Shown here piece after piece: positions 1 to 64,000 of a stretch of 64,000 bases of DNA. Source of the stretch: Micromonospora sp. AMSO31t (GTDB taxonomy: Bacteria; Actinomycetota; Actinomycetes; Mycobacteriales; Micromonosporaceae); contig NZ_WBKT01000014.1 of assembly GCF_008868175.1 (NCBI RefSeq), forward strand, positions 1-64,000, written 5' to 3'. The notes beneath the pieces are model-generated. The model was not told where the DNA came from. It made no database searches and worked only from the letters and a program-made list of their open reading frames with translations. Each line of letters begins with the position of its first letter. Within the stretch, counting starts at the first letter, position 1. The position numbers and the translations under genes are program-made.

Positions 1-2072
1 GGGCGGCGCGGAGTCGGGATGGTCAGGGACGGCGGGAGGCCGGTCAGGGTCGGGTGGCCGGTGTGGTCGACCGTCACCGTGACCGGGACGCCCGCGATCT
101 TCAGGCCCTCGGCGGTCAGCGCGCCGAGTTCGGGGCCGGCCAGGGGGCGCAGGTCGACGCGGCCCGCGGGCACGTCGGGGTAGAGGCCGAGGCCCGCCTG
201 GAGGAGCAGCACGGCTGCCGCCGCCGACCAGGCCTGCGGGTGGCACGCTGCCGGGTACGGCACCGGTCGGCCGAGCGCCGCCCGGTCGTCCCCGCCGTAC
301 AGCTCGGGGAGGCGGTAGTCGAACGCCTCGGCGGCTCCCAGCAGGCCGTCGGCGAGCCGGAGCGCCGCCGCGCGGTGGCCGGCCCGGGCCAGCCCGCCGA
401 GCACGATGGCGGTGTCGTGCGCCCAGATCGACCCGCAGTGGTAGGACAGCGGGCTGAACCCGGCGTCGTCGGTGGACATGGTGCGCAGCCCGAAGCCGCC
501 CGCCAGCGCCTCGGTCGAGAGCAGGGCGGCGACCTGCGCCGACTCGGCGTCCGAGAGCAGCCCGGTGCCGAGCAGGTGGCCGATGTTGCTGGTCAGTGAG
601 TCCACCGGGCGCTTGTCCCGGTCGAGGGCCAGGGCGGGCTGCGGGCCGTACGGGCCGTCGACCCAGAACGCGGCGCGGAAGCGGGCGGCGAGCCGGTCGG
701 CGTGGGAGCGCCAGCGGTCGGCGCCGGGGCGGCCGAAGGCGTCGAGCAGGTCGGCTCCGTTGACCGCGGCCTGGTACGCGTACCCCTGCACCTCGGCCAG
801 CACGATGGGCGGCGCGGCCAGCCGGCCGTCCCGGAAGCGCACGGCGTCGCCGGAGTCCTTCCACCCCTGGTTGGCGAGGCCGTGGCCGGTGGTGTCGACG
901 TACTCGACGAAGCCGTCGCCGTCGGCGTCGGCGTGCTCGCCGAGCCAGCCGAGCGCCGCCTCGAGGTGGGGGAGCAGTGGCTCGACCTGGTCGGCGGGGA
1001 GCCCCCAGCGCCAGGCGTCGTGCAGCAGCCCGACCCAGAGCATGGTGGCGTCGACCGTGCCGTAGTAGGCGGGCGGCAGCCGCAACCCCTCGTTCAGGGT
1101 CAACTCGTGCCGGCGCAGCTCGTGCAGGATCTTGCCGGGCGCCTCGCCGGTGGCCGGGTCGACCCGGGTGCCCTGCCGGCGGGCCAGGACGCGCAGCGTG
1201 CCGGCGGCCAGGTCGGTGCCGAGTGGCAGCATCATCCGGGCGGCCCAGAGGCTGTCCCGGCCGAAGAGGGTGAGGAACCAGGGCACGCCGGCGCCGAGGA
1301 AGACGTCTTCCGGGTGGGCCGGCTCGGCCAGCCGCAGCGCGCGCAGGTCGGCCAGGCCGCGGTCGAGCAGCCGGACCAGGCGGCGGTCGTCGGCGCGTAC
1401 GGCCGGCTCGGACCAGCCGGGGCCGGGCGGGGCGGCGGTGACCACCGCCTTCGGGTCGGTGACGGCCAGCCGCCAGCGCAGCGTCACGGACTCGCCGGGG
1501 GCGAGCGTGACCGGCCAGGTCAGCCGGGGTGTGGTGGCCCGGTCGCCGGCGGCGTCCACGGTGGCCGCCTCGCCGGTGACGGTCACGGTGAGTCCCTCGG
1601 CGGCCCACTGGACCCGGCCCGGCTCGCCGGCCTTCGCCTCCAGCGGCGCGCCGCTCCCGCCGGACTTGACGAGCTCGATCGGGGCGAGGTCGCAGCCGAG
1701 GTCGACGCTGACCGTGGTGCGGACCGGGTCGGCGGCGGTGGACGAGACGACGAGTTCCTCGGTGACGCCGTGCGGGCCGGCCTGCCGGGTGCGCTCGACC
1801 CGGACGGTCGGGTCGGGGGTGGGGTCGCCGAGCCAGCGGGCCAGGGCGACGAAGCGGGCGCCGTGCGGCCCGGCCGGACCGCGGGTCAGCGCCTCCGGCT
1901 CCCGGTCGTCGAGGCGCAGTTCGGCGCGGGAGAGCACCCGGGCGTCGGCGTGGAAGACGCCCTGGACGCCGTGCGGCCGGATCTGACCCGCCGCGTCGCC
2001 CAGCGCGCTGGTGGGGGCGTGCACCACGCCGACCAGGTCGTGCAGCAGCGGTTGCAGGTGGCGTTCGGTCAA
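1..2072 (-). CDS. Glycogen debranching enzyme-like protein (3' end outside window)
   Basis: Amylo-alpha-1,6-glucosidase/GDE-type protein expected to act on alpha-glucans in the cytoplasm. Reading the minus strand gives about 690 codons without a stop: an N-terminal beta-rich GDE domain (roughly residues 1-220) followed by an (alpha/alpha)6-type catalytic region with FGRDSLWAARM near residue 268, WKDSGDAVRF near 403 and repeated aromatic/Trp motifs. The C-terminus lies beyond base 1. The likely start is TTG at 2072, with GGGAG at 2079-2083 six bases upstream; no ATG or GTG fits better. It is divergent from the lacI-type gene and shares its control region with it, so sugar-responsive repression is likely. 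Family assignment is firm; exact substrate is not. Confidence 0.85.
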   Translation of the reverse strand, partial: MTERHLQPLLHDLVGVVHAPTSALGDAAGQIRPHGVQGVFHADARVLSRAELRLDDREPEALTRGPAGPHGARFVALARWLGDPTPDPTVRVERTRQAGPHGVTEELVVSSTAADPVRTTVSVDLGCDLAPIELVKSGGSGAPLEAKAGEPGRVQWAAEGLTVTVTGEAATVDAAGDRATTPRLTWPVTLAPGESVTLRWRLAVTDPKAVVTAAPPGPGWSEPAVRADDRRLVRLLDRGLADLRALRLAEPAHPEDVFLGAGVPWFLTLFGRDSLWAARMMLPLGTDLAAGTLRVLARRQGTRVDPATGEAPGKILHELRRHELTLNEGLRLPPAYYGTVDATMLWVGLLHDAWRWGLPADQVEPLLPHLEAALGWLGEHADADGDGFVEYVDTTGHGLANQGWKDSGDAVRFRDGRLAAPPIVLAEVQGYAYQAAVNGADLLDAFGRPGADRWRSHADRLAARFRAAFWVDGPYGPQPALALDRDKRPVDSLTSNIGHLLGTGLLSDAESAQVAALLSTEALAGGFGLRTMSTDDAGFSPLSYHCGSIWAHDTAIVLGGLARAGHRAAALRLADGLLGAAEAFDYRLPELYGGDDRAALGRPVPYPAACHPQAWSAAAAVLLLQAGLGLYPDVPAGRVDLRPLAGPELGALTAEGLKIAGVPVTVTVDHTGHPTLTGLPPSLTIPTPRR

Positions 2073-2188
2073 GGGGAACTCCCGGTGCTGATCGGTGGGC
2101 CGGCGACGTCTTGACAGATGGCTCCGGCCGGTGCCAAAGTGCGAAACATTCCAGAAACTTTGAACGATCTAATCCTGCCCCATCGGAG

Positions 2189-2201
2189 TTGGAACGTTCA
2201 A
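2189..2201. promoter_or_regulatory. Candidate LacI-family operator
   Basis: TTGGAACGTTCAA is a near-palindrome centred on a CG step, the usual layout of LacI-family operators. It lies 19 bases before the regulator start and in the divergent promoter region of the debranching gene. A related half site, TTGAACG, begins at 2159. Binding by the adjacent regulator is inferred. Confidence 0.5.
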
Positions 2202-2219
2202 GGCGGCGAGAGGGATCAA

Positions 2220-3209
2220 GTGGCTGAAAAGGTGACCATCGCGACGGTGGCCCGGCATGCCCAGGTGAGCCGGCAGACGGTCTCCAACGTGCTCAACGCG
2301 CCGCACATCGTCCGCGAGGAGACCCGGCGGCGGGTGCAGGAGGCGATCAGCGCGCTCGGCTACCGGGCCAACCAGGCCGCCCGGCAGATGCGGACCGGCC
2401 GCTCCCGCCTCATCGCCGTCCGCATCGAGCCCACCCGGGACGGGATCAACGGCTCGGTGCTCGACCGCTTCCTGCACGGCCTCACCGAGACCGCCGACGC
2501 CGCCGGCTACCGGGTCATGCTCTACACGGCCCGCGACGACGACCAGGAGATCACCACCTACGACGACCTGCTCGGCGCGTACGACCTGGACGCGTTCGTG
2601 CTCACCGGCACGAAGCACGGCGACCCGCGCACCGCGTGGCTGGCCGAGCGCGAGGTGCCGTTCGTGACCTTCGGCCGGCCGTGGGACGCCCTCGACGGGC
2701 ACCCGTGGGTCGACGTGGACGGTGCCGCCGGCACCGCCCAGGTCACCCGGCACCTGCTCGACGCCGGCCACCACCGGATCGCCTTCCTCGGCTGGCCGGC
2801 CGGCTCCGGCGTCGGTGACGACCGGTGCGCCGGCTGGCGTACCACCATGACGGCGGCCGGCCACGACGTGGCCGGCCTGCGCCGGCAGAGCGAGGACGGC
2901 ATCGCCGAGGGCGAGCGGGAGTTGCGGGCGCTGCTCGCCCGCGACGCGCCGCCGACCGCGGTGGTCTGCGCCAGCGACTCGCTCGCCCTCGGCGCGCTCC
3001 AGGCCGCGCGCGACGCGGCCGCGCCGGTCGCCGTCGTCGGCTTCGACGACACCCCGGTGGCCGCCGCGGTCGGGCTGAGCAGCGTCAGCCAGCCGCTCGC
3101 CGCGGCCGCCGCCCGCTGCGTCGACCTGCTCACCGACCTGCTCGACGGTCAGCCCACCGACCACCGTGTGCTGCTCACCCCCGCGCTCGTGCTCCGGCAC
3201 ACGGCGTGA
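2220..3209 (+). CDS. LacI-family transcriptional regulator
   Basis: DNA-binding repressor of 329 aa. An N-terminal LacI helix-turn-helix (residues about 4-50: TIATVARHAQVSRQTVSNVL) is followed by a hinge and a periplasmic-binding-protein-like effector domain with the typical VVGFDDTP motif near the C-terminus. The GTG at 2220 is chosen because GAGAGGG precedes it and it places the helix-turn-helix at the N-terminus; the frame stays open back to an ATG at 2118, but that extra stretch has no LacI similarity. It sits between a debranching enzyme and a sugar ABC importer, so it most likely controls both and itself. The inducer cannot be told from sequence. Confidence 0.9.
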   Translation: MAEKVTIATVARHAQVSRQTVSNVLNAPHIVREETRRRVQEAISALGYRANQAARQMRTGRSRLIAVRIEPTRDGINGSVLDRFLHGLTETADAAGYRVMLYTARDDDQEITTYDDLLGAYDLDAFVLTGTKHGDPRTAWLAEREVPFVTFGRPWDALDGHPWVDVDGAAGTAQVTRHLLDAGHHRIAFLGWPAGSGVGDDRCAGWRTTMTAAGHDVAGLRRQSEDGIAEGERELRALLARDAPPTAVVCASDSLALGALQAARDAAAPVAVVGFDDTPVAAAVGLSSVSQPLAAAAARCVDLLTDLLDGQPTDHRVLLTPALVLRHTA

Positions 3210-3234
3210 CCACATCCCCCATCAGGAGAGTCAG

Positions 3235-4482
3235 ATGACACCTCGCACCCTCACCCGAGCGGCGGTGGCCGGCTTCGCCGCCGTCGCCCTGTTCGGCTCC
3301 GCCGCGTGCGGCAGCGGCTTCGACGACTCCGCGAGCGACACCAAGCAGTCCAGCGGCCCGGCCACCCTCCAGATCCTGATCGGCTCCTCCGGCGAGGCCG
3401 AGACGAAGGCCGTGCAGGAGGCCGCCGCCAAGTGGGCCTCGGCCAGCGGCAACACCGCCACCGTCACCCCGGCCCAGGACCTCACCCAGCAGCTCGGCCA
3501 GGGCCTGGCCGGCGGCACCCCGCCGGACGTCTTCTACGTCGACGCGACCCGCTTCGCCGACTACGCGAGTGTCGGCGCGCTGGAGCCGTACGGCGACAAG
3601 ATCAGCAACAAGGACGACTTCTACGAGAGCCTGCGCACCACGTTCACCTACGACGGCAAGCTCTACTGCGCGCCGAAGGACTTCTCCACCCTCGCCCTGG
3701 AGATCAACACCGACCTGTGGGCGAAGGCCGGCCTGACCGACGCCGACGTGCCGACCACCTGGGACCAGCTCACCGCCGTCAGCCAGAAGATCAAGGCGAA
3801 GAAGATGGTGGCGCTCGCCCTCGGCGACACCCGCGACCGGATCGGCGCCTTCATGGTGCAGAACGGCGGCTGGCTGATGAGCAAGGACGGCAAGCAGCCC
3901 ACCGCCGACACCCCGGAGAACCTCCAGGCCCTCCAGTACGTGAAGTCCCTGCTCGCCAACGGCTACGCGAAGTTCCCGAAGCAGCTCGACGCCGGCTGGT
4001 CCGGGGAGGCGTTCGGCCGGGGCAAGGCCGTCATGACCATCGAGGGCAACTGGATCAAGGGCGCCCTGCAGAACGACTTCCCGAACGTGAAGTACAAGGT
4101 CGTGCCGCTGCCGGCCGGCCCGAAGGGGCAGGGCACCCTCTCCTTCACCCAGTGCTGGGGCGTGGCCGCCAAGTCCAAGTACAAGGACCAGGCGATCAAG
4201 TTCGTCGAGGCGATGACCGCGGGCGACCAGCAGGTCACCTTCGCCAAGGCGTTCGGCGTCATGCCGTCGCGGCAGTCCGTCCGCGACCAGTACAGCACCG
4301 CCTTCCCGGCGGACAAGCCGTTCATCGACGCCGCCGCGTACGCCCAGGGCCCGGTGAACGCCCCGAAGATGGACAGCGTCCTGCGCGACCTGGAGGCCGG
4401 CCTCCAGGGCCTGACGACCGGTGACCCGAAGACGCTCCTGAGCAACTTCGACAAGAACGCCAAGGCGGCGCTCGGCGGCTGA
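3235..4482 (+). CDS. ABC sugar transporter, extracellular substrate-binding lipoprotein
   Basis: Family 1 (CUT1) solute-binding protein of 415 aa. It begins with a positively charged lipoprotein signal peptide and lipobox GSAAC (Cys near residue 24), so it should be lipid-anchored outside the membrane. The mature part has the two-lobed SBP_bac_1 pattern (PPDVFYVDA, MTIEGNW, QCWGVAAKSK). The ATG at 3235 follows AGGAGAG. It lies 25 bp after the LacI regulator and heads the importer genes; a strong hairpin separates it from the permeases. Substrate is probably an oligo- or disaccharide, perhaps a maltodextrin given the debranching enzyme next door (inference). Confidence 0.92.
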   Translation: MTPRTLTRAAVAGFAAVALFGSAACGSGFDDSASDTKQSSGPATLQILIGSSGEAETKAVQEAAAKWASASGNTATVTPAQDLTQQLGQGLAGGTPPDVFYVDATRFADYASVGALEPYGDKISNKDDFYESLRTTFTYDGKLYCAPKDFSTLALEINTDLWAKAGLTDADVPTTWDQLTAVSQKIKAKKMVALALGDTRDRIGAFMVQNGGWLMSKDGKQPTADTPENLQALQYVKSLLANGYAKFPKQLDAGWSGEAFGRGKAVMTIEGNWIKGALQNDFPNVKYKVVPLPAGPKGQGTLSFTQCWGVAAKSKYKDQAIKFVEAMTAGDQQVTFAKAFGVMPSRQSVRDQYSTAFPADKPFIDAAAYAQGPVNAPKMDSVLRDLEAGLQGLTTGDPKTLLSNFDKNAKAALGG

Positions 4483-4488
4483 GCCGTG

Positions 4489-4517
4489 GCGGAGGGGCCC
4501 GGAACGGGCCCCTCCGC
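4489..4517 (+). terminator. GC hairpin between binding protein and permeases
   Basis: GCGGAGGGGCCCG and its exact complement flank a GAA loop: 13-bp perfect stem. No U tract. In importer operons such a hairpin commonly lets the binding protein be made in excess over the permeases, by partial termination or by protecting the upstream mRNA end. Confidence 0.75.
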
Positions 4518-4550
4518 GCCGGCTCCCACGGACAAGGAGGGAGGGAAGAG

Positions 4551-5669
4551 ATGGCAACCGAAGCATTGCGCGCCCCGGCGACCGCGCCGGCGAAGCCGCC
4601 ACGCCGTCGCGGCGGCGGCGTCCGCGGCAACGAGACCATCGCCGGCTGGCTCTTCGTCGCCCCGGTGATCGTGATCCTCGGGCTCTTCCTGCTGCTGCCG
4701 ATCCTCATGGCGCTGTGGGTGAGCCTCACCGACTGGAACGGCCAGGGCAGCCCGTTCACCGGCGACGTGCCGTTCGTGGGCGGCGACAACTACACCCGGC
4801 TGTTCGCCGAGGACGGGCTCGACCGCCGGGACTTCATGACCAGCATCCGCAACAACATGTACTACGTGGGCATCGTCGTGCCGGTGCAGACCGCGCTCGC
4901 CCTCGGCCTGGCCCTCGTGGTCAACAACCGGATGCTCAAGGGGAAGGGCTTCTTCCGCAGCGCCTTCTACTTCCCCTCGGTCACCAGCTCGGTGGCGATC
5001 AGCGTGGTGTTCCTGTTCCTGTTCGCCAACTCCGGCGCGGTCAACAAGCTGCTCGGCCTCGTCGGGATCAACGGGCCGGAGTGGTTCGCCGACTCCCGGG
5101 GCGTGCTGCACCTGCTGCTCGGCGCGGTCGGCGTGGACACCCCGCCCGGCGCGCTCACCTCCGGCGGCCCGTTCGGGCTGACCTGGTGGGACTGGCTCTC
5201 CGGGCCGAGCGTGGCCATGGTCTCGATCATCAGCCTGGTCATCTGGACCACCTCGGGCACCTTCATGCTGATGTTCCTGGCCGCGTTGCAGAACGTCCCG
5301 GTGGCCCTCGACGAGGCGAGCACCCTCGACGGGGCGACCCGCTGGCAGCGCTTCCGCCACGTCACCCTGCCGCTGATCAAGCCCACCATGTTCCTGGTGC
5401 TCACCCTCGGCCTGATCGGCTCCTGGCAGGTCTTCGACCAGGTGTACGTGATGAGCCAGGGCGACCCGGCCAAGACGACGCTCACCCCCGCGTACCTGTC
5501 CTACCGGACCGCCTTCCGCGACTTCGACTACGGCTCCGGCGCGGCCATCTCGTTCGTGCTGTTCCTGATCATCATCCTGTTGACCCTGCTCCAGCGCCGC
5601 GTGATGGCCGACCGGGACGAGCCCCGGCGGGCCCGGTGGTGGCGGCGACGCGTACCGGAGGGGTCCTGA
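4551..5669 (+). CDS. ABC sugar transporter permease (MalF-like)
   Basis: Inner-membrane permease of 372 aa, CUT1 family. A basic cytoplasmic N-terminus (about 25 aa) precedes hydrophobic segments; the EAA cytoplasmic loop that docks the ATPase is visible as DEASTLDGATRWQRF near residue 255. A glycine/tryptophan-rich insertion sits between transmembrane helices at about 165-215. The ATG at 4551 is preceded by GGAGGGA. It is followed after one base by the second permease, so the two are translationally linked. No ATP-binding gene is adjacent; a shared MsiK-type ATPase elsewhere is the usual solution in actinomycetes. Confidence 0.92.
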   Translation: MATEALRAPATAPAKPPRRRGGGVRGNETIAGWLFVAPVIVILGLFLLLPILMALWVSLTDWNGQGSPFTGDVPFVGGDNYTRLFAEDGLDRRDFMTSIRNNMYYVGIVVPVQTALALGLALVVNNRMLKGKGFFRSAFYFPSVTSSVAISVVFLFLFANSGAVNKLLGLVGINGPEWFADSRGVLHLLLGAVGVDTPPGALTSGGPFGLTWWDWLSGPSVAMVSIISLVIWTTSGTFMLMFLAALQNVPVALDEASTLDGATRWQRFRHVTLPLIKPTMFLVLTLGLIGSWQVFDQVYVMSQGDPAKTTLTPAYLSYRTAFRDFDYGSGAAISFVLFLIIILLTLLQRRVMADRDEPRRARWWRRRVPEGS

Positions 5670-5670
5670 C

Positions 5671-6558
5671 ATGGCCGCGCTCACCGACCGGCCCGCGGCG
5701 CCCGTCGCGCGCCGCGCCGACCGCGGGCCGCACGCCCGGTTCAACCGCATCCTGGGGTACGCGGTCCTGATCGCCTTCGGGCTGGTCTTCCTCTACCCGT
5801 TCGTCATCCAGCTCGGCAACGCGCTCAAGACCGAGCCGGACGCGGCGGCGAACCCGCTCTCGCCGATCCCCGACCCGCTGACCCTGGCCGGCATCGAGCG
5901 GATCTTCGCGGGCACCAACTTCCCGCTCTGGCTCGGCAACTCGCTGCTGGTCACCGTGCTGGTCACCCTCGGCCGGGTCTTCTTCGACTCGCTCGCCGGC
6001 TACGCGCTGGCCCGGCTGCGCTTCCGGGGCCGGGCCGGGCTGTTCGCCGCGATCATCGCGGTCATGGCGGTGCCCGGCGTGGTGCTGCTCATCCCGAAGT
6101 TCCTGGTGCTCAAGCAGCTCGGCCTCTACGACAGCTACGCGGGCCTGGTGGTGCCCCTGCTCGCCGACGCGGCCGGCGTCTTCATCATGAAGCAGTTCTT
6201 CGAGTCGGTGCCGGTCAGCGTCGAGGAGGCGGCCCGGATCGACGGCGCGGGCGTGTTCCGCACCTTCTGGTCGGTGGTGCTGCCGATGGCCCGGCCGGCC
6301 CTGATCACGCTGACCATCCTGTCGTTCCAGGGCTCCTGGAACGAGTTCCCGCACAGCCTGGTCTCGGTGCAGGACCCGCACCTGTTCACCCTGCCCCGGG
6401 GCCTGGCCGACCTGGTCAGCGGGTCGCTCGGCAAGGGCACCCAGTATCCGCTCAAGCTGGGCGCCGCGCTGCTCGCCACCATCCCGGTGGCGGTGCTCTT
6501 CGTGATCTTCCAGCGCTACTTCGTGCGCGGCGCGAACGAGGGCGCCGACAAGGGCTGA
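5671..6558 (+). CDS. ABC sugar transporter permease (MalG-like)
   Basis: Second CUT1 permease, 295 aa, with about six transmembrane helices and an EAA motif EEAARIDGAGVFRTFW near residues 190-205. It starts one base after the stop of the MalF-like gene and would form the heterodimeric channel with it. A strong hairpin follows, ending the transport operon. No enzyme gene follows, so the imported sugar must be processed by products encoded elsewhere or by the upstream debranching enzyme. Confidence 0.92.
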   Translation: MAALTDRPAAPVARRADRGPHARFNRILGYAVLIAFGLVFLYPFVIQLGNALKTEPDAAANPLSPIPDPLTLAGIERIFAGTNFPLWLGNSLLVTVLVTLGRVFFDSLAGYALARLRFRGRAGLFAAIIAVMAVPGVVLLIPKFLVLKQLGLYDSYAGLVVPLLADAAGVFIMKQFFESVPVSVEEAARIDGAGVFRTFWSVVLPMARPALITLTILSFQGSWNEFPHSLVSVQDPHLFTLPRGLADLVSGSLGKGTQYPLKLGAALLATIPVAVLFVIFQRYFVRGANEGADKG

Positions 6559-6567
6559 CCGGTGGCC

Positions 6568-6595
6568 GGCGGTCCCGCCCCGTGCCGGGACCGCC
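6568..6595. terminator. Bidirectional terminator hairpin
   Basis: GGCGGTCCCG and its exact complement around an 8-nt loop, between the converging permease and VOC genes. Serves both. Confidence 0.75.
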
Positions 6596-6604
6596 GCCCC
6601 CGGG

Positions 6605-6985
6605 TCAGCCCTCCTGGAGCACCGAGAACACGTTGCCGGCCGGATCGGTGAACCAGGCGATCGACGGGCCGTTGCCCCGCATGACCCCCTTGTCGTCCTG
6701 CGGCATGCCCTCGTAGCGCGCGAACCGCACCCCGCGCGAGGCCAACTCGTCCACGGCCCGGTCGATGTCGGGGACCGGGAAGTTGAGCACCGTGTAGGTG
6801 GCCGGCTGATGGTTCGGCTTCGGGTAGACCAGCACCGGCCGGTCCCCGGCCAGGTGCAGCGTCAGCAGCCCGCCCATCGCGTCGTCCCGGGACACCCGCA
6901 ACCCCAGGACGTCGGTGTAGAACCGCTCCGCGCGGTCCGCGTCGTCCACCGAGAACCCGCTGAACGCCTTCGTGTCCCTGAACAT
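6605..6985 (-). CDS. VOC-family (glyoxalase/bleomycin-resistance fold) protein
   Basis: Small 126-aa protein with one vicinal-oxygen-chelate domain made of two beta-alpha-beta-beta-beta halves ([18 protein letters not shown] at the N-terminus, [14 protein letters not shown] at the C-terminus). Members are metal-dependent lyases, dioxygenases or drug-binding proteins. Metal ligands cannot be assigned confidently; the C-terminal half shows the usual DPAGN turn. The ATG at 6985 is supported by GAGGAG at 6992-6997. It is a single-gene unit. Function remains general. Confidence 0.85.
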
Positions 6986-7069
6986 GACCCGCTCCTCACT
7001 CCGCCGTGGGTCGCCTCCGTCGTGCCTACCAGGGGTGGACGCCGCGGGGGGCGCAAACTCATCGGCGGG

Positions 7070-8026
7070 TCAGGGATCGAGCCGGATCGGCAGCCCGAAA
7101 CGCGGGAAGAGCCGGGGCTCCAGGAAGTGGGTGAGCCGGGCGATCCGCCCGCCGGCGCACTCCAGCACGGTGATCGAGAAGGCCCGGTGACCGCCGACCG
7201 GGTCGACCCGGTACTGGGCGACGGCCGGGCCGCCGTTCGCGGCCACCCGCACCAGCCGGGAGCCCGCGCAGCCGGCCCCCGGGCCGCGCAGCCAGCGGCC
7301 GATGTCCGCGGCGCCGCGCAGCCACATGCGGTAGGGCGGCATGCTCTGCACGGCGTCCGCCCGCAGCAGCGCCACCAGGGCGTCGACGTCGTAGCGGGCG
7401 AAGGCGTCCACGTAGCGGTCGAGCAGGACCCGGTCGACCGGGTCGAGATCCGGCCCGGCGCGCCGATCGGCGCGCACCCCGGCCAGGGTCGCCCGGGCCC
7501 GCTGGAGCGCGCTGTTGACCGCCGGCACGGTGGCGTCGAGCAGGTCGGCGACCTCGTCGGCGCGCCAGCGCAGCACGTCCCGCAGGATCAGCACGGCGCG
7601 CTGCCGGGCCGGCAGGTGCTGGAGCGCGGCCACGAACGCCAGCCGCACCGACTCCCGGGCCACCGCCAGCTCGGCCGGGTCGGCCGGCAGCACCGCCGCG
7701 TCCGGCACCGGCTCGACCCAGTCGCCGGCCGGCGTGCCGAGCGACCCGGCCACCGGCGCGACCGGGCCGTCCAGGTCGACCGGCAGGGCCCGCCGGCCAC
7801 GCCCGCGCAGCAGGTCCAGGCAGACATTGGTGGCGATCCGGTAGAGCCAGGTGCGCAGGCTGGACCGGCCGTCGAAGCCGTCCCGGGCGCGCCAGGCCCG
7901 CAGCAGGGTCTCCTGCACCGCGTCCTCGGCGTCGAACACCGAGCCGAGCATCCGGTAGGCGTAGCCGGTCAGCTCGACGCGGAACGGCTCCAGGTCGCTC
8001 GTCGCGGGCGCCGGTGCGGTCGTCAT
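7070..8026 (-). CDS. ECF sigma factor with C-terminal SnoaL-like domain (SigG/SigX5 type)
   Basis: Sigma-70 factor of 318 aa. Region 2 (FRVELTGYAYRMLGSVFDAE, then DAVQETLLRAWR) and region 4 (QHLPARQRAVLILRDVLRW) are followed by about 120 residues of SnoaL/NTF2 fold (YVDAFARYDVDALVALLRAD, then MPPYRMWLRG and the closing FLEPRLFPRFGLP). That layout matches the SigG/SigX5 group, where the extra domain is thought to control activity in place of a classical anti-sigma factor. The ATG at 8026 lies 7 nt after a TACCGT -10 box. No anti-sigma gene is adjacent. Its regulon is unknown. Confidence 0.9.
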   Translation of the reverse strand: MTTAPAPATSDLEPFRVELTGYAYRMLGSVFDAEDAVQETLLRAWRARDGFDGRSSLRTWLYRIATNVCLDLLRGRGRRALPVDLDGPVAPVAGSLGTPAGDWVEPVPDAAVLPADPAELAVARESVRLAFVAALQHLPARQRAVLILRDVLRWRADEVADLLDATVPAVNSALQRARATLAGVRADRRAGPDLDPVDRVLLDRYVDAFARYDVDALVALLRADAVQSMPPYRMWLRGAADIGRWLRGPGAGCAGSRLVRVAANGGPAVAQYRVDPVGGHRAFSITVLECAGGRIARLTHFLEPRLFPRFGLPIRLDP

Positions 8027-8033
8027 GCCGCCA

Positions 8034-8039
8034 ACGGTA
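8034..8039 (-). promoter_or_regulatory. -10 box, leaderless start of the ECF sigma gene
   Basis: TACCGT read on the minus strand, 7 nt before the ATG at 8026. Fits TANNNT with transcription starting at the start codon. Confidence 0.5.
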
Positions 8040-8063
8040 GGCGCTGCCCCCGACAGCGCGTAC

Positions 8064-8642
8064 TCAGGAAGCGGCCGGCTCGGCGGGGACGCCGACGTGC
8101 AGGCGGACCTGGGGGACGAGCATGTCGTCGACGTCCAGCGCGCGGCCCGCGCCGTCCGGCTCCCAGCCGGTCGAGGTGAGGAACCCACGGGTCGCCGCGT
8201 CGGCGTCGAACGCCCAGGCCACCGCGCGGGTGAAGCCGTCTTCCCGCCAGTGGTCCACCATGGCGGCGAGCAGCCGGCTGCCGTGCCCGCGCCGGCCCCA
8301 GCGCGGCTCGACCAGCAGGTCGGTCACGGCCGCCACGCCCTCGGCGAGGGACTCGGGCGGCTCGCCCGGCGCGAGCGCCTCGGCGTCGGCCGGACCGGAG
8401 GCGGCGAACCCCACCAGATACGATTGCTCGGCCTGTTCGACGGCGACCAGCACGCGGTGCGCGCCCGAGGGCGGCTCCTGCACCGCGGCGCTCCACCGCC
8501 GGGCGAGGTACGCCTCGTCCAGGTTGTCGAGCACGTGCCGGGGCAGGATCCGGCGGTACGCGGCCCGCCAGGTGGCGAGCTGGAGGCGTGCGATCTCGCC
8601 GGCGTCGGACGGACGCGCGGGGCGGACGTACCCGAGAGCCAT
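8064..8642 (-). CDS. GNAT-family N-acetyltransferase
   Basis: Acetyl-CoA-dependent acyltransferase of 192 aa. The GNAT fold is visible: N-terminal YVRPARPSDAGEIARLQ, and the acetyl-CoA loop in VEPRWGRRGHGSRLL (residues about 112-126; a variant of R/Q-x-x-G-x-G/A). The substrate, a small amine or a protein N-terminus, is not predictable. Its 3' end lies 37 bp from the sigma factor start and its 5' end faces the GT87 gene. ATG at 8642 follows a TAGGCT box by 8 nt. Confidence 0.85.
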   Translation of the reverse strand: MALGYVRPARPSDAGEIARLQLATWRAAYRRILPRHVLDNLDEAYLARRWSAAVQEPPSGAHRVLVAVEQAEQSYLVGFAASGPADAEALAPGEPPESLAEGVAAVTDLLVEPRWGRRGHGSRLLAAMVDHWREDGFTRAVAWAFDADAATRGFLTSTGWEPDGAGRALDVDDMLVPQVRLHVGVPAEPAAS

Positions 8643-8650
8643 GGCACGTG

Positions 8651-8656
8651 AGCCTA
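8651..8656 (-). promoter_or_regulatory. -10 box upstream of the first GNAT gene
   Basis: TAGGCT on the minus strand, 8 nt before ATG 8642; likely leaderless. Confidence 0.4.
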
Positions 8657-8677
8657 CGCAGGGCGAGGAGGGCGACG

Positions 8678-9988
8678 GTGGCGCAGGGTGCCAGGCGGAC
8701 GATCGCGCAGGTCGTCGCCGTGGTGGCGCTCGCCGTCGCGGTGACCGCCTTCCTGTCGGTGGCGGCCGTGCGGCACGGCTTCTTCGACCTCAAGGTCTAC
8801 TACGGCGCGCTGACCTTCTGGGTGCACGACGGCGGGGAGATCTACGACTTCCTCAAGGGCGGCACCCAGTACGGCTTCACCTACCCGCCGTTCGCCGCGC
8901 TGGTCATGCTGCCGATGGCGTACCTGCCGTGGCCGGCCGCCATCACGGTGAGCGTGGCCGCCACCGTGGTGGTCAGCGCCGTGGTCATCTGGTGGCTGCT
9001 CGACCCGGTCGCCCGGCGCGCCGGCTGGACCCGCTGGTTCGTCCTGGCGGTGGCGCTGTGCCTGGCCGCGGCCTACGAGCCGATGCGCGAGACGGTCAAC
9101 TTCGGCCAGGTCAACATGCTGCTGCTGTTCCTCGTGGCCGTGGACCTGCTCCGGTTGCTGCCGGCGCGCAGCCGGTGGGCCGGGATGGGCATCGGGCTGG
9201 CCACCGCGATCAAGCTGACCCCGGGCATCTTCATCGTCTACCTGCTGGTCACGGGCCGCTGGCGGGCCGCGTTCACCGCCATGGGCGCGGCGGCCGCGGC
9301 GACCCTGGTGGCCGCCGCGCTCTTCCCGGACGCCTCCCGGGAGTTCTGGACCGAGGCGCTGTGGAACACCGACCGGGTGGGCGAGCTGGCCTTCGTCTCC
9401 AACCAGTCGCTGCGCGGCGTGGTGGCCCGGCTCCACCCGGAACACCCGAGCACCGTCGCCTGGCTGGCGCTGGTCCTCGCCACCCTGGTCCTCTGGGGCT
9501 GGCGCTCCCGGGCCGCGGTGGCCGCCGGCGACGAGGCCACCGGCCTGGCGCTGACCGGCGCCACGATGTGCCTGATCAGCCCGGTGACCTGGGTGCACCA
9601 CCTGGTCTGGCTGCTGCCGGGGCTGATCCTGCTGGTCGACAACGGCATGGCCGCGCCCGCCCGCAGCCGCCGGCGCCGCCTGCTGCTGGCCGGCGCCCTC
9701 GTCGGGTACGCCTTCCTCATCAGCCGGATCGTCTGGGCCTGGGAGAAGGACTTCACCGGTGTGGACGGGTTCCTGGGCAGCAACACCTACGTCTGGATCA
9801 GCCTCGCGCTGCTGCTCGCCCTGCCGATCCGCCGCTGGGCCACGCCGGCCGGCGGCGCTCCCACCGAGCCGGGCGGGCCGGCCGGGTCAGCGGTCGAGCC
9901 GGGCGGTGTAGCGCAGCTCGCGGAGCCGGACCGGGTCCCGCCCGCCGTGCAGCGGGACCGCGTAGGTGGACTCCTCCCCGTCCGGTGA
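8678..9988 (+). CDS. GT87-family polyprenol-phosphate mannosyltransferase-like membrane protein
   Basis: Integral membrane glycosyltransferase of 436 aa (PF09594-like; relatives of PimE and other alpha-1,2-mannosyltransferases using polyprenyl-phosphate-mannose outside the membrane). About ten hydrophobic helices are seen. The first extracytoplasmic loop carries FFDLKVYYGAL with the Asp expected at the catalytic site, followed by YGFTYPPFAAL. GTG at 8678 is chosen because GAGGAGGG lies at 8665-8672; another in-frame GTG is at 8648. The last 34 codons overlap a convergent acetyltransferase and look non-conserved. Likely role: mannosylation of an envelope lipid or glycan. Confidence 0.85.
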   Translation: MAQGARRTIAQVVAVVALAVAVTAFLSVAAVRHGFFDLKVYYGALTFWVHDGGEIYDFLKGGTQYGFTYPPFAALVMLPMAYLPWPAAITVSVAATVVVSAVVIWWLLDPVARRAGWTRWFVLAVALCLAAAYEPMRETVNFGQVNMLLLFLVAVDLLRLLPARSRWAGMGIGLATAIKLTPGIFIVYLLVTGRWRAAFTAMGAAAAATLVAAALFPDASREFWTEALWNTDRVGELAFVSNQSLRGVVARLHPEHPSTVAWLALVLATLVLWGWRSRAAVAAGDEATGLALTGATMCLISPVTWVHHLVWLLPGLILLVDNGMAAPARSRRRRLLLAGALVGYAFLISRIVWAWEKDFTGVDGFLGSNTYVWISLALLLALPIRRWATPAGGAPTEPGGPAGSAVEPGGVAQLAEPDRVPPAVQRDRVGGLLPVR

Positions 9989-10438
9989 CAGCCCGGCCCG
10001 CTCGTAGAAGCGGCGGGCGCGGGCGTTCTCGGCGAGCACCCAGACCCGGTATTCCGCCAGACCCCGCTCGGCGAGGCCGGCCCGGGCCGCCGCGAGCAGC
10101 GACTGGGCGGTCCCGGTGCCCCACCGGGCCGGATCCAGGTAGACCGCGACGATCTCCCCGTACGCCGGGTCGAGGTCGCCGCGGTCCTGGTTGTTCCGGT
10201 ACGGCCCGAAGGTGGTGAACCCCTCGATCGTGCCGTCGACCTCGGCGACCAGCGTGGTGAACGGGTGTTCCGGGTCGGCCGTGCCGAGATCCCGGCGGCG
10301 CTGGGCCCAGGCGACCGGGTTCAGCCGGTCGAGCACCTCGGCCGGCATGATGCCCGCGTACCCGGCCTGCCAGCCGCGGATGTGCACCCGGGCGATGGCC
10401 TCGGCGTCGTCCGGTTCCTCCCGGCGAATGGTGCGCAC
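9887..10438 (-). CDS. GNAT-family N-acetyltransferase
   Basis: 183-aa acetyltransferase. [29 protein letters not shown] opens the fold and the acetyl-CoA pyrophosphate loop is [18 protein letters not shown] (residues about 106-123), with a late [17 protein letters not shown] typical of the family. It is unlike the other GNAT at 8064 apart from the shared fold. GTG at 10438 is the likely start. The gene overlaps the end of the convergent GT87 gene by 102 bp, so reading through both would produce complementary RNAs. Substrate unknown. Confidence 0.87.
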
Positions 10439-10507
10439 CCGTCCGTTCTATGCCGCGCCGGGCGATCGGTCCAGCCGCCGCACGGGCGTGGTGTCACACC
10501 GGTGGAA

Positions 10508-10513
10508 TAGGGT
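10508..10513 (+). promoter_or_regulatory. -10 box, YcaQ-like gene
   Basis: TAGGGT, 8 nt before ATG 10522; no Shine-Dalgarno, so probably leaderless. Confidence 0.45.
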
Positions 10514-10521
10514 CCCCGACG

Positions 10522-11751
10522 ATGGCCGCACCGGAATCGCTCTCCCTCGCACAGGCCCGCCGGATCGCCCTGGCCGCCCAGGGTTTCGCCGAGCCGGCGC
10601 CCACCGGCGTGCCCACCCGCCGGCACCTGCGTCGGGTGCTCGACCGGGTCGGGCTGATCCAGATGGACTCGGTCAACGTCCTGCAGCGCGCGCACTACCT
10701 GCCGCTCTACAGCCGGCTCGGCCCCTACCCGACCAGCCTGCTCGACACGGCCGCCTACCGGCGCCCCCGGGAGCTGTTCGAATACTGGGCGCACGAGGCG
10801 TCGCTGGTCCCGGTGGGGCTGCACGCGGCGCTGCGCTGGCGGATGGCCAAGGCCCACGACGAGGCGTGGGGCGGGATGCGCCGGATCGCCCAGGAGCAGC
10901 CCGAGCTGGTCGCCTGGGTGCGCGACGAGGTGGCCGCCCGGGGTCCGCTGACCGCCGCCGAGATCGAGCACGACGCCCCGCGGGAGACCGGCAACTGGGG
11001 CTGGAACTGGTCCACGGTCAAGCGGGCGCTGGAGTTCCTGTTCTGGGCCGGCGAGGTCACCGCGGCCGACCGCACCACGTCGTTCGCCCGCCGCTACGAC
11101 CTGCCCGAGCGGGTGCTGCCGGCCGCCGTGCTGGACGCGCCCACCCCGAGCGCCGCCGACGCCCACCGCGCGCTGGTGGCGATCGCCGCCCGGTCGCTGG
11201 GCGTGGCCGCCGAGCCGGAGCTGCGCGACTACTTCCGGCTGCCGGTGGCCGGCGCCCGGCAGGCGATCGCCGAGCTGGTCGAGGCCGGCGAGCTGACCCC
11301 GGTCACCGTGGCGGGCTGGCGGCAGCCGGCCTACCTGCACGCCCAGGCGCGGCTGCCCCGCTGGGTGCGCGGCAACACGCTGGTCAGCCCGTTCGACCCG
11401 CTGGTCTGGGAGCGGGCGCGCGCCGAGCGGCTCTTCGACTTCACCTACCGGATCGAGATCTACGTGCCCGCGCCCCAGCGCGTCTACGGCTACTACGTGC
11501 TCCCCTTCCTCCAGGGCGAGCGGTTCACCGCCCGGGTCGACCTCAAGGCCGACCGGAAGGCCGGGGTCCTGCTGGTGCCGGCCGCCTGGGTCGAGCCGGG
11601 CGCCGACCCGGGGGAGACCGCCGTGGCGCTCGCCGCCGAGCTCTACCGGCTCGCCGGCTGGCTCGGTCTCGACGCGGTCGCCCCGCCGACCGGGGGCGAC
11701 CTGGCCGCTCCGCTGGCCGCCGCCCTGGTGGGCGTGGCCGGTGTACGGTGA
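10522..11751 (+). CDS. YcaQ/AlkX-like winged-helix DNA glycosylase (HTH_42)
   Basis: Protein of 409 aa of the HTH_42 (DUF1006) family, which includes E. coli YcaQ and Streptomyces AlkX/AlkZ glycosylases that unhook interstrand crosslinks and excise N-alkylated purines. The family's QxQ/QxD catalytic element is present as [18 protein letters not shown] near residues 51-68, followed by winged-helix repeats and the C-terminal [23 protein letters not shown] motif. ATG at 10522 is preferred to the open frame running back to 10450. It is followed 4 bp later by the DUF2752 gene, whose -10 box overlaps this stop codon. Probable role: repair of crosslinked or alkylated DNA, including damage from genotoxic natural products. 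Confidence 0.88.
11744..11749 (+). promoter_or_regulatory. -10 box, DUF2752 gene
   Basis: TACGGT, 6 nt before GTG 11756, overlapping the stop codon of the upstream gene. Supports GTG 11756 as a leaderless start. Confidence 0.5.
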
Positions 11752-11755
11752 GCGC

Positions 11756-12316
11756 GTGACGAGCGTTGACCGGCCGGCCGCCGCGCCCGACCCGCACCCG
11801 GTCCCGCCCGCGGAGCACGCTGCGCGGCAGGACGCCTGGCCGGCCGGAGTGGCCTACCCGGCGGTCGAGCCGGACCGGTTCACCCGGCTCGTGCTGCGGC
11901 TGCACGCCCGCGCCCCGCGCTGGGCGGTGCCCCTCGCGGCGCTCGGCTGCGTCGGCCTGGGCATGGCCTACGCCCTGCTCAGCGACCCGACCCACAGCGA
12001 CCCGGACGCGCGACCCACCTGCCTGCTCAAGCTCACGACCGGGCTCGACTGCCCGGGCTGCGGCGGCACCCGCGCCCTCTGGTACGTGCTGCACGCCGAC
12101 CTGCCCGCCGCCGCCCGGCACCACTTCCTCTTCGTCTTCTCGCTGCCCTTCCTGGCCTGGCTCTTCGTGAGTTGGGCGGGAAACCGGGCCTTCGGCTGGC
12201 GGCTGCCCGAACTGCGGATCAGCCCCAAGGTGATCGGCGGCTTCCTGGCCCTGTGGCTCGCCTTCTCGGTGGCACGCAACCTGCCCTGGGCCCCGTTCAC
12301 CTCGCTCTACGTCTGA
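11756..12316 (+). CDS. DUF2752 membrane protein
   Basis: Small membrane protein of 186 aa. A polar N-terminal part (about 50 aa) precedes two or three hydrophobic helices; the DUF2752 signature CLLKLTTGLDCPGCGGTRA, with Cys in CPGCG, lies near residues 87-105. Members are uncharacterised integral membrane proteins; the conserved cysteines suggest metal binding or disulfide formation. GTG 11756 is taken as start because of the -10 spacing; an in-frame GTG at 11741 would overlap the upstream gene. About 285 bp of non-coding sequence follows. Confidence 0.82.
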   Translation: MTSVDRPAAAPDPHPVPPAEHAARQDAWPAGVAYPAVEPDRFTRLVLRLHARAPRWAVPLAALGCVGLGMAYALLSDPTHSDPDARPTCLLKLTTGLDCPGCGGTRALWYVLHADLPAAARHHFLFVFSLPFLAWLFVSWAGNRAFGWRLPELRISPKVIGGFLALWLAFSVARNLPWAPFTSLYV

Positions 12317-12364
12317 CCGGGTGGTCGGCGCGGCCCGCAGGGTGCCGCCGGCTTCGCCTGACCG

Positions 12365-12428
12365 CTCGCGGCCTGTCCGCGGCGGGCGGCGATGTCGCCA
12401 CCGACTCAGCTCGACAGGCCGCCGCGAG
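12365..12428 (+). terminator. Long imperfect hairpin after the DUF2752 gene
   Basis: CTCGCGGCCTGTC at 12365-12377 can pair with GACAGGCCGCCGCGAG at 12413-12428 with a 3-nt bulge; a smaller GGCGA/TCGCC stem lies inside. It may end the DUF2752 transcript. Moderate support only. Confidence 0.4.
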
Positions 12429-12486
12429 TAACCCCAGCCCTGACCGGACCGCCACCGCCACCGATGCGGGCGGTTGCCGAGATCTT

Positions 12487-12521
12487 GGACACTTGCCGTT
12501 CGGAGCGAACGGGAAGTGTCC
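12487..12521. repeat. 35-bp palindrome upstream of thyX
   Basis: Two 16-nt arms (GGACACTTGCCGTTCG and its complement with one mismatch) around a GAG centre. AT-richer than its surroundings and with no T run. It lies about 70 bp before the thyX -10 box. It could be an operator, a REP-like dispersed repeat or a terminator; only one copy is in the window. Confidence 0.7.
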
Positions 12522-12588
12522 ATGATTCGCAGCTGGTGCGGTGTTTCACGTCCGCGCGCCCAACTTTCGCGGCCGGCCCACGGGCCAC

Positions 12589-12594
12589 TACAGT
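12589..12594 (+). promoter_or_regulatory. -10 box, thyX
   Basis: TACAGT, 7 nt before ATG 12602. The AGGA between them is too close for a normal ribosome site, so a leaderless mRNA is likely. Confidence 0.5.
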
Positions 12595-12601
12595 CGCAGG
12601 A

Positions 12602-13348
12602 ATGCCGGAGATGGTGCAGCCCCAGGTCAAGTTGATCGCGTGGACCCAGTTCCAGGCCCCGGACGACGTGCCGTGGTCGACGGACGCGGACGGCGGTCAG
12701 GCGCTCGCCGAGTTCGCCGGCCGGGCCTGTTACCAGAGCTGGAAGAAGCCGAACCCGGCCACCGCGACCAACGCCGGCTACCTGGCGCACATCCTGGACG
12801 TGGGGCACCTCTCCGTGCTGGAGCACGGCTCGGTGAGCTTCTACTTCAGCGGGGTGTCCCGGTCCTTCACCCACGAGCTGATCCGGCACCGGCACTTCTC
12901 CTACTCGCAGCTCTCCCAGCGCTACGTCCCCGAGCGGGACGCGGCCATGGTCGAGCCGGCGGTGATCGCCGAGGACCCGGAGCTGCACAAGAAGTTCGTC
13001 GAGGCGGGCGAGGCGGCCGTCCGGGCGTACAACGAGCTGCTGGAGGGTCTGGAGGCCCGCTTCACCGACGAGCCCAACCCGACGCTGCGCCGCAAGCAGG
13101 CCCGGCAGGCGGCCCGGGCGGTGCTGCCCAACGCCACCGAGACCCGGATCGTGGTCACCGGCAACTACCGGGCCTGGCGGCACTTCGTCAAGATGCGCGC
13201 CACCGAGCACGCCGACGTGGAGATCCGCGAGCTGGCCGTGGAGTGCCTGCGGCAGCTCCAGGGGGTCGCGCCGAACGTCTTCGCCGACTTCGAGATCTCC
13301 ACGCTGCCCGACGGCACCGAGGTGGCGGCGTCTCCGCACGCCGAGTGA
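12602..13348 (+). CDS. thyX: Flavin-dependent thymidylate synthase
   Basis: ThyX converts dUMP to dTMP using methylene-tetrahydrofolate, FAD and NADPH. The protein is 248 aa, the usual length, and holds the diagnostic RHR-x7-S motif as [11 protein letters not shown] at residues 95-105, plus [16 protein letters not shown] in the C-terminal half and an [10 protein letters not shown] segment that contacts FAD/dUMP. ATG 12602 fits the -10 spacing; ATG 12611 is an alternative with AGGA nine bases upstream. It precedes dapA by about 50 bp, but dapA has its own -10 box. Whether a ThyA also exists cannot be seen here. Confidence 0.96.
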
Positions 13349-13388
13349 GTCGTCGCCCTTCGCCGCCGGGGGCCCGGTGGTCGTCCGC

Positions 13389-13394
13389 TAGGTT
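13389..13394 (+). promoter_or_regulatory. -10 box, dapA
   Basis: TAGGTT, 6 nt before ATG 13401 and directly before an in-frame GTG at 13395. The spacing favours ATG 13401 as the leaderless start. Confidence 0.45.
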
Positions 13395-13400
13395 GTGAAC

Positions 13401-14327
13401 ATGACGCACGACCTCCCTGCCGTCCCGAACCGGGGCGCGTCGCGCCCGTTCGGGCGACTGATCACGGCCATGGTGACCCCGTTCACCGCCGACGGGTCGC
13501 TCGACCTGGACGGCGCCGTACGGCTCGCCAGCCACCTCGTCGACGAGCAGGGCAACGACGCGCTGGTGCTCAACGGCACCACCGGTGAGTCGCCGACCAC
13601 CACCGACGCGGAGAAGGAGGCCCTGATCCGCGCCGTCGTGGAGGCGGTCGGTGACCGGGCCCGGATCGTCGCCGGTGTGGGCACCAACGACACCCGGCAC
13701 ACCATCGAGCTGGCCGCGCAGGCGGAGAAGGCCGGCGCCCACGGGCTGCTGGTGGTGACGCCCTACTACAACAAGCCGCCGCAGGCGGGGCTGCTGCGGC
13801 ACTTCACTGCGGTCGCCGACGCCGGCGGGCTGCCGATCATGGTGTACGACATCCCGCACCGGACCGGCACCGCGATCGCCACGGACACCCTGGTCAAGCT
13901 GGCCGAACACGGCCGGATCGTGGCGGTCAAGGACGCCAAGGGCGACCTCACCGCCACCTCCTGGGTGCTGGCCCGCAGCGACCTGGCCTTCTACAGCGGC
14001 GAGGACGCGCTGACCCTGCCCGCCCTGGCGGTCGGCTCGGTCGGCGTGGTCGGCACCTCCACGCACTTCACCGGGGTGCAGACCAAGCAGCTGATCGAGG
14101 CGTACGAGGCGGGCGACACGGCCACGGCGCTCACCCTGCACCGGCGGCTGCTGCCGCTGTTCACCGGCATCTTCCGGACCCAGGGCGTGATCCTGGTGAA
14201 GGCGGGCCTGGCGGCCAGGGGCCTGCCGGCCGGCCCGGTGCGCCCGCCGCTGGTGGACGCCACCGGCGACGAACTGGCCCAGCTGCGCGCCGACTGCGCC
14301 GCGGCGGGCCTGCCCCTACCCGAATGA
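13401..14327 (+). CDS. dapA: 4-hydroxy-tetrahydrodipicolinate synthase
   Basis: Condenses pyruvate with aspartate-semialdehyde, the first committed step to lysine and meso-diaminopimelate for peptidoglycan. The 308-aa TIM barrel carries LNGTTGES (pyruvate carboxylate binding) at about 58-64, the proton-relay Tyr in PYYNKPPQ (about 122) and VYDIP (about 149), and the Schiff-base Lys in VAVKDAK (Lys177). The RNase J gene begins about 50 bp downstream with its own ribosome site. This dapA-rnj pairing is common in actinobacteria and argues for co-transcription. Confidence 0.96.
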   Translation: MTHDLPAVPNRGASRPFGRLITAMVTPFTADGSLDLDGAVRLASHLVDEQGNDALVLNGTTGESPTTTDAEKEALIRAVVEAVGDRARIVAGVGTNDTRHTIELAAQAEKAGAHGLLVVTPYYNKPPQAGLLRHFTAVADAGGLPIMVYDIPHRTGTAIATDTLVKLAEHGRIVAVKDAKGDLTATSWVLARSDLAFYSGEDALTLPALAVGSVGVVGTSTHFTGVQTKQLIEAYEAGDTATALTLHRRLLPLFTGIFRTQGVILVKAGLAARGLPAGPVRPPLVDATGDELAQLRADCAAAGLPLPE

Positions 14328-14378
14328 TCGAACGACACGACGGACGCCGCGCGACGGCGTCGCAGAATGAGGTGACGC

Positions 14379-16067
14379 GTGACCGAGGCGCACATCGAGG
14401 GTGAGCTGCCCCCGCCGCTGCCGGAGGGCGGCCTGCGGATCATCCCGCTCGGCGGACTCGGCGCCATCGGCCGGAACATGACGGTCTTCGAGTACGACGG
14501 CAAGCTGCTGATCGTCGACTGCGGGGTGCTTTTCCCCGACGTCGAGCAGCCGGGCGTGGATTTGATCCTGCCCGACTTCGGTCCGATCCTGGACCGGCTC
14601 GGCGACGTGCAGGCGATCGTGCTCACGCACGGCCACGAGGACCACATCGGCGCGGTGCCGTACCTGCTCGCCCACAAGCCGGACATCCCGCTGGTCGGCT
14701 CGCAGTTCACGCTGGCCCTGGTCGAGGCGAAGCTGGCCGAGCGGCGGATCCAGCCCTACACGCTGACCGTCGCGGAGGGGCGGCGCGAGCGGCTCGGCCC
14801 GTTCGAGTGCGAGTTCTTCGCGGTGAACCACTCGATCCCCGACGCGCTCGCCGTGGCCATCCGCACGGGGGCCGGCCTGGTGCTGCACACCGGCGACTTC
14901 AAGATGGACCAGCTCCCGCTGGACGGCCGGATCACCGACCTGGCCGGCTTCGCCCGGCTCGGCGCCGAGGGCGTGGACCTGCTGCTCTCCGACTCCACCA
15001 ACGCGGAGATCCCCGGCTTCGTCACCCCGGAGCGGGAGATCGGGCCGGTGCTCGACTCGATCTTCGCGAAGGCGCGCGGCCGGATCATCGTGGCCTCGTT
15101 CGCCTCGCACGTGCACCGGGTGCAGCAGGTCTTCGACTCGGCGGTCGAGCACGGCCGCAAGGTGGCGCTGATCGGCCGGTCGATGGTGCGGAACATGGGC
15201 ATCGCCCGCGACCTGGGCCTGCTCAACATCCCGCCGGGGCTGGTGGTGGGCCTGGACGAGGCCACCGCGCTGCCGCCCGAGCAGATCGTGCTGATGTCCA
15301 CGGGCTCGCAGGGTGAGCCGATGAGCGCGCTGGGCCGGATGGCCAGCGGCGACCACCGGCACATCACCATCGCTCCCGGCGACACCGTGGTGCTCGCCTC
15401 CTCGCTGGTGCCGGGCAACGAGACCTCGGTCTACCGGGTGATCAACCGGCTGGCCCGGGCCGGCGCGACGGTGATCCACAAGGACGTGGCCAAGGTGCAC
15501 GTCTCCGGTCACGCCCCCGCCGGCGAGCTGCTCTACCTGCTCAACGTCACCCGGCCGAGCAACCTCATGCCGGTGCACGGCGAGTGGCGGCACCTGCGGG
15601 CGCACGCCCGGCTCGGCATCGAGTCCGGCGTCGAGGCGGACCGGGTGGTGCTCTGCGAGGACGGCGACGTGGTCGACCTGGTCGACGGGCGGGCCAGCCT
15701 GGTCGGCCACGTGAAGAGCCGCTACGTCTACGTCGACGGTCTCGCCGTCGGCGACGTCAGCGAGTCGCTGCTCACCGAGCGCCGGATCCTCGGCGACGGC
15801 GGGTTCATCGCCACCACCGTGGTGATCGACTCGGTCACCGGCAAGGTGGTCGGCGGGCCGACCCTGTCCGCGAAGGGATTCTCGGAGGACCCGGCCGCGT
15901 TCAACCCGGTGGTCCCGCTGGTCACCGAGGCGTTGAACCGGGCCGCCGCGGACGGCATCACCGATCCGCACCAGCTCCAGCAGATCGTCCGGCGCACCGT
16001 CGGGCGCTGGGTCAACGACGCGTACCGCCGCCGGCCGATGATCGTGCCGACGGTCGTCGAGGTCTGA
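14379..16067 (+). CDS. rnj: Ribonuclease J
   Basis: Metallo-beta-lactamase/beta-CASP ribonuclease of 562 aa with 5'-3' exo- and endonuclease activity, central to mRNA decay and rRNA maturation where RNase E is weak or shared. The metal-binding HGHEDH is at 84-89, further ligands in HTGDFKMD and HGEWRHLRAHA, and the beta-CASP part includes STGSQGEP. The C-terminal domain is present. GTG 14379 has GAGGTGA upstream. A 14-bp hairpin ends the unit. Confidence 0.95.
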   Translation: MTEAHIEGELPPPLPEGGLRIIPLGGLGAIGRNMTVFEYDGKLLIVDCGVLFPDVEQPGVDLILPDFGPILDRLGDVQAIVLTHGHEDHIGAVPYLLAHKPDIPLVGSQFTLALVEAKLAERRIQPYTLTVAEGRRERLGPFECEFFAVNHSIPDALAVAIRTGAGLVLHTGDFKMDQLPLDGRITDLAGFARLGAEGVDLLLSDSTNAEIPGFVTPEREIGPVLDSIFAKARGRIIVASFASHVHRVQQVFDSAVEHGRKVALIGRSMVRNMGIARDLGLLNIPPGLVVGLDEATALPPEQIVLMSTGSQGEPMSALGRMASGDHRHITIAPGDTVVLASSLVPGNETSVYRVINRLARAGATVIHKDVAKVHVSGHAPAGELLYLLNVTRPSNLMPVHGEWRHLRAHARLGIESGVEADRVVLCEDGDVVDLVDGRASLVGHVKSRYVYVDGLAVGDVSESLLTERRILGDGGFIATTVVIDSVTGKVVGGPTLSAKGFSEDPAAFNPVVPLVTEALNRAAADGITDPHQLQQIVRRTVGRWVNDAYRRRPMIVPTVVEV

Positions 16068-16083
16068 CCGCCGCGAGCGCCGC

Positions 16084-16115
16084 ACGCCGGCCCACCGTCC
16101 GCGGTGGGCCGGCGT
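16084..16115 (+). terminator. Terminator after RNase J
   Basis: ACGCCGGCCCACCG pairs perfectly with its complement around a TCCG loop: 14-bp stem. The remaining 135 bp before the protease gene hold no other clear feature. Confidence 0.8.
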
Positions 16116-16250
16116 CGCCGTTTCCGGGTACGCCCCGGAGCCGTCCCGCCACGCTGGGTCGATCCTGACTGTCGCGTTCAACCGATCGGCGCCCGTCTCC
16201 GTACTCCGTGCCGGCAGGCGTACCCGCGCCGGCCGGGAGGAGCGTGGCGG

Positions 16251-17813
16251 ATGGACCGCAGACGGATGACAGCCATCGGCGTACTGGTGGCGGCGGCGGG
16301 CACGGCGGCGGCGGTGACCCTGCCGTCCTTCGCCGGCGAGAACCCGACCCGGCGGACCGCCCCGGTGGCGTCCGACGGCGTCGCGCCCGAGGTGCTGGAC
16401 GCGCTGAGCCGCGACCTGTCGCTCACCCGGGACCAGGCGGCCCGGCGGCTGAAGACCGAGCGGTGGGCGTCCGGCACGGTCACGAAGCTGCGCGGCGAAC
16501 TGGGCGCCGACTACGGCGGCAGCTGGCTGGGCGCCGACGGTACGACCCTGAACGTCGCGGTGGCCGATCCCGCGCAGGCCGCCCGGGTGACCGCCGCGGG
16601 CGCGGTGCCGAAGCGGGTCGACCGCGGGGTCGCCGAGCTGGACGCGGTGAAGACGCGCCTCGACGCGGCCGGCGGCGAGGCCACCCCGGACGTCGCCGGC
16701 TGGTACGTCGACGTGGCCACCAACTCCGTCGTGGTGGTCGCCCAGCCCGGCGCGGAGGCGGCCGGCCGCCGGTTCGCCGAGGCCAGCGGTGTGTCCGCCG
16801 GCGCCATGCGGGTGAAGACCGCCGACGAGGCGCCCCGCCCGCTGTTCGACGTGCGGGGCGGCGACGCGTACTTCATCAACAACGCCGGCCGCTGCTCGGT
16901 CGGCTTCTCGGTGGTCGGCGGCTTCGTCACGGCCGGGCACTGCGGCCGGCCGGGGGACCGGACCGCCGGCGCGAACCGGGTCGCCCAGGGCACCTTCGCG
17001 GCCTCCTCGTTCCCGGGCGACGACTGGGGCGTCGTCGAGGTCAACGACCAGTGGACGCCGCAGGGCGTGGTGAACGACTTCAACGGCGGCACGGTGCCGG
17101 TGAACGGCTCCACCGAGGCACCGGTCGGCGCCTCGGTGTGCCGCTCCGGCTCGACCACCGGCACCCGCTGCGGGGTCATCCAGGCCAAGAACGCCACGGT
17201 GAACTATCCGGAGGGAACGGTCACCGGGCTGACCCGGACGAACGTGTGCGCCGAGCCGGGCGACTCGGGCGGCGCGTGGCTCTCCGGCGACCAGGCGCAG
17301 GGGGTCACCTCCGGTGGCTCCGGCGACTGCGCGCAGGGCGGCGTGACCTTCTTCCAGCCGGTCAACGAGATCCTCCAGCGCAACAACCTGACCCTGGTCA
17401 CGGCGGGCGCCCAGCCCTCCGCGCCGCCCGCCGGGGGCGGGACCACCGCGCCGCCGGCGAGCACGGCACCGGCCACCCCGCCGGCCGGCGACGCGACGGA
17501 CTGCACCGGGCAGGTGAGCCGCACCGGCCGGATCGCCGCCGGCCGGGCGCAGGTCCAGCCGGACGGCCGCTTCTTCCGGGTGTCCGGCGGCGAACAGGAG
17601 GCGTGCGTGTCCGCGCCGGAGGGCGCCCGCGTGGTGCTGGAGCTGCAACGCTTCACCGGCAGCTCGTTCCGCACCGTGTCCCGCGCCGCCAGCGCCGCCA
17701 GCGCCGACGGGGTCGCCCGGCTGACCGCCGACACCCCGGCCGGCGCCTACCGCTACCGGGTGGTCGGGCTGGCCGGCGCCGGCGAGTACACCCTGGCGTT
17801 CTCCGCCCGCTGA
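16251..17813 (+). CDS. Secreted S1-family serine protease (streptogrisin/alpha-lytic type)
   Basis: Exported protease of 520 aa. A signal peptide (basic start, hydrophobic stretch to about residue 27) is followed by an alpha-lytic-type pro-region (about 40-190) that folds then inhibits the protease. The chymotrypsin-like domain has TAGHC with His230, DDWG with Asp257/258 and GDSGGAW with Ser339; cysteines pair around His and Ser. A Pro/Ala/Thr linker (about 395-420) leads to a C-terminal beta-rich domain of roughly 100 aa with two cysteines, probably for substrate or surface binding. ATG 16251 has GGGAGGAG nine bases upstream. Monocistronic, closed by two hairpins. Confidence 0.92.
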   Translation: MDRRRMTAIGVLVAAAGTAAAVTLPSFAGENPTRRTAPVASDGVAPEVLDALSRDLSLTRDQAARRLKTERWASGTVTKLRGELGADYGGSWLGADGTTLNVAVADPAQAARVTAAGAVPKRVDRGVAELDAVKTRLDAAGGEATPDVAGWYVDVATNSVVVVAQPGAEAAGRRFAEASGVSAGAMRVKTADEAPRPLFDVRGGDAYFINNAGRCSVGFSVVGGFVTAGHCGRPGDRTAGANRVAQGTFAASSFPGDDWGVVEVNDQWTPQGVVNDFNGGTVPVNGSTEAPVGASVCRSGSTTGTRCGVIQAKNATVNYPEGTVTGLTRTNVCAEPGDSGGAWLSGDQAQGVTSGGSGDCAQGGVTFFQPVNEILQRNNLTLVTAGAQPSAPPAGGGTTAPPASTAPATPPAGDATDCTGQVSRTGRIAAGRAQVQPDGRFFRVSGGEQEACVSAPEGARVVLELQRFTGSSFRTVSRAASAASADGVARLTADTPAGAYRYRVVGLAGAGEYTLAFSAR

Positions 17814-17816
17814 GCC

Positions 17817-17841
17817 GCCGCCGGGTCCGACTCCCGGCGGC
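17817..17841 (+). terminator. Terminator after S1 protease
   Basis: GCCGCCGGG with its exact complement around a 7-nt loop, starting 4 bp past the stop codon. Confidence 0.7.
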
Positions 17842-17849
17842 ACCGGACC

Positions 17850-17888
17850 GCGACCCCCGTCCACCACCGCCCGGTGGCCGGGGGTCGC
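17850..17888. terminator. Bidirectional terminator between protease and YbjN operon
   Basis: GCGACCCCCG/CGGGGGTCGC 10-bp outer stem with an inner CCACCG/CGGTGG stem. It lies between two converging units and can serve both. Confidence 0.75.
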
Positions 17889-17918
17889 GCCGCGTCCGGG
17901 CTCCGGCCTGCTCGGGGC

Positions 17919-19496
17919 TCAGGGCAGCGCGGCGACCGCCTCGGCGAACGCGGCCCCGGTGCTGACCGCCGCCGTGACCAGCACGACGAGCTGCGTCCGG
18001 GCCACCCCGTACGCCAGGTCGGTGGTGACGTCGGCCGCCAGCAGCAGCGTGCCGTCGCCGGGATCGTGGACGTACGCGGCCGGCAGCAGCCGGTCGTGGT
18101 TCCAGGCGTTGCAGAACGCGTACGCCTCGGCGCGGCGGGCGGCCGGCAGCCGGCGCGGCGCCACGGCCCGGGCGTGCAGCACCTCACCCTGCGGCCCGAG
18201 CCGCCGGAACTGGACCACCGCCTCGCCCCAGCGCCCCACCACCGTGCCGTCCGGCTCCACCGTGTACGCGTCGCCGCGCGCGTCGAGGGCGGCCGTGAGC
18301 ATGCGCAGGCTCAGCGGGGCCGGCTCCTCCTCGCCGGGCGGCCCGGGCTCGGCCGGGTCGTCACCGGGGATGTCGTCCTCGGCGGGCAGCGGCACCGGCT
18401 CGGCGATCGGCCGCTCGGCCAGCCAGGAGGCGATCCGGCCGGACTGGTGGCCGGTGCCGTTGCGGGCGTCGAAGCTGCCGGCCAGCGTGGTGGCGAGGGC
18501 CTGGAGCTGACCGGCGAGCGTGGACACGTCCACCTCGGCGGCGGGCCGGGGCCCGTGCCCGGGACGGTGGATCCGCCGTTCGCCCAGACCAGCCTCGGCG
18601 GCCAGCCCGCAGAGCAGCGCGCCCGCCGCCGCGAACTCCATGGCGGACAGGTCGTCGGCCGGGTGGTCGAGCCCGGGCAGCTGCTCGGCCAGCACGTCCA
18701 GGCCGTGGCCCAGGTGCCCGCCCAGCGCGCAGAACCGCAGGTGCGCGGCGAGCTGCGGGAAGGCCGTCCGCTCCCGGCGGTGCCGCCGGTAGGCCCGCAC
18801 GTGCGCCCGGGCGGCGCGCGCCGCGTCGCCGGTGCGCAGCCAGGGCAGCAGCCCCGCGGCGAGCGCCCGCTCGGGCTGGTCGGTGCAGCCCGGCTCGCCG
18901 TCGAGCACCGGCTCCAGCACGGCCAGCGCGGCCGCCGGCTCGCCCCAGCCGGCCAGCAGCTCGGCCCGGCGCGCCGGGGCGCAGGCCGCGCAGCCGGCCA
19001 CCGGGTCGGCGGCGTCGCCGGCGGACCAGCGGTCGTACTCGCGGCGGGCGGTCGGTTCGTCGCCGAGGTGGTCGGCGAGCCGGCAGCGCAGCTCGGCCAC
19101 CGGTCCGGCGCCGGGGCCGAGCCGGTCGGCGAGATCGTCCAACAGGGAGCGGGCCTGGTCCAGGGCCACCCGGGGGGTGCCGAAGAGTGCCTCCACAGCC
19201 TGCCGCTGGTGCCGGTGCAGCCGTTCGGCCTCGCTGGGGCGGCCGTCGAGCAGCCCGGGCCGGCGGTCCACCGTGGCCACGCAGCGGCGTACCGGCTCCA
19301 CGGTCCGCCACCGCTCGCCCAGGTGCAGGTACGCCTCGACCAGCGCGAACCGCGCCGCCAGCGCGGTGCGCGGGTCGCCGATGGCGTCGGCCCGGGCGGC
19401 GATCCGTTCCAGCTCGGCGCAGCGGGCCTCGCCGTCGGGCAGGTCCCGGGCGCCGGCGAGCGCGTCGGTCAGCCCCCGGTCCCGGAAGGTGGTCAT
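17919..19496 (-). CDS. Tetratricopeptide-like protein with C-terminal YbjN domain
   Basis: 525-aa cytoplasmic protein. Residues about 1-360 are helical Ala/Leu/Arg-rich repeats resembling TPRs (EARCAELERIAARADAIGD, ALAARFALVEAYLHLGERW); the last 130 residues form a YbjN domain (YTVEPDGTVVGRWGEAVVQF, CNAWNHDRLLPAAYVHDPGDG). YbjN folds resemble type III secretion chaperones and act in regulation or protein binding. A Cys pair GCAACAP lies in the helical part. ATG 19496 overlaps the TGA of the upstream YbjN gene as ATGA, so the two are co-translated. Longer open frame reaches 20003 but its extra part is only the upstream gene out of frame. Function not known. Confidence 0.82.
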   Translation of the reverse strand: MTTFRDRGLTDALAGARDLPDGEARCAELERIAARADAIGDPRTALAARFALVEAYLHLGERWRTVEPVRRCVATVDRRPGLLDGRPSEAERLHRHQRQAVEALFGTPRVALDQARSLLDDLADRLGPGAGPVAELRCRLADHLGDEPTARREYDRWSAGDAADPVAGCAACAPARRAELLAGWGEPAAALAVLEPVLDGEPGCTDQPERALAAGLLPWLRTGDAARAARAHVRAYRRHRRERTAFPQLAAHLRFCALGGHLGHGLDVLAEQLPGLDHPADDLSAMEFAAAGALLCGLAAEAGLGERRIHRPGHGPRPAAEVDVSTLAGQLQALATTLAGSFDARNGTGHQSGRIASWLAERPIAEPVPLPAEDDIPGDDPAEPGPPGEEEPAPLSLRMLTAALDARGDAYTVEPDGTVVGRWGEAVVQFRRLGPQGEVLHARAVAPRRLPAARRAEAYAFCNAWNHDRLLPAAYVHDPGDGTLLLAADVTTDLAYGVARTQLVVLVTAAVSTGAAFAEAVAALP

Positions 19497-19972
19497 CGCA
19501 GCTCCCCGCCGGGCAGGTCCGCCACGGCGGCGGCGAGCTGGCAGCCGGTGGTGACGCCGCAGTCGATGAACTGGTCGAGCTGGTGCGGGGTCACGCCACG
19601 TTCCAGGTCGGTGGTCACCTCGCCGCAGACCTGGGCCAGCCCGTCGTCGGCGACGTGCACGAACGCCTTGGGCCAGAGCCGGTCGTGGTTCCAGGCGTTG
19701 CAGAAGGCGTGCAGGTCGGGGACCCGCTCGATGCCGAACCGGTGCGCCGTGACGGTGCGCACCTGGAGCAGCTCCCCGGCGGCGCCGCGCCGGAAGAACC
19801 AGATGAGGCTCTCGCCCCAGCGGCCCACCAGGTCGCCGTCGGCGTCCTCGGCCACCGCGTACCCCCGGTTGGCCAGCACGGCGGCGATCAGCTCGCCGGT
19901 CAGCGGTCGCAGCGCCTGCGGATGTCCGGCCAGGGGGCCGTCCGGACCGTCCTCGATCTCCGGCGACGCCAT
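19493..19972 (-). CDS. YbjN domain-containing protein
   Basis: 159-aa protein, essentially one YbjN domain: LIAAVLANRGYAVAEDADGD then LVGRWGESLIWFFRRG, CNAWNHDRLWPKAFVHVADDG and EVTTDLERGVTPHQLDQFIDCGVTTGC. The block CNAWNHDR and the next 60 residues match the C-terminus of its downstream partner closely, so the two domains look like a duplication. ATG 19972 follows GAAGGGA. It heads a two-gene operon divergent from ftsK, 113 bp away. Proposed role: partner or regulator of the TPR-YbjN protein, possibly as a heterodimer (inference). Confidence 0.85.
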   Translation of the reverse strand: MASPEIEDGPDGPLAGHPQALRPLTGELIAAVLANRGYAVAEDADGDLVGRWGESLIWFFRRGAAGELLQVRTVTAHRFGIERVPDLHAFCNAWNHDRLWPKAFVHVADDGLAQVCGEVTTDLERGVTPHQLDQFIDCGVTTGCQLAAAVADLPGGELR

Positions 19973-20073
19973 GAGGGCATCCCTTCTGAGGCGAATAACA
20001 CAAACGGCGGCGGATCCGTGCCGCGACGCGCGGACACGACCCGGAAAAGCGGCGATCTGCCGGGTCCCGCCGT

Positions 20074-20079
20074 TACGGT
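20074..20079 (+). promoter_or_regulatory. -10 box, ftsK
   Basis: TACGGT, 6 nt before ATG 20086, no Shine-Dalgarno. Leaderless start likely. Confidence 0.5.
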
Positions 20080-20085
20080 GACTCT

Positions 20086-22536
20086 ATGGCGGGCCGTACC
20101 TCTCAGGCGAGCCGGCGACGCGGCGCGTCGCCGCGCGGAACCACGAACAGCCGTGCCCGCCAGCCGGCCAAGAAGGCCACCAGGGCGACCGCCCGGCGGC
20201 GCCCGGCGCGTGGGCCGAGCCCGGCGGCGCTCGCGGGCCGGGCGCTGGGTGCTCTGTGGATGGGGCTGGCGCACAGCGTGGGCTGGGCGTTCCGGGCCGC
20301 CGGCCGGCAGGCCGCCACCGCCCGCGAGCTGGACCCCGAGCACCGACGTGACGGGGCCGGGCTGCTCCTGTTCGGCCTGGCCATCCTCAGCGCGGTGGGC
20401 ATCTGGTCCGGCGGCGCCGGGCCGATGGGCCGGCACCTCGCGGACACCGCCCGCCTCTTCGTCGGGGCGATCGCCATCGTGCTGCCGGTGCTGCTCATGG
20501 TGGGCGCCTGGCGGCTCATGCGCACCCCGGCCGATCCCGAGCACCGGGGCCGCGGCCTGGTCGGCTGGGGCTCCATGCTGCTCGCCACGGCGGCCATGCT
20601 GCACATCGGACAGGACCCGGTCGACGAGGTCCAGCGCGACTACGCGGGCGGCCTGCTGGGCGCCGGCGTGGGCGACCTGCTCAAGTCCGCGGTCACCGCC
20701 TGGGTGGCCATGCCGCTGCTGCTCCTGCTGCTGGTCTTCGGGCTGCTCGTCATCACGGCGACCCCGATCAACAAGATCCCGGAGCGGCTCGGGCTGCGGG
20801 CCGGCCTGGTGCCGCCGGCCGACGCCGACGAGGCCGAGGCCGAGCCCGAGGCGGCGGCGAAGCCCGCGCGCAAGCGGGCCGCCAAGCGCCTGCCGCCGCC
20901 GCTGGACCCGCTGGACCCGGACGACGACCTCGACGGCGTCGACCTCCAGGACACCCTGGTGCTACCCCGCAAGAGGGTGCCGGCCAGCCGCAAACCGGTC
21001 GAGCCGCCGGAGCACTCGCCGCTGCCCACCCGCGCCGAGCAGCTCGCGCTCACCGGGCTGGCCGGGGACTACACCCTGCCGCCGGCCAACATGCTGGGCA
21101 GCGGGGCCGCGCCGAAGACCCGGAGCAAGGCCAACGACGAGGTCATCGCCGCGCTGACCGGCGTCTTCGAGCAGTTCGACGTGGACGCCGCGGTCACCGG
21201 CTTCACCCGCGGCCCGACGGTCACCCGCTACGAGGTCGAGCTGGGGCCGGGCGTCAAGGTCGAGCGGATCACCCAGCTCTCCCGCAACATCGCCTACGCC
21301 GTGAAGTCCCCGGACGTGCGGATCCTCAGCCCGATCCCGGGCAAGAGCGCGGTGGGCGTGGAGATCCCCAACACCGACCCGGAGAACGTGGCGCTCGGCG
21401 ACGTGCTGCGCTCGCGGGCCGCCACCAGCGACCACCACCCGATGGTGGTCGCGCTCGGCAAGGACATCGAGGGCGGCTACGTGGTGGCCAACCTGGCCAA
21501 GATGCCGCACATCCTGATCGCCGGCGCCACCGGCGCGGGCAAGTCGTCCTGCCTCAACTCGCTGCTGGTGTCCGTCCTCACCCGGGCCACCCCGGACGAG
21601 GTGCGGCTGCTGCTGATCGACCCGAAGCGGGTCGAGATGACCGGCTACGAGGGCATCCCGCACCTGGTCACCCCGATCGTGACCAACCCGAAGAAGGCGG
21701 CCGACTCGCTGGAGTGGGTCGTCCGCGAGATGGACATGCGCTACGACGACCTCGCCGCCAACGGGGTCCGGCACATCGACGACTTCAACCGCAAGGTGCG
21801 CAACGGCGAGATCAAGGCGCCGCCGGGCAGCGAGCGGGAGATGCGGCCCTACCCGTACCTGCTGGTGATCGTGGACGAGCTGGCCGACCTCATGATGGTC
21901 GCGCCGCGCGACGTGGAGGACTCGATCGTCCGGATCACCCAGCTGGCCCGGGCCGCCGGCATCCACCTGGTGCTGGCCACCCAGCGCCCCTCGGTCGACG
22001 TGGTCACCGGCCTGATCAAGGCGAACGTGCCGTCCCGGCTCGCCTTCGCCACCTCCTCGCTGGCCGACTCCCGGGTCATCCTCGACCAGCCCGGCGCGGA
22101 GAAGCTGCTCGGCCGGGGCGACGGGCTGTTCCTGCCGATGGGCGCGTCGAAGCCGCTCCGCATCCAGGGCGCCTGGGTGACCGAGCGCGAGATCCACGAC
22201 GTGGTGAAGTTCTGCAAGGACCAGCGCGAGCCGGACTTCCGTCCGGACGTGCTCGCCCCCGCGCAGGACAGCAAGAAGAAGATCGACGAGGACATCGGCG
22301 ACGACCTGGACCTGCTGGTGCAGGCGGTGGAGCTGGTGGTCACCTCGCAGTTCGGCTCGACCTCGATGCTGCAGCGCAAGCTGCGGGTCGGCTTCGCCAA
22401 GGCGGGCCGGCTCATGGACCTCATGGAGACGCGGGGCGTGGTCGGCCCGTCCGAGGGGTCCAAGGCCCGTGACGTGCTGGTCAAGCCGGACGAGCTGGAG
22501 GAGGTCCTGGCCGGCCTGCGCGGCGGCGAGGAGTAG
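20086..22536 (+). CDS. ftsK: DNA translocase FtsK/SpoIIIE
   Basis: Septal DNA pump of 816 aa that clears chromosomes from closing division or sporulation septa. After a 60-aa Arg/Lys/Ala-rich cytoplasmic start come about four transmembrane helices (about 85-215), an acidic/Pro linker, and the RecA-like motor with Walker A GATGAGKSS (about 480-488), VIVDELADLMM Walker B (about 598-608) and LATQRPSVDVVTG. The C-terminal gamma winged helix (SQFGSTSMLQRKLRVGFAKAGRLMD) reads KOPS-type sequences. Length is typical for actinobacterial FtsK. A perfect 18-bp terminator stem follows 15 bp after the stop. Confidence 0.96.
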   Translation: MAGRTSQASRRRGASPRGTTNSRARQPAKKATRATARRRPARGPSPAALAGRALGALWMGLAHSVGWAFRAAGRQAATARELDPEHRRDGAGLLLFGLAILSAVGIWSGGAGPMGRHLADTARLFVGAIAIVLPVLLMVGAWRLMRTPADPEHRGRGLVGWGSMLLATAAMLHIGQDPVDEVQRDYAGGLLGAGVGDLLKSAVTAWVAMPLLLLLLVFGLLVITATPINKIPERLGLRAGLVPPADADEAEAEPEAAAKPARKRAAKRLPPPLDPLDPDDDLDGVDLQDTLVLPRKRVPASRKPVEPPEHSPLPTRAEQLALTGLAGDYTLPPANMLGSGAAPKTRSKANDEVIAALTGVFEQFDVDAAVTGFTRGPTVTRYEVELGPGVKVERITQLSRNIAYAVKSPDVRILSPIPGKSAVGVEIPNTDPENVALGDVLRSRAATSDHHPMVVALGKDIEGGYVVANLAKMPHILIAGATGAGKSSCLNSLLVSVLTRATPDEVRLLLIDPKRVEMTGYEGIPHLVTPIVTNPKKAADSLEWVVREMDMRYDDLAANGVRHIDDFNRKVRNGEIKAPPGSEREMRPYPYLLVIVDELADLMMVAPRDVEDSIVRITQLARAAGIHLVLATQRPSVDVVTGLIKANVPSRLAFATSSLADSRVILDQPGAEKLLGRGDGLFLPMGASKPLRIQGAWVTEREIHDVVKFCKDQREPDFRPDVLAPAQDSKKKIDEDIGDDLDLLVQAVELVVTSQFGSTSMLQRKLRVGFAKAGRLMDLMETRGVVGPSEGSKARDVLVKPDELEEVLAGLRGGEE

Positions 22537-22551
22537 CCCGGACGTGTCACG

Positions 22552-22588
22552 CGACGAGGGCCCGCCGGAATCCGGCGGGCCCTCGTCG
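22552..22588. terminator. Bidirectional terminator, ftsK and small membrane gene
   Basis: CGACGAGGGCCCGCCGGA and its exact complement meet at a single A: an 18-bp perfect inverted repeat between converging genes. Confidence 0.85.
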
Positions 22589-22602
22589 TGCTGGCGGCTG
22601 GG

Positions 22603-22842
22603 TCAGGAATTCAGGATCGCGGCGGCGATCACCATGCCGAGGACGGCGCCGACGACGTTCGCGACGGCGGCGTACCAGCCGAGCGGCTTGTCGCCGAGCA
22701 CCGCGCCGACGATGCCGAGGATCAGCCCGACCAGGCCGAGGAACGGCACGAAGATGGCGATGACGGCGAAGACGAAACCGATGATCGTGCAGATCCGGGC
22801 GGCGCTGCTGCGGGGGCGGGTGCTGGCGGGCATGTCGGCCAT
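22603..22842 (-). CDS. Small two-helix membrane protein
   Basis: 79-aa protein. A short basic cytoplasmic head (MADMPASTRPRSSAAR) precedes two hydrophobic helices (about 18-49 and 55-77), Gly/Ile/Val-rich and resembling DUF4190-like small membrane proteins. ATG 22842 is supported by GGAGGA a few bases upstream. No catalytic feature. It could be an accessory of the Gdx exporter encoded 91 bp upstream in the same direction, but nothing beyond location says so. Confidence 0.75.
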   Translation of the reverse strand: MADMPASTRPRSSAARICTIIGFVFAVIAIFVPFLGLVGLILGIVGAVLGDKPLGWYAAVANVVGAVLGMVIAAAILNS

Positions 22843-22933
22843 GATGTCCTCCGTCGGTGGGTTTCCTCTCGGGTGAAGCGAGGAGGGGATACCCCGGGCG
22901 GCAGGACGTCCAAACGGGACGCCGGCGGGTCGG

Positions 22934-23248
22934 TCAGTGGAAGAGCTTGAGGCCGACCACGCCGGCCACCACCAGCAGCAGGCAGGCGATCCGGGGCAGG
23001 CTGGCGGACTCGCCCAGCGCCACCATGCCGACCAGCGCCGTGCCGACCGCGCCGATGCCGACCCACATGGCGTAGCCGGTGCCCACCGGGATGTCGCGCA
23101 GCGCGTACGCCAGGCCGGCCATGCTCGCGACCAGCGAGACGGCGAAGACCACGGAGGGGAGCGGGCGGGTGAAGCCGGCGCTGCGGTCCAGCGCGATCGC
23201 CCAGGCGGTCTCCAGCAGTCCGGAGAGCACCAGCACGAGCCAGGCCAT
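22934..23248 (-). CDS. gdx: SMR-family guanidinium exporter (Gdx/SugE)
   Basis: Four-helix small multidrug-resistance protein of 104 aa that works as an antiparallel dimer, exchanging guanidinium for protons. The essential membrane Glu is in LSGLLETAWA (Glu13), and the sequence follows the SugE/Gdx subtype rather than EmrE: GYAMWVGIGAVGTALVGM and LGESASLPRIACL. The start at 23248 follows GAGGTGA. The clearest functional evidence is a guanidine-III riboswitch in the leader (23305-23345). Hence the gene is expected to be switched on when guanidine accumulates. Confidence 0.94.
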   Translation of the reverse strand: MAWLVLVLSGLLETAWAIALDRSAGFTRPLPSVVFAVSLVASMAGLAYALRDIPVGTGYAMWVGIGAVGTALVGMVALGESASLPRIACLLLVVAGVVGLKLFH

Positions 23249-23304
23249 GGGTCACCTCTGACGGGACGGGCCCGGCCGCGGGGGCCGGGACGGGCGGTCA
23301 CGCG

Positions 23305-23345
23305 GGGCGTCTTGGCCTGACCGGGTACGCCCACCACTCGTCCGG
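23305..23345 (-). ncRNA. Guanidine-III (ykkC-III) riboswitch aptamer
   Basis: Read on the minus strand, the 41-nt element begins CCGGACGAG, has a 6-bp stem GGGCGT/ACGCCC, and between its arms the loop ACCCGGTCAG followed by GCCAAG. These are the conserved parts of the guanidine-III pseudoknot: 5' CCGG pairs with CCGG in the loop, and CAAG contacts complete the triple-helical site. The spacing matches the Thermobifida fusca aptamer as I remember it. It ends 56 nt before the gdx start; a CCGGCC/GGCCGG hairpin and the ribosome site follow. Control is likely at translation. Confidence 0.93.
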
Positions 23346-23424
23346 GGCGGCACGGGGCCGCCGGATCCGACGCTAGCACCGCCGAGGCCGGCGGTCCGGC
23401 ACGGTGACGAACCCCACCATCGCT

Positions 23425-23445
23425 GGAGTTAACGCGAACTTCAGG
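23425..23445. promoter_or_regulatory. Candidate regulatory dyad before the cyclodeaminase-like gene
   Basis: GGAGTTAACGCGAACTTCAGG has loosely matched arms (GAGTT and AACTTC) around AACGCG, reminiscent of MerR-type operators, seven bases before the coding region. It may also serve as the ribosome-binding leader. Weak evidence. Confidence 0.25.
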
Positions 23446-23452
23446 TTGCACG

Positions 23453-24385
23453 ATGGTCGGCATGACCGTGCTCTTCTCCGACGAGGACGTCGCCGCGGCC
23501 GTGGACGCCCCGCTCACCGTCGCCGCCATGCGGGACGCGCTGCTGGCCGCGCACGAGGGACGGCTCATCGCGCCGCCCCGGGCGTCCGCCCCGCTCGGCG
23601 GCGGCCGGATGGTGCTCACGGCCGGGCACCTCACCGGCGAGTGGTACGGCTTCCGCTCCTACGACACGTTCGGGCACCCGGAGAGCGGGCAGCTCGTGGT
23701 GCTGCACGACGCCACCACCGGGGCGGTACGCGCCATCGCCGTCGGCGAGGAGCTGGGCTCGCGGCGCACCGGGGGACTGGGCGGGGTGGCCGTGGACGCG
23801 CTGGCCCGCCCCGACGCGGCCACCCTCGGCGTGGTCGGGTCGGGCCGCCAGGCGTGGACCCAGGTGTGGGCCGCCGCCGCGGTCCGCCCGCTGCGCGAGG
23901 TGACCGTGCACAGCCGCTCGGCGGCCCGCCGGGAGGCGTTCGCCGCCCGGGTCCGGGCCGAGCTGGGCGTGCCGGCCCGCGCGGTCGACTCGGCCGCCGC
24001 GGCGGTGCGCGACCGGGACCTCGTGGTGCTCGCCACCACCAGCACCTGCCCGGTGCTGGACGCCGCCGACCTCGCCCCGGGCACCCACGTCAACACGGTC
24101 GGCTTCAAGCAGGTCGACCGGCACGAGTTCGGGCCGGACCTGCTGGACGCCGCCGACCTGCTGGTCACCGACTCGCCCGCCCAGGCGGCCGCGTACGCCC
24201 CGCCCATGCTCGCCGCCGTCGACCCGTACGCGGACCGGCTGCGCGACCTGGGCGCGGTGCTGGCCGGGGCGGTCCCGGGCCGGACCGGCGCGGACCAGAT
24301 CTCGGTCTTCTGCTCCACCGGCCTGGCCGGCACGGAGGTCTTCCTGCTCGACCGGCTGGCCCGGGTCGGCGCGGCGGCCCACTGA
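23453..24385 (+). CDS. Ornithine cyclodeaminase/mu-crystallin family protein
   Basis: NAD(P)-dependent enzyme of 310 aa. N-terminal dimerisation part, then a Rossmann fold with [16 protein letters not shown] (about 126-141) and the closing dinucleotide-site stretch. Family members are ornithine cyclodeaminases, alanine or opine dehydrogenases, ketimine reductases or siderophore/antibiotic-precursor synthases. The substrate Lys in the family (RAS..L position) is not obvious: [11 protein letters not shown] then MVLTAGHL. So catalysis as cyclodeaminase is doubtful. ATG 23453 follows AGG; ATG 23462 is an alternative. Divergent from gdx; possible link to guanidine or arginine metabolism is only positional. 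Confidence 0.85.
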
Positions 24386-24452
24386 TCCGCGGCTCGGTGT
24401 GAGCCGGCCGATGCCCCCGGCCGGCCGTCGTGGGGTTCCCGGCCCGGCCCGG

Positions 24453-24458
24453 TACCCT
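24453..24458 (+). promoter_or_regulatory. -10 box, rimO
   Basis: TACCCT, 6 nt before GTG 24465 and 3 nt before ATG 24462. Favours GTG 24465 as a leaderless start. Confidence 0.4.
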
Positions 24459-24461
24459 CGG

Positions 24462-26012
24462 ATGGTGTCTGCCACCTCCCCTTCCTCCGACGACTCCAGC
24501 TCGGCGCGTCTGGCGCCGCGCCGCGACCTGGAGCCGTCGCCTGACGGCCGTCGCGTCGCCCTGCTGACCCTGGGTTGCGCCCGTAACGAGGTCGACTCGG
24601 AGGAGTTGGCCGCCCGGCTGCACGCCGACGGCTGGCAGGTGACCACCGACGGCGAGGGCGCCGACGTGGTGGTGGTGAACACCTGCGGTTTCGTGGAGAA
24701 GGCCAAGCAGGACTCGATCCAGACGCTCCTGGCTGCCGCCGACACCGGCGCCAAGGTGGTCGCCGCCGGCTGCATGGCCGAGCGCTACGGCCGCGAGCTG
24801 GCCGACAGCCTCCCTGAGGCGCAGGCGGTGCTGAGCTTCGACGACTACCCGGACATCGCCGCCCGCCTGGACGCCGTGGTGGCCGGCGAGGCGCTGGGCG
24901 CGCACACCCCGCGGGACCGACGGGAGCTGCTGCCCCTCACCCCCGTGAAGCGCCGCGAGGCGGCCGTGTCGCTGCCCGGCCACGGCACCCCCACCCGGGT
25001 CGCCACCGAGGCCGACGAGCACACCCCGGCGCACCTGCGGCAGGTGCTGCGGCACCGGCTCGACACCGGGCCGGTGGCCTCGCTCAAGCTGGCCAGCGGC
25101 TGCGACCGGCGCTGCGCGTTCTGCGCCATCCCGGCGTTCCGTGGGGCGTTCGTCTCCCGGACGCCGGACGAGCTGCTCGCCGAGGCGGAGTGGCTGGCCA
25201 AGACCGGCGTCCGCGAGCTGGTGCTGGTCAGCGAGAACTCCACCTCGTACGGCAAGGACCTGGGCGACCCCCGGGCGCTGGAGAAGCTGCTGCCGCAGCT
25301 CGCCGCGATCGACGGGATCGTGCGGGTGCGGGCCAGCTACCTGCAGCCCGCCGAGACCCGGCCCGGCCTGGTCGAGGTGATCGCCACCACGCCGGGCGTG
25401 GCCCCGTACTTCGACCTGTCGTTCCAGCACTCCAGCGAGCCGGTGCTGCGCCGGATGCGCCGGTTCGGCTCCACCGACCGGTTCCTGGAGCTGCTCGCCT
25501 CCGCCCGCGAGCTGGCCCCGGCGGCCGGCGCGCGCAGCAACTTCATCGTCGGTTTCCCCGGGGAAACCCGGCAGGACGTGGCCGAGCTGACCCGCTTCCT
25601 GACCGAGGCGCGCCTCGACGCGATCGGGGTGTTCGACTACAGCGACGAGGATGGCACCGAGGCCGCCGGCCTGCCCGGCAAGGTCTCCGCCGCGACGATC
25701 AAGCGGCGCTACGACCGGCTCGCCGCGCTCGCCGACGAGCTCTGCTCGCAGCGGGCCGAGGAGCGGCTCGGCTCGACGGTGGAGGTGCTGGTCGACACGG
25801 TCGCCGACGGCGTGGTCGAGGGGCGGGCCGCCCACCAGGCGCCCGAGGTCGACGGCTCGACCACCCTGGTCGCCCCGCGGGGCGGCGGGGTGGACCTGGC
25901 CGCGCTGCGCCCCGGCGACCTGGTCCGCGCCACGGTCACCGCGACCGAGGGAGTCGACCTGGTCGCCGTGCCGGATGAGATGATCTCGGCGGCGCCCGGC
26001 GCGGCACGGTGA
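24462..26012 (+). CDS. rimO: Ribosomal protein S12 methylthiotransferase
   Basis: Radical SAM enzyme of 516 aa that adds a methylthio group to the conserved Asp of ribosomal protein S12. An N-terminal MTTase domain begins [20 protein letters not shown] with the first cluster-binding Cys, and the radical SAM triad is CDRRCAFC (Cys214, 218, 221). A C-terminal TRAM domain ([23 protein letters not shown]) is present. The start may be ATG 24462 or GTG 24465. Its stop overlaps the next start as GTGA, so pgsA is co-translated; this rimO-pgsA-cinA-clgR order is common in actinobacteria. Confidence 0.94.
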
Positions 26013-26641
26013 CGGCGGGCCCGGACGGAACGGGGAAGCCACGTGGGGCGGTGCCGGACATGACCGGAGCGGAGTCGACGGTGGCGGCCCCGGTGCCCCT
26101 GCTCAACGCGGCGAACGTGCTGACCGCGGTGCGGCTGGTGCTGGTCCCGGTGTTCGCGGTCACCGTGGTCGCCTCCGCCATGAGCCACGCCGGCTGGCGG
26201 ATGGCGGCCTGCGTGATCTTCGTGGTGGCCTCGGCGACCGACCTGGTGGACGGCTGGATCGCCCGCCGGTTCGGGCTGGTCACCTCGCTCGGCAAGGTGG
26301 CCGACCCGATCGCCGACAAGGCGCTCACCGGCGCCGCCCTGGTGCTGCTCTCCTGGTACGACCGGCTGCCCTGGTGGGTGACCGCGGTGATCCTCGCCCG
26401 CGAGCTGGGCATCACCGCGCTGCGGTTCTGGGTGATCCGGCACGGCGTCATCGCGGCCAGCCGGGGCGGCAAGGTCAAGACCGCGCTGCAGATCCTGGCG
26501 ATCACCTGGTACCTCTGGCCGATGCCCGACGCGCTGGCCCCGGTCGGTCCCTGGATCATGGGGGCGGCCGTGGTGGTCACAGTTCTCACCGGCTTCGACT
26601 ACATCGCCCAGGCACTGCGCCTGCGCCGTCCCACCCGCTGA
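26009..26641 (+). CDS. pgsA: CDP-diacylglycerol-glycerol-3-phosphate 3-phosphatidyltransferase
   Basis: Membrane phospholipid synthase of 210 aa making phosphatidylglycerol phosphate. The CDP-alcohol phosphotransferase signature D-x2-DG-x2-AR-x8-G-x3-D-x3-D is complete from [11 protein letters not shown] (about 80) to [10 protein letters not shown] (about 97-106). About six hydrophobic helices follow a polar 30-aa start. GTG 26009 overlaps the rimO stop; an ATG at residue 18 is a second option. Phosphatidylglycerol feeds cardiolipin. A relaxed substrate (inositol) cannot be excluded but the flanking genes match pgsA loci. Confidence 0.9.
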
Positions 26642-26733
26642 CCCGCGTGGCGCCTCGCCGCCGATAACCTCATGATCGGCGAATCCGTGCGCAGGATGAG
26701 TAGGTCGCCGCGGGGCGGGAAGAGAGGGCCGGC

Positions 26734-27309
26734 ATGGGGACGGATGCGAACTACGAGCGGCCCGCCGGCAGTCCGGCGGCCTCGGTGGTGCACAGCCTGC
26801 ACGAGCGCAAGGAGACGCTGGCGACCGCCGAGTCGCTGACCGGTGGGCTGCTCTCCGCCTCGATCGTGGAGATCGCCGGGGTCAGCGGGGTCTACCGGGG
26901 CGGCCTGGTGGTCTACGCCACCGAGTTGAAGTCGGAGCTGGCCGGCGTACCGGCGAACCTGCTGGCCGAGCGCGGACCGGTCGATCCGGACGTGGCCGCC
27001 GCCCTCGCCGAGGGCGGGCGGCGGCGCTGCGGCGCCGACTGGGGCCTGGCCACCACCGGCGTGGCCGGACCGGAGCCGCAGGACGGCAAGCCGGTCGGCC
27101 TGGTCTACGTGGCGGCGGCCGGGCCCGGCGGCACCGAGGTGCGCGAGCTGCACCTCGACGGTGGCCGGGACCACGTCCGCTCGGCCGCGGTGATCGAGGC
27201 GCTGCGCCTGCTCGCCGAGCAGATCCACGCCGCCCCGGAGGCCGACGGGGCGCAGTCCGCCGACGAGGCGGACGGCACCGACGACCGGGCCGGAGCCGGC
27301 CAACGGTGA
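26734..27309 (+). CDS. CinA-family (PncC) nicotinamide-nucleotide amidohydrolase
   Basis: 191-aa protein equal to the C-terminal domain of CinA, without the N-terminal molybdopterin-type domain. It would deamidate nicotinamide mononucleotide in NAD recycling. Signature stretches are [25 protein letters not shown] (residues about 29-53; broken here only for length, with the Ser in AESLTGG) and [21 protein letters not shown] near 109-129. The C-terminal 25 residues are acidic and variable. ATG 26734 follows GAGAGGG. Next to pgsA, as in many actinobacteria. Confidence 0.9.
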
Positions 27310-27536
27310 CCCCGTCCGCGACACGCCCGACCGCGGGCGTTCCGGCCCGGGGCCGCCGACCGGCCGGCGAGGCCGGTTGCGCAGGATTGGAGAGGCGGGG
27401 TGGGATGTCGTCGGGGCGACCAACGGGTACGGTTGCGGGAAGGCTCCGGCGGACGACGCCGGCGACGGGGCGGTCCACCGCGCCCGGCGCGGCACGCCCG
27501 GCCGGAGATGGTGGTTCCCGTCCAGGGGGAGGTGCG

Positions 27537-27974
27537 ATGGTTCTGCTACGCCGGGTGATCGGTGACGCACTGCGGGCGCGCCGGCAGGGGCAGCACCGCA
27601 CCCTCCGCGAAGTCTCCTCCGCCGCCAACGTGAGCCTCGGCTACCTCTCCGAGATCGAGCGCGGCCAGAAGGAACCCTCCAGCGAGCTGCTGGCCGCGAT
27701 CTGCGACGCGCTCGGCGCCCGCCTCTCCGAGCTGCTCAGCGAGGTCAGCGACACGGTGGCGCTGGCCGAGCAGATGCCCGGGGTGCTGGTGCCGGTGGCC
27801 GACGAGTCGATCGAGCCGACGCCGGCCGTGCGCAAGGCCACCAACCGGGGGGTCCGCCAGGTCAGCTCGGACGGCTCCGTGGCCGTCCAGGTCCGCCAGG
27901 ACTCGCCGCTCAAGGCGACGCTGCGCACCACCCGGGTCCGCCCCGCGGACCGGGACGTGGTCTGCGCCGCCTGA
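27537..27974 (+). CDS. clgR: Clp gene regulator ClgR
   Basis: XRE-type activator of 145 aa that switches on clp protease genes and, in actinobacteria, the Psp response. The helix-turn-helix is [23 protein letters not shown] (residues 23-45 approx.), with the invariant GYLSEIERG. The protein ends ...VVCAA; a terminal Ala-Ala acts in Streptomyces ClgR as a signal for ClpP-dependent turnover, giving feedback. ATG 27537 is preceded by GGGGGAGG. The 227-bp leader upstream has a TACGGT box at 27427-27432 as a possible promoter. pspA follows after 166 bp, the known clgR-psp arrangement. Confidence 0.92.
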
Positions 27975-28140
27975 TCCCGCCCGTCGCGCCGTGGCCGCCG
28001 GTGGCGACCGAGTCGTAGTGTTGATCAGGGTCGTACGGGGTGCCGGGTTGGCGTCCGACTGGGACGATGGAGGCACACCGCGCGGCTCGCCGGTCGACCC
28101 CGGTCGGGCGACGCGACGCTACTGAGGGGACAAGGCGGAG

Positions 28141-28992
28141 ATGGCGAACCCGTTCGTCAAGGGTTGGAAATACCTGATGGCGCTCTTCGGCGCGAAGATC
28201 GACGAGCACGCCGATCCGAAGGTGCAGATCCAGCAGGCCATCGAGGAGGCCCAGCGGCAGCACCAGGCGCTGGTCCAGCAGGCGGCCGCCGTGATCGGCA
28301 ACCAGCGCCAGCTGGAGATGAAGCTGTCCCGACAGATGACCGAGGTCGAGCAGCTCCAGGCCAACGCCCGGCAGGCCCTGGTCCTGGCCGACCAGGCCCG
28401 GGGTCGCGGCGACGAGACCGAGGCCGGGCGTTACGAGCAGTCCGCGCAGCTCCTCGCGAGCCAGTTGGTCTCCGCCGAGCAGGCGATGGAGGACCTCAAG
28501 ACCCTGCACGACCAGGCGCTCGGCGCGGCCGCGCAGGCCCGCAAGGCGGTCGAGAACAACTCGATGATCCTCCAGCAGAAGCTGGCCGAGCGCAGCAAGC
28601 TGCTCAGCCAGCTCGAGCAGGCCAAGATGCAGGAGACGGTCGCCCGCTCGCTGGAGTCGATGTCGGCGCTCACCGCCCCCGGCACCACCCCGTCGCTCAA
28701 CGAGGTCCGCGACCGGATCGAGCGCCGCTACGCCGACGCTATGGGCCGGGCCGAGCTGGCCGGCAACTCCGTCGAGGGCCGGATGCTGGAGATCCAGAAG
28801 GCGAGCCTCGACTCGGCCGGGTCGGCGAGACTGGAGCAGATCCGGTCGAGCATGGCCGGCGAGCAGCTCGGCGGCCGGCAGGAGCGCCCCGCGGTGGGGC
28901 AGCCCGCCGACCCGGCGGCCGCCGCCCGGCTCGACGAGATCCGGGGCACCATGAGCCGGGAGCGCGGCACCGGGGAGAGCACCACGAGCTAG
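28141..28992 (+). CDS. pspA: Phage shock protein A (PspA/IM30)
   Basis: Peripheral membrane protein of 283 aa, long coiled coil, that assembles into rods and supports damaged inner membrane. [38 protein letters not shown] shows the N-terminal amphipathic helix then the PspA repeat; heptads rich in Gln/Ala extend to about residue 185, followed by a less helical tail ([19 protein letters not shown]). The ESCRT-III-like fold is inferred from family. ATG 28141 follows GAGGGGAC and GGCGGAG. Next to clgR and a PspM-M48 fusion, forming an actinobacterial Psp operon. Confidence 0.93.
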
Positions 28993-29008
28993 GGGACGGG
29001 GGAGACCC

Positions 29009-30646
29009 ATGGTCGACGAGCGGGCGCGGCACTTCCGCCGGCTGCGCAGGTTGCGCCGGTCGGCGCAGCGCTGGAGCGTCCTGGCGGGTGGGCTGGGCGG
29101 CGCGGCCGCCGTGCTGACCCCGTACGCCGGGCTGGGCCTGCCCGACGCGGCCTGGGCCGGGGCCGCCGGCAGCGCCATCGCCGTCGCGGTCTGGCGCTGG
29201 GCCGACCTGAGAGTCCTCGCCGCCGCGCCGGCCCCGCCGGCCCTCGACCCGGCCGAGGCCGCCGCCCGCTCCCGCGCGCGGCTGGTCGCCGCGGTCGAGC
29301 GGCTACCCGTGGGCCCCGGCGTCCTCGCCGAGGTACGCCGCGTCCGCTCCCGCCTCGCACTGCGTGGCACCACCGCCGCCAAGGCCTGGGCCCGGCTGGA
29401 CCGGGCCGCGCTGACCCTGGCCGGGCTGGCCGTCGCGCTGCTCGTCGCAGGAGCGCTGCTGGTGCCGTGGAGCCGGCCGCCGGCGCCCCGCGCCGACCAG
29501 CTCGCGGCGCTGCGCGCGCTCCCCGTCGACCAGGTGGCCCGGGGCCGGGCCTTCCACGGCGCGCTGCGCCCGGCCGGCTGGTCGGCGCTCGCCGTCGGCC
29601 TCGTGGTGGCCCTGCTGCTCGGGTTCACCCCGCTCGGCGGCCGCCTGGTCGAGCTGGCCGGCCGGCCCTTCGGCGGGCACTGGGCCGCCCAGGCGGTGCT
29701 CGGCGGGCTGGCCGTGATGTTCCTCGCCGACATGCTCACCCTGCCCTTCGCCGCCTGGCGGCAGACCGTGCTGACCCGCTACGGGCTGAGCACCCAGGGC
29801 TGGGGCGGCTGGGCCGTCGACCTGCTCAAGTCGTACGCGGTCAGCGCGGTCATCGGCGCGCTCGTCCTGCTCGGCTTCTACACGGTGGTCCGGCTCTCCC
29901 CGCGCTGGTGGTGGGCGTTCGGCGCGGCCGGGGCCGCCGCGCTCGTGGTGCTGCTGTCGTTCGTGCTGCCCGTGCTGGTCGAGCCGGTGTTCAACCGGTT
30001 CACCCCCATGGAGCCCGGCCCGCTGCGCACCGAGCTGACCAGCCTGGCGGCCCGGGACGGGGTGCCCGTGCGCGACGTGCTGGTGGCCGACGCCTCGCGG
30101 CGGACCCGGGCCGTCAACGCGTACGTCTCGGGGCTGGGGCCGACCCGGCGGGTGGTCGTCTACGACACCCTGCTGCGCGAGGCGGCCCCGGCCGAGGTGA
30201 CCAGCGTGGTCGCCCACGAGTTGGGGCACGCCAAGGACCGGGACGTCTGGACCGGCACCCTGACCGGCGCGCTGGGCGCCGCCGCCGCGGTGGTGGCCCT
30301 CTACCTGATCGGGTCCTGGGCGCCGCTGCTGCGGCTGGCCGGCGTCGACTCGGTCGCCCAACCACGGGCGTTCCCGCTGCTGCTCGCGCTGGTCACTGTG
30401 GCCGGCCTGGTGGCCACGCCGGCGCAGGCGCTGGTGTCCCGGCGGGTGGAGGCGCGGGCCGACGCGCACGCGCTGGCGCTCACCGGCGACCCGGGCACCT
30501 TCGAGGCGATGCAGCGCCGCCTGGCCGGGGTGAACCTGGCCGACCCCGACCCGCCCCGCTGGGAATACCTCTGGTCGGCGTCCCACCCGTCCACCGTGGA
30601 GCGGATGGCCGCCGCCCGCGCCTACGCCAGGGAGTCCGGCCGATGA
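29009..30646 (+). CDS. PspM-like domain fused to M48 metalloprotease
   Basis: 545-aa membrane protein. Residues 1 to about 130 match PspM, the envelope-stress partner of PspA (basic head RHFRRLRRLRRSAQRWSVL, one or two helices, then a soluble part to LRGTTAAKAWARL). From about 131 a complete CAAX/Ste24-like M48 protease follows, with several helices, zinc motif HELGH at 403-407, then VEARADAHALALTG bearing the third Glu. These parts are usually separate neighbours. ATG 29009 sits 16 bp after pspA and the stop overlaps pimB as ATGA. Likely role: membrane protease tied to the Psp complex, a candidate for envelope quality control. Confidence 0.85.
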   Translation: MVDERARHFRRLRRLRRSAQRWSVLAGGLGGAAAVLTPYAGLGLPDAAWAGAAGSAIAVAVWRWADLRVLAAAPAPPALDPAEAAARSRARLVAAVERLPVGPGVLAEVRRVRSRLALRGTTAAKAWARLDRAALTLAGLAVALLVAGALLVPWSRPPAPRADQLAALRALPVDQVARGRAFHGALRPAGWSALAVGLVVALLLGFTPLGGRLVELAGRPFGGHWAAQAVLGGLAVMFLADMLTLPFAAWRQTVLTRYGLSTQGWGGWAVDLLKSYAVSAVIGALVLLGFYTVVRLSPRWWWAFGAAGAAALVVLLSFVLPVLVEPVFNRFTPMEPGPLRTELTSLAARDGVPVRDVLVADASRRTRAVNAYVSGLGPTRRVVVYDTLLREAAPAEVTSVVAHELGHAKDRDVWTGTLTGALGAAAAVVALYLIGSWAPLLRLAGVDSVAQPRAFPLLLALVTVAGLVATPAQALVSRRVEARADAHALALTGDPGTFEAMQRRLAGVNLADPDPPRWEYLWSASHPSTVERMAAARAYARESGR

Positions 30647-31767
30647 GCCGCACCTTGCTGATCACCAACGACTTCCCGCCCCGCCCCGGCGGCATCCAGT
30701 CGTTCGTGCACCACCTGGCGGTGCGCCAGCCCCCGGGCTCCGTGGTGGTCTACGCGTCGAGCTGGCGGGGCGCGGCCAAGTTCGACGCCGACCAGCCGTT
30801 CGAGGTGGTCCGGGAGCGGACGAAGGTGCTGCTGCCCACCCCGCTGGTGGCCCGCCGGGCGGCCCGGCTGGCCCGGGCGTACGACTGCGACACGGTGTGG
30901 TTCGGCGCGGCGGCCCCGCTGGGGCTGCTCGCGGCCGGGCTGCGCCGGCGGGCCGGGATCCGCCGGACGGTGGCGCTCACCCACGGGCACGAGGCCGGCT
31001 GGGCCTCGCTGCCCGGCGCCCGGACGGCGCTGCGCCGGATCGGCCGGGGCGTGGACGTCACCACCTACCTCGGCGAGTACACCCGGGTCCGGCTGGCCCG
31101 CGTGCTCGACGGGGTGACCGAGCTGCGCCGGCTCGCCCCGGGCGTCGACGTGGACACCTACCACCCCGACGTCGACGGTGAGCGGGTGCGGCTGCGGTTG
31201 GGGCTGGCCGACCGGCCGGTGGTGGTGTGCGTCTCGCGCCTGGTCCCGCGCAAGGGTCAGGACATGCTCATCCGGGCCATGCCGGAGATCCGCCGCCGGG
31301 TGCCCGACGCCGCGTTGCTGGTCGTCGGCGGCGGCCCCTACCGGGCGGCGCTGCACAAGCTGGCCCGGCAGGTCGGGGTGGAACGCGACGTGGTGTTCAC
31401 CGGCTCGGTGCCGTCGGCCGAGCTGCCCGCCCACTACGCGGCCGGCGACGTCTACGCGATGCCCTGCCGGACCCGCAACCGGGGCCTGGACGTCGAGGGC
31501 CTGGGGATCGTCTACCTGGAGGCCAGCGCGACGGGGCTGCCGGTGGTGGCCGGCGACTCCGGCGGCGCGCCGGACGCGGTCCGCGAGGGTGAGACCGGCT
31601 ACGTGGTCCGCGGCCGGGACGTGCCGCAGCTCGCCGACCGGGTGGCGACCCTGCTCGCCGACCGGGACCTGGCCCGCCAGCTCGGCGCGGCCGGCCGGGC
31701 CTGGGTGGAACGGGAGTGGCGCTGGGAGACCCAGGCCGAGCGGATGGCCGCGCTGCTCGCCGGCTGA
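30643..31767 (+). CDS. pimB: PimB'-type alpha-1,6-mannosyltransferase (GT4)
   Basis: 374-aa GT-B glycosyltransferase that adds the second mannose to phosphatidylinositol mannoside from GDP-mannose on the cytoplasmic face. MSRTLLITNDFPPRPGGIQ opens the acceptor domain; the donor domain has VSRLVPRKGQDMLI, VFTGSVPS and the GT4 E-x7-E as EGLGIVYLEASATGLP. ATG 30643 overlaps the upstream stop (ATGA). A hairpin beginning at the stop codon ends the unit. A distinct alpha-1,2-type GT87 gene lies at 8678, so the strain likely makes PIM-type lipids. Confidence 0.88.
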   Translation: MSRTLLITNDFPPRPGGIQSFVHHLAVRQPPGSVVVYASSWRGAAKFDADQPFEVVRERTKVLLPTPLVARRAARLARAYDCDTVWFGAAAPLGLLAAGLRRRAGIRRTVALTHGHEAGWASLPGARTALRRIGRGVDVTTYLGEYTRVRLARVLDGVTELRRLAPGVDVDTYHPDVDGERVRLRLGLADRPVVVCVSRLVPRKGQDMLIRAMPEIRRRVPDAALLVVGGGPYRAALHKLARQVGVERDVVFTGSVPSAELPAHYAAGDVYAMPCRTRNRGLDVEGLGIVYLEASATGLPVVAGDSGGAPDAVREGETGYVVRGRDVPQLADRVATLLADRDLARQLGAAGRAWVEREWRWETQAERMAALLAG

Positions 31768-31793
31768 CCCCGGCCCGGGAGCCGGGCCGGGGT
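31767..31793. terminator. Bidirectional terminator between pimB' and MMPL genes
   Basis: ACCCCGGCCCGG and exact complement around a GAG loop, sharing the last base of the pimB' stop codon; the MMPL gene converges 17 bp away. Confidence 0.8.
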
Positions 31794-31809
31794 CGCGAAG
31801 GCGAACCGG

Positions 31810-33921
31810 TCAGGTGCGGACCAGGTCCGGCTCCGGCGGGACCGGCCGCGGCGACCGGCGGGCCAACCGCCCCGGCCACCAGGTGCGCATGCCGAGGTCC
31901 AGGGTCAGCGCCGGGATGAGCAGGCTGCGCACCAGCAGGGTGTCCAGCAGGATGCCAACCGCCACGATGACGCCCATCTGGACCGACGGCACGAGCGGGA
32001 GCACCAGCAGCGCGCCGAAGGTGGCGGCCAGCACCACGCCCGCGCTGGTGATCACCCCGCCGGTGACGGTCAGCGCGTGCAGCACGCCGGGCCGGTGCCC
32101 GATCCGGGCGACCTCCTCCCGGGCCCGGGTCATCAGGAAGATCGTGTAATCCACTCCGAGCGCGACCAGGAACAGGAACGCCTGCAGCGGAACCCCGACG
32201 AAGAGCCGGGGATGGCCCAGGGCGTCGAGCAGCAGCCCGGCGGCCCCCATGGCGGCCGCGTACGAGAGGACCACGCTGATCATCAGCAGCAGCGGCGCGA
32301 CCAGCGACCGGAGCAGCAGCACCAGGATGACCAGGACAACCGCGAGCACCAGCGGGATGACCACCCGGTTGTCGCGGTTCACCGTGCGTTCCTCGTCGAG
32401 CACGGTGGCGGTCCGCCCGCCCACGAGGGCCTGCGCGTCGGGCACCGCGTGCACCGCGGTCCGCAGCCGGGTGACCGCGTCCCGGGCGGCGTCGCTGTCC
32501 GGTGCGGCGCCGAGCACGGCCGGCACCCGCACCCACCGGCCGTCCGCCGAGCGCTGCGGCGCGCCCACCTCGGCGACACCCGGCACGGCGCGGGCGGCAT
32601 CCACCACCCGGTCCGCCGTTTCGGCGGCGGCCAGGATCTCGGCGGGCGCGGCCGCGCCGCCCGGGTAGTGGGCCGCGATCAGCCGCTGCCCGGCGACCGA
32701 GCCGACCTCGGTGGTGAACGACTCGTCGTCGGGCAGGCCCAGGCCGAGGTTGCCGATGCCCAGGGTCAGCGCGGCCAGCGCGGCGGCGGTGCCGAGCCAC
32801 ACCGCCCGGGGCCGGCCGGCGACCAGACCGGAGATCCGGCGCCACACCCCGTGGCCGGCGGTCTGGTCACGGGTGTCGGCGGCGCCGGGAGCGTACCGGG
32901 GCACGAACGGCCAGAACAGCCACCGGCCGCACAGCACCAGCACCGCGGGCAGCAGGGTGGTCATGGCCAGCAGCGCGGCGGCGATGCCGACCGCGCCGAC
33001 CGGGCCCAGGCCGCGGGTGGCCGGCAGGTCGGCCGCGAGCAGGCAGAGCAGTCCGATCGCGACGGTCGCGGCGGAGGCGCAGACCGCGCCGGCAGAGCGG
33101 CGCAGCGCGGCCGCCATGGCGGCGTGCCGGTCGGCGTGCCGCCGCAGCTCCTCGCGGTAGCGGGCGATGAGCAGCAGGGCGTAGTCCACCCCGACGCCGA
33201 AGACGAGCACGGTGAGGATGGTCTGGCTCTGGAAGTCGACGGCCAGCCCGGCGTGCCGGGCCAACAGGTAGACCACCGCCCCGGCGAGCTGGTTGGCGAC
33301 GGCCACCCCGACCAGCGGGATCAGCCACAGCACCGGGCTGCGGTAGGTGATCAGCAGGAGCAGGGCGACGGTGAGCGCGGTGGCCAGCAGCAGCGCGCCG
33401 TCCATCCCGGAGAACGCGTCGAAGACGTCGTGCTCGGCGGCCGCGTCCCCGGTGAGCGCGGTCCGCAGGCCGGGTGGCGCGCGGTCGGCCAGCCGGTCCT
33501 TGAGCGCGCCGACCGCCTCGGCGCGTCGCTCCTCGTCGAGGCTGACCGGCACCGACAGCAGCAGCGCCCGGCCGTCGGCGGCGGCCACCGGCGGGGACAC
33601 CGCGCCGCCGTCGGCGTACCGGGCGAAGTCGGCCCGGTCGGCCTCGACCCGGGCCTGATCGGCCGGGGTGAGGCCGCTGTCGCGGACGTAGACGGCGATG
33701 GCCAGCGGGTGCCGCGACTCGGGGAAGGCCGCCTCGGCCCGCTGCACCGCCCGGCTGCTCTCGGCGCCGGCCGGCAGCGCGCCGAGCGTCGAGTTGTCCT
33801 GGACCTCGCCGAGCTTCACGGCGAGCGGGCCGGCCGCCACGAGCAGCGCCAGCCAGAGGAGGAGGACCGCGTACTTGCCGCGGCGGCCGGCGGGTAGGCC
33901 GGCCAGGCGTTGTGGGGACAT
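31810..33921 (-). CDS. MMPL-family RND transporter
   Basis: 703-aa proton-driven exporter of the MmpL class (lipids, siderophores or drugs). Two halves, each with a large periplasmic loop after the first helix, then bundles of five helices: KYAVLLLWLALLVAAGPLAV (residues about 16-35) and a second copy near 350-370. Relay-type motifs GVGVDYALLLIARYREE (about 238-254) and LGVDYTIFLMTRAREE (near 600) mark the transmembrane Asp-Tyr pairs. ATG 33921 follows AAGGGAA. Divergent from a histidine kinase/regulator pair, 153 bp apart, so stress- or drug-triggered control by that pair is plausible. Confidence 0.93.
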   Translation of the reverse strand: MSPQRLAGLPAGRRGKYAVLLLWLALLVAAGPLAVKLGEVQDNSTLGALPAGAESSRAVQRAEAAFPESRHPLAIAVYVRDSGLTPADQARVEADRADFARYADGGAVSPPVAAADGRALLLSVPVSLDEERRAEAVGALKDRLADRAPPGLRTALTGDAAAEHDVFDAFSGMDGALLLATALTVALLLLITYRSPVLWLIPLVGVAVANQLAGAVVYLLARHAGLAVDFQSQTILTVLVFGVGVDYALLLIARYREELRRHADRHAAMAAALRRSAGAVCASAATVAIGLLCLLAADLPATRGLGPVGAVGIAAALLAMTTLLPAVLVLCGRWLFWPFVPRYAPGAADTRDQTAGHGVWRRISGLVAGRPRAVWLGTAAALAALTLGIGNLGLGLPDDESFTTEVGSVAGQRLIAAHYPGGAAAPAEILAAAETADRVVDAARAVPGVAEVGAPQRSADGRWVRVPAVLGAAPDSDAARDAVTRLRTAVHAVPDAQALVGGRTATVLDEERTVNRDNRVVIPLVLAVVLVILVLLLRSLVAPLLLMISVVLSYAAAMGAAGLLLDALGHPRLFVGVPLQAFLFLVALGVDYTIFLMTRAREEVARIGHRPGVLHALTVTGGVITSAGVVLAATFGALLVLPLVPSVQMGVIVAVGILLDTLLVRSLLIPALTLDLGMRTWWPGRLARRSPRPVPPEPDLVRT

Positions 33922-34062
33922 CCGAGGTTCCCTTTCGTCGTCACGGTTGCGGGGTCGGTGACCCCTCCTTTCGATCCTTCGGTCCGGCCGCGCGCGGGTC
34001 AGGGGTGTCAGCGCGCCGGCCGGGGTGGTGCCAGCACCACCGATCGGTGGCGGCCGGTGCCG

Positions 34063-34068
34063 CAGAAT
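34063..34068 (+). promoter_or_regulatory. -10 box, first histidine kinase
   Basis: CAGAAT, 6 nt before GTG 34075; imperfect first base. Leaderless start possible. Confidence 0.35.
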
Positions 34069-34074
34069 GAGGCC

Positions 34075-35373
34075 GTGGACGGCGTACGCGGACTGCTCCG
34101 CACCTGGATCCGGCCCGGCGCGGTCACCGCCGCGCAGGGGCTGCTGATCGCCCTGCTGGCGTTGAGCACCCACGTCGCGCTCTTCGTGCTGTCGCTGGTG
34201 TCGCTGCTGCTGATCCCGGTGTTCGGCGTGGGGTTCGCGCTGTTCCCGGTGGCCATCGCGCTGGTCCGGCTCTGCGCCGGCCTGCACCGCCGGCTGGCCC
34301 GCTGGGGCGGGGTCGAGATGGCCAGTCCCTACCTGCCGGCTCCGGCGGGGGCGCAGTTCGGCACCTGGCGGCGGTTCCGCTGGGTGGTGAGCGACCCGGC
34401 CACCTGGCGCGACCTGTCCTGGCTGCTGCCGGGTGCGGTCACCGGCGCGGTGTGCCTGGCCGCCTTCGCCCTGCCGCTGTACGGCCTGGAGGGGCTGCTC
34501 GGGCTCCCGCTCGTGCTGCACCTGACCGTCGGCTTCGGCTACGGCCCGTTCTGGCCGATCGACAACCTCGGCGAGGCGCTGCTCTGCATCCCGCTGGGGG
34601 CGCTGTTCCTGGTCGGCGGGCTGGCCGTCGGGCGCTGGCTGGTCTGGCTGCACCTGGCCTTCGCCCGGTTCTTCCTGCCGCCGACCCGCACCGCCGAGCT
34701 GGCGCTGCGGGTCCGCCAGCTCACCGTCACCCGGGCCGACACGGTGGACGCGCGGGCCGCCGAGCTGCGGCGCATCGAGCGGGACCTGCACGACGGGGCG
34801 CAGGCCCGGATCGTCGCGCTGAGCATGAGCATCGGCCTGGCCGAGCAGCTCGTGGGCGACGACCCGGAGGCGGTGCGGCGGCTGCTCGCCGAGGCGCGGG
34901 AGACCAGCGGGCAGGCCCTGGCCGAGCTGCGCGGGCTGGTACGCGGCATCCACCCGCCGGTGCTCGCCGAGCGCGGCCTGGCAGGAGCGGTACGCGCGCT
35001 GGCGCTGGCCGTGCCGCTGCCGGTGGCGGTGACCGTCGACCTGCCGGGCCGCCCGGCCGCCCCCGTGGAGTCCGCCGCGTACTTCGCGGTGGCCGAGGGG
35101 CTGGCGAACGTCAGCAAGCACAGCGGGGCGTCCCGGGCCTGGGTTGAGCTCGGCCACGCCGGCGGGCGGCTGACCGTCGTGGTCGGTGACGACGGGCGGG
35201 GCGGCGCCGACCCGGCGGCGGGCAGCGGGCTGGCGGGGATGGGGCGCCGGCTGGCCGCGTTCGATGGGACGATGGTGGTGACCAGTCCGGCCGGTGGGCC
35301 CACCGTCATCAGCATGGAGCTGCCGTGCGAGTTGTCATCGCCGAGGATCTCGCCCTCCTCCGGGACGGGCTGA
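34075..35373 (+). CDS. Sensor histidine kinase (HisKA_3/NarL type)
   Basis: 432-aa membrane kinase. Residues about 1-215 hold four or more hydrophobic helices without an evident large extracellular domain, so it may sense membrane state like LiaS/DesK. The phosphoacceptor is in IERDLHDGAQARIVALSMSIGLAE (His near 240); the ATPase part shows the N-box ANVSKHSG and G-box DDGRGGADPAAGSGLAGM. GTG 34075 is the best start; the frame is open further upstream. Its 3' end overlaps the response regulator by 49 bp in another frame, which ties their translation. Faces the MMPL gene. Confidence 0.9.
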   Translation: MDGVRGLLRTWIRPGAVTAAQGLLIALLALSTHVALFVLSLVSLLLIPVFGVGFALFPVAIALVRLCAGLHRRLARWGGVEMASPYLPAPAGAQFGTWRRFRWVVSDPATWRDLSWLLPGAVTGAVCLAAFALPLYGLEGLLGLPLVLHLTVGFGYGPFWPIDNLGEALLCIPLGALFLVGGLAVGRWLVWLHLAFARFFLPPTRTAELALRVRQLTVTRADTVDARAAELRRIERDLHDGAQARIVALSMSIGLAEQLVGDDPEAVRRLLAEARETSGQALAELRGLVRGIHPPVLAERGLAGAVRALALAVPLPVAVTVDLPGRPAAPVESAAYFAVAEGLANVSKHSGASRAWVELGHAGGRLTVVVGDDGRGGADPAAGSGLAGMGRRLAAFDGTMVVTSPAGGPTVISMELPCELSSPRISPSSGTG

Positions 35374-35999
35374 TCCGCATCCTGGAGGCGTTCGGCTGCC
35401 AGGTGGTCGCGGCCGTCGACAACGGACCGTCGGTGCTGCCCGCGCTGATCGCGCACCGCCCGGACGTCGCCGTGCTCGACGTCCGGCTGCCACCCACCTT
35501 CACCGACGAGGGGCTGCAGGCGGCCATCCGGGCCCGCGCCGAGATCCCCGGCCTGCCGGTCCTCGTGCTGTCCCAGCACGTCGAGCAGCTCTACGCCCGG
35601 GAGCTGCTCTCCGACCGGCTCGGTGGGGTGGGCTACCTGCTCAAGGACCGGGTGTCCCACGTGGACCAGTTCGTCGACGCGGTGCGCCGGGTGGCCGGCG
35701 GCGGCACCGTCATGGACCCGGAGGTGGTGGCCCAGCTGCTGGCCAGCCGGTCCGGGGCGGGGCCGCTGGACGAGCTGACCGCCCGGGAGCGGGAGGTGCT
35801 CGGCCTGATGGCCGAGGGCCGGTCCAACGCGGCGGTGGCGGCCCGGCTCTTCGTCACCGAGAAGGCGGTCAACAAGCACATCAACAACATCTTCAGCAAG
35901 CTGCGGATGCCGCCGTCCGGCGACGACAACCGGCGGGTGCTGGCCGTGCTGGCCTACCTGCACGGGGAGGACGGCCGCCGGCCGCGGACCCCGGCCTGA
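35325..35999 (+). CDS. LuxR/NarL-family response regulator
   Basis: 224-aa regulator. The receiver begins VVIAEDLALLRDGLIRIL with the acidic pocket and phosphoacceptor Asp in VAVLDVRLPP (near residue 52), then LSQHVE and Lys in YLLKDRVS (near 106). The LuxR helix-turn-helix is ELTAREREVLGLMAEGRSNAAVAARLFVT-EKAVNKH (about 148-183). GTG 35325 lies within the kinase gene; no clear ribosome site is visible, consistent with coupling. Partner of the kinase at 34075; probable target is the divergent MMPL gene. Confidence 0.93.
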   Translation: MRVVIAEDLALLRDGLIRILEAFGCQVVAAVDNGPSVLPALIAHRPDVAVLDVRLPPTFTDEGLQAAIRARAEIPGLPVLVLSQHVEQLYARELLSDRLGGVGYLLKDRVSHVDQFVDAVRRVAGGGTVMDPEVVAQLLASRSGAGPLDELTAREREVLGLMAEGRSNAAVAARLFVTEKAVNKHINNIFSKLRMPPSGDDNRRVLAVLAYLHGEDGRRPRTPA

Positions 36000-36005
36000 C
36001 CCGGC

Positions 36006-37808
36006 TCAGGAGGCGGTGTCGGTCAGGGCGGGGGAGCGGTCCAGGTGCGGCCCGGCCGGCCCCGGGCGGCCGAAGTGCCAGCCCTGCCCGGCGTCGCAGC
36101 CGATCGCGCGCAGCCGGGCGGCCTGGTCGGCCGTCTCCACCCCCTCGGCCGTGACGGTCAGGCCGAGGGCGTGCGCCAGGGAGACCAGCGAGGCGAGGAT
36201 GCGCTCGTCGGTGCGGCTGCGCGGGTCGCCGGCCGGTGCGCGCAGCCCGGCCACGAACTCGCCGGCCACCTTCAGCTCGCTCACCGGCAGGTCCCGCAGG
36301 TACGCCAGGTTGCAGTAGCCGGTGCCGAAATCGTCGATGGCCACGCGTACGCCCAGGTCGGCCAGCACCCGCAGGGCGCGGACCGGCTCCGCCACGGTGC
36401 TCATCATGGTGCTCTCGGTGATCTCCAGCTGCAGCCGTTCGGCGGGCAGGCCGGTGTGCCCCAGCACCCCCTGCACCTCCTGGACGAGGCCGGGCCGGTG
36501 CAGCTGGCGGACGGCGAGGTTGACGCTGACGAACGGCGCGCCGGCCGGCCCGGCCGCCCAGGTGCGCGCCTCGCGGCACGCCTCGGCGAGCACCCAGCTG
36601 CCGAGCCGGACGATCAGGCCGGTCTCCTCCGCGAGCGGGATGAAGCTGTCCGGGCGGAGGACGCCCAGCTCCGGGTGGCGCCAGCGGACCAGCGCCTCCA
36701 TGCCCACCACCCGGCCGTCGCGCAGCCCGGTCAGCGGCTGGTAGTCGAGGTAGAACTCGCCCCGGTCCAGCGCGGCGGGGATCGCCGCGGAGAGGGCGTA
36801 GCGGGCCAGGTCGCTTCGGTTGCGGTCGGCGTCGAACAGCGACCAGCGGGCCCCGCCGGCCGCCTTGGCCCAGTGCAGGGTGCTGTCGGCGGCGCGCATC
36901 AGCTCCAGCGGCGAGGTGCCGGCCACCTGCCGCTCCACGATGCCGATGCTGGCCGATACGGTCAGCTCGTGCCCGTCGACCAGCGCCGGCTCGCTCACCG
37001 CGGCCAGGGCCGCCTCGGCCACCTTCACGACGTCCTCGGTGCAGCCGGTGCGCTCGACCAGGATGACGAACTCGTCGCCGCCCAGCCGGGCCACCAGGTG
37101 CTCGCCGAGCGCCCGGCGCAGCCGCCGGGCCACCGACACCAGCAGCGCGTCGCCGACCTGGTGGCCGAGGGAGTCGTTGACCACTTTGAACCGGTCCAGG
37201 TCGAGGAAGCACACCCCGATCCGGTCGGCGCCCCGCCCGGCCGCGGTGATGGCGGCGGTGAGCCGCTCGGTGAACAGCGTGCGGTTGGGCAGGTTGGTCA
37301 GCGGGTCGTGGGTGGCCTGGTGCCGGAACCGGGCCTCGCTGTCCCGCAGCGCGCGTTCGGCCTGGGCCCGGGCCATCATGGCGGCCCGCCGGATGGCCTC
37401 CTGCTCGTCCAGCGTGCGGTCGCGCAGGGCGCGGGCGTACCCGGTGGCGACGGTGGCCAGCAGGCGAGCCATCCGGTCCTCGACGTCGTCGACGGCCAGG
37501 TCGAGATCCCGTACGAGGCGGAGCTGGATCACCTCGATGGTGCGGCCGAGCCCCTCCGCGGAGGCGATGTGCGACTGCACCAGCTCGGCGCCGACCTGCT
37601 GGCCGATCCGCAGGTCGAACGGGTCGGCGCGCAGGGCCAGCGCCAGCCGCTCGGTGAGCCGCTGGAGCAGCGCCTCCAACTGGGCCTGGGTCAGCGGCAG
37701 GTAGCTGGTCCCGGAGACCGCCTTGGCCCAGGCCCGGGCGAAGGCGCCGGGGCGGGAGCGGGTGGTGGCGGTGGCCCCGTCGTCACCCACCGAGCCGCCC
37801 GACGCCAC
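36006..37808 (-). CDS. GGDEF-EAL bifunctional c-di-GMP protein
   Basis: 600-aa cytoplasmic protein. The N-terminal 170 residues are helical, ending in a coiled coil (LDEQEAIRRAAMMARAQAERAL). GGDEF follows (ARLGGDEFVILVER) with the full catalytic motif; an RxxD inhibitory site is not at the usual place (ALGEH instead). The EAL domain keeps all metal/catalytic residues I can check: EALVRW, VSVNLAVRQL, LEITES, DDFGTG, ELKVAGEF, TAEGVET and AGQGWHFGRP. So both synthesis and breakdown are possible. GTG 37808 overlaps the preceding methyltransferase by 26 bp, in the same direction. Ends 6 bp from a converging regulator gene, no terminator between. Confidence 0.9.
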   Translation of the reverse strand: MASGGSVGDDGATATTRSRPGAFARAWAKAVSGTSYLPLTQAQLEALLQRLTERLALALRADPFDLRIGQQVGAELVQSHIASAEGLGRTIEVIQLRLVRDLDLAVDDVEDRMARLLATVATGYARALRDRTLDEQEAIRRAAMMARAQAERALRDSEARFRHQATHDPLTNLPNRTLFTERLTAAITAAGRGADRIGVCFLDLDRFKVVNDSLGHQVGDALLVSVARRLRRALGEHLVARLGGDEFVILVERTGCTEDVVKVAEAALAAVSEPALVDGHELTVSASIGIVERQVAGTSPLELMRAADSTLHWAKAAGGARWSLFDADRNRSDLARYALSAAIPAALDRGEFYLDYQPLTGLRDGRVVGMEALVRWRHPELGVLRPDSFIPLAEETGLIVRLGSWVLAEACREARTWAAGPAGAPFVSVNLAVRQLHRPGLVQEVQGVLGHTGLPAERLQLEITESTMMSTVAEPVRALRVLADLGVRVAIDDFGTGYCNLAYLRDLPVSELKVAGEFVAGLRAPAGDPRSRTDERILASLVSLAHALGLTVTAEGVETADQAARLRAIGCDAGQGWHFGRPGPAGPHLDRSPALTDTAS

Positions 37809-38595
37809 CCATGAAGACCGCCTGCGCCGCGTTCTCGGCGTGCTCCGGGGCGTCCGGCCGCCACTGCGGCACCCAGACCACGCCCGGGTCGACCAGCTCG
37901 AAGCCGGCGAACAGCGCGGTCAGCTCGGCGCGGCTGCGGATGAAGAGCTGGTTGTCGGTGCGCCGGTAGACCCGCTCGGCCTCGGCTCGCTCGCCGGTGC
38001 CGGCCCGGCCGTCGTCGCTGGCCTGCGACATGACCAGGTAGCTGCCGGGGGCCAGCGATGCGCGCAGCGTCCGCAGGAACTCCTCCGGGCGGTCGGCGTC
38101 GGGGATGAAGTGCAGCACCGCCACGATCATCACGGCGACCGGCTCGGAGAAGTCCAGCAGCCGGAGGACGTCGGGATGGCGGAGGATCGCCTCCGGCCGG
38201 CGCAGGTCCTCCTGGACCACCACGGCCCGGTCGTTGCCGGCCAGGATCTCCTGGCTGTGCGCCACCGCGACCGGGTCGACGTCGACGTAGACCACCCGGG
38301 ACTCCGGGTCGATCCGCTGGGCGATCTCGTGCACGTTGCCCACGGTCGGGATGCCGGAGCCGATGTCGAGAAACTGGCGTACGCCGGCGTCGGCCAGGAA
38401 CTGCACGGCCCGGCGGAGGAAGGCCCGGTTGGCCTGGGCCATCAGCGGGGCCTCCGGCACCGCCTCGACCATGGCGCGGGCGGCGGCCCGGTCGGCCGCG
38501 AAGTTGTGCGAGCCGCCGAGGTAGTAGTCGTACATGCGGGCCACGCTGGGGCGCTCGATGTCGATGGTCTCGGGTGCCCAGTCCGGCCGCTGCAT
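37783..38595 (-). CDS. SAM-dependent methyltransferase (DUF574/PF04672 type)
   Basis: 270-aa protein of the actinobacterial PF04672 family. IERPSVARMYDYYLGGSHNFAADR is the family's N-terminal signature and FLDIGSGIPTVGNVHEIAQ the SAM-binding motif I (residues about 74-92); VVYVDVDPVAVAHSQ is motif II. ATG 38595 is preceded by AAGGGG. No methylated substrate is known for this family, which is multicopy in actinomycetes. Its 3' end overlaps the GGDEF-EAL gene start by 26 bp, so they are likely one transcript. Confidence 0.9.
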   Translation of the reverse strand: MQRPDWAPETIDIERPSVARMYDYYLGGSHNFAADRAAARAMVEAVPEAPLMAQANRAFLRRAVQFLADAGVRQFLDIGSGIPTVGNVHEIAQRIDPESRVVYVDVDPVAVAHSQEILAGNDRAVVVQEDLRRPEAILRHPDVLRLLDFSEPVAVMIVAVLHFIPDADRPEEFLRTLRASLAPGSYLVMSQASDDGRAGTGERAEAERVYRRTDNQLFIRSRAELTALFAGFELVDPGVVWVPQWRPDAPEHAENAAQAVFMGGVGRLGG

Positions 38596-38740
38596 GCGCT
38601 TGCCCCTTTGTGTCGGCGACGCGCGGGGGTCACCGCCGCGCGGATCACCCGGGTATTCTGCCCGCCCGCCGTCCCGGTGCAAAGACCGTCGTCGCTCCGC
38701 GTCCGGCCCCTCACCGTACGCGGTCGCGGGGTGCCGGAAT

Positions 38741-38785
38741 GCCGGAGAGGCCCGCGTCCGGCGTGCGGACGGGGGCCTCTCCGGC
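38741..38785 (-). terminator. Terminator after the second response regulator
   Basis: GCCGGAGAGGCCC and its exact complement 19 nt apart, with an inner CGTCCG/CGGACG stem. Ends the minus-strand kinase-regulator unit before the methyltransferase promoter. Confidence 0.75.
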
Positions 38786-38805
38786 GTCGAGCTGGCGGGA
38801 CGCCG

Positions 38806-39474
38806 TCAGAACTTCGGCGCGTCCGGGGCCTCCAGCAGCCCCAGCCGCAGCGCGGTCATCAGCGCCTGGGCACGGTTGGCGGCGCCGAGCTTCTCGTAGA
38901 GCTTCGAGATGTGCGTCTTGGCGGTCGACTCGCTGACGAACAGCTGCTTGGCGATGCCGGCGACGCTCATGCCGTCGGCCAGCAGCCGCAGCACCTGACC
39001 CTCGCGCGGGGAGAGCTGCGGACCGGACGGGGCCAGCCGCCGCTTCATCGCCTCGGCCAGGTCCGCCGCGGTGAACGCGCTGGGGGAGGAGGCGGCGTGC
39101 CGCGCGGCGGCCACCACCTCGTCCGCCGGGGCGGTCTTCGGTACGAACGCGCTCGCCCCCGCCTCCAGGGCGCCGAAGAGCTGGTCGTCGCCGGCGTACA
39201 TGGTGAGCACGACGATGCCCATCGACGCGCTGGACTTGCGCAGGGCGCGGGTTGCCTCCAGGCCGCTGCCGTCGGGCAGCCGCAGGTCCATGATCACGAC
39301 GTCCGGCTGGAGCGCGCCGGCCTGGCGCACGCCCTCCGCGGCCGTGGCGGCCTCGCCCACGACCTCGAACTGCCGGTCCCGCTCGAAGGCGTGCCGCAGA
39401 CCCTTACGGATCAGATCGTGATCGTCGACAAGGAGAACCTTGGTCCGGGTGGCCGGTGTCGGGCTAGTGGTCAT
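38806..39474 (-). CDS. LuxR/NarL-family response regulator
   Basis: 222-aa regulator. Receiver: VLLVDDHDLIRKGLRHAFER with DD, phosphoacceptor Asp in VVIMDLRLPDGSGLEATR (near 60), Lys in SAFVPKTAPADE. LuxR helix-turn-helix: LSPREGQVLRLLADGMSVAGIAKQLFVS then ESTAKTHISKLYEKLGAANR. ATG 39474 lies 7 bp after the kinase stop, so the two are co-translated. More similar in style to DevR/NarL than the regulator at 35325, whose helix-turn-helix differs. Target genes not evident. Confidence 0.93.
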   Translation of the reverse strand: MTTSPTPATRTKVLLVDDHDLIRKGLRHAFERDRQFEVVGEAATAAEGVRQAGALQPDVVIMDLRLPDGSGLEATRALRKSSASMGIVVLTMYAGDDQLFGALEAGASAFVPKTAPADEVVAAARHAASSPSAFTAADLAEAMKRRLAPSGPQLSPREGQVLRLLADGMSVAGIAKQLFVSESTAKTHISKLYEKLGAANRAQALMTALRLGLLEAPDAPKF

Positions 39475-39481
39475 CCTCGGG

Positions 39482-41173
39482 TTACTCCCCTTCTGCTGCT
39501 GCGCTGCCGCGCACCTTATCGCGCCGGGGCGAGGAGCCGAGTACCACCGCCACGGTCGTGCCGCTGGGTTGCCGCGGCCTGATCTCCAACCGGCCCCGGA
39601 TACGTTCCGCCCTCTCGGCCATGATCGCAAGACCGTAGTGCCCGTCGGGGCGCTGGTCACCGATGCCGTGACCGTCATCCGACACTTCAATTTGCGCGTA
39701 CGGGGGGTCCACCTCGCAGGTGACCCACAAATTCGCCGCCCCGGCGTGCTTGCGCGCGTTGGTCACCGCCTCCTGCGCGATGCGCAGCAACTCGGCCTCC
39801 GTGGCGGCGGGCAGGCGGGCGGTGGATTCGTCCAGGGACAGGTGCACCCGCAGGCCGCCCGAGGCGCCGACGGTGCGGGCGTACTCGGCGATGGCGGCGG
39901 CCAGGCCGCCGTGCCGGTCCACCTCGCTGCGCAGCTCGAACAGGCTGAGCCGCAGCTCGGTGATCACCCGGGTGACCTCCTGCCGCAGCGTGCGCAGCGA
40001 GTCGGCGGTCTCCTCGGCGTCGTCGTGCACGGTGGCGAGGGCGTTGTCGATGCCGTACCCGACCATCACCAGCTCCTGGGCGACCCCGTCGTGGATCTCC
40101 CGGGCCAGCCGCTGCCGCTCCTCGTTGGTGGCCAGCGAGCGCACCTCGTCGAACAGCAGCGCGGCCTCCAGGCGCAGCGCCGCCGGGCCGGTCAGCGCGG
40201 TCACCCGGGAGACCACCGGCGGCGGGTACGCGTGCGCGGCGTCCGCCTCGACGACCACCAGGCCGACCGTGCGCACGCCCGCGACCAGCGGCACGATGAG
40301 CGCCGAGACCTCGCCGGACTGCCGGGAGCGGGCCTGCGAGCGGGCCGAGGTGGTCGGCTGCTGGCTGGCCCAGGCGTCGGCGATGGCCGAGTCCGCGTCG
40401 AGCGTGGTCTCCCAGTCCACCCGGTCCGCGCCGATCTGGGCAAGCACCACGAGCCGGCCGCCGCCGCTGGCCGACAGCACCGCGCCCCGGTCGGTCTTCG
40501 CCACCACCCGCAGCTCCTCCAGCAGGTGCTCGGAGATGCCGCCCGGGTCCAGGGTGGCGCCGGGGAGCTGGCGGGCGACCGTGCGCAGCTGGGTGAGCAG
40601 CCGGGTGGCCTCCGCGTACGGCTGGGGTTTGCCCTCGCCGCGCACCCGCATCACCCGCTGCAGCATGCCGGCGGTGTAGAGGCCGAGGCCGGCCAGGATC
40701 AGCCACTGCGCGCAGACCGTCAGGTAGCCGAGCTGGCCGAGCTGCGGCTCGCCGCCGACCTCGGTGAAGGCCGCGCTGACCAGCAGGGTGGCCGCCGACA
40801 CCACGAGCAGCGCCGCCCCCTCGCGGAACCGGCGGCGCAGCGCGGTCACGGTGACCGGCACGGCGAGGTACGGCAGCACGGCCGAGGCGCCCAGCCCGCC
40901 GGTGACCCCGGTGAGGTGGGTGTCGGCGGCGACCTGGCTGGCGGCCAGACCGAGGACCACCACCTCGGCGAAGCGGCTGATCGGGGCGAGCAGGCGGTGC
41001 TGCGGCGCCAGCACGGCGGGCAGCCCGGCGACGCCGAGCAGGGCGATCCACCACAGCTGGGTGGCGTCGCGGGTGGCGAACAGGGTCAGGGCGGCGACCA
41101 GCGCGAGCAGGACCGCGCGCGCCGCGGCCGCGAGGGGCTGCGTCTGCGGTGGGCTGGGTGTGGAGGCGGGCAC
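39482..41173 (-). CDS. GAF-containing sensor histidine kinase
   Basis: 563-aa kinase. Residues about 20-180 contain five or six hydrophobic helices, then a GAF-like domain (about 215-350: VLSASGGGRLVVLAQIGADRV, then ALIVPLVAGVRTVGLVVVEAD). The HisKA_3 phosphoacceptor is in AREIHDGVAQELVMVGYGI (His near 379), followed by N-box NARKHAG and G-box DDGHGIGDQRPDGHYGLAIM. GTG 41173 lies 7 nt after a TACCAT box and just inside the end of the upstream acyl-CoA ligase transcript. Pairs with the regulator at 38806. The GAF domain hints at a small-molecule, redox or light ligand; no haem Cys or His set is obvious. Confidence 0.92.
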   Translation of the reverse strand: MPASTPSPPQTQPLAAAARAVLLALVAALTLFATRDATQLWWIALLGVAGLPAVLAPQHRLLAPISRFAEVVVLGLAASQVAADTHLTGVTGGLGASAVLPYLAVPVTVTALRRRFREGAALLVVSAATLLVSAAFTEVGGEPQLGQLGYLTVCAQWLILAGLGLYTAGMLQRVMRVRGEGKPQPYAEATRLLTQLRTVARQLPGATLDPGGISEHLLEELRVVAKTDRGAVLSASGGGRLVVLAQIGADRVDWETTLDADSAIADAWASQQPTTSARSQARSRQSGEVSALIVPLVAGVRTVGLVVVEADAAHAYPPPVVSRVTALTGPAALRLEAALLFDEVRSLATNEERQRLAREIHDGVAQELVMVGYGIDNALATVHDDAEETADSLRTLRQEVTRVITELRLSLFELRSEVDRHGGLAAAIAEYARTVGASGGLRVHLSLDESTARLPAATEAELLRIAQEAVTNARKHAGAANLWVTCEVDPPYAQIEVSDDGHGIGDQRPDGHYGLAIMAERAERIRGRLEIRPRQPSGTTVAVVLGSSPRRDKVRGSAAAEGE

Positions 41174-41180
41174 GTGACGG

Positions 41181-41186
41181 ATGGTA
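41181..41186 (-). promoter_or_regulatory. -10 box, GAF-kinase gene
   Basis: TACCAT on the minus strand, 7 nt before GTG 41173, in the 14-bp gap and last codons of the acyl-CoA ligase gene. Suggests independent, leaderless expression. Confidence 0.45.
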
Positions 41187-41187
41187 G

Positions 41188-42993
41188 TCAGCCTCGGTAG
41201 ATGTCCGCGATCTCCGCCGCGTACGTCTTGTGGACGACCTGCCGCTTGACCTTGAGCGAGGGGGTCAGCTCGCCGGTCGCCTCGGTGAAGTCCTGCGGCA
41301 GGATACGGAACACCTTGATGGCCTCGGCCTTGGAGACCGACTGGTTGGCCTGGTCGATCGCGGTCTGCACCTCGGCCCGCAGCGCCTCGTTCCCGCGCAG
41401 CTCCGCGACGCTGGTGTCCTCCGGGAAGCCGTGCGCGGCCAGCCACTTCGGCAGCGCCTCCTCGTCGATGGTGACCAGCGCCGCGATGAACGGCTGCCGG
41501 TCGCCGACCACGAGGCACTGGCTGATCAGCGGGTGCGCCCGCACCTGGTCCTCCAGGACGGCCGGGGCGACGTTCTTGCCGCCGGCCGTCACGATGATCT
41601 CCTTCTTGCGGCCGGTGATGCAGAGGTAGCCGTCCTCGTCGAGCTGCCCCAGGTCGCCGGTGCGGAACCAGCCGTCGGCGCTCAGCGCCTCGGCGGTGGC
41701 CGCCTCGTTGTGCCAGTAGCCCTGGAACACGATCTCGCCGGCGATCAGGACCTCGCCGTCGTCGTCGATCTGGATGGTGACGCCGGGCAGCGGCCGGCCG
41801 ACCGAGCCGATCCGGGTGTGCCCGGGCAGGTTCGCGGCGGCGGCCGGCGCCGTCTCGGTGAGGCCGTAGCCCTCGCAGATGGTCACCCCGATGCCGCGGA
41901 AGAAGTGCCCGAGCCGGGCGCCGAGCGGGGCGCCGCCGGAGATGGCGTCCCGGCAGCGGCCGCCCATCGCGGCCCGCAGCTTGCGGTAGACCAGCTTGTC
42001 GAAGAGCGCCTGCTGGGCGCGCAGCCCCAGGCCCGGCCCGTCGGGGGTCTCCAGCGCCTCGCTGTAGGCGATGGCGACCTTCTCGGCCCGGTCGAAGATC
42101 TTGCCCTTCCCGTCGGCCTCGGCCTTCTGCCGCGCGCCGTTGTAGACCTTCTCGAAGACCCGGGGTACGGAGAGCACGAACGTGGGCTTGAACTCCTGCA
42201 GCTCGCCGACCAGGTTCTTGGTGTCCGAGCAGTGCGCCATGGTGGCCCGGGCCTGCACGACGCCCACCTGGATGAGCCGGGCGAAGGCGTGCGCCAGCGG
42301 CAGGAAGAGCAGGGTGGAGGCGCCCTGGCGGAACAGGTTCGGCAGCACCGGAACGGCGTTGGCGATGTCGGCGTAGATGTTGCGGTGGGTCAGCACGCAG
42401 CCCTTGGGGCGGCCGGTGGTGCCGCTGGTGTAGATGATGGTGGCGATGTCGTCGGCCTTCAGCGTCGAGCGGCGTACCTCGACGTCGGCCGGGTCGACCG
42501 CCGCGCCGGCGGCGACCAGCTCGTCCACCGCGCCCAGCTCGATCTGCCAGACCTCGCGCAGTTCGGGCAGCCGGTCGCGGACGCCGGCGACCAGGGTGGC
42601 GTGCGCGGTGCTCTCCACCACCACGGCGACCGCGCCGGAGTCGGCGAGGATCCAGGCGGCCTGCTCGGCGCTGGACGTCTCGTAGATCGGCACGGTGACC
42701 GCGCCCGCGGCCCAGATCGCGTAGTCGAACAGGGTCCACTCGTAGCGGGTGCGGCTCATGAGCCCGACCCGGTCACCGGGGGTCACACCGGCCGCGACCA
42801 GGCCGCGGGCCACCGCGACGACCTCGTCGCGGAACTGCCGGCAGGTCACGTCGACCCAGGCGCCGACGGTGCCCTCGGCGCGCCGGACGAACTGCACGGC
42901 GTCGGGGGCGACCTCGGCGTTGTCCCAGACCGGGTCGGTCAGGTTGGCCGCGTCGCCGACGGTGACGATCGGCGGAACGGAGAACTCGCGCAC
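41188..42993 (-). CDS. Long-chain fatty acid-CoA ligase (FadD15-like)
   Basis: 601-aa AMP-forming ligase that activates long-chain fatty acids as acyl-CoA. P-loop YTSGTTGRPKGCVLTHRN (about 185-202), EGYGLTETAPA (A5 motif), DGWFRTGDLGQLDEDG (A7/A8) and the catalytic Lys near the C-terminus in NQSVSKAEAIKVF. Start GTG 42993 has GAGGGAG five bases upstream; GTG 42999 is two codons longer. In several actinobacteria the same ligase sits beside the SRPBCC-glucokinase cluster, as here, with the cluster divergent. Possible roles: fatty acid recycling or envelope lipid supply. Confidence 0.92.
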   Translation of the reverse strand: MREFSVPPIVTVGDAANLTDPVWDNAEVAPDAVQFVRRAEGTVGAWVDVTCRQFRDEVVAVARGLVAAGVTPGDRVGLMSRTRYEWTLFDYAIWAAGAVTVPIYETSSAEQAAWILADSGAVAVVVESTAHATLVAGVRDRLPELREVWQIELGAVDELVAAGAAVDPADVEVRRSTLKADDIATIIYTSGTTGRPKGCVLTHRNIYADIANAVPVLPNLFRQGASTLLFLPLAHAFARLIQVGVVQARATMAHCSDTKNLVGELQEFKPTFVLSVPRVFEKVYNGARQKAEADGKGKIFDRAEKVAIAYSEALETPDGPGLGLRAQQALFDKLVYRKLRAAMGGRCRDAISGGAPLGARLGHFFRGIGVTICEGYGLTETAPAAAANLPGHTRIGSVGRPLPGVTIQIDDDGEVLIAGEIVFQGYWHNEAATAEALSADGWFRTGDLGQLDEDGYLCITGRKKEIIVTAGGKNVAPAVLEDQVRAHPLISQCLVVGDRQPFIAALVTIDEEALPKWLAAHGFPEDTSVAELRGNEALRAEVQTAIDQANQSVSKAEAIKVFRILPQDFTEATGELTPSLKVKRQVVHKTYAAEIADIYRG

Positions 42994-43170
42994 CTGCACT
43001 CCCTCGTGCTCGCACTGGCCGGCCCGGCCGTGGTCGGCTCTGTCGAAACCTACCCGGCCGCCTCCGGGGAGGAGGTAGGGAGGTTGCCCGCCCGGCTGGT
43101 GGGACAGGGCCCCCGCCGGGCGCGCCGCGACGGGCGGGGGTGGAGCGGCACGGGCCGGCCCGCCGCCGGG

Positions 43171-43176
43171 TAGCCT
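43171..43176 (+). promoter_or_regulatory. -10 box, SRPBCC gene
   Basis: TAGCCT followed by six C, then ATG 43183. Exact TANNNT-N6-ATG pattern with no purine-rich ribosome site. Confidence 0.55.
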
Positions 43177-43182
43177 CCCCCC

Positions 43183-43638
43183 ATGGCGGACTCCTCCACC
43201 CAGTCGATCCTCGTCGGCGCGTCACCGGACCGGGTGGCCGCGGTCATCTGCGACTTCGCCCGCTACCCGGAGTGGGCCGAGGCGGTGCGGCGGGCCGAGG
43301 TGATCGAGGAGTACGAGGACGGTTACGCCAGCCAGGTCCGGTTCACCATCGACGCGGGCGTGATGGCCGACGAGTACGTGCTGGCCTACGAGTACGCCGA
43401 GGACATCTCCCGGATCGAGTGGCACCTCGTGGCGCCCTCGAAGATGCAGAAGTCGCAGCGCGGGTCGTACGACCTCGTCGACAACCCGGACGGAACGACC
43501 ACGGTGACCTACACCCTCGAGGTGGAGCTGTCCGTGGGGATGCTCGGCATGTTTCGCCGCAAGGCCGAGAAGATGATCATGGATGCGGCGTTGAAGCAGC
43601 TCAAGCGCCGGGTAGAAGCACTCGGTGCGGCCCACTGA
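43183..43638 (+). CDS. SRPBCC (START/polyketide cyclase-like) protein
   Basis: 151-aa single-domain protein of the SRPBCC/START superfamily, a deep cavity that binds hydrophobic ligands. Conserved pattern DRVAAVICDFARYPEWAEAVRRAEVIE then RIEWHL, and C-terminal helix MFRRKAEKMIMDAALKQLKRRVE. Family members carry lipids or act as cyclases. Leaderless start at ATG 43183. A Cys-rich protein gene follows 41 bp later. Downstream ROK glucokinase and EEP protein are conserved companions in actinobacteria; the functional link is unknown. Confidence 0.88.
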   Translation: MADSSTQSILVGASPDRVAAVICDFARYPEWAEAVRRAEVIEEYEDGYASQVRFTIDAGVMADEYVLAYEYAEDISRIEWHLVAPSKMQKSQRGSYDLVDNPDGTTTVTYTLEVELSVGMLGMFRRKAEKMIMDAALKQLKRRVEALGAAH

Positions 43639-43679
43639 CCCGACCGTCGTCCCGGTTGTCACGGTGAAGGAGCCGAACC

Positions 43680-44393
43680 ATGGGCACCACTGATCCGGGT
43701 TCGGCCCGGGAAGAGGCCGAGCGCCTCGTCGCCATGCTGCTGGCCAGCGCGAAGCTGGCCGCCGCCACGCCCGGTTCCGGCCCCTGGGGCCCGCTGGGCG
43801 GGATCCTCTCCGGTGTCCTCGGTCACACCCCGGGCGGCGACTCGTCCACCGCGTCCGGCGCCGGTGCGCGTTTCGCCACCGGCTCGCAGGAGTGCTGTGT
43901 CTGCCCGGTCTGCCGGGGTATCGCGGCGTTGCGCGATCCGAGTCCGGAATTCGCCGAGCGGCTCGCGACGGGCGCCGGCGACCTGGCCGCCGGCGTGGCC
44001 AGCCTGCTGCGGGCGTTCACCCCGCCCGAGCCGGCCGGTCCGGGCGGCCCCACGACGCCGGGCGGGTCCGACGGGGCGGCCGCTCCGACCGGGGCGGGGG
44101 ACCACGTGTGGCGCGAGGCGACCCGCACCGGGCATGATTCTCAGCCGGCACCCGAGCAGGACGTGTGGTCCGCCGCCACCCGGGGGGAGGGCGCGGCCGA
44201 GGAGGGTGCCGTCGACGGCTCCAGGTCGTGGCGTGGCGCCAGCCGCGCCGAGCTGGAGTTGTCGGAGCCGCCCGCCGATGCCGCCGGGCCGGACGTGCCG
44301 GCGCCGAGCCGGCCGCCGGCCGGCCGGCCCGTGGTGCCCGCCTCGCGGGCGTCCGGCGAGGTGGGCGAGGACGCACCAGGCGACGGGGCCTGA
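43680..44393 (+). CDS. DUF5304-like protein with Cys cluster and disordered tail
   Basis: 237-aa protein, no known function. Residues about 1-45 are helical (REEAERLVAMLLASAKLAAA); a cysteine cluster ECCVCPVCRGIAALR lies at about 70-84 and suggests a zinc or iron-sulfur site (C-x-C-x2-C); after a short helix the last 120 residues are Pro/Ala/Gly/Asp-rich and probably unstructured. ATG 43680 follows AAGGAG by seven bases. It is located between SRPBCC and glucokinase genes, an arrangement seen in Streptomyces. A scaffold or redox-sensing role is guesswork. Confidence 0.75.
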   Translation: MGTTDPGSAREEAERLVAMLLASAKLAAATPGSGPWGPLGGILSGVLGHTPGGDSSTASGAGARFATGSQECCVCPVCRGIAALRDPSPEFAERLATGAGDLAAGVASLLRAFTPPEPAGPGGPTTPGGSDGAAAPTGAGDHVWREATRTGHDSQPAPEQDVWSAATRGEGAAEEGAVDGSRSWRGASRAELELSEPPADAAGPDVPAPSRPPAGRPVVPASRASGEVGEDAPGDGA

Positions 44394-44464
44394 CCACCGG
44401 ACATCCCGGGATCGCACGGCCGGTTCGGCCGCGCCGGGCAGCACAGCAGAGGGGAGTGGCAGCG

Positions 44465-45412
44465 GTGACGCTGACCATCGGAGTCGACGTCGGTGGCACG
44501 AAGGTGGCCGGCGGTGTCGTGGACGACACCGGCAGGGTCCTCGTGCAGGCCCGCCGGGACACCCCCGCCGACGACGTGGCCAAGACCCGCGACGTCATCA
44601 CCGAGCTGGTCAGCGAGCTGGCCACCGGCCGGACCGTCGACGCGGTCGGCATCGGCGCGGCCGGCTGGATCGACGCCTCCCGCTCCACCGTGCTCTTCGC
44701 CCCCAACCTCGCCTGGCGAGACGAGCCGCTGCGCGAGTACGTCAGCAACGCCACCGGCCTGCCGGTGATCGTGGAGAACGACGGCAACGTCGCGGCCTGG
44801 GCCGAGTTCCGCTACGGCGCGGCCCGGGACGCCGACGACTCGATGGTCATGTTCACCATCGGCACCGGGGTGGGCGGCGGGATCGTGCTCGGCGGCGAGC
44901 TGGTCCGCGGCGCCCACGGCATCGCGGCCGAGCTGGGGCACATGCTCACCGTGCCGGACGGCCACCAGTGCGGCTGCGGCCGGCTCGGCTGCATCGAGCA
45001 GTACGCCAGCGGCAGCGCCCTGGTCCGCTTCGCCCGCGCCGCCGCCCGCCAGGAGCCGCACCGGGCCGCCGCCCTGCTGGAGCTGGCCGGCGGCGAGGCC
45101 GAGGGGATCAGCGGGCCGATGGTGACCGCCGCCGCGAAGGGCGGCGACCCGGTCTCCACCGAGGCGTTCGCGCAGGTCGGCCGCTGGCTCGGCACGAGCC
45201 TCGCCGACATGGCGCAGATCCTCGACCCGCAGGTGCTGGTGGTCGGCGGTGGCGTGATCGACGCCGGTGACCTGCTGCTCGGCCCGACCCGCCGGTCGTT
45301 CACCGACGCCCTGGCCCAGCGCAGCCGCCTGCCCGTCGCCGAGGTGCGCCCGGCCGAGCTGGGCAACACCGCGGGCGTCATCGGCGCCGCCGACCTGGCC
45401 CGGCGGATCTGA
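44465..45412 (+). CDS. glk: Glucokinase, ROK family
   Basis: 315-aa ROK kinase expected to phosphorylate glucose with ATP. Phosphate-binding GVDVGGTKVAGGVVDD opens the protein; VENDGNVAAWAEFRYG holds the catalytic Asp (near 105); ELGHM and the zinc motif HQCGCGRLGCIEQYAS (about 166-181) are complete; MAQILDPQVLVVGGG ends the nucleotide fold. GTG 44465 has GAGGGGAG nine bases upstream. In Streptomyces this glucokinase also takes part in glucose repression, so it may act as a regulator of sugar uptake, including the importer at 3.2 kb (inference). EEP gene follows after one base. Confidence 0.92.
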   Translation: MTLTIGVDVGGTKVAGGVVDDTGRVLVQARRDTPADDVAKTRDVITELVSELATGRTVDAVGIGAAGWIDASRSTVLFAPNLAWRDEPLREYVSNATGLPVIVENDGNVAAWAEFRYGAARDADDSMVMFTIGTGVGGGIVLGGELVRGAHGIAAELGHMLTVPDGHQCGCGRLGCIEQYASGSALVRFARAAARQEPHRAAALLELAGGEAEGISGPMVTAAAKGGDPVSTEAFAQVGRWLGTSLADMAQILDPQVLVVGGGVIDAGDLLLGPTRRSFTDALAQRSRLPVAEVRPAELGNTAGVIGAADLARRI

Positions 45413-45413
45413 C

Positions 45414-46115
45414 GTGGCCGACGCAGGCGTGCCGCTGCGGGTCGTCTCCTACAACATCCACAGCCAGCGGGACGACACCGCGGCGCTGGCCGAGGTGGTC
45501 CGGGAGGCCGCGCCGGACGTGGTGATCGTCCAGGAGGGGCCACGGCGGTTCCGGTGGCGGCAGAAGTGCGCCACGCTGGCCGACTCGTTCGGGCTGGTCG
45601 TCGCGGCCGGCGGCCTGCCGTCGCTGGGCAACGTGCTGCTCACCAGCCTGCGCGTCCGCGCGACGGCCACCCGCTGCCAGCGCTACCCGCTGACACCGGG
45701 GCGGCATCTGCGCGGCGCCGCGTACGCCGAGTGCCTCGTGGGCGGCACCCGGTTCCTGCTGGCCGGCTCCCACCTCTCCACCGACCCGGCGGAACGACCC
45801 GCCCAGGCGGCCGCGTTCAAGCGGGAACTGGCCGCCGCGACGCTGCCCGTGGTGGCCGGCGCAGACCTGAACGAGGGGCCGGACGGGGCGGCCTGGCGGG
45901 CCGTTGCGGACGGACTGACCGACGCGGCCGTCGCGATGGACCGGGCCGACCGGCTCACCTACTCCTGCGCGAACCCCCGCCGGCGCATCGACGCCCTGTT
46001 CGTCGACCCCCGGATCAGTGTGGTCGACTACGACGTGGTGGACACCCCGCGGACGCGGCAGGCCAGCGACCACTTCCCGGTCCTCGTGGACCTGCTGCTG
46101 CCCGCCGGCGCCTGA
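45414..46115 (+). CDS. Endonuclease/exonuclease/phosphatase-family protein
   Basis: 233-aa EEP-fold phosphoesterase. Motifs: VVSYNIHSQRDDTAALAEVV (Asn, first metal Asp region), VIVQEGPRR (Glu ligand), LLAGSHLSTDP (His), AGADLNEGPDGAAW (Asp and Asn), DALFVDP and ASDHFPVLVDL (final Asp-His). All six metal/catalytic positions are present. Substrate could be a nucleic acid, a phospholipid or inositol phosphate. GTG 45414 starts one base after the glucokinase stop, so it is coupled. No signal peptide: cytoplasmic. Confidence 0.88.
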   Translation: MADAGVPLRVVSYNIHSQRDDTAALAEVVREAAPDVVIVQEGPRRFRWRQKCATLADSFGLVVAAGGLPSLGNVLLTSLRVRATATRCQRYPLTPGRHLRGAAYAECLVGGTRFLLAGSHLSTDPAERPAQAAAFKRELAAATLPVVAGADLNEGPDGAAWRAVADGLTDAAVAMDRADRLTYSCANPRRRIDALFVDPRISVVDYDVVDTPRTRQASDHFPVLVDLLLPAGA

Positions 46116-46132
46116 CGCCCCGCGCGCTCACC

Positions 46133-46198
46133 GCACGGCCACCTGCCCGCAGCGCCACCCGCCCGCACCGGCCACCCGCCCGCACCGGCCACCTGCCC
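46133..46198. repeat. Tandem repeat, four units of 16-17 bp
   Basis: Units at 46133-46148, 46149-46164, 46165-46181 and 46182-46198. The last two read GCACCGGCCACCCGCCC and GCACCGGCCACCTGCCC; the first two are one base shorter with small changes. Unit number may vary between strains. Confidence 0.8.
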
Positions 46199-46267
46199 GC
46201 GTCGTGCCACGGTCCGGCGCGGGCCGGTGGCGCGCCGATGGCCGTGTGACGGACCGTGACATCGCCA

Positions 46268-46440
46268 GCTCCCACCGCCCACCCCTCAACCGCCTTTGCT
46301 CTGCAGCCATCTGCGCATCGGTCACCCTGAGTCAGGGTGGCGCCGTCGCTCGACCCCGAGGGTGAGCGGGGAGCGGCAGCTCAGCAGGGTGCTGCGCGCA
46401 TGGCTGCAGAGCAAAGGCGGCCGAGGGTGCGGTGGGGAGC
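46268..46440. repeat. 173-bp imperfect inverted repeat (MITE-like or hairpin RNA)
   Basis: The 21-bp core CCGCCTTTGCTCTGCAGCCA(T) at 46290-46310 recurs exactly inverted at 46400-46420. Similarity extends outward with gaps to 46268 and 46440 (GCTCCC-type ends). The 89-bp interior holds a perfect CACCCTGA-G-TCAGGGTG hairpin at 46323-46339. No transposase and no clear target duplication. It could be a non-autonomous mobile element, a dispersed repeat, or part of a structured transcript. Confidence 0.7.
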
Positions 46441-46602
46441 GGTGGCCAGGCCACACGCTGAGTGATCGCTCGGCTCGTCACGCAGCGCCACGGAAACGGG
46501 TCGCCGCAACACTCCACCCTGCGGCGGCTGGACAACGGCGCGCATTGTCGGCAGGATTTCGCACCGACCCGGCACTCGTGCCGCACAAAAGGAGATTCCC
46601 CG

Positions 46603-48006
46603 GTGTCCTCCTCCACCGACCTCGGCCGTCCCGACCCGGACCCCACGGTCGCCCCGACCCGGGACGGCCGCCCGGTTTCCGACCGGGGCGACACCGTCTG
46701 CGTCATCGGCGCCGGGGCCAGCGGCCTGACCGCCGTGAAGAACCTCCGCGAGGCCGGCTTCGGCGTGGACTGCTACGAGCGGGAGACCGGCGTCGGCGGG
46801 GCGTGGAACTGGCGGCACGACCGCAGCCCGGTCTACGCCAGCACGCACCTCATCTCGTCCCGGCCGTTCACCCAGTTCCCCGACTTCCCGATGCCGGACG
46901 ACTGGCCGGACTACCCGCACCACGCCCAGTTGCTGTCCTACTTCGAGCGCTACGCCGACCACTTCGACCTGCGCCAGCATGTCTGGTTCGGCACCGAGGT
47001 GGTCCGGGTGGAGCCGGTCGAGGGGGACCGCTGGGACGTCACGACCCGCAGCACCGGCGGCTACGGCCCGGAGCGCACCTCCCGCTACGCCGGCGTGGTG
47101 CTCGCCAACGGGCACAACTGGTCGCCGAAGCTGCCCCGCTACGAGGGGCTGGAGCAGTTCCGCGGCGAGGTCATGCACGCCTCGTCCTACAAGGACCCGG
47201 CGCAGCTGCGCGGCAAGCGGGTGCTGGTGGTCGGCGCCGGCAACACCGGCTGCGACATCGCGGTCGAGGCGGCCCAGCAGGCGTCCCGTTGCTGGCACTC
47301 CACCCGCCGCGGCTACTGGTACGCCCCGAAGTACGTCCTCGGCCGCCCCGCCGACCAGGTCAACGACACGCTGCTCGCCTTGCGGGTGCCGCTGCGGGTG
47401 CGGCAGTGGCTCTACCACTGGACGCTGCGGCTCACCGTCGGCGACCTGACCCGGTTCGGCCTGCCGCGGCCCGACCACCGGGTCTACGAGACCCACCCGA
47501 TCGCCAACAGCCAGCTCGTCTACTACGTGGGCCACGGCGAGATCAGCCCCGTGCCGGACGTCGCGCGGTTCGGCGACCGCACGGTCGTGCTGGCCGACGG
47601 CCGGGAGATCGACCCCGAGCTGGTCGTCTTCGCCACCGGCTACCTGCCGCGCTTCGAGTTCCTGGAGGGCCGGGTGCTCGGCGACGCGGACGGCTCGGGC
47701 CGGCCCCGGCTCTGGCTGAACGCGTTCGCCGCCGGGCACCCCACCCTGGCCGTCGTGGGCCTGGTGCAGCCGGACTCCGGCATCTTCCCCATCTCGCACT
47801 GGCAGAGCGTGCTCTTCGCCCGGCTGCTCACCCTGCGCGCCACCCGCCCGGACCGGGCCGCCGCATTCGGCCAGCGGGTGGCGGCCGGTCTCGGCGAGCG
47901 GTACTCGGGCCGGGTGAAGGACAGCACCCGGCACTGGTTCGAGGTCGGGCACGCCGACTACCTGCGCGCGCTCCAGCGGGCGCTCCGAGACCTGGAGGAC
48001 AAGTGA
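46603..48006 (+). CDS. Flavin-containing monooxygenase (NAD(P)/FAD)
   Basis: 467-aa class B flavoprotein monooxygenase. FAD-binding VIGAGASGLTAVKNL at about 35-49, NADPH-binding VVGAGNTGCDIAVEA near 208, and between them the FMO fingerprint F-x-G-x3-H-x3-Y as FRGEVMHASSY. VFATGYLPRFEFLEG matches the late ATGY motif. It would oxygenate an N- or S-containing substrate or perform a Baeyer-Villiger step; which one is unknown. GTG 46603 has a strong AAAGGAG. Its stop overlaps the next start as GTGA, so it forms a two-gene operon with an alpha/beta-hydrolase-like protein. Confidence 0.9.
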   Translation: MSSSTDLGRPDPDPTVAPTRDGRPVSDRGDTVCVIGAGASGLTAVKNLREAGFGVDCYERETGVGGAWNWRHDRSPVYASTHLISSRPFTQFPDFPMPDDWPDYPHHAQLLSYFERYADHFDLRQHVWFGTEVVRVEPVEGDRWDVTTRSTGGYGPERTSRYAGVVLANGHNWSPKLPRYEGLEQFRGEVMHASSYKDPAQLRGKRVLVVGAGNTGCDIAVEAAQQASRCWHSTRRGYWYAPKYVLGRPADQVNDTLLALRVPLRVRQWLYHWTLRLTVGDLTRFGLPRPDHRVYETHPIANSQLVYYVGHGEISPVPDVARFGDRTVVLADGREIDPELVVFATGYLPRFEFLEGRVLGDADGSGRPRLWLNAFAAGHPTLAVVGLVQPDSGIFPISHWQSVLFARLLTLRATRPDRAAAFGQRVAAGLGERYSGRVKDSTRHWFEVGHADYLRALQRALRDLEDK

Positions 48007-48827
48007 CTGCCGAGCGGGTGCGGGTCGTCCGGGGCTGGGAGTGGGCCCGTCCGGAGCGGCCGGCCCGCCGCGAGGTCGTCGCGGCGGTGCCCGAGCTGGA
48101 CCAGGCGAAGCCGCCCCTGCTGTTCGTGCCCGGGTTCGGGCACGGGGCGTGGGCGTTCGCCGAGCACTGGCTGGGGCACGCCGCCGGGCGCGGCTTTCCG
48201 GCGTACGCGCTGAGCCTGCGCGGGCACGGCGGCAGCGAGCCGGCGCCGGGGGCGACGCTGCGGTCGTACACCCATGACGTGGTCCAGGTGGCGGCGAGCC
48301 TGCCGCGGCAGGCGGTGCTGGTGGGGCACGGCGCCGGCGCCCGGGTGGTCGCGCACGCCCTGGCCCGCTACCCGGCCCGGGCGGCGGTGCTGGTGGCGCC
48401 GGTGCTCGGCGGCTGGGGCACCCTCGGCACGGCGCTGCGCCGCAACCCGGCCGGCACGGTGCCCGCGGTGTTCGGCGCCGGCCTGCGCCTGAACCGCCGG
48501 CAGCTGTTCAGCCGGGAACTGCCCGACGCCGACGCCCGTCGCCACCTCGCCCGGCTGGGCCGGGCCGGCCGCCGGGCGCAGTGGCAGCTGCTCACCGGGC
48601 GGCAGCCGGAGCCGGCGGTGGGCCGCCCGCCGGTGCTCGTGCTGGGCAGCCCCGACGACCGGGTGGTGCCGGCGGCCGCGCTGACCCGGGCGGCCCGCCG
48701 CTACGCCTCGGCCCCGCTGCTGTTTCCCGGCATGGGGCACGACCTGATGCTCGATGCCCGCTGGCGGGAGCCGGTCGACGCGATCCTCGACTGGCTGGAG
48801 AAGGACCCGGCGCCCGCCCTCGGCTGA
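48003..48827 (+). CDS. Alpha/beta-hydrolase-like protein lacking the nucleophile
   Basis: 274-aa alpha/beta-hydrolase fold. VPGFGHGAWAFAEHWL (oxyanion loop), SLRGHGGSEP and the acid/His positions GSPDDRVVP and FPGMGHDLML are all there, but the nucleophile elbow reads VLVGHGAGARVV: residue 110 is Gly (codon GGC) where Ser, Cys or Asp is needed. So classical ester hydrolysis is unlikely; it may be a pseudo-enzyme, a binding partner, or use another mechanism like cofactor-free dioxygenases of this fold. GTG 48003 overlaps the monooxygenase stop. It ends 8 bp from the converging otsA. Confidence 0.85.
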   Translation: MTAERVRVVRGWEWARPERPARREVVAAVPELDQAKPPLLFVPGFGHGAWAFAEHWLGHAAGRGFPAYALSLRGHGGSEPAPGATLRSYTHDVVQVAASLPRQAVLVGHGAGARVVAHALARYPARAAVLVAPVLGGWGTLGTALRRNPAGTVPAVFGAGLRLNRRQLFSRELPDADARRHLARLGRAGRRAQWQLLTGRQPEPAVGRPPVLVLGSPDDRVVPAAALTRAARRYASAPLLFPGMGHDLMLDARWREPVDAILDWLEKDPAPALG

Positions 48828-48835
48828 GCGCGGGG

Positions 48836-50260
48836 TCAGCCGACCCTGGTGCGCCGGGTGACCAAGGCCGTCTCCTCCAGCGCGCTCAGGTAGGAGCCCG
48901 CCCAGGTGTGGATGTCGTTGCGGCTCAGGTGCTCCCGCATGGCCCGCATCCGGGCCGCGACATCGTCCGGCGCGGCCCGCAGGGCGGCCAGCAGTGCGGC
49001 CTTGAGCCCGTCCAGGTCGTGCGGGTTGACCAGGTACGCCTGCGCCAGCTCGGCGGCCGCCCCGGCGAACTCGCTGAGCAGCAGCGCGCCGGTGCCGTCG
49101 ACCCGGGCGGCCACGTACTCCTTGGCCACCAGGTTCATCCCGTCCCGCAGCGGGGTCACCGCCATCACGTCGGCGATCCGGTAGAGGGCGACCAGTTCGG
49201 TGCGGTCGAACGGCTGGCTCAGGTAGTGGATGGCCGGCTCGCCCACCCGGCCGAACTCGCCGTTGATCCGGCCCACCTGGTGCTCCACCCGGTCGCGGAG
49301 GACCTGGTACTGGGCCACCCGGTCCCGGCTGGGCACCACCACCTGCACCAGCACGGTGTCCCGGACCTTGACGTCGCCGCTGGTCAGCAGCTCGTGGTAG
49401 GCCTTGAGCCGCTGCTCGATGCCCTTGGTGTAGTCCATCCGGTCGACGCTGAGGATGACCCGCTCCGGGTCGCCGAGATCCTGGCGCAGCCGCCGGGCCC
49501 GGTCGGCGACGTCGGGCCGGGCGGCGAGCGCGCCCATCTCGGCCGTGTCGATGGAGACCGGGAAGGCGCCGATGCGGACCACCCGGTCGCCGACGCCGAT
49601 CCGCCGGTCGGTGGCGGGCAGGTCGAGCACCTTCGCCGCGAGCTGGGCGAAGTTGTGCGCGGCCTGGGCCCGCTGGAAGCCGATCAGGTCGGCGCCGAGC
49701 ATCCCGCGCAGCAGCTCGGCCCGGCGGGGGAGCTGCATGAACAGCTCCGGCGGCGGGAACGGCACGTGCAGGAAGAAGCCGATCCGCAGGTCGGGGCGGA
49801 GGTCGCGGAGCAGCCCCGGCACGAGCTGGAGGTGGTAGTCCTGCACCCAGACCAGCCCGCCGGGCTCGGCCACCTCGGCGGCGGCCTCCGCGAACCGCTG
49901 GTTGACCCGCTGGTACGCCTCCCACCAGCGCCGGTGATATTCGGGTTGCTCGACCGCGTCGTGGTAGAGCGGCCAGAGGGTGGCGTTGGCGAAGCCCTCG
50001 TAGTGGTCGCGGAAGTCCTCGCCGCTGAGCGCGACGGCGCGCAACCGGACCCCGTCCACGTCGGGCAGGTGCGGGGCCGGGCCGGTGCCGCCGGCCCAGC
50101 CCACCCAGGTCGCCGGGGTGTGCCGGAGGAGGGGGTGCAGGGCGTTCATGAGGCCGCCGGGGCTGCGGCGCCACTCGAAGGCGCCGTCCGGCGCCACACT
50201 GTCGTCGATGGGGAGGCGGTTGGCGACCACCACGAGGGGACTCTGTCGCATCTCGGGCAT
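48836..50260 (-). CDS. otsA: Trehalose-6-phosphate synthase
   Basis: 474-aa GT20 enzyme joining UDP/GDP-glucose with glucose-6-phosphate. Typical opening SPLVVVANRLPIDDSVAPDG then EWRRSPGGLMNAL, WVGWAG, VWVQDYHLQLVPGLLRDLRPD, FFLHVPFPPPELF and LSVDRMDYTKGIEQRL with the family's Arg/Lys donor residues; DGMNLVAKEYVA ends the donor site. ATG 50260 is taken as start; ATG 50251 and GTG 50284 are alternatives and none has a strong ribosome site. No otsB phosphatase is adjacent. Probable role: osmotic and desiccation protection. Confidence 0.93.
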   Translation of the reverse strand: MPEMRQSPLVVVANRLPIDDSVAPDGAFEWRRSPGGLMNALHPLLRHTPATWVGWAGGTGPAPHLPDVDGVRLRAVALSGEDFRDHYEGFANATLWPLYHDAVEQPEYHRRWWEAYQRVNQRFAEAAAEVAEPGGLVWVQDYHLQLVPGLLRDLRPDLRIGFFLHVPFPPPELFMQLPRRAELLRGMLGADLIGFQRAQAAHNFAQLAAKVLDLPATDRRIGVGDRVVRIGAFPVSIDTAEMGALAARPDVADRARRLRQDLGDPERVILSVDRMDYTKGIEQRLKAYHELLTSGDVKVRDTVLVQVVVPSRDRVAQYQVLRDRVEHQVGRINGEFGRVGEPAIHYLSQPFDRTELVALYRIADVMAVTPLRDGMNLVAKEYVAARVDGTGALLLSEFAGAAAELAQAYLVNPHDLDGLKAALLAALRAAPDDVAARMRAMREHLSRNDIHTWAGSYLSALEETALVTRRTRVG

Positions 50261-50339
50261 TCCGATCAGCAGAGGACCGACCACCGGAAGAGGCGCACAA
50301 CCCGGACAGCCGGTGCGCGAAGTGACGTTCAGCGGTATT

Positions 50340-50354
50340 CCTACTGACAGTAAG
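50340..50354. promoter_or_regulatory. Candidate operator upstream of otsA
   Basis: A palindrome, TACTGACAGTA (50342-50352), extends imperfectly to both sides. Read toward otsA it is preceded by GTGTAACA and GGTGTAAC, a close direct repeat. Placed about 80 bp before the otsA start in the only AT-rich part of that gap. Repressor or promoter role inferred. Confidence 0.35.
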
Positions 50355-50425
50355 TTACACCCCTGTTACACGGCCGGCCCGGGACGCGCGTGTCCCGCCA
50401 TCCGGGCGGCCGGTGCCGAGCGGGG

Positions 50426-51271
50426 TCAGACGACCGCGCCGTCGTCCGGGTCGTGCTCGTCGGAGTCGCCGGGGCGCAGCCGCCAGATCAGCATCACGAA
50501 GCCGGCCAGGATGCCGGTGAAGCCGAGCAGCGTCACCACCGACGGGTCGACCACCGACAGCACGGTCGGCGACAGGAACAGCAGGAACCCGACCACGATG
50601 CAGAGCACGCCCAGCACCGCGTACTTCGAGAAGCGCGGCAGCGGGGGCGGCGGTGGCGGGGTGAAGTGCTCCTCGTCCTCGCCGCCGGGCAGGTCGGCGC
50701 CGAAGGTGTCCAGGCCGTCCAGGAGCGAGGGCTCGTCCTGCCGCCCGGGGCTCAGCGAGATGCCGGAGACGTCCGCCGCGTAGGGCAGCCGGCGCACGTC
50801 GGTGGCGGTCGGACCGGCGGTCTCCTCGGCACGGCCCGGTGCGCCGCCGCCCGGGGTGGTCGGGTCCACCGGCTCGTCGACGTCCTCCGCGGCCGGCCAG
50901 GGGTGGCTCCCGCCGCTCGGCGCGGTGTGGAAACCGGCGACGATCTTCGCCCACTCGGCCTCGATGTCCGGCTCGTCGTCGCGGGCCGGCTCGCGGCCCT
51001 CCTCGTCGCTGAGCTGCGTGAGGTAGTCGCGGGCGGTGGTCAGGTGCGAGCGGTCGACGTAGAGCCGGTCGATCGGGCGGGACGGGACCGTGGTGGTGCG
51101 GGTCACCGGGTTGAGGTCGGCCGAGGGCTGGAGGTAGGCGGCGATCCCGCCCGCGGCGAGCACGTCGAGCAGGTGCTCACCGACGCGCGGATCGACGTCG
51201 CCCGCGACCGCGTACTCGGCCGCGTCGAGCCCGTTGTCCCGCCGTCCCCGACGGGGCCCACCCCCTGACAC
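50426..51271 (-). CDS. Hypothetical protein with C-terminal membrane pair
   Basis: 281-aa protein. Residues about 15-85 carry a DPR-type pattern (EYAVAGDVDPRVGEHLLDVLAAGGIAAYLQPS, YVDRSHLTTARDYL), resembling a small ligand-sensing or signal-transducing module; then an acidic Pro/Gly-rich stretch; then two hydrophobic helices at about 212-260 (AVLGVLCIVVGFLLFLS, LLGFTGILAGFVMLIW) with a short acidic tail. GTG 51271 is chosen because GAAGGGGG lies 8 bases upstream; ATG 51292 is seven codons longer. Common in Micromonospora-type genomes as far as I recall. Function unknown. Confidence 0.75.
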   Translation of the reverse strand: MSGGGPRRGRRDNGLDAAEYAVAGDVDPRVGEHLLDVLAAGGIAAYLQPSADLNPVTRTTTVPSRPIDRLYVDRSHLTTARDYLTQLSDEEGREPARDDEPDIEAEWAKIVAGFHTAPSGGSHPWPAAEDVDEPVDPTTPGGGAPGRAEETAGPTATDVRRLPYAADVSGISLSPGRQDEPSLLDGLDTFGADLPGGEDEEHFTPPPPPPLPRFSKYAVLGVLCIVVGFLLFLSPTVLSVVDPSVVTLLGFTGILAGFVMLIWRLRPGDSDEHDPDDGAVV

Positions 51272-51467
51272 CGGACACCCCCTTCGCCGCATCGTCGTGC
51301 CCTGAATCCTGACACGTCGGGACCCGGTTCCGGGAGTGCGTTGTGGCGTGCCGCTCCCTCTTCGTACGCTCTTCCCCGACAGTCCCGCTCGCCGACGGCG
51401 CCCCGGGTACGGTCCCGGCGGCGCCGGCGATCGTGGCCCGTCACCGCTCCCGCCTGGAAGGACCCCG

Positions 51468-52160
51468 GTGCTGTACTGGCTGCTGAAGTACATCATCCTC
51501 GGCCCGCTGCTGAGGTTGATCTTCCGCCCGCAGGTGGAGGGGCTGGAGAACGTCCCGGAGGACGGCCCGGTGATCCTGGCCAGCAACCACCTCTCGTTCT
51601 CGGACTCGATCTTCACCCCGCTGATCGTCAAGCGAAAAGTTACATTCATCGCGAAAGCCGAATATTTCACCGGTAGGGGCCTCAAGGGCTGGCTGACCAA
51701 GATGTTCTTCGTCGGCTCCGGCACCATCCCGGTGGACCGCTCCGGCGGCCGGGCGGCCCGCGCCGCGCTGGACACCCAGCTCACGGTGCTGCGCTCCGGC
51801 GGCATCGCGGGCATCTATCCGGAGGGCACCCGCTCGCCCGACGGCCGCCTCTACCGGGGCAAGACCGGGGTGGCCCGGCTCGCCCTGGAGAGCGGCGCCC
51901 GCGTCGTGCCGATGGCCATGCTCAACTCCGACGCCATCCAGCCGACCGGTCAGATCGTCCCCAACCTGGGCCGGGTGCGGATCCGCTTCGGCGCCCCGCT
52001 GGACTTCACCCGCTACGCCGGGATGTCCGGCGACCGGTTCGTCGAGCGCGCCGTCACCGACGAGATCATGTACGAGCTCATGGAACTCTCCGGCCGCGAG
52101 TACGTGGACATGTACGCGCAGAAGGCGAAGGCCCGGCCCCCGGAGCCGGTGCCCGCCTGA
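51468..52160 (+). CDS. PlsC-like 1-acylglycerol-3-phosphate acyltransferase
   Basis: 230-aa membrane-associated acyltransferase making phosphatidic acid. Catalytic NHLSFSDS (NHx4D type, about 43-50), FIAKAEYF, then substrate-binding FFVGSGTIPVDRSGG and IYPEGTRSPDGRLYRGKTG (about 118-136). One N-terminal hydrophobic helix. GTG 51468 has GGAAGGA upstream. Bases 51630-51670 are much less GC-rich than their surroundings though the encoded residues are conserved. The gene starts 196 bp from the divergent hypothetical protein. With pgsA and pimB', part of the envelope-lipid theme. Confidence 0.92.
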   Translation: MLYWLLKYIILGPLLRLIFRPQVEGLENVPEDGPVILASNHLSFSDSIFTPLIVKRKVTFIAKAEYFTGRGLKGWLTKMFFVGSGTIPVDRSGGRAARAALDTQLTVLRSGGIAGIYPEGTRSPDGRLYRGKTGVARLALESGARVVPMAMLNSDAIQPTGQIVPNLGRVRIRFGAPLDFTRYAGMSGDRFVERAVTDEIMYELMELSGREYVDMYAQKAKARPPEPVPA

Positions 52161-52162
52161 CG

Positions 52163-55100
52163 TCAGCCGGCCCCGGCGATCCGGAGCAGGCCGCCGGCGG
52201 CGTGCCGTTCGGCGAAGGCGCGCACCCGGGCGAGCATCTCCGCCGCGGCCGCCGGATCCACCTCGGCCAGCGGCCCCACCGCGAGGGCGGACGCGATGAC
52301 GTGGTCGGTGACGTCGGTCATGTCGCCGTAGCTCTCCGCCGCCGCGCTGAACAGGCCGGCGGCCCTCCGGGTGTCGCCGTCCCGCCGGGCCAGCGCCGCG
52401 TCGGCGGACCGGCCGGCCGCCCGCGCCCAGCGCGTGGTCCGTGGAGCCCGGGCCAGCAGGTCCCGGACCAGGAGTGCCGCCTCCCCACCGAGCACCCCCG
52501 CCACGTGCCCGACCGCCGGCACCCACTCCGCGAACGGGATCATCCGGGTCCGCCGCCAGTCGGCGTCGAGTTCGGCGAGCAGCTCCAGCGCCTCGTCCCG
52601 GCGGCCCTGCACCGCCCGGCACAACGCGGCGTGCGCCACGGTGGACCGCAGCACCCGCAGGAAGCCGCTGCGCCGGGCGGCGACCAGCGCCTGGTCCACC
52701 AGGTCGGCGCCGGCGTCGTCCGTGCCGTCACCGGCGGGCGCGTCGCCGAGGGCGCGGATCCAGCCGGAGACCGCCACGATGTGCAGGTCCCATTCGTCGG
52801 TCGGGCGCCGGGTCGACCCCTCGGCCATCCGCAAGGCCGCCGTCCAGTCGCCGCTGTAGTACGACCGGGTCCACTGGTCGGCGAAGCTGACCGTGAGGCC
52901 GTGCTCGCCGGCCAGGTCCAGCGAGCGCTGCTCGTCGACCAGACGGGCCGAGCCGGTCAGGTCGCCCTCCTCCTGCAGCGCCCAGGCCAGGTTGTGCACG
53001 GCGCGCCGGCGGCTGGTCAGCCGCTCCACCCGGCACTCCTCGGTCACCTCGGCGAGTTCGGCGTACGCCCCGTCGACGCCGGCCTGGTAGCGCGCCACCG
53101 CCAGGGTGATCCGGGCGTTCGCCCGCGCCTCACGCAGCTCCAGCCGCTCGGCCAGCTCGGCGGCGGCCCGGGCGGCGGCGCACGCGGGCTCGGCCTCCGC
53201 GTCGAGCATGTGCATCCGGGCCAGCTCCAGCAGGGCGCCGACCTTGTCCTCGCTGTCCGGCAGCTCGGCGTGCAGCCGGATCGCCCGGTCCAGGCAGCGC
53301 AGCGTCTCCGACCGGTCCGCCCGGGCCCACGCCGCGGTGGCCAGCAACCGCCACGCCTTCGCCGCGCCCGGCAGGTCGCCCGCCCCCGCCAGCCGGTCCG
53401 CGAGGGAGGTGAGGGAGTCGCTGCCCCCGTCCACCAGGAACCCGTCCTGGTCCCGGTAGAACGCCAGCTCCGCCTCGAACAGCTCCAGCGACGGGTCCGG
53501 TCCGCACTCCACCGCCAGCGCGCGGCCCACCAGCGTGGCCGCGGTGTCCAGCGCGTGCAGCGCGTACGCCCGCCGGGCGGCCCGGTGCAGCGCCGACCGG
53601 GTGGCCCGGGCGTACGGGGCCGGGTCGAGGCCGACCGTGCGGGCGATTTCGTGCGCCGCCCACCGGTGGTTGGCCAGCACCTCGGCCAGGTCGTGCTGCC
53701 GTCCGTCGGCGAGCTGTTCGAGCCAGTCGGCGGTGCGCTGGTGCCGGGTGACCCGTTCCGCCCGGGGCAGCCGCTGGTAGCAGACGTCGCGCACCAGGAT
53801 GTGCCGGAACCGGTACTCGGGCTGGCCCGGCATGGTCGAGGTGGGCAGCTCGTAGACCAGGTCGCGGCGCTGGAGGCGGTGCAGCGCCCGCTCCACCCAC
53901 TCCGCGGGCCGGCCCAGGGCCAGGGCCACCGGCGCCGCCCAGAACTGCACGCCCACCACCGAGGCGGCCTGCAGGACCGCCCGGTCGGCCGCGTCGAGCA
54001 GGTCCAGCCGGTTGGCGATGACCGCCTGGACGGTCCGCGGCATCCCCGTGCCACCCATCGGGTCCAGCGGGGGGAGGGCGGTCGTCCGGTCGACGAGCCC
54101 GCCGTCGAGCAGCATCCGCGCGTACTCCTGGGCGTACAGCGGATTGCCGTCGGCGAACTCGAGCAGCGGCCCGCGGGCCTCCGCCGGCAGCGTGGCGTGG
54201 CCGAGCAGCAGCGAGTAGAGGGTGTCGATGTCCCCGTCGTGCATGGGCGGCACCGAGATGGACATCGCGCCGCTGATCGTGCCCGTCCACGCCGGGTGCC
54301 GCTCCCGCAGCTCCGGGCGAGCGGTGGCGATCACCAGCAGCGGCACGTTGCGGGCGGCCGCGCCGAGCTGCTCGACGAAGGAGAGCATCGTCTCGTCGGC
54401 CCAGTGCATGTCCTCGAAGACGAGCACGGTCGGACCGGTGGCGGCCAGCGTGAGCAGGAACCGCCGCCAGGCCGCCTCCGTCTCGGCGGAGGTGAGCCGT
54501 TCCCCGGGCACGCCGACCAGCGGGCCCAACGCCTCGGCCAGCCGCACCGCGTGCGGGTCGGCCAGCCGGCCCAGCCGGTCCCGCAGGCGCTCGCGCATGG
54601 CGGCGGGATCGTCGGAGTCGGGCAGCCCGATCCAGCTCCGGACGATGTCGGCCAGGGCGGCGTAGGTGACGTTCTCCCCGAACGGCGGGCAGTGGCCGAT
54701 CAGCCAGGTCACCCGCGCGCCGGGCAGGTTCGCCGCGTGCCGGGCCAGCTCGCGCAGCAGCCGGCTCTTGCCCACCCCGGCCGGCCCGAAGACGGTCAGC
54801 AGCTGGGAGGTGCGTTCGGTGACGGTGCGGTGCAGCGCGCTGACCAGCAGGCCCCGCTCGTGGTCCCGGTCGACCATCGGGGTCAGCTCGGCGGTCTGCC
54901 CGTCGCGGCGGGGCCGGGCGCGCACGGCCAGCCAGAGCCGGGTGACCGCCGACCGCCCCCGCAGCGTCACGGGGGGTTGGTCGGCGTACTCCATCTCGTG
55001 CCGGGTGGCCGCCCAGGTGCTCTCGTCGACCACGACGCCGCCGGCGGGGGCCAGCCCCTGCAACCGGGACGCGGTGTTGACCACGTCGCCGGTGACGAAC

Positions 55101-55468
55101 GCCTGGCCGCCGTCGCGGGCGGCCGCGAGGTCGACCAGGGCCTCGCCGGTGGCGATGCCGACCCGGAAGCCGAGCGGCGGGTGCGGGCCGGCCGGCTGGC
55201 GGGCCAGGCTCCGTTGCAGCTCCAGTGCCGCCCGTACGCAGCGCAGCGCGTCGTTGTCCGTCGCCACCGGCGCCCCGAACAGCGCCATCACCGCGTCGCC
55301 GATGTACTTCTCCACCACGCCGCCGTACTGGTGCACCAGCCGGCGCACCGTGCCGAAGTACACCTGCTGGAGCCCGCGAGCCTGCTCCGGGTCGGCGCGT
55401 TCCGCGTAGGCGGTGAAGTCCACGATGTCGATGAAGAGCACGCTGACCTGCCGGCGGTCCTCCTGCAC
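52163..55468 (-). CDS. Adenylate cyclase-ATPase-TPR regulator
   Basis: At least 1101 aa. A class III cyclase domain (1-180) has metal Asp14 (FIDIVDF) and Asp58 (EKYIGDAV), base-selecting Lys54 and Asp128 (FVTGDVVNTASRL), and Asn131/Arg135 for the transition state: a full adenylate-cyclase set. An AAA-type/STAND ATPase follows with Walker A GPAGVGKS at 228-235 and VLVFEDMHWAD Walker B; the rest (about 600-1101) is helical TPR-like repeat. Probably a signal-gated cAMP maker controlled by the ATPase. GTG 55468 is the first normal start, but the frame stays open upstream and encodes two zinc ribbons (see 55469-55645). Confidence 0.9.
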   Translation of the reverse strand: MQEDRRQVSVLFIDIVDFTAYAERADPEQARGLQQVYFGTVRRLVHQYGGVVEKYIGDAVMALFGAPVATDNDALRCVRAALELQRSLARQPAGPHPPLGFRVGIATGEALVDLAAARDGGQAFVTGDVVNTASRLQGLAPAGGVVVDESTWAATRHEMEYADQPPVTLRGRSAVTRLWLAVRARPRRDGQTAELTPMVDRDHERGLLVSALHRTVTERTSQLLTVFGPAGVGKSRLLRELARHAANLPGARVTWLIGHCPPFGENVTYAALADIVRSWIGLPDSDDPAAMRERLRDRLGRLADPHAVRLAEALGPLVGVPGERLTSAETEAAWRRFLLTLAATGPTVLVFEDMHWADETMLSFVEQLGAAARNVPLLVIATARPELRERHPAWTGTISGAMSISVPPMHDGDIDTLYSLLLGHATLPAEARGPLLEFADGNPLYAQEYARMLLDGGLVDRTTALPPLDPMGGTGMPRTVQAVIANRLDLLDAADRAVLQAASVVGVQFWAAPVALALGRPAEWVERALHRLQRRDLVYELPTSTMPGQPEYRFRHILVRDVCYQRLPRAERVTRHQRTADWLEQLADGRQHDLAEVLANHRWAAHEIARTVGLDPAPYARATRSALHRAARRAYALHALDTAATLVGRALAVECGPDPSLELFEAELAFYRDQDGFLVDGGSDSLTSLADRLAGAGDLPGAAKAWRLLATAAWARADRSETLRCLDRAIRLHAELPDSEDKVGALLELARMHMLDAEAEPACAAARAAAELAERLELREARANARITLAVARYQAGVDGAYAELAEVTEECRVERLTSRRRAVHNLAWALQEEGDLTGSARLVDEQRSLDLAGEHGLTVSFADQWTRSYYSGDWTAALRMAEGSTRRPTDEWDLHIVAVSGWIRALGDAPAGDGTDDAGADLVDQALVAARRSGFLRVLRSTVAHAALCRAVQGRRDEALELLAELDADWRRTRMIPFAEWVPAVGHVAGVLGGEAALLVRDLLARAPRTTRWARAAGRSADAALARRDGDTRRAAGLFSAAAESYGDMTDVTDHVIASALAVGPLAEVDPAAAAEMLARVRAFAERHAAGGLLRIAGAG

Positions 55469-55645
55469 CGAGACCGCGTGGTCGCGTAGCGGCTGCCCGC
55501 AGTTGGTGCAGAAGTTCGCCTCGGCGTTGTTGGCGTGACCGCAGCCCGGGCAGGTCGCCGCGAGGGGCCGGCCGCAACCGCCGCAGTAACGGTCGTCCGG
55601 TCCGGCGGTCCGGGAGCAGTGTCCACAGGTGAGGTCGATGTCCAG
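55469..55645 (-). other. Zinc-ribbon extension of the cyclase gene (no usual start codon)
   Basis: In frame with the cyclase gene, this stretch reads LDIDLTCGHCSRTAG, YCGGCGRPL, CPGCGHANNAEANFC and TNCGQPLRD: two C-x2-C double zinc ribbons, a known N-terminal part of such cyclase-ATPase proteins. No ATG, GTG or TTG lies in frame between the upstream TAG at 55736-55738 and GTG 55468. Only CTG 55645 is available. An ATG at 55668 would be in frame if one base were added near 55650. So the true gene likely begins here, by CTG or after a sequencing/natural deletion. Confidence 0.6.
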
Positions 55646-55778
55646 CTCCGTACGAGTGAGGTCCCCATCGTCCCGCGCGACCGCGCAGTCGGGTACCCGA
55701 CGGGTCGGCGGGACGTCACGGCTGATCGGCCGGGTCTAGTCTTCCGTACCAGGAAGTTCCGTCGACAGGGAGAGTGCC

Positions 55779-56012
55779 GTGCACGTCCGGCTGTCCGCCT
55801 CCTGGACCGATCCACGAGGGACGGTGTGGACGCCGGGAGACACGGTCGACGTCGACGCCGTCACCCTCGCCGAACTGGAGGAAAAGGGCATGGTAGAGCA
55901 GCCGGGCACGGGATCGACCGAGACCACGACGACCACCCCGACCAAGGAGACCGACCCGAAGAAGATCGGCCCCGGCCCGAGCGCGCCGCCGGCCGACACC
56001 ACGGGGAAGTGA
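55779..56012 (+). CDS. Small hypothetical protein, 77 aa
   Basis: Residues 1-40 look folded (HVRLSASWTDPRGTVWTPGDTVDVDAVTLAELEEKGMV): short strands like a small SH3/KOW-type or head-to-tail joining-like fold; the rest is Thr/Pro/Lys-rich and probably disordered. GTG 55779 has GGGAGA upstream and a TAGTCT box at 55735-55740 could be its promoter. It is divergent from the cyclase and converges on the Crp gene. A strong hairpin follows. No function assigned. Confidence 0.6.
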   Translation: MHVRLSASWTDPRGTVWTPGDTVDVDAVTLAELEEKGMVEQPGTGSTETTTTTPTKETDPKKIGPGPSAPPADTTGK

Positions 56013-56019
56013 CGCCGAC

Positions 56020-56052
56020 GGTGGGGCCGGCGGTGGACCCGCCGGCCCCACC
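56020..56052. terminator. Bidirectional terminator between 77-aa gene and crp-type gene
   Basis: GGTGGGGCCGGCGG and exact complement around TGGAC: 14-bp stem, 8 bp after one stop and 20 bp after the other. Confidence 0.8.
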
Positions 56053-56072
56053 GGCCCGTCACCGGGCGGCGC

Positions 56073-56765
56073 TCAGCGGTCGTTCATGCCCGCGCGGCGG
56101 CGGAGCGCGGCCACGTCGGTGACCACGATCCGGCGGCCCTCGGTGCGCAGCCAGCCGCGGCTGGCGAAGGAGCCGATGGCCTGGTTGACGCTCTGTCGCG
56201 AGCCGCCGGCCATCTCGGCGAGCTGGCTCTGGTTGAGCTCGATGGTGATCATCGGGGCCTGGCTCTCGCCGGCCAGCCGGACCAGCGTCTTGGCCACCCG
56301 GCCGGGCAGGTCGAGGAAGACATGGTCGGCGTTCTGCTCGGTGAGCCGCCGGATCAGCTGGCCCAGGGAGCGCATCACGGCGTCGAGGATGCGCGGGTTG
56401 GAGTGCACCAGCTCCATGAAGGCCGGCCGGGACAGCGCCAGCGCGGCGCAGTCCTCGATCGCCTCGGCCGACGCCGACCGGGTGGAGGCGTCCAACAGGG
56501 AGACCTCGCCCAGCACGTCCGGCGGCCGGATGACCGACAGCACCGCGCGCTCGCCGGTCGGGGCGGTGCGGAACACCGCGACCGCGCCGCGGCGCAGCAC
56601 GATCAGCGACTCGCCGGGGTCGTTCTCGACGAACAGCAGTTGGCCCTTGCGGTAGGTGCGGGGCACCGCCGCGGCGATGACCCGCTGCCGCACCTCCGGC
56701 TCCAGCCCGGCGAACATCTCGACGCCCGTGAGCGCGTCACCCGGCTCCGGCAGGCGCATCTCCAC
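56073..56765 (-). CDS. Crp/Fnr-family transcriptional regulator
   Basis: 230-aa cyclic-nucleotide-binding regulator. The phosphate-binding cassette reads LGEVSLLDASTRSASAEA (Gly86, Glu87, Arg96, Ser97) and keeps the Glu/Arg pair needed for cAMP, with spacing as in Mycobacterium CRP. A long C-helix and a winged helix-turn-helix follow (ELNQSQLAEMAGGSRQSVNQAIGSFASRGWL); the recognition helix has SRQSVNQ where E. coli CRP has SRETVGR. GTG 56765 or ATG 56759 start, with GGGGAGGGG upstream. Its nearness to an adenylate cyclase gene suggests a cAMP circuit, though the two are separate transcripts. Confidence 0.92.
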   Translation of the reverse strand: MEMRLPEPGDALTGVEMFAGLEPEVRQRVIAAAVPRTYRKGQLLFVENDPGESLIVLRRGAVAVFRTAPTGERAVLSVIRPPDVLGEVSLLDASTRSASAEAIEDCAALALSRPAFMELVHSNPRILDAVMRSLGQLIRRLTEQNADHVFLDLPGRVAKTLVRLAGESQAPMITIELNQSQLAEMAGGSRQSVNQAIGSFASRGWLRTEGRRIVVTDVAALRRRAGMNDR

Positions 56766-57011
56766 GGCCCAACCCCTCCCCGGTCAAGGACCACAACCCG
56801 CGCACCGGGTGAACCTGTCATCCCCGGCGCGAGGTATCTCAACCGGTTCGGCGTCCGGTAGCGGTACACATCAGATCATGACGGTCCCGTCGCGTGCTGT
56901 ACACCCCTGGAGACACTTCCGTGACCGTCCCCAGCTGCCGTGGCCTGCCGTCCCAGCTCGGCGGCGGCCCCGGCGACCGGCGGGTGACGGCGGTGGGCGA
57001 GGATGGTGCCG

Positions 57012-57509
57012 ATGGTCTACCGCTACTTCTACGACTGCGAATTCATCGAGGACGGCCGGATCGTCGACCTGGTGTCGATCGGCGTCGTCGACGAGTACGG
57101 CCGCGAGTTCTACGCGGTCTCCACCGAGTTCGACGACTCCCGGGCCGTGCCCTGGGTGCGCCGCAACGTGCTGGACAAGCTCCCCTCGCCGGCCGACCGG
57201 GCCTGGCGGTCCCGGGAGCGGATCCGCGACGACCTCCACGAGTTCCTCATGGCGCCGGTCCGGGACCGGCCGGGGGAGCAGCTGGAGCTCTGGGCCTGGT
57301 ACGCGGCGTACGACCACGTGGTGCTGGCCCAGCTCTGGGGGGCGATGCCGGCGCTGCCCCGGGAGATCCCCCGGTTCACCAAGGAGCTGCGCCAGCTCTG
57401 GGACGACCGGGGCCGGCCGCGGCTGCCGGACGCCGACGCGGACCGGCACGACGCGCTTGTCGACGCCCGGCACAACCTGGCCCGCTGGCGAGCCATGACC
57501 ACCCGGTGA
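57012..57509 (+). CDS. Polyadenylate-specific 3'-exoribonuclease AS-type (Rv2179c-like)
   Basis: 165-aa DEDDh 3'-5' exoribonuclease resembling Rv2179c, which prefers poly(A)-ended RNA. Catalytic residues: Asp and Glu in YFYDCEFIEDG, Asp in AWYAAYDHVVLAQ, His/Asp in RHDALVDARHNL. Characteristic FTKELRQLWDDRG near 120. ATG 57012 has GAGG nine bases upstream; ATG 57003 is three codons longer without a site. The 246-bp gap to the Crp gene must hold both promoters, but no clear box is seen. Likely role: mRNA turnover, alongside RNase J. Confidence 0.9.
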   Translation: MVYRYFYDCEFIEDGRIVDLVSIGVVDEYGREFYAVSTEFDDSRAVPWVRRNVLDKLPSPADRAWRSRERIRDDLHEFLMAPVRDRPGEQLELWAWYAAYDHVVLAQLWGAMPALPREIPRFTKELRQLWDDRGRPRLPDADADRHDALVDARHNLARWRAMTTR

Positions 57510-57579
57510 CCTGTCGGCAGGTTTGACCGTTTCTGTCCCGGGCAGGGTTCGCCTCGAACCGAACGCCGAGGGAGGGCGC

Positions 57580-58083
57580 ATGAGCCAGCAGCCGACCAGC
57601 GCCGAGGACGGCCGCCGCCGGGTCACCGAGCTGATCCGGGACGCGCGAATCTGCCTGCTGACCACCACCGCAGTCGACGGGCGGCTGGTCAGCCGCCCGA
57701 TGGGGCTCCAGGAGGCGGAGTTCGACGGCGACCTGTGGTTCTTCGCGTACGCGGACTCCGCGAAGGTCCGCCAGATCCGGGTCAACCCGCAGGTCAACGT
57801 CGGATTCTCCGACCAGCGGCACCACGCCTGGGTGTCGGTGGCCGGCACGGCCGTCGAACAGTGGGACCGGGCCCGGGCCGAGCGGCTGTGGAGCCCGCTG
57901 CTGAAGGCCTGGTTCCCGGACGGGCTGGACACCCCGGGCATCACGCTGATCCGGGTGCACGCCGGCTCGGCCGAGTACTGGGACGCCCCGGGCAACACCG
58001 TGGTGAACCTGCTCGGCCTGGCCCGGGCCGCGGTCACCGGGCAGCCGCCGGAGGCGGGGGAGAACCACGAGGTCAGCTACTGA
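57580..58083 (+). CDS. Pyridoxamine 5'-phosphate oxidase-like FMN-binding protein
   Basis: 167-aa split-barrel protein of the general-stress-protein-26 group. RICLLTTTAVDGRLVSRPMGLQEAEFDGDLWFFAYADSAKV is the FMN/F420-binding stretch (residues about 21-60), with RPM at the usual site; VNVGFSDQRHHAWVSVAGTA continues the barrel. Such proteins bind FMN, F420 or biliverdin and act in redox stress. ATG 57580 has GAGGGAGG. Monocistronic; no strong hairpin found, only GC-rich sequence. Confidence 0.9.
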   Translation: MSQQPTSAEDGRRRVTELIRDARICLLTTTAVDGRLVSRPMGLQEAEFDGDLWFFAYADSAKVRQIRVNPQVNVGFSDQRHHAWVSVAGTAVEQWDRARAERLWSPLLKAWFPDGLDTPGITLIRVHAGSAEYWDAPGNTVVNLLGLARAAVTGQPPEAGENHEVSY

Positions 58084-58157
58084 CCGGTAGCCGGTCCGGG
58101 GGCCGGGACGGGCCGGGGCGCGGTGTCGGCGGGCACCCACGCCGACTACAGTGCGCA

Positions 58158-58199
58158 GTGACGGCCCGCCCCGGGCCGGCAACGGCGCCGATGGTCTGA
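58158..58199 (+). CDS. Possible 13-codon leaderless leader peptide upstream of pfk
   Basis: GTG 58158 follows a TACAGT box (58147-58152) by five bases and opens a short frame (TARPGPATAPMV, then TGA) that ends 62 bp before the PFK start. It may be a translated leader or mere chance. Low support; listed because the promoter pattern matches other genes here. Confidence 0.25.
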   Translation: MTARPGPATAPMV

Positions 58200-58261
58200 T
58201 CTGACACATATCCTGGGGCTTATCCGGGCTTCACCTGATGCTCCAGGAGGATGAGCAGATC

Positions 58262-59290
58262 ATGCGTATCGGCGTGCTCACCGGCGGCGGCGACTGCCCA
58301 GGTCTCAATGCGGTGATTCGGGCGGTGGTCCGCAAGGGCGTCGCCACCTACGGTCACGAGTTCGTGGGCTTCCGGGACGGCTGGAAGGGTCCGCTGGAGG
58401 GCCTGTCCAGGCCGCTGGGCATCGCGGACGTCCGTGGCATCCTGCCGCGCGGCGGCACCATCCTCGGCTCGTCCCGGACCAACCCGTTCAAGATCGACGG
58501 CGGCGTGGAGCGGATCAAGGACAACCTCGCCGCGCAGGGCGTGGACGCGCTCATCGCGATCGGCGGTGAGGACACCCTCGGGGTGGCCACCAAGCTCCAC
58601 GAGCTGGGCGTCCACGTCATCGGCGTGCCGAAGACCATCGACAACGACCTCGGCGCCACCGACTACACCTTCGGCTTCGACACCGCCGTGAACATCGCCA
58701 TGGAGGCGATCGACCGGCTGCACACCACGGCGGAGAGCCACCACCGCACGCTGGTCGTCGAGGTGATGGGCCGGCACGCCGGCTGGATCGCCCTGCACGC
58801 CGGTCTCGCCGGCGGCGCCAACGTGATCCTGCTGCCCGAGCGGCAGTTCGACGTCGAGCAGGTCGCCGGCTACGTCGAGAAGCGCTTCCAGCACCAGTAC
58901 GCCCCGATCGTCGTGGTCGCCGAGGGCGCCCAGCCGCTGGACGGCCAGATGGTGCTGCACAACCAGGAGCTCGACGCGTTCGGCCACGTCCGCCTCGGCG
59001 GCATCGGCCAGTGGCTCGCCGAGCAGCTGGAGGCGAAGACCGGCAAGGAGGCCCGCACCGTGGTCCTCGGCCACATCCAGCGCGGCGGCACCCCGACCGC
59101 GTTCGACCGGGTGCTCGCCACCCGGCTCGGCCTGCACGCCATCGACGCCGCGAACGAGGGCGACTGGGGCAAGATGGTCGCGATGCAGAGCACGGACATC
59201 GTCCGCGTCCCCCTGGCCGAGGCCACCCGGGAGCTGAAGACCGTGCCGCTGGAGCGGTACGCCGAGGCCGAGGTCTTCTTCGGCAGCTGA
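58262..59290 (+). CDS. pfkA: 6-phosphofructokinase, PPi-type residues
   Basis: 342-aa group III PfkA-type kinase of glycolysis, converting fructose-6-phosphate to the 1,6-bisphosphate. Motifs: GVLTGGGDCPGLNAVIRAVV, GGEDTLG (101-107) and PKTIDND (123-129), MGRHAGWIAL, QRGGTPTAFDR. Position 104 is Asp and 124 is Lys; this pair marks pyrophosphate-dependent PFKs (Gly104/Gly124 in ATP enzymes such as E. coli; Amycolatopsis PPi-PFK is the actinobacterial example). So PPi is the likely donor and the reaction may be reversible. ATG 58262 has AGGAGGA upstream; ATG 58238 is eight codons longer. Confidence 0.92.
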   Translation: MRIGVLTGGGDCPGLNAVIRAVVRKGVATYGHEFVGFRDGWKGPLEGLSRPLGIADVRGILPRGGTILGSSRTNPFKIDGGVERIKDNLAAQGVDALIAIGGEDTLGVATKLHELGVHVIGVPKTIDNDLGATDYTFGFDTAVNIAMEAIDRLHTTAESHHRTLVVEVMGRHAGWIALHAGLAGGANVILLPERQFDVEQVAGYVEKRFQHQYAPIVVVAEGAQPLDGQMVLHNQELDAFGHVRLGGIGQWLAEQLEAKTGKEARTVVLGHIQRGGTPTAFDRVLATRLGLHAIDAANEGDWGKMVAMQSTDIVRVPLAEATRELKTVPLERYAEAEVFFGS

Positions 59291-59300
59291 CCGACGGCGG

Positions 59301-59340
59301 GCGGCGCGGCGGGTCCTCCGGCGAGGCCCCGCCGCGCCGC
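59301..59340 (+). terminator. Terminator after PFK
   Basis: GCGGCGCGGCGGG pairs exactly with its complement around a 14-nt loop; proC follows 26 bp later. Confidence 0.7.
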
Positions 59341-59365
59341 ACCTCCACGGAGAGGGGTACGGCTC

Positions 59366-60184
59366 ATGGCACCCGAGGTGCACACGGTCGCGGTGATCGG
59401 CGCGGGCAAGATCGGTGAGCTGATGCTCTCCGGGCTGCTCCGCTCCGGCTGGCCGGTCGAGCGGCTGCTCGCCACCGCCCGGCGACCCGCCCGCGCCGAG
59501 GAACTGGCCGCCCGGTACGGCGTCCGGGTGGTGGACAACCTGGCCGCGGTGGACGAGGCCGAGGTGCTCGCCATCTCGGTCAAGCCGCAGGACGCGGCGG
59601 CGCTGCTGGACGAGATCGGCCCGAAGGTGCCCGCCGACAAGCTGGTCATCTCGCTCTGCGCCGGCCTGCCCACCGCCTTCTTCAACCGCCGGCTGCCCGA
59701 GGGCACCCCGGTGGTGCGGGTGATGACCAACACCCCGGCCCTGGTCGACGAGGCGATGACCGCGATCTCGCCGGGCGCGCACGCCACCGGCGCGCACCTG
59801 GCCCTGGCCGAGGAGATGTTCAAGCCGCTCGGCGCCACCCTCCGGGTGCCCGAGTCCCAGCAGGACGCGGTGACCGCCCTCTCCGGCTCCGGCCCGGCGT
59901 ACTTCTACCTGCTCGTCGAGGCCATGATCGACGCGGGCATCCTGCTCGGGCTGCCCCGCCAGGTGGCGCACGAGCTGATCGTGCAGACCGCCATCGGCTC
60001 CGCCGTGATGCTGCGCGACTCCGGCGAGCACCCGGTGAAGCTCCGCGAGGCGGTCACCTCGCCGGCCGGCACCACCATCTCCGCCATCCGGGAGCTGGAG
60101 AACCACGGCGTCCGCGCGGCCATGCTGGCGGCCCTCGAAGCGGCCCGCGACCGGGCCCGCGAACTCGCCGCCCAGGCCGACTGA
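59366..60184 (+). CDS. proC: Pyrroline-5-carboxylate reductase
   Basis: 272-aa last enzyme of proline synthesis, NAD(P)H-dependent. Rossmann start VAVIGAGKIGELMLSGLLRSG (about 6-26), VLAISVKPQD, then the family signature in the C-terminal helix domain: SGSGPAYFYLLVEAM and SPAGTTISAIRELENHGVRAA (last about 232-252). ATG 59366 follows GAGAGGGG. It is close after PFK but separated by a hairpin. The adjacent DUF2203 gene has its own -10 box. Confidence 0.95.
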   Translation: MAPEVHTVAVIGAGKIGELMLSGLLRSGWPVERLLATARRPARAEELAARYGVRVVDNLAAVDEAEVLAISVKPQDAAALLDEIGPKVPADKLVISLCAGLPTAFFNRRLPEGTPVVRVMTNTPALVDEAMTAISPGAHATGAHLALAEEMFKPLGATLRVPESQQDAVTALSGSGPAYFYLLVEAMIDAGILLGLPRQVAHELIVQTAIGSAVMLRDSGEHPVKLREAVTSPAGTTISAIRELENHGVRAAMLAALEAARDRARELAAQAD

Positions 60185-60227
60185 CCCCGCCGGCACGGCG
60201 ACCCGGAGGGGATGTCCCGGCGTGCCC

Positions 60228-60233
60228 CATACT
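60228..60233 (+). promoter_or_regulatory. -10 box, DUF2203 gene
   Basis: CATACT, 6 nt before GTG 60240. Lies inside the longer reading from GTG 60222, supporting the shorter start. Confidence 0.5.
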
Positions 60234-60239
60234 GGCGCG

Positions 60240-60590
60240 GTGTTCACTCTCGCCCAGGCGCGACACCTGGTGGCCACCCTGCGGCCGCGCGTCAACGAGC
60301 TGATCCGGCTCCGCGCCGACTTGGCCGAGCTGCGGATGGACCTGGCCGACCACGGGGCCAGCGTCCTCGGTGGGCTGGCCGAGGTGAAGGCCCTGGAGGC
60401 CCGGCTGCACGCCCTCGTGGAGGAGTTCCACCAGCACGGCATCCAGGTCAAGGGGATCGCCCCGGTGCTGCTCGACTTCCCCGGCGAGCGGGAGGGCCGG
60501 GCGGTCCTCTGGTGCTGGCTGGAGGGGGACCCCGACATTCGCTGGTACCACCGGGTGGAGTGCGGCTTCGCCGGCCGCCGCCCGGTCTGA
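60240..60590 (+). CDS. DUF2203 family protein
   Basis: 116-aa protein, nearly all DUF2203: FTLAQARHLVATLRPRVNELIRLRADLAELR forms a long helix, then HGIQVKGIAPVLLDFPGEREGRAVLWCWLEGDPDIRWYHRVECGFAGR with the family's final W-x-x-H. No role is known; distribution is wide in bacteria and some members bind metals. GTG 60240 by promoter spacing; GTG 60222 would add six residues. It converges with the PLP dehydratase, whose end is 42 bp away. Confidence 0.85.
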   Translation: MFTLAQARHLVATLRPRVNELIRLRADLAELRMDLADHGASVLGGLAEVKALEARLHALVEEFHQHGIQVKGIAPVLLDFPGEREGRAVLWCWLEGDPDIRWYHRVECGFAGRRPV

Positions 60591-60632
60591 GCGACAGAAC
60601 GGGCGGGGCCTGTCGCCGCCCGGTCCGACCTG

Positions 60633-61580
60633 TCAGCCGAGGGTGGCCAGCACGGCCGGCGCGACGTTGCCGCCGCTGAGCACCAGGACGGTCCGTTCGC
60701 CGGGCGCCACCTCGACCAGCCCCGCCCGCAGCGCCGCCAGGGTGACCGCGGCGGCCGGCTCCACCAGCAGCTTGGTGGCCTCCACCAGCTCGGCCCAGGC
60801 GGGCAGCACGGCCGCCTCCGGCACCTCGACCACCGCGTCGACCAGCGCCCGGACGTGCGTCAGGGTGTGCCGCCCGGCGAACGGGGCGGCGAGGCCGTCG
60901 GCGACCGAAGCGGGGCGGGCCGGCAAGGTGCGGGTCCCGGTCCGCAGCGCGTACGACATGGCGTTGGCCCCGTCCGGCTCCACTCCGACGATCCGCGTCC
61001 CCGGTGACCCGGCCCGGATCGCCGCGGCGATCCCGCTGATCAGCCCTCCGCCACCCACCGGCACGAGCACGAGGTCCGGGGGCGGGCCGTCGGCCAGGAT
61101 CTCCCGCCCGACGGTGGCCTGACCGGCGATCACGTCCGGGTCGTCGAAGGGCGCGAGCAGGTGGAAGCCGCGCTCGGCGGCGACCGCCTCGGCGGTGGCC
61201 AGCAGGTCGTCGGTGAGCACCGCCTCGGCGCCGAGCCGGCGGACCGTCGCCAGCTTGCCGGGCACCGCGTGCGGCGGCATGCAGACCACCGCGGGCAGGC
61301 CGGCGGCGCGGGCCACGTGGGCCACGGCGATCGCGTGGTTGCCGGCGGAGAACGCCACCAGCCCGGCCGGTGTGCCGTGGCGTTCGGCGTGGGCGAGCAG
61401 GGCGTTCGTGGCGCCGCGGACCTTGAAGCTCCCGGTGTGCTGGAGGTTCTCGGCCTTCACGGCGAGCCGGAGGCCCAGGTCGGCGCCGAGGACCGGCGCG
61501 TCCAGCAGCGGGGTGCGGACCAGCCGCCCGTCGAGGCGCCGCTCGGCCGCCGTCATGTCGTCCCCGGTGATCAACCGCAC
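60633..61580 (-). CDS. PLP-dependent threonine/serine dehydratase
   Basis: 315-aa fold-type II PLP enzyme without an ACT domain, so catabolic type. Lys in TGSFKVRGATNALL (about 49-62) is the Schiff-base residue; SAGNHAIAVAHVAR binds substrate/cofactor phosphate, VPVGGGGLISGIAAA the PLP phosphate and VLSGGNV the pyridine side. Expected reaction: threonine or serine to 2-oxoacid plus ammonia; threo-hydroxyaspartate dehydratase or racemase activity also occurs in the family. GTG 61580 lies 6 nt from a TAGGCT box. Monocistronic, convergent with DUF2203. Confidence 0.9.
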   Translation of the reverse strand: MRLITGDDMTAAERRLDGRLVRTPLLDAPVLGADLGLRLAVKAENLQHTGSFKVRGATNALLAHAERHGTPAGLVAFSAGNHAIAVAHVARAAGLPAVVCMPPHAVPGKLATVRRLGAEAVLTDDLLATAEAVAAERGFHLLAPFDDPDVIAGQATVGREILADGPPPDLVLVPVGGGGLISGIAAAIRAGSPGTRIVGVEPDGANAMSYALRTGTRTLPARPASVADGLAAPFAGRHTLTHVRALVDAVVEVPEAAVLPAWAELVEATKLLVEPAAAVTLAALRAGLVEVAPGERTVLVLSGGNVAPAVLATLG

Positions 61581-61586
61581 CCGCCG

Positions 61587-61592
61587 AGCCTA
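61587..61592 (-). promoter_or_regulatory. -10 box, PLP dehydratase gene
   Basis: TAGGCT on the minus strand, 6 nt before GTG 61580. Confidence 0.5.
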
Positions 61593-61603
61593 GTACGCAG
61601 ACG

Positions 61604-62317
61604 TCATCCGGCTTGCTGCGCCACCTGATCGTCGGCCACCGGGCCGGCGTCGGTAGTGAACTGGTCGAGTTGTTGGACCACACCGACGATGTCGGAGAAG
61701 GCATCGATGAAGGCGTCGACGTAACGGGAGTCGAAGTCCGCCGGTTTCCGGACGCCGCTCTGCAGGCAGCCGACGAAATGCAGGCCCGCACCGCCGGCGG
61801 CCAGTGCGTCGCCCGGTGAATCCCCCACATAGACGCAGTGGCGTGGTGGTATTCCCGTCGTCGCCAGCAATTCGTCGAAGGCCCGCGGATCCGGCTTGCG
61901 GAAGCGCGTGTTGCCGGCATGGTAGATGCCACCGACTCGTTCGGCCAGGACGTGGTCGGCCGCCAACATGTGCCGGACCTCGTCCTCGGTCCGCGACGTC
62001 AGCAGGAACACCGCCCGGCCATGCCGCACGAACTCGTCCAGCGCGCGAAGGTTCTCGGGCGGAATGACATCCAGGCGACCGTCGGCGATGTGCCGTTTCA
62101 GCGCGCGCCGATAGAGCGCCGAGAAACGGGGCAGGTCGAGGCCGGGCGACCTTGTGGGCATGGCGTCCAGCAGCGGCTCGCCCCAGGTGGACAGATGCAC
62201 GTGCCGGGGCATCGGGGGCCGGCCCAGCTCCGCCAGAACTTCGTTCTCCAACGCGAACGAAGCGGCCTGTGTGAGGCACAGGGTGTCGTCGACGTCCACG
62301 ATCACAGCCCGAATCAC
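61604..62317 (-). CDS. HAD-superfamily hydrolase
   Basis: 237-aa HAD phosphatase. Motif I VDVDDTLC (Asp8/Asp10), motif II VFLLTSRT (Thr or Ser near 104), motif III Lys in FRKPDPRAF and motif IV VYVGDSPGDALAA. The cap is of the four-helix type (QAASFALENEVLAELGRPPM). Substrate may be a sugar phosphate or nucleotide. GTG 62317 lies 6 nt from a TAGGCT box. Its 3' end lies 12 bp upstream of the dehydratase -10 box. GC content is lower than most neighbours (many NNA/NNT codons, e.g. around 61640-62250), hinting at later acquisition. Confidence 0.85.
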   Translation of the reverse strand: MIRAVIVDVDDTLCLTQAASFALENEVLAELGRPPMPRHVHLSTWGEPLLDAMPTRSPGLDLPRFSALYRRALKRHIADGRLDVIPPENLRALDEFVRHGRAVFLLTSRTEDEVRHMLAADHVLAERVGGIYHAGNTRFRKPDPRAFDELLATTGIPPRHCVYVGDSPGDALAAGGAGLHFVGCLQSGVRKPADFDSRYVDAFIDAFSDIVGVVQQLDQFTTDAGPVADDQVAQQAG

Positions 62318-62323
62318 CGGTTC

Positions 62324-62329
62324 AGCCTA
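62324..62329 (-). promoter_or_regulatory. -10 box, HAD gene
   Basis: TAGGCT on the minus strand, 6 nt before GTG 62317; same box and spacing as the dehydratase gene. Confidence 0.55.
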
Positions 62330-62522
62330 TAACTCTCACGTCCGGCGCGAGGTGCGCCGCCGTCGCCCCGTGGCGAAAACCTTCAGCCTTGCTCAGCACC
62401 CCGGCAATGATTTGTAGTGATAAGGGTCTATGGGCAGCCCTCGCGAAATGTTGATCTTCCGCCGGGACCTGATTCATTGATATCTATCTCTCACCACCAC
62501 TTCCCACCCCCAGGAGTGCGAC

Positions 62523-63326
62523 GTGCGGAGATCCCGTCTTGCCACCCTCGCCCTGACCCTCGCCGCCTCGTTCGGCATCACGCTGACCCTGGCCGCCCCC
62601 GCCCAGGCGGCCCCGGCCGACCGCTACGTCGCTCTCGGCGACTCGTACGCCTCCGGCGTCGGCGCCGACAGCTACACCTCCGAGAGCGGGTCCTGCCTGC
62701 GCAGCAACAACGCCTACCCGGCGCTCTACAACACCAACATCAGGCCGGCCTCGTACCGTTCGGTCGCCTGCTCCGGCGCGACCACCACGGACGTCATCAA
62801 CAACCAGCTCTCCGCGCTCTCCTCGACCACCACGCTGGTCAGCGTCACCATCGGCGGCAACGACGTCGGCTTCGCCAGCATCATGAGCACCTGCGTGCTC
62901 CAGGGTGAGGCCCAGTGCGTGGCGGCGATCCAGGCCGCCGAGGACAAGGCCCGCACGCAGCTTCCCGGCAAGCTGGCGACCGTCTACAACGGCATCCGGA
63001 GCCGGGCGCCCTCCGCCCGGGTCGTGGTGGTCGGCTACCCGGTCTTCTACCAGCTCGGCACGGTCTGCGTCGGACTGAGCGCCACCTCCCGGGCGAAGAT
63101 CAACGAGGGGATCAACCTGGTCGACGACATCACCCGCACGGCGGCCACCTCGGCCGGCTTCACGTTCGCCGACGTCCGCTCGATCTTCGTGGGCCACCAG
63201 CTGTGCAGCTACGGCACGAAGTGGCTGCACGCGTTGAACGTCCTGAACCTCACGGTCTCGTACCACCCGACGGCCGCGGGACAGTCCGGCGGCTACTACC
63301 CGGTCTTCCGCTCCGCCGCGGGCTGA
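62523..63326 (+). CDS. Secreted SGNH/GDSL hydrolase
   Basis: 267-aa exported esterase or lipase. Signal peptide RRSRLATLALTLAASFGITLTLAAPAQAA (cleaved near 30). Block I ALGDSYASGVGA (Ser near 41), block II CSGATTTDV, block III IGGNDVGF, block V SYHPTAAGQ (His); a Ser-His dyad with main-chain acid help, as in Streptomyces enzymes. Cysteine pairs suggest three disulfides. GTG 62523 has CAGGAG upstream; the leader contains an AT-rich stretch (62480-62500) unlike the rest of the window and probably the promoter. Ends at a strong hairpin facing the NamZ-type gene. Confidence 0.92.
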   Translation: MRRSRLATLALTLAASFGITLTLAAPAQAAPADRYVALGDSYASGVGADSYTSESGSCLRSNNAYPALYNTNIRPASYRSVACSGATTTDVINNQLSALSSTTTLVSVTIGGNDVGFASIMSTCVLQGEAQCVAAIQAAEDKARTQLPGKLATVYNGIRSRAPSARVVVVGYPVFYQLGTVCVGLSATSRAKINEGINLVDDITRTAATSAGFTFADVRSIFVGHQLCSYGTKWLHALNVLNLTVSYHPTAAGQSGGYYPVFRSAAG

Positions 63327-63334
63327 GCGGCGTG

Positions 63335-63362
63335 GGGCCCGGGGTGCGCGCACCCCGGGCCC
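63335..63362. terminator. Bidirectional terminator, SGNH and NamZ-type genes
   Basis: A perfect 28-bp palindrome (GGGCCCGGGGTGCG and complement), 8 bp after one stop and 9 bp from the other. Confidence 0.8.
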
Positions 63363-63371
63363 GTCGTCGGC

Positions 63372-64000
63372 TCAGTAGAGCAGGTACGGGCGCCGCTTCC
63401 GCTCGAAGGCCGCCAGCTCGGCGGCCCAGGCGCCGACCACGTCGTCCACGTCGGCTCCGGCGTCGATCATCGTGCGCAGCCGGGGCGAGCCGGTCAGCTT
63501 GTCCACCCAGTACGGCCGGACGGCGTCGTACGAGTCGAACCGCCACGCGAACGCGGGGTACTTGTGCGCCTCCACCAGCATGGCCACCGCCGTGCGGATC
63601 GGGTCGTAGACCGCCCGGTCGACGACTTTGACCTCGACGCCGGCGCACAGCTTGTTCAGCAGGGCCGGCTTCTGCCCCGCCGCGGTCGGGGAGAAGTACG
63701 CCTCCCGGAACTCGACACCCGGCAGGTTCCGGGCGTTGAGCCGGTCTCCCCAGTGGTGGTCGAAGTCGTCGGCGAGCCCGCCGATCAGCTCGAACGGGCG
63801 GCAGGTGCCCCGGCCCTCGGTGATCGAGGCGACGCCCTCGAACAGGCAGGTGCCGGGATAGACCAGCGCCGTGTCCGGCGTCGGCATGTTCGGGCTGGGC
63901 ATCACCCACGGCAGGTCGGTGTCGGCGGCGAGCCGGTCACGCTTCCAGTTCCGGCACCGCACCACCTCCAGGTCGACCGGGCCTCCGGCGTCGGCGGGCA
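63372..64000 (-). CDS. NamZ-type exo-beta-N-acetylmuramidase (DUF1343), C-terminal part
   Basis: About 209 residues are visible; the start lies beyond base 64000 and the frame is open to the edge. LPWVMPSPNMPTPDTALVYPGTCLFEGVASITEGRGTCRPFE is the strongest DUF1343 stretch, followed by DRAVYDPIRTAVAML. NamZ enzymes remove N-acetylmuramic acid from the non-reducing ends of peptidoglycan fragments, a cell-wall recycling step. Whether there is a signal peptide cannot be seen. The convergent SGNH hydrolase shares its terminator. Confidence 0.88.
   Translation of the reverse strand, partial: PADAGGPVDLEVVRCRNWKRDRLAADTDLPWVMPSPNMPTPDTALVYPGTCLFEGVASITEGRGTCRPFELIGGLADDFDHHWGDRLNARNLPGVEFREAYFSPTAAGQKPALLNKLCAGVEVKVVDRAVYDPIRTAVAMLVEAHKYPAFAWRFDSYDAVRPYWVDKLTGSPRLRTMIDAGADVDDVVGAWAAELAAFERKRRPYLLY

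Follow-up and report, generated by a model that had tools for sequence, protein, structure and literature searches.

A guanidine-III riboswitch on the minus strand probably turns on the gene for a Gdx-type antiporter through competition between its aptamer and a downstream anti-aptamer strand; that the riboswitch belongs to this class and that the gene is of the Gdx exporter type is virtually certain. Across the window, by which we mean the whole 64-kb stretch of DNA analyzed here, guanidine-III (RF01763) was the sole match among 4227 Rfam families scanned (23366-23301, minus strand; 45.9 bits against a gathering cut-off of 36 bits; E 2.3e-6 for the window against all 4227 families). The match spans model positions 1-67, the full model length, and is a single copy in the 6.36-Mb genome (E 5.5e-8 in a whole-genome search). 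A preliminary description, made by reading the letters, had assigned the element to this class and asked for an Rfam search, which bears the assignment out; the match is longer than the interval given there because it includes a 5' hairpin.

Each aptamer part named in that description (CCGGACGAG, the GGGCGU/ACGCCC helix, the loop and CAAG) lies on the minus strand where it had been placed. The guanidine-III class folds as an H-type pseudoknot in which C6, G7 and G17 contact guanidinium, as seen in the T. fusca structure (PMC5696562), and the equivalents of all three are intact within 23345-23311, together with CCGGACGAG, ACCCGG and AAG. CCGGACGAG is invariant in an alignment of 65 Micromonospora leaders. 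The aptamer helix covaries: among 124 leaders its fourth pair is G-C in 66, U-A in 29, C-G in 20 and U-G in 7, with 2 unpaired, and pairing is thus kept in 122/124 through changes on both sides. By analogy with the class fold, pseudoknot pairing is expected between the CCGG of the 5' strand and that of the loop, creating the ligand site, a feature that the preliminary description does not mention; the two strands are present and complementary, and because both are invariant across the aligned leaders no covariation is possible for this helix.

Table 1. Features of the gdx leader and gene, in window coordinates, ordered from the promoter to the gene.
Feature	Positions	Strand	Basis
Probable extended -10 promoter element TGCTAGCGT	23370..23378	-	conserved in genus
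Guanidine-III aptamer including 5' hairpin	23301..23366	-	RF01763 full match
5' hairpin GGCGGC-CCCGU-GCCGCC, directly 5' of aptamer core	23346..23362	-	paired in Rfam consensus alignment; read directly
CCGGACGAG: 5' pseudoknot strand and ligand-binding strand, holding the C6 and G7 equivalents; strand A of proposed switch	23337..23345	-	read directly
Aptamer hairpin 5' arm GGGCGU, holding the G17 equivalent	23327..23332	-	read directly; covarying helix
Aptamer hairpin loop ACCCGGUCAG	23317..23326	-	read directly
Loop CCGG, 3' strand of pseudoknot helix	23321..23324	-	read directly; class fold (PMC5696562)
CAAG	23311..23314	-	read directly
Aptamer hairpin 3' arm ACGCCC	23305..23310	-	read directly; covarying helix
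Proposed anti-aptamer strand C, ACCGCCCGUCCCGG	23285..23298	-	complementary to aptamer 23345-23333
Platform hairpin 5' arm CCCGGCC, overlapping anti-aptamer strand	23283..23289	-	read directly; alignment
Platform hairpin 3' arm GGCCGGG (strand D)	23271..23277	-	read directly; folds
Shine-Dalgarno region AGAGGUGA	23252..23259	-	read directly; conserved in alignment
gdx (sugE), 104-aa Gdx-type SMR protein, predicted guanidinium exporter	22934..23248	-	PF00893; nearest structure Gdx-Clo

The gdx gene starts 52 nt 3' of the end of the RF01763 match, and its product belongs to the SMR family (Pfam PF00893, 80.5 bits against a cut-off of 23.7). The nearest solved structure is Gdx-Clo (6wk5; E 4.5e-23, 84.6 bits), with EmrE behind the Gdx-Clo chains at about 40 bits (E about 1e-9). 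The alignment to Gdx-Clo is ungapped over 102 aa and retains E13, W16, S42, Y59 and W62, the site described for that protein, in which W16 separates Gdx from Qac (PMC7695847); what differs is that the sequence here is actinobacterial. The best-scoring family for the product was the NCBIfam SugE equivalog NF008512, at 122.2 bits just under its cut-off of 126, and we therefore call the protein Gdx-type rather than a strict SugE equivalog. From its sequence it is predicted to be a Gdx-type guanidinium/proton antiporter, the pump activity of the family being taken from the literature. Its best named relatives are from Micromonospora species, at up to 95% identity (M. fulviviridis, M. chaiyaphumensis), and on that basis we assign the window to Micromonospora or something closely akin to it. 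The Gdx subtype with a membrane Glu proposed in the preliminary description is upheld, with Gdx-Clo as nearest structure and both E13 and W16 present, as is the observation made there that riboswitch and gene agree independently, the one by its Rfam model and the other by its nearest structure and diagnostic residues. The same genome holds a second SMR gene (L032, G000:C131:15354-15632), EmrE/Qac-like by eye and without a guanidine-III match. Downstream of gdx on the same strand, 22842-22603 encodes a 79-aa small membrane protein for which Pfam gives nothing and NCBIfam only a match below threshold.

One earlier judgment fell: the expression platform, described as simple, has a 5' arm that can pair either with the hairpin 3' arm or with the 5' strand of the aptamer, and its complementarity to that aptamer strand is a conserved trait of the genus. 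In the 65 distinct Micromonospora leaders aligned, the spacer from aptamer to start codon measures 59-72 nt (counted from AAGACG), and the most strongly conserved part of it besides the Shine-Dalgarno is ACUCGUCCCGG, after which comes a hairpin partner. The motif CTCGTCC (CUCGUCC in RNA) is perfectly complementary to GGACGAG, an aptamer sequence that does not vary, and occurs in 44/65 of these spacers, where dinucleotide shuffles give 0.9 on average and never more than 4, many of the leaders being from close relatives, so that the counts are not independent events. In nearly all carriers its distance upstream of the start codon is 37-46 nt. Pairing with the aptamer strand is also energetically better than in shuffles (median z -1.7; 28 of the 65 leaders fall below 5%), and there is partial covariation at the variable positions flanking the core, aptamers with GAGUCG having CGACUCG in the spacer in 14/15 cases. 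This UCG class of aptamers reaches -21.1 kcal/mol with its own platforms against -17.5 with those of the UGG class; the UGG class, which is larger and includes the window, has almost no preference for its own. The clade of the window carries CCCGUCC, a weakened form with one mismatch to the aptamer, and pairing there is extended outward: ACCGCCCGUCCCGG can pair with aptamer positions 23345-23333 (CCGGACGAGUGGU) with one A-C and one C-C mismatch. At -18.7 kcal/mol this duplex is unexceptional when taken alone, 11% of shuffles being as good.

Because the hairpin 5' arm overlaps the anti-aptamer strand, the aptamer, the anti-aptamer duplex and the platform hairpin cannot all form at once; we infer that in the cell the two pairings are mutually exclusive. 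Elsewhere in the phylum, beyond Micromonosporaceae, matches to the motif fall mostly within coding sequence that follows a very short leader, and we therefore claim a distal platform for Micromonospora only. Our proposal for these leaders, a tentative one, is a genus-specific distal platform in which the anti-aptamer pairs with the ligand-binding strand (off) or with the hairpin arm (on), and in which the freed GCCGGGCC may cover the gdx start.

Guanidine very probably acts as an ON signal, with both direction and ligand drawn by analogy from the literature. Guanidine III has been described as a translational ON switch that works via release of competing structures and so exposes the ribosome site, with a functional mechanism said to be less firmly known than in the case of guanidine I (PMC5696562). 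Rising free guanidine would place guanidinium in the pocket formed by the CCGG:CCGG pseudoknot and the GGGCGU/ACGCCC hairpin, and binding would hold CCGGACGAG, the 5' strand, within the aptamer. In the absence of ligand, CCGGACGAG would instead pair with the anti-aptamer ACCGCCCGUCCCGG, 37-50 nt upstream of the start codon, and the leader would be off; we lean slightly towards this duplex as the off form. With ligand, the freed anti-aptamer would be able to fold into the local hairpin CCCGGCC/GGCCGGG, and the ribosome site would remain available.

Two blocks are candidates for the off form, namely pairing of the start site by the freed hairpin arm and RNase cleavage of the unfolded leader. GCCGGGCC, comprising strand D and the next two bases, is complementary to GGCCUGGC, which runs from the gdx start codon to codon 4, and this pairing is used by the folds in both states. 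Selection on codon 2, considered as proof of the arm-start pairing, was rejected: the codon is GCC in 64/65 leaders and ranks 3 of 51 by entropy, and it gives no support because several other codons are equally fixed. Occlusion of the Shine-Dalgarno as the output of the switch was rejected as well, no consistent change emerging between free and bound-like folds of all leaders. Equilibrium folding gave no change in mean Shine-Dalgarno access with and without a blocked aptamer (0.40 versus 0.39), and folding also returned 0.54 in the off-like against 0.47 in the on-like state, which is the wrong direction.

This bears on a serious, if rather less probable, alternative in which the same riboswitch controls mRNA stability: the bound aptamer near the 5' end would block RNase E-like scanning, and the downstream hairpin would have no switching role. 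The lack of Shine-Dalgarno occlusion in the folds fits such control, and so does the promoter. TGNTANNNT is present upstream of the aptamer in all 65 of the Micromonospora regions, and the position of the probable -10 element puts the transcript start probably near 23363, just before the 5' hairpin. Guanidine III aptamers are moreover reported, in a review, as stabilizers against RNase E (PMC12186494). Control by stability leaves unexplained why the conserved spacer block CUCGUCC should complement the aptamer. Upstream of the probable -10 element, the window also contains a dyad, GGTGGGGTTCGTCACC (23403-23418), and GGTG-N8-CACC occurs in 44/65 of the regions upstream in Micromonospora, where mononucleotide shuffles give 0.4; the dyad is a possible operator between gdx and a divergent ornithine cyclodeaminase-family gene (23453-24385).

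An intrinsic transcription terminator or attenuator might also be suggested by the platform hairpin CCCGGCC/GGCCGGG, which is strong, rich in G+C and set between aptamer and gene, but neither the window nor the aligned relatives have a run of at least four T after it, and folding of the aptamer would favor it, contrary to the known ON behavior, which makes this reading very improbable. Least likely of all is that the leader is a decayed aptamer that has lost guanidine sensing. Such decay does occur in the genus: seven Micromonospora genomes keep gdx without a match above the cut-off (L194-L200; G127, G151, G166, G180, G186, G204, G220), their aptamers degraded or absent. Three of these leaders (L194, L195, L199) hold a degraded aptamer with a recognizable or partial anti-aptamer; L197 has lost both aptamer and anti-aptamer but retains the hairpin 3' arm and ribosome site; and in L196, L198 and L200 promoter-like sequence adjoins the start codon. 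Only one decayed copy is still picked up by the model, at 24.7 bits, whereas the window scores 45.9 with every core nucleotide checked intact. Among these explanations, anti-aptamer competition is the best mechanism for the guanidine ON switch.

Guanidine-III riboswitches have already been described as chiefly actinobacterial and as accompanying efflux genes (PMC12186494). We found a match in 197/251 genomes in a search of Micromonosporaceae and in 51/396 genomes across the phylum. In other genera of the family the aptamer sometimes precedes a small CBU_0592-type membrane protein (NF047864) instead of gdx; L014 and L108 were assigned by that profile and nine further loci by eye (L013, L026, L089, L091, L093, L100, L102, L103, L106). 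Several of these loci have a start codon only about 15 nt past the aptamer, without a clear Shine-Dalgarno. At L017 and L112 the aptamer stands directly before a metallo-beta-lactamase-fold hydrolase (PF00753, tested for L017), and each of these two genomes has a second guanidine-III match. Outside the family, it precedes a membrane protein starting MELTFEAGGWW or MELTLEAGSWW (L207, L225) or a soluble protein with a PN.EG.WAQQAEA.L motif (L202, L213, L214).

The T. fusca guanidine-III riboswitch shares with the window the core CCGGACGAG, the hairpin with the G17 equivalent, the loop ACCCGG, CAAG, the class of gene partner and the expected ON behavior (PMC5696562). It ends 16 nt from the ribosome site (PMC5696562), whereas in the window the Shine-Dalgarno lies about 45 nt past the aptamer and, unlike in T. 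fusca, a hairpin with an anti-aptamer arm stands between the two. Short leaders of the Actinoplanes type have the same aptamer and gene, and some (L016, L025, L107, L146) contain the complement GACUCGUC, but their spacers do not exceed 30 nt and place it after the Shine-Dalgarno and before the AUG, rather than 37-46 nt before the start in spacers of 59-72 nt as in Micromonospora.

The riboswitch class and its partnership with this gene were already known, and the genus-specific detail of the platform adds to them. The analysis assigns, with good confidence, a function to the gene of a small membrane protein and to its leader. The conserved anti-aptamer offers a concrete, testable off-state for guanidine-III riboswitches, and the relatives with a decayed or deleted aptamer but an intact gdx provide ready-made natural comparisons.
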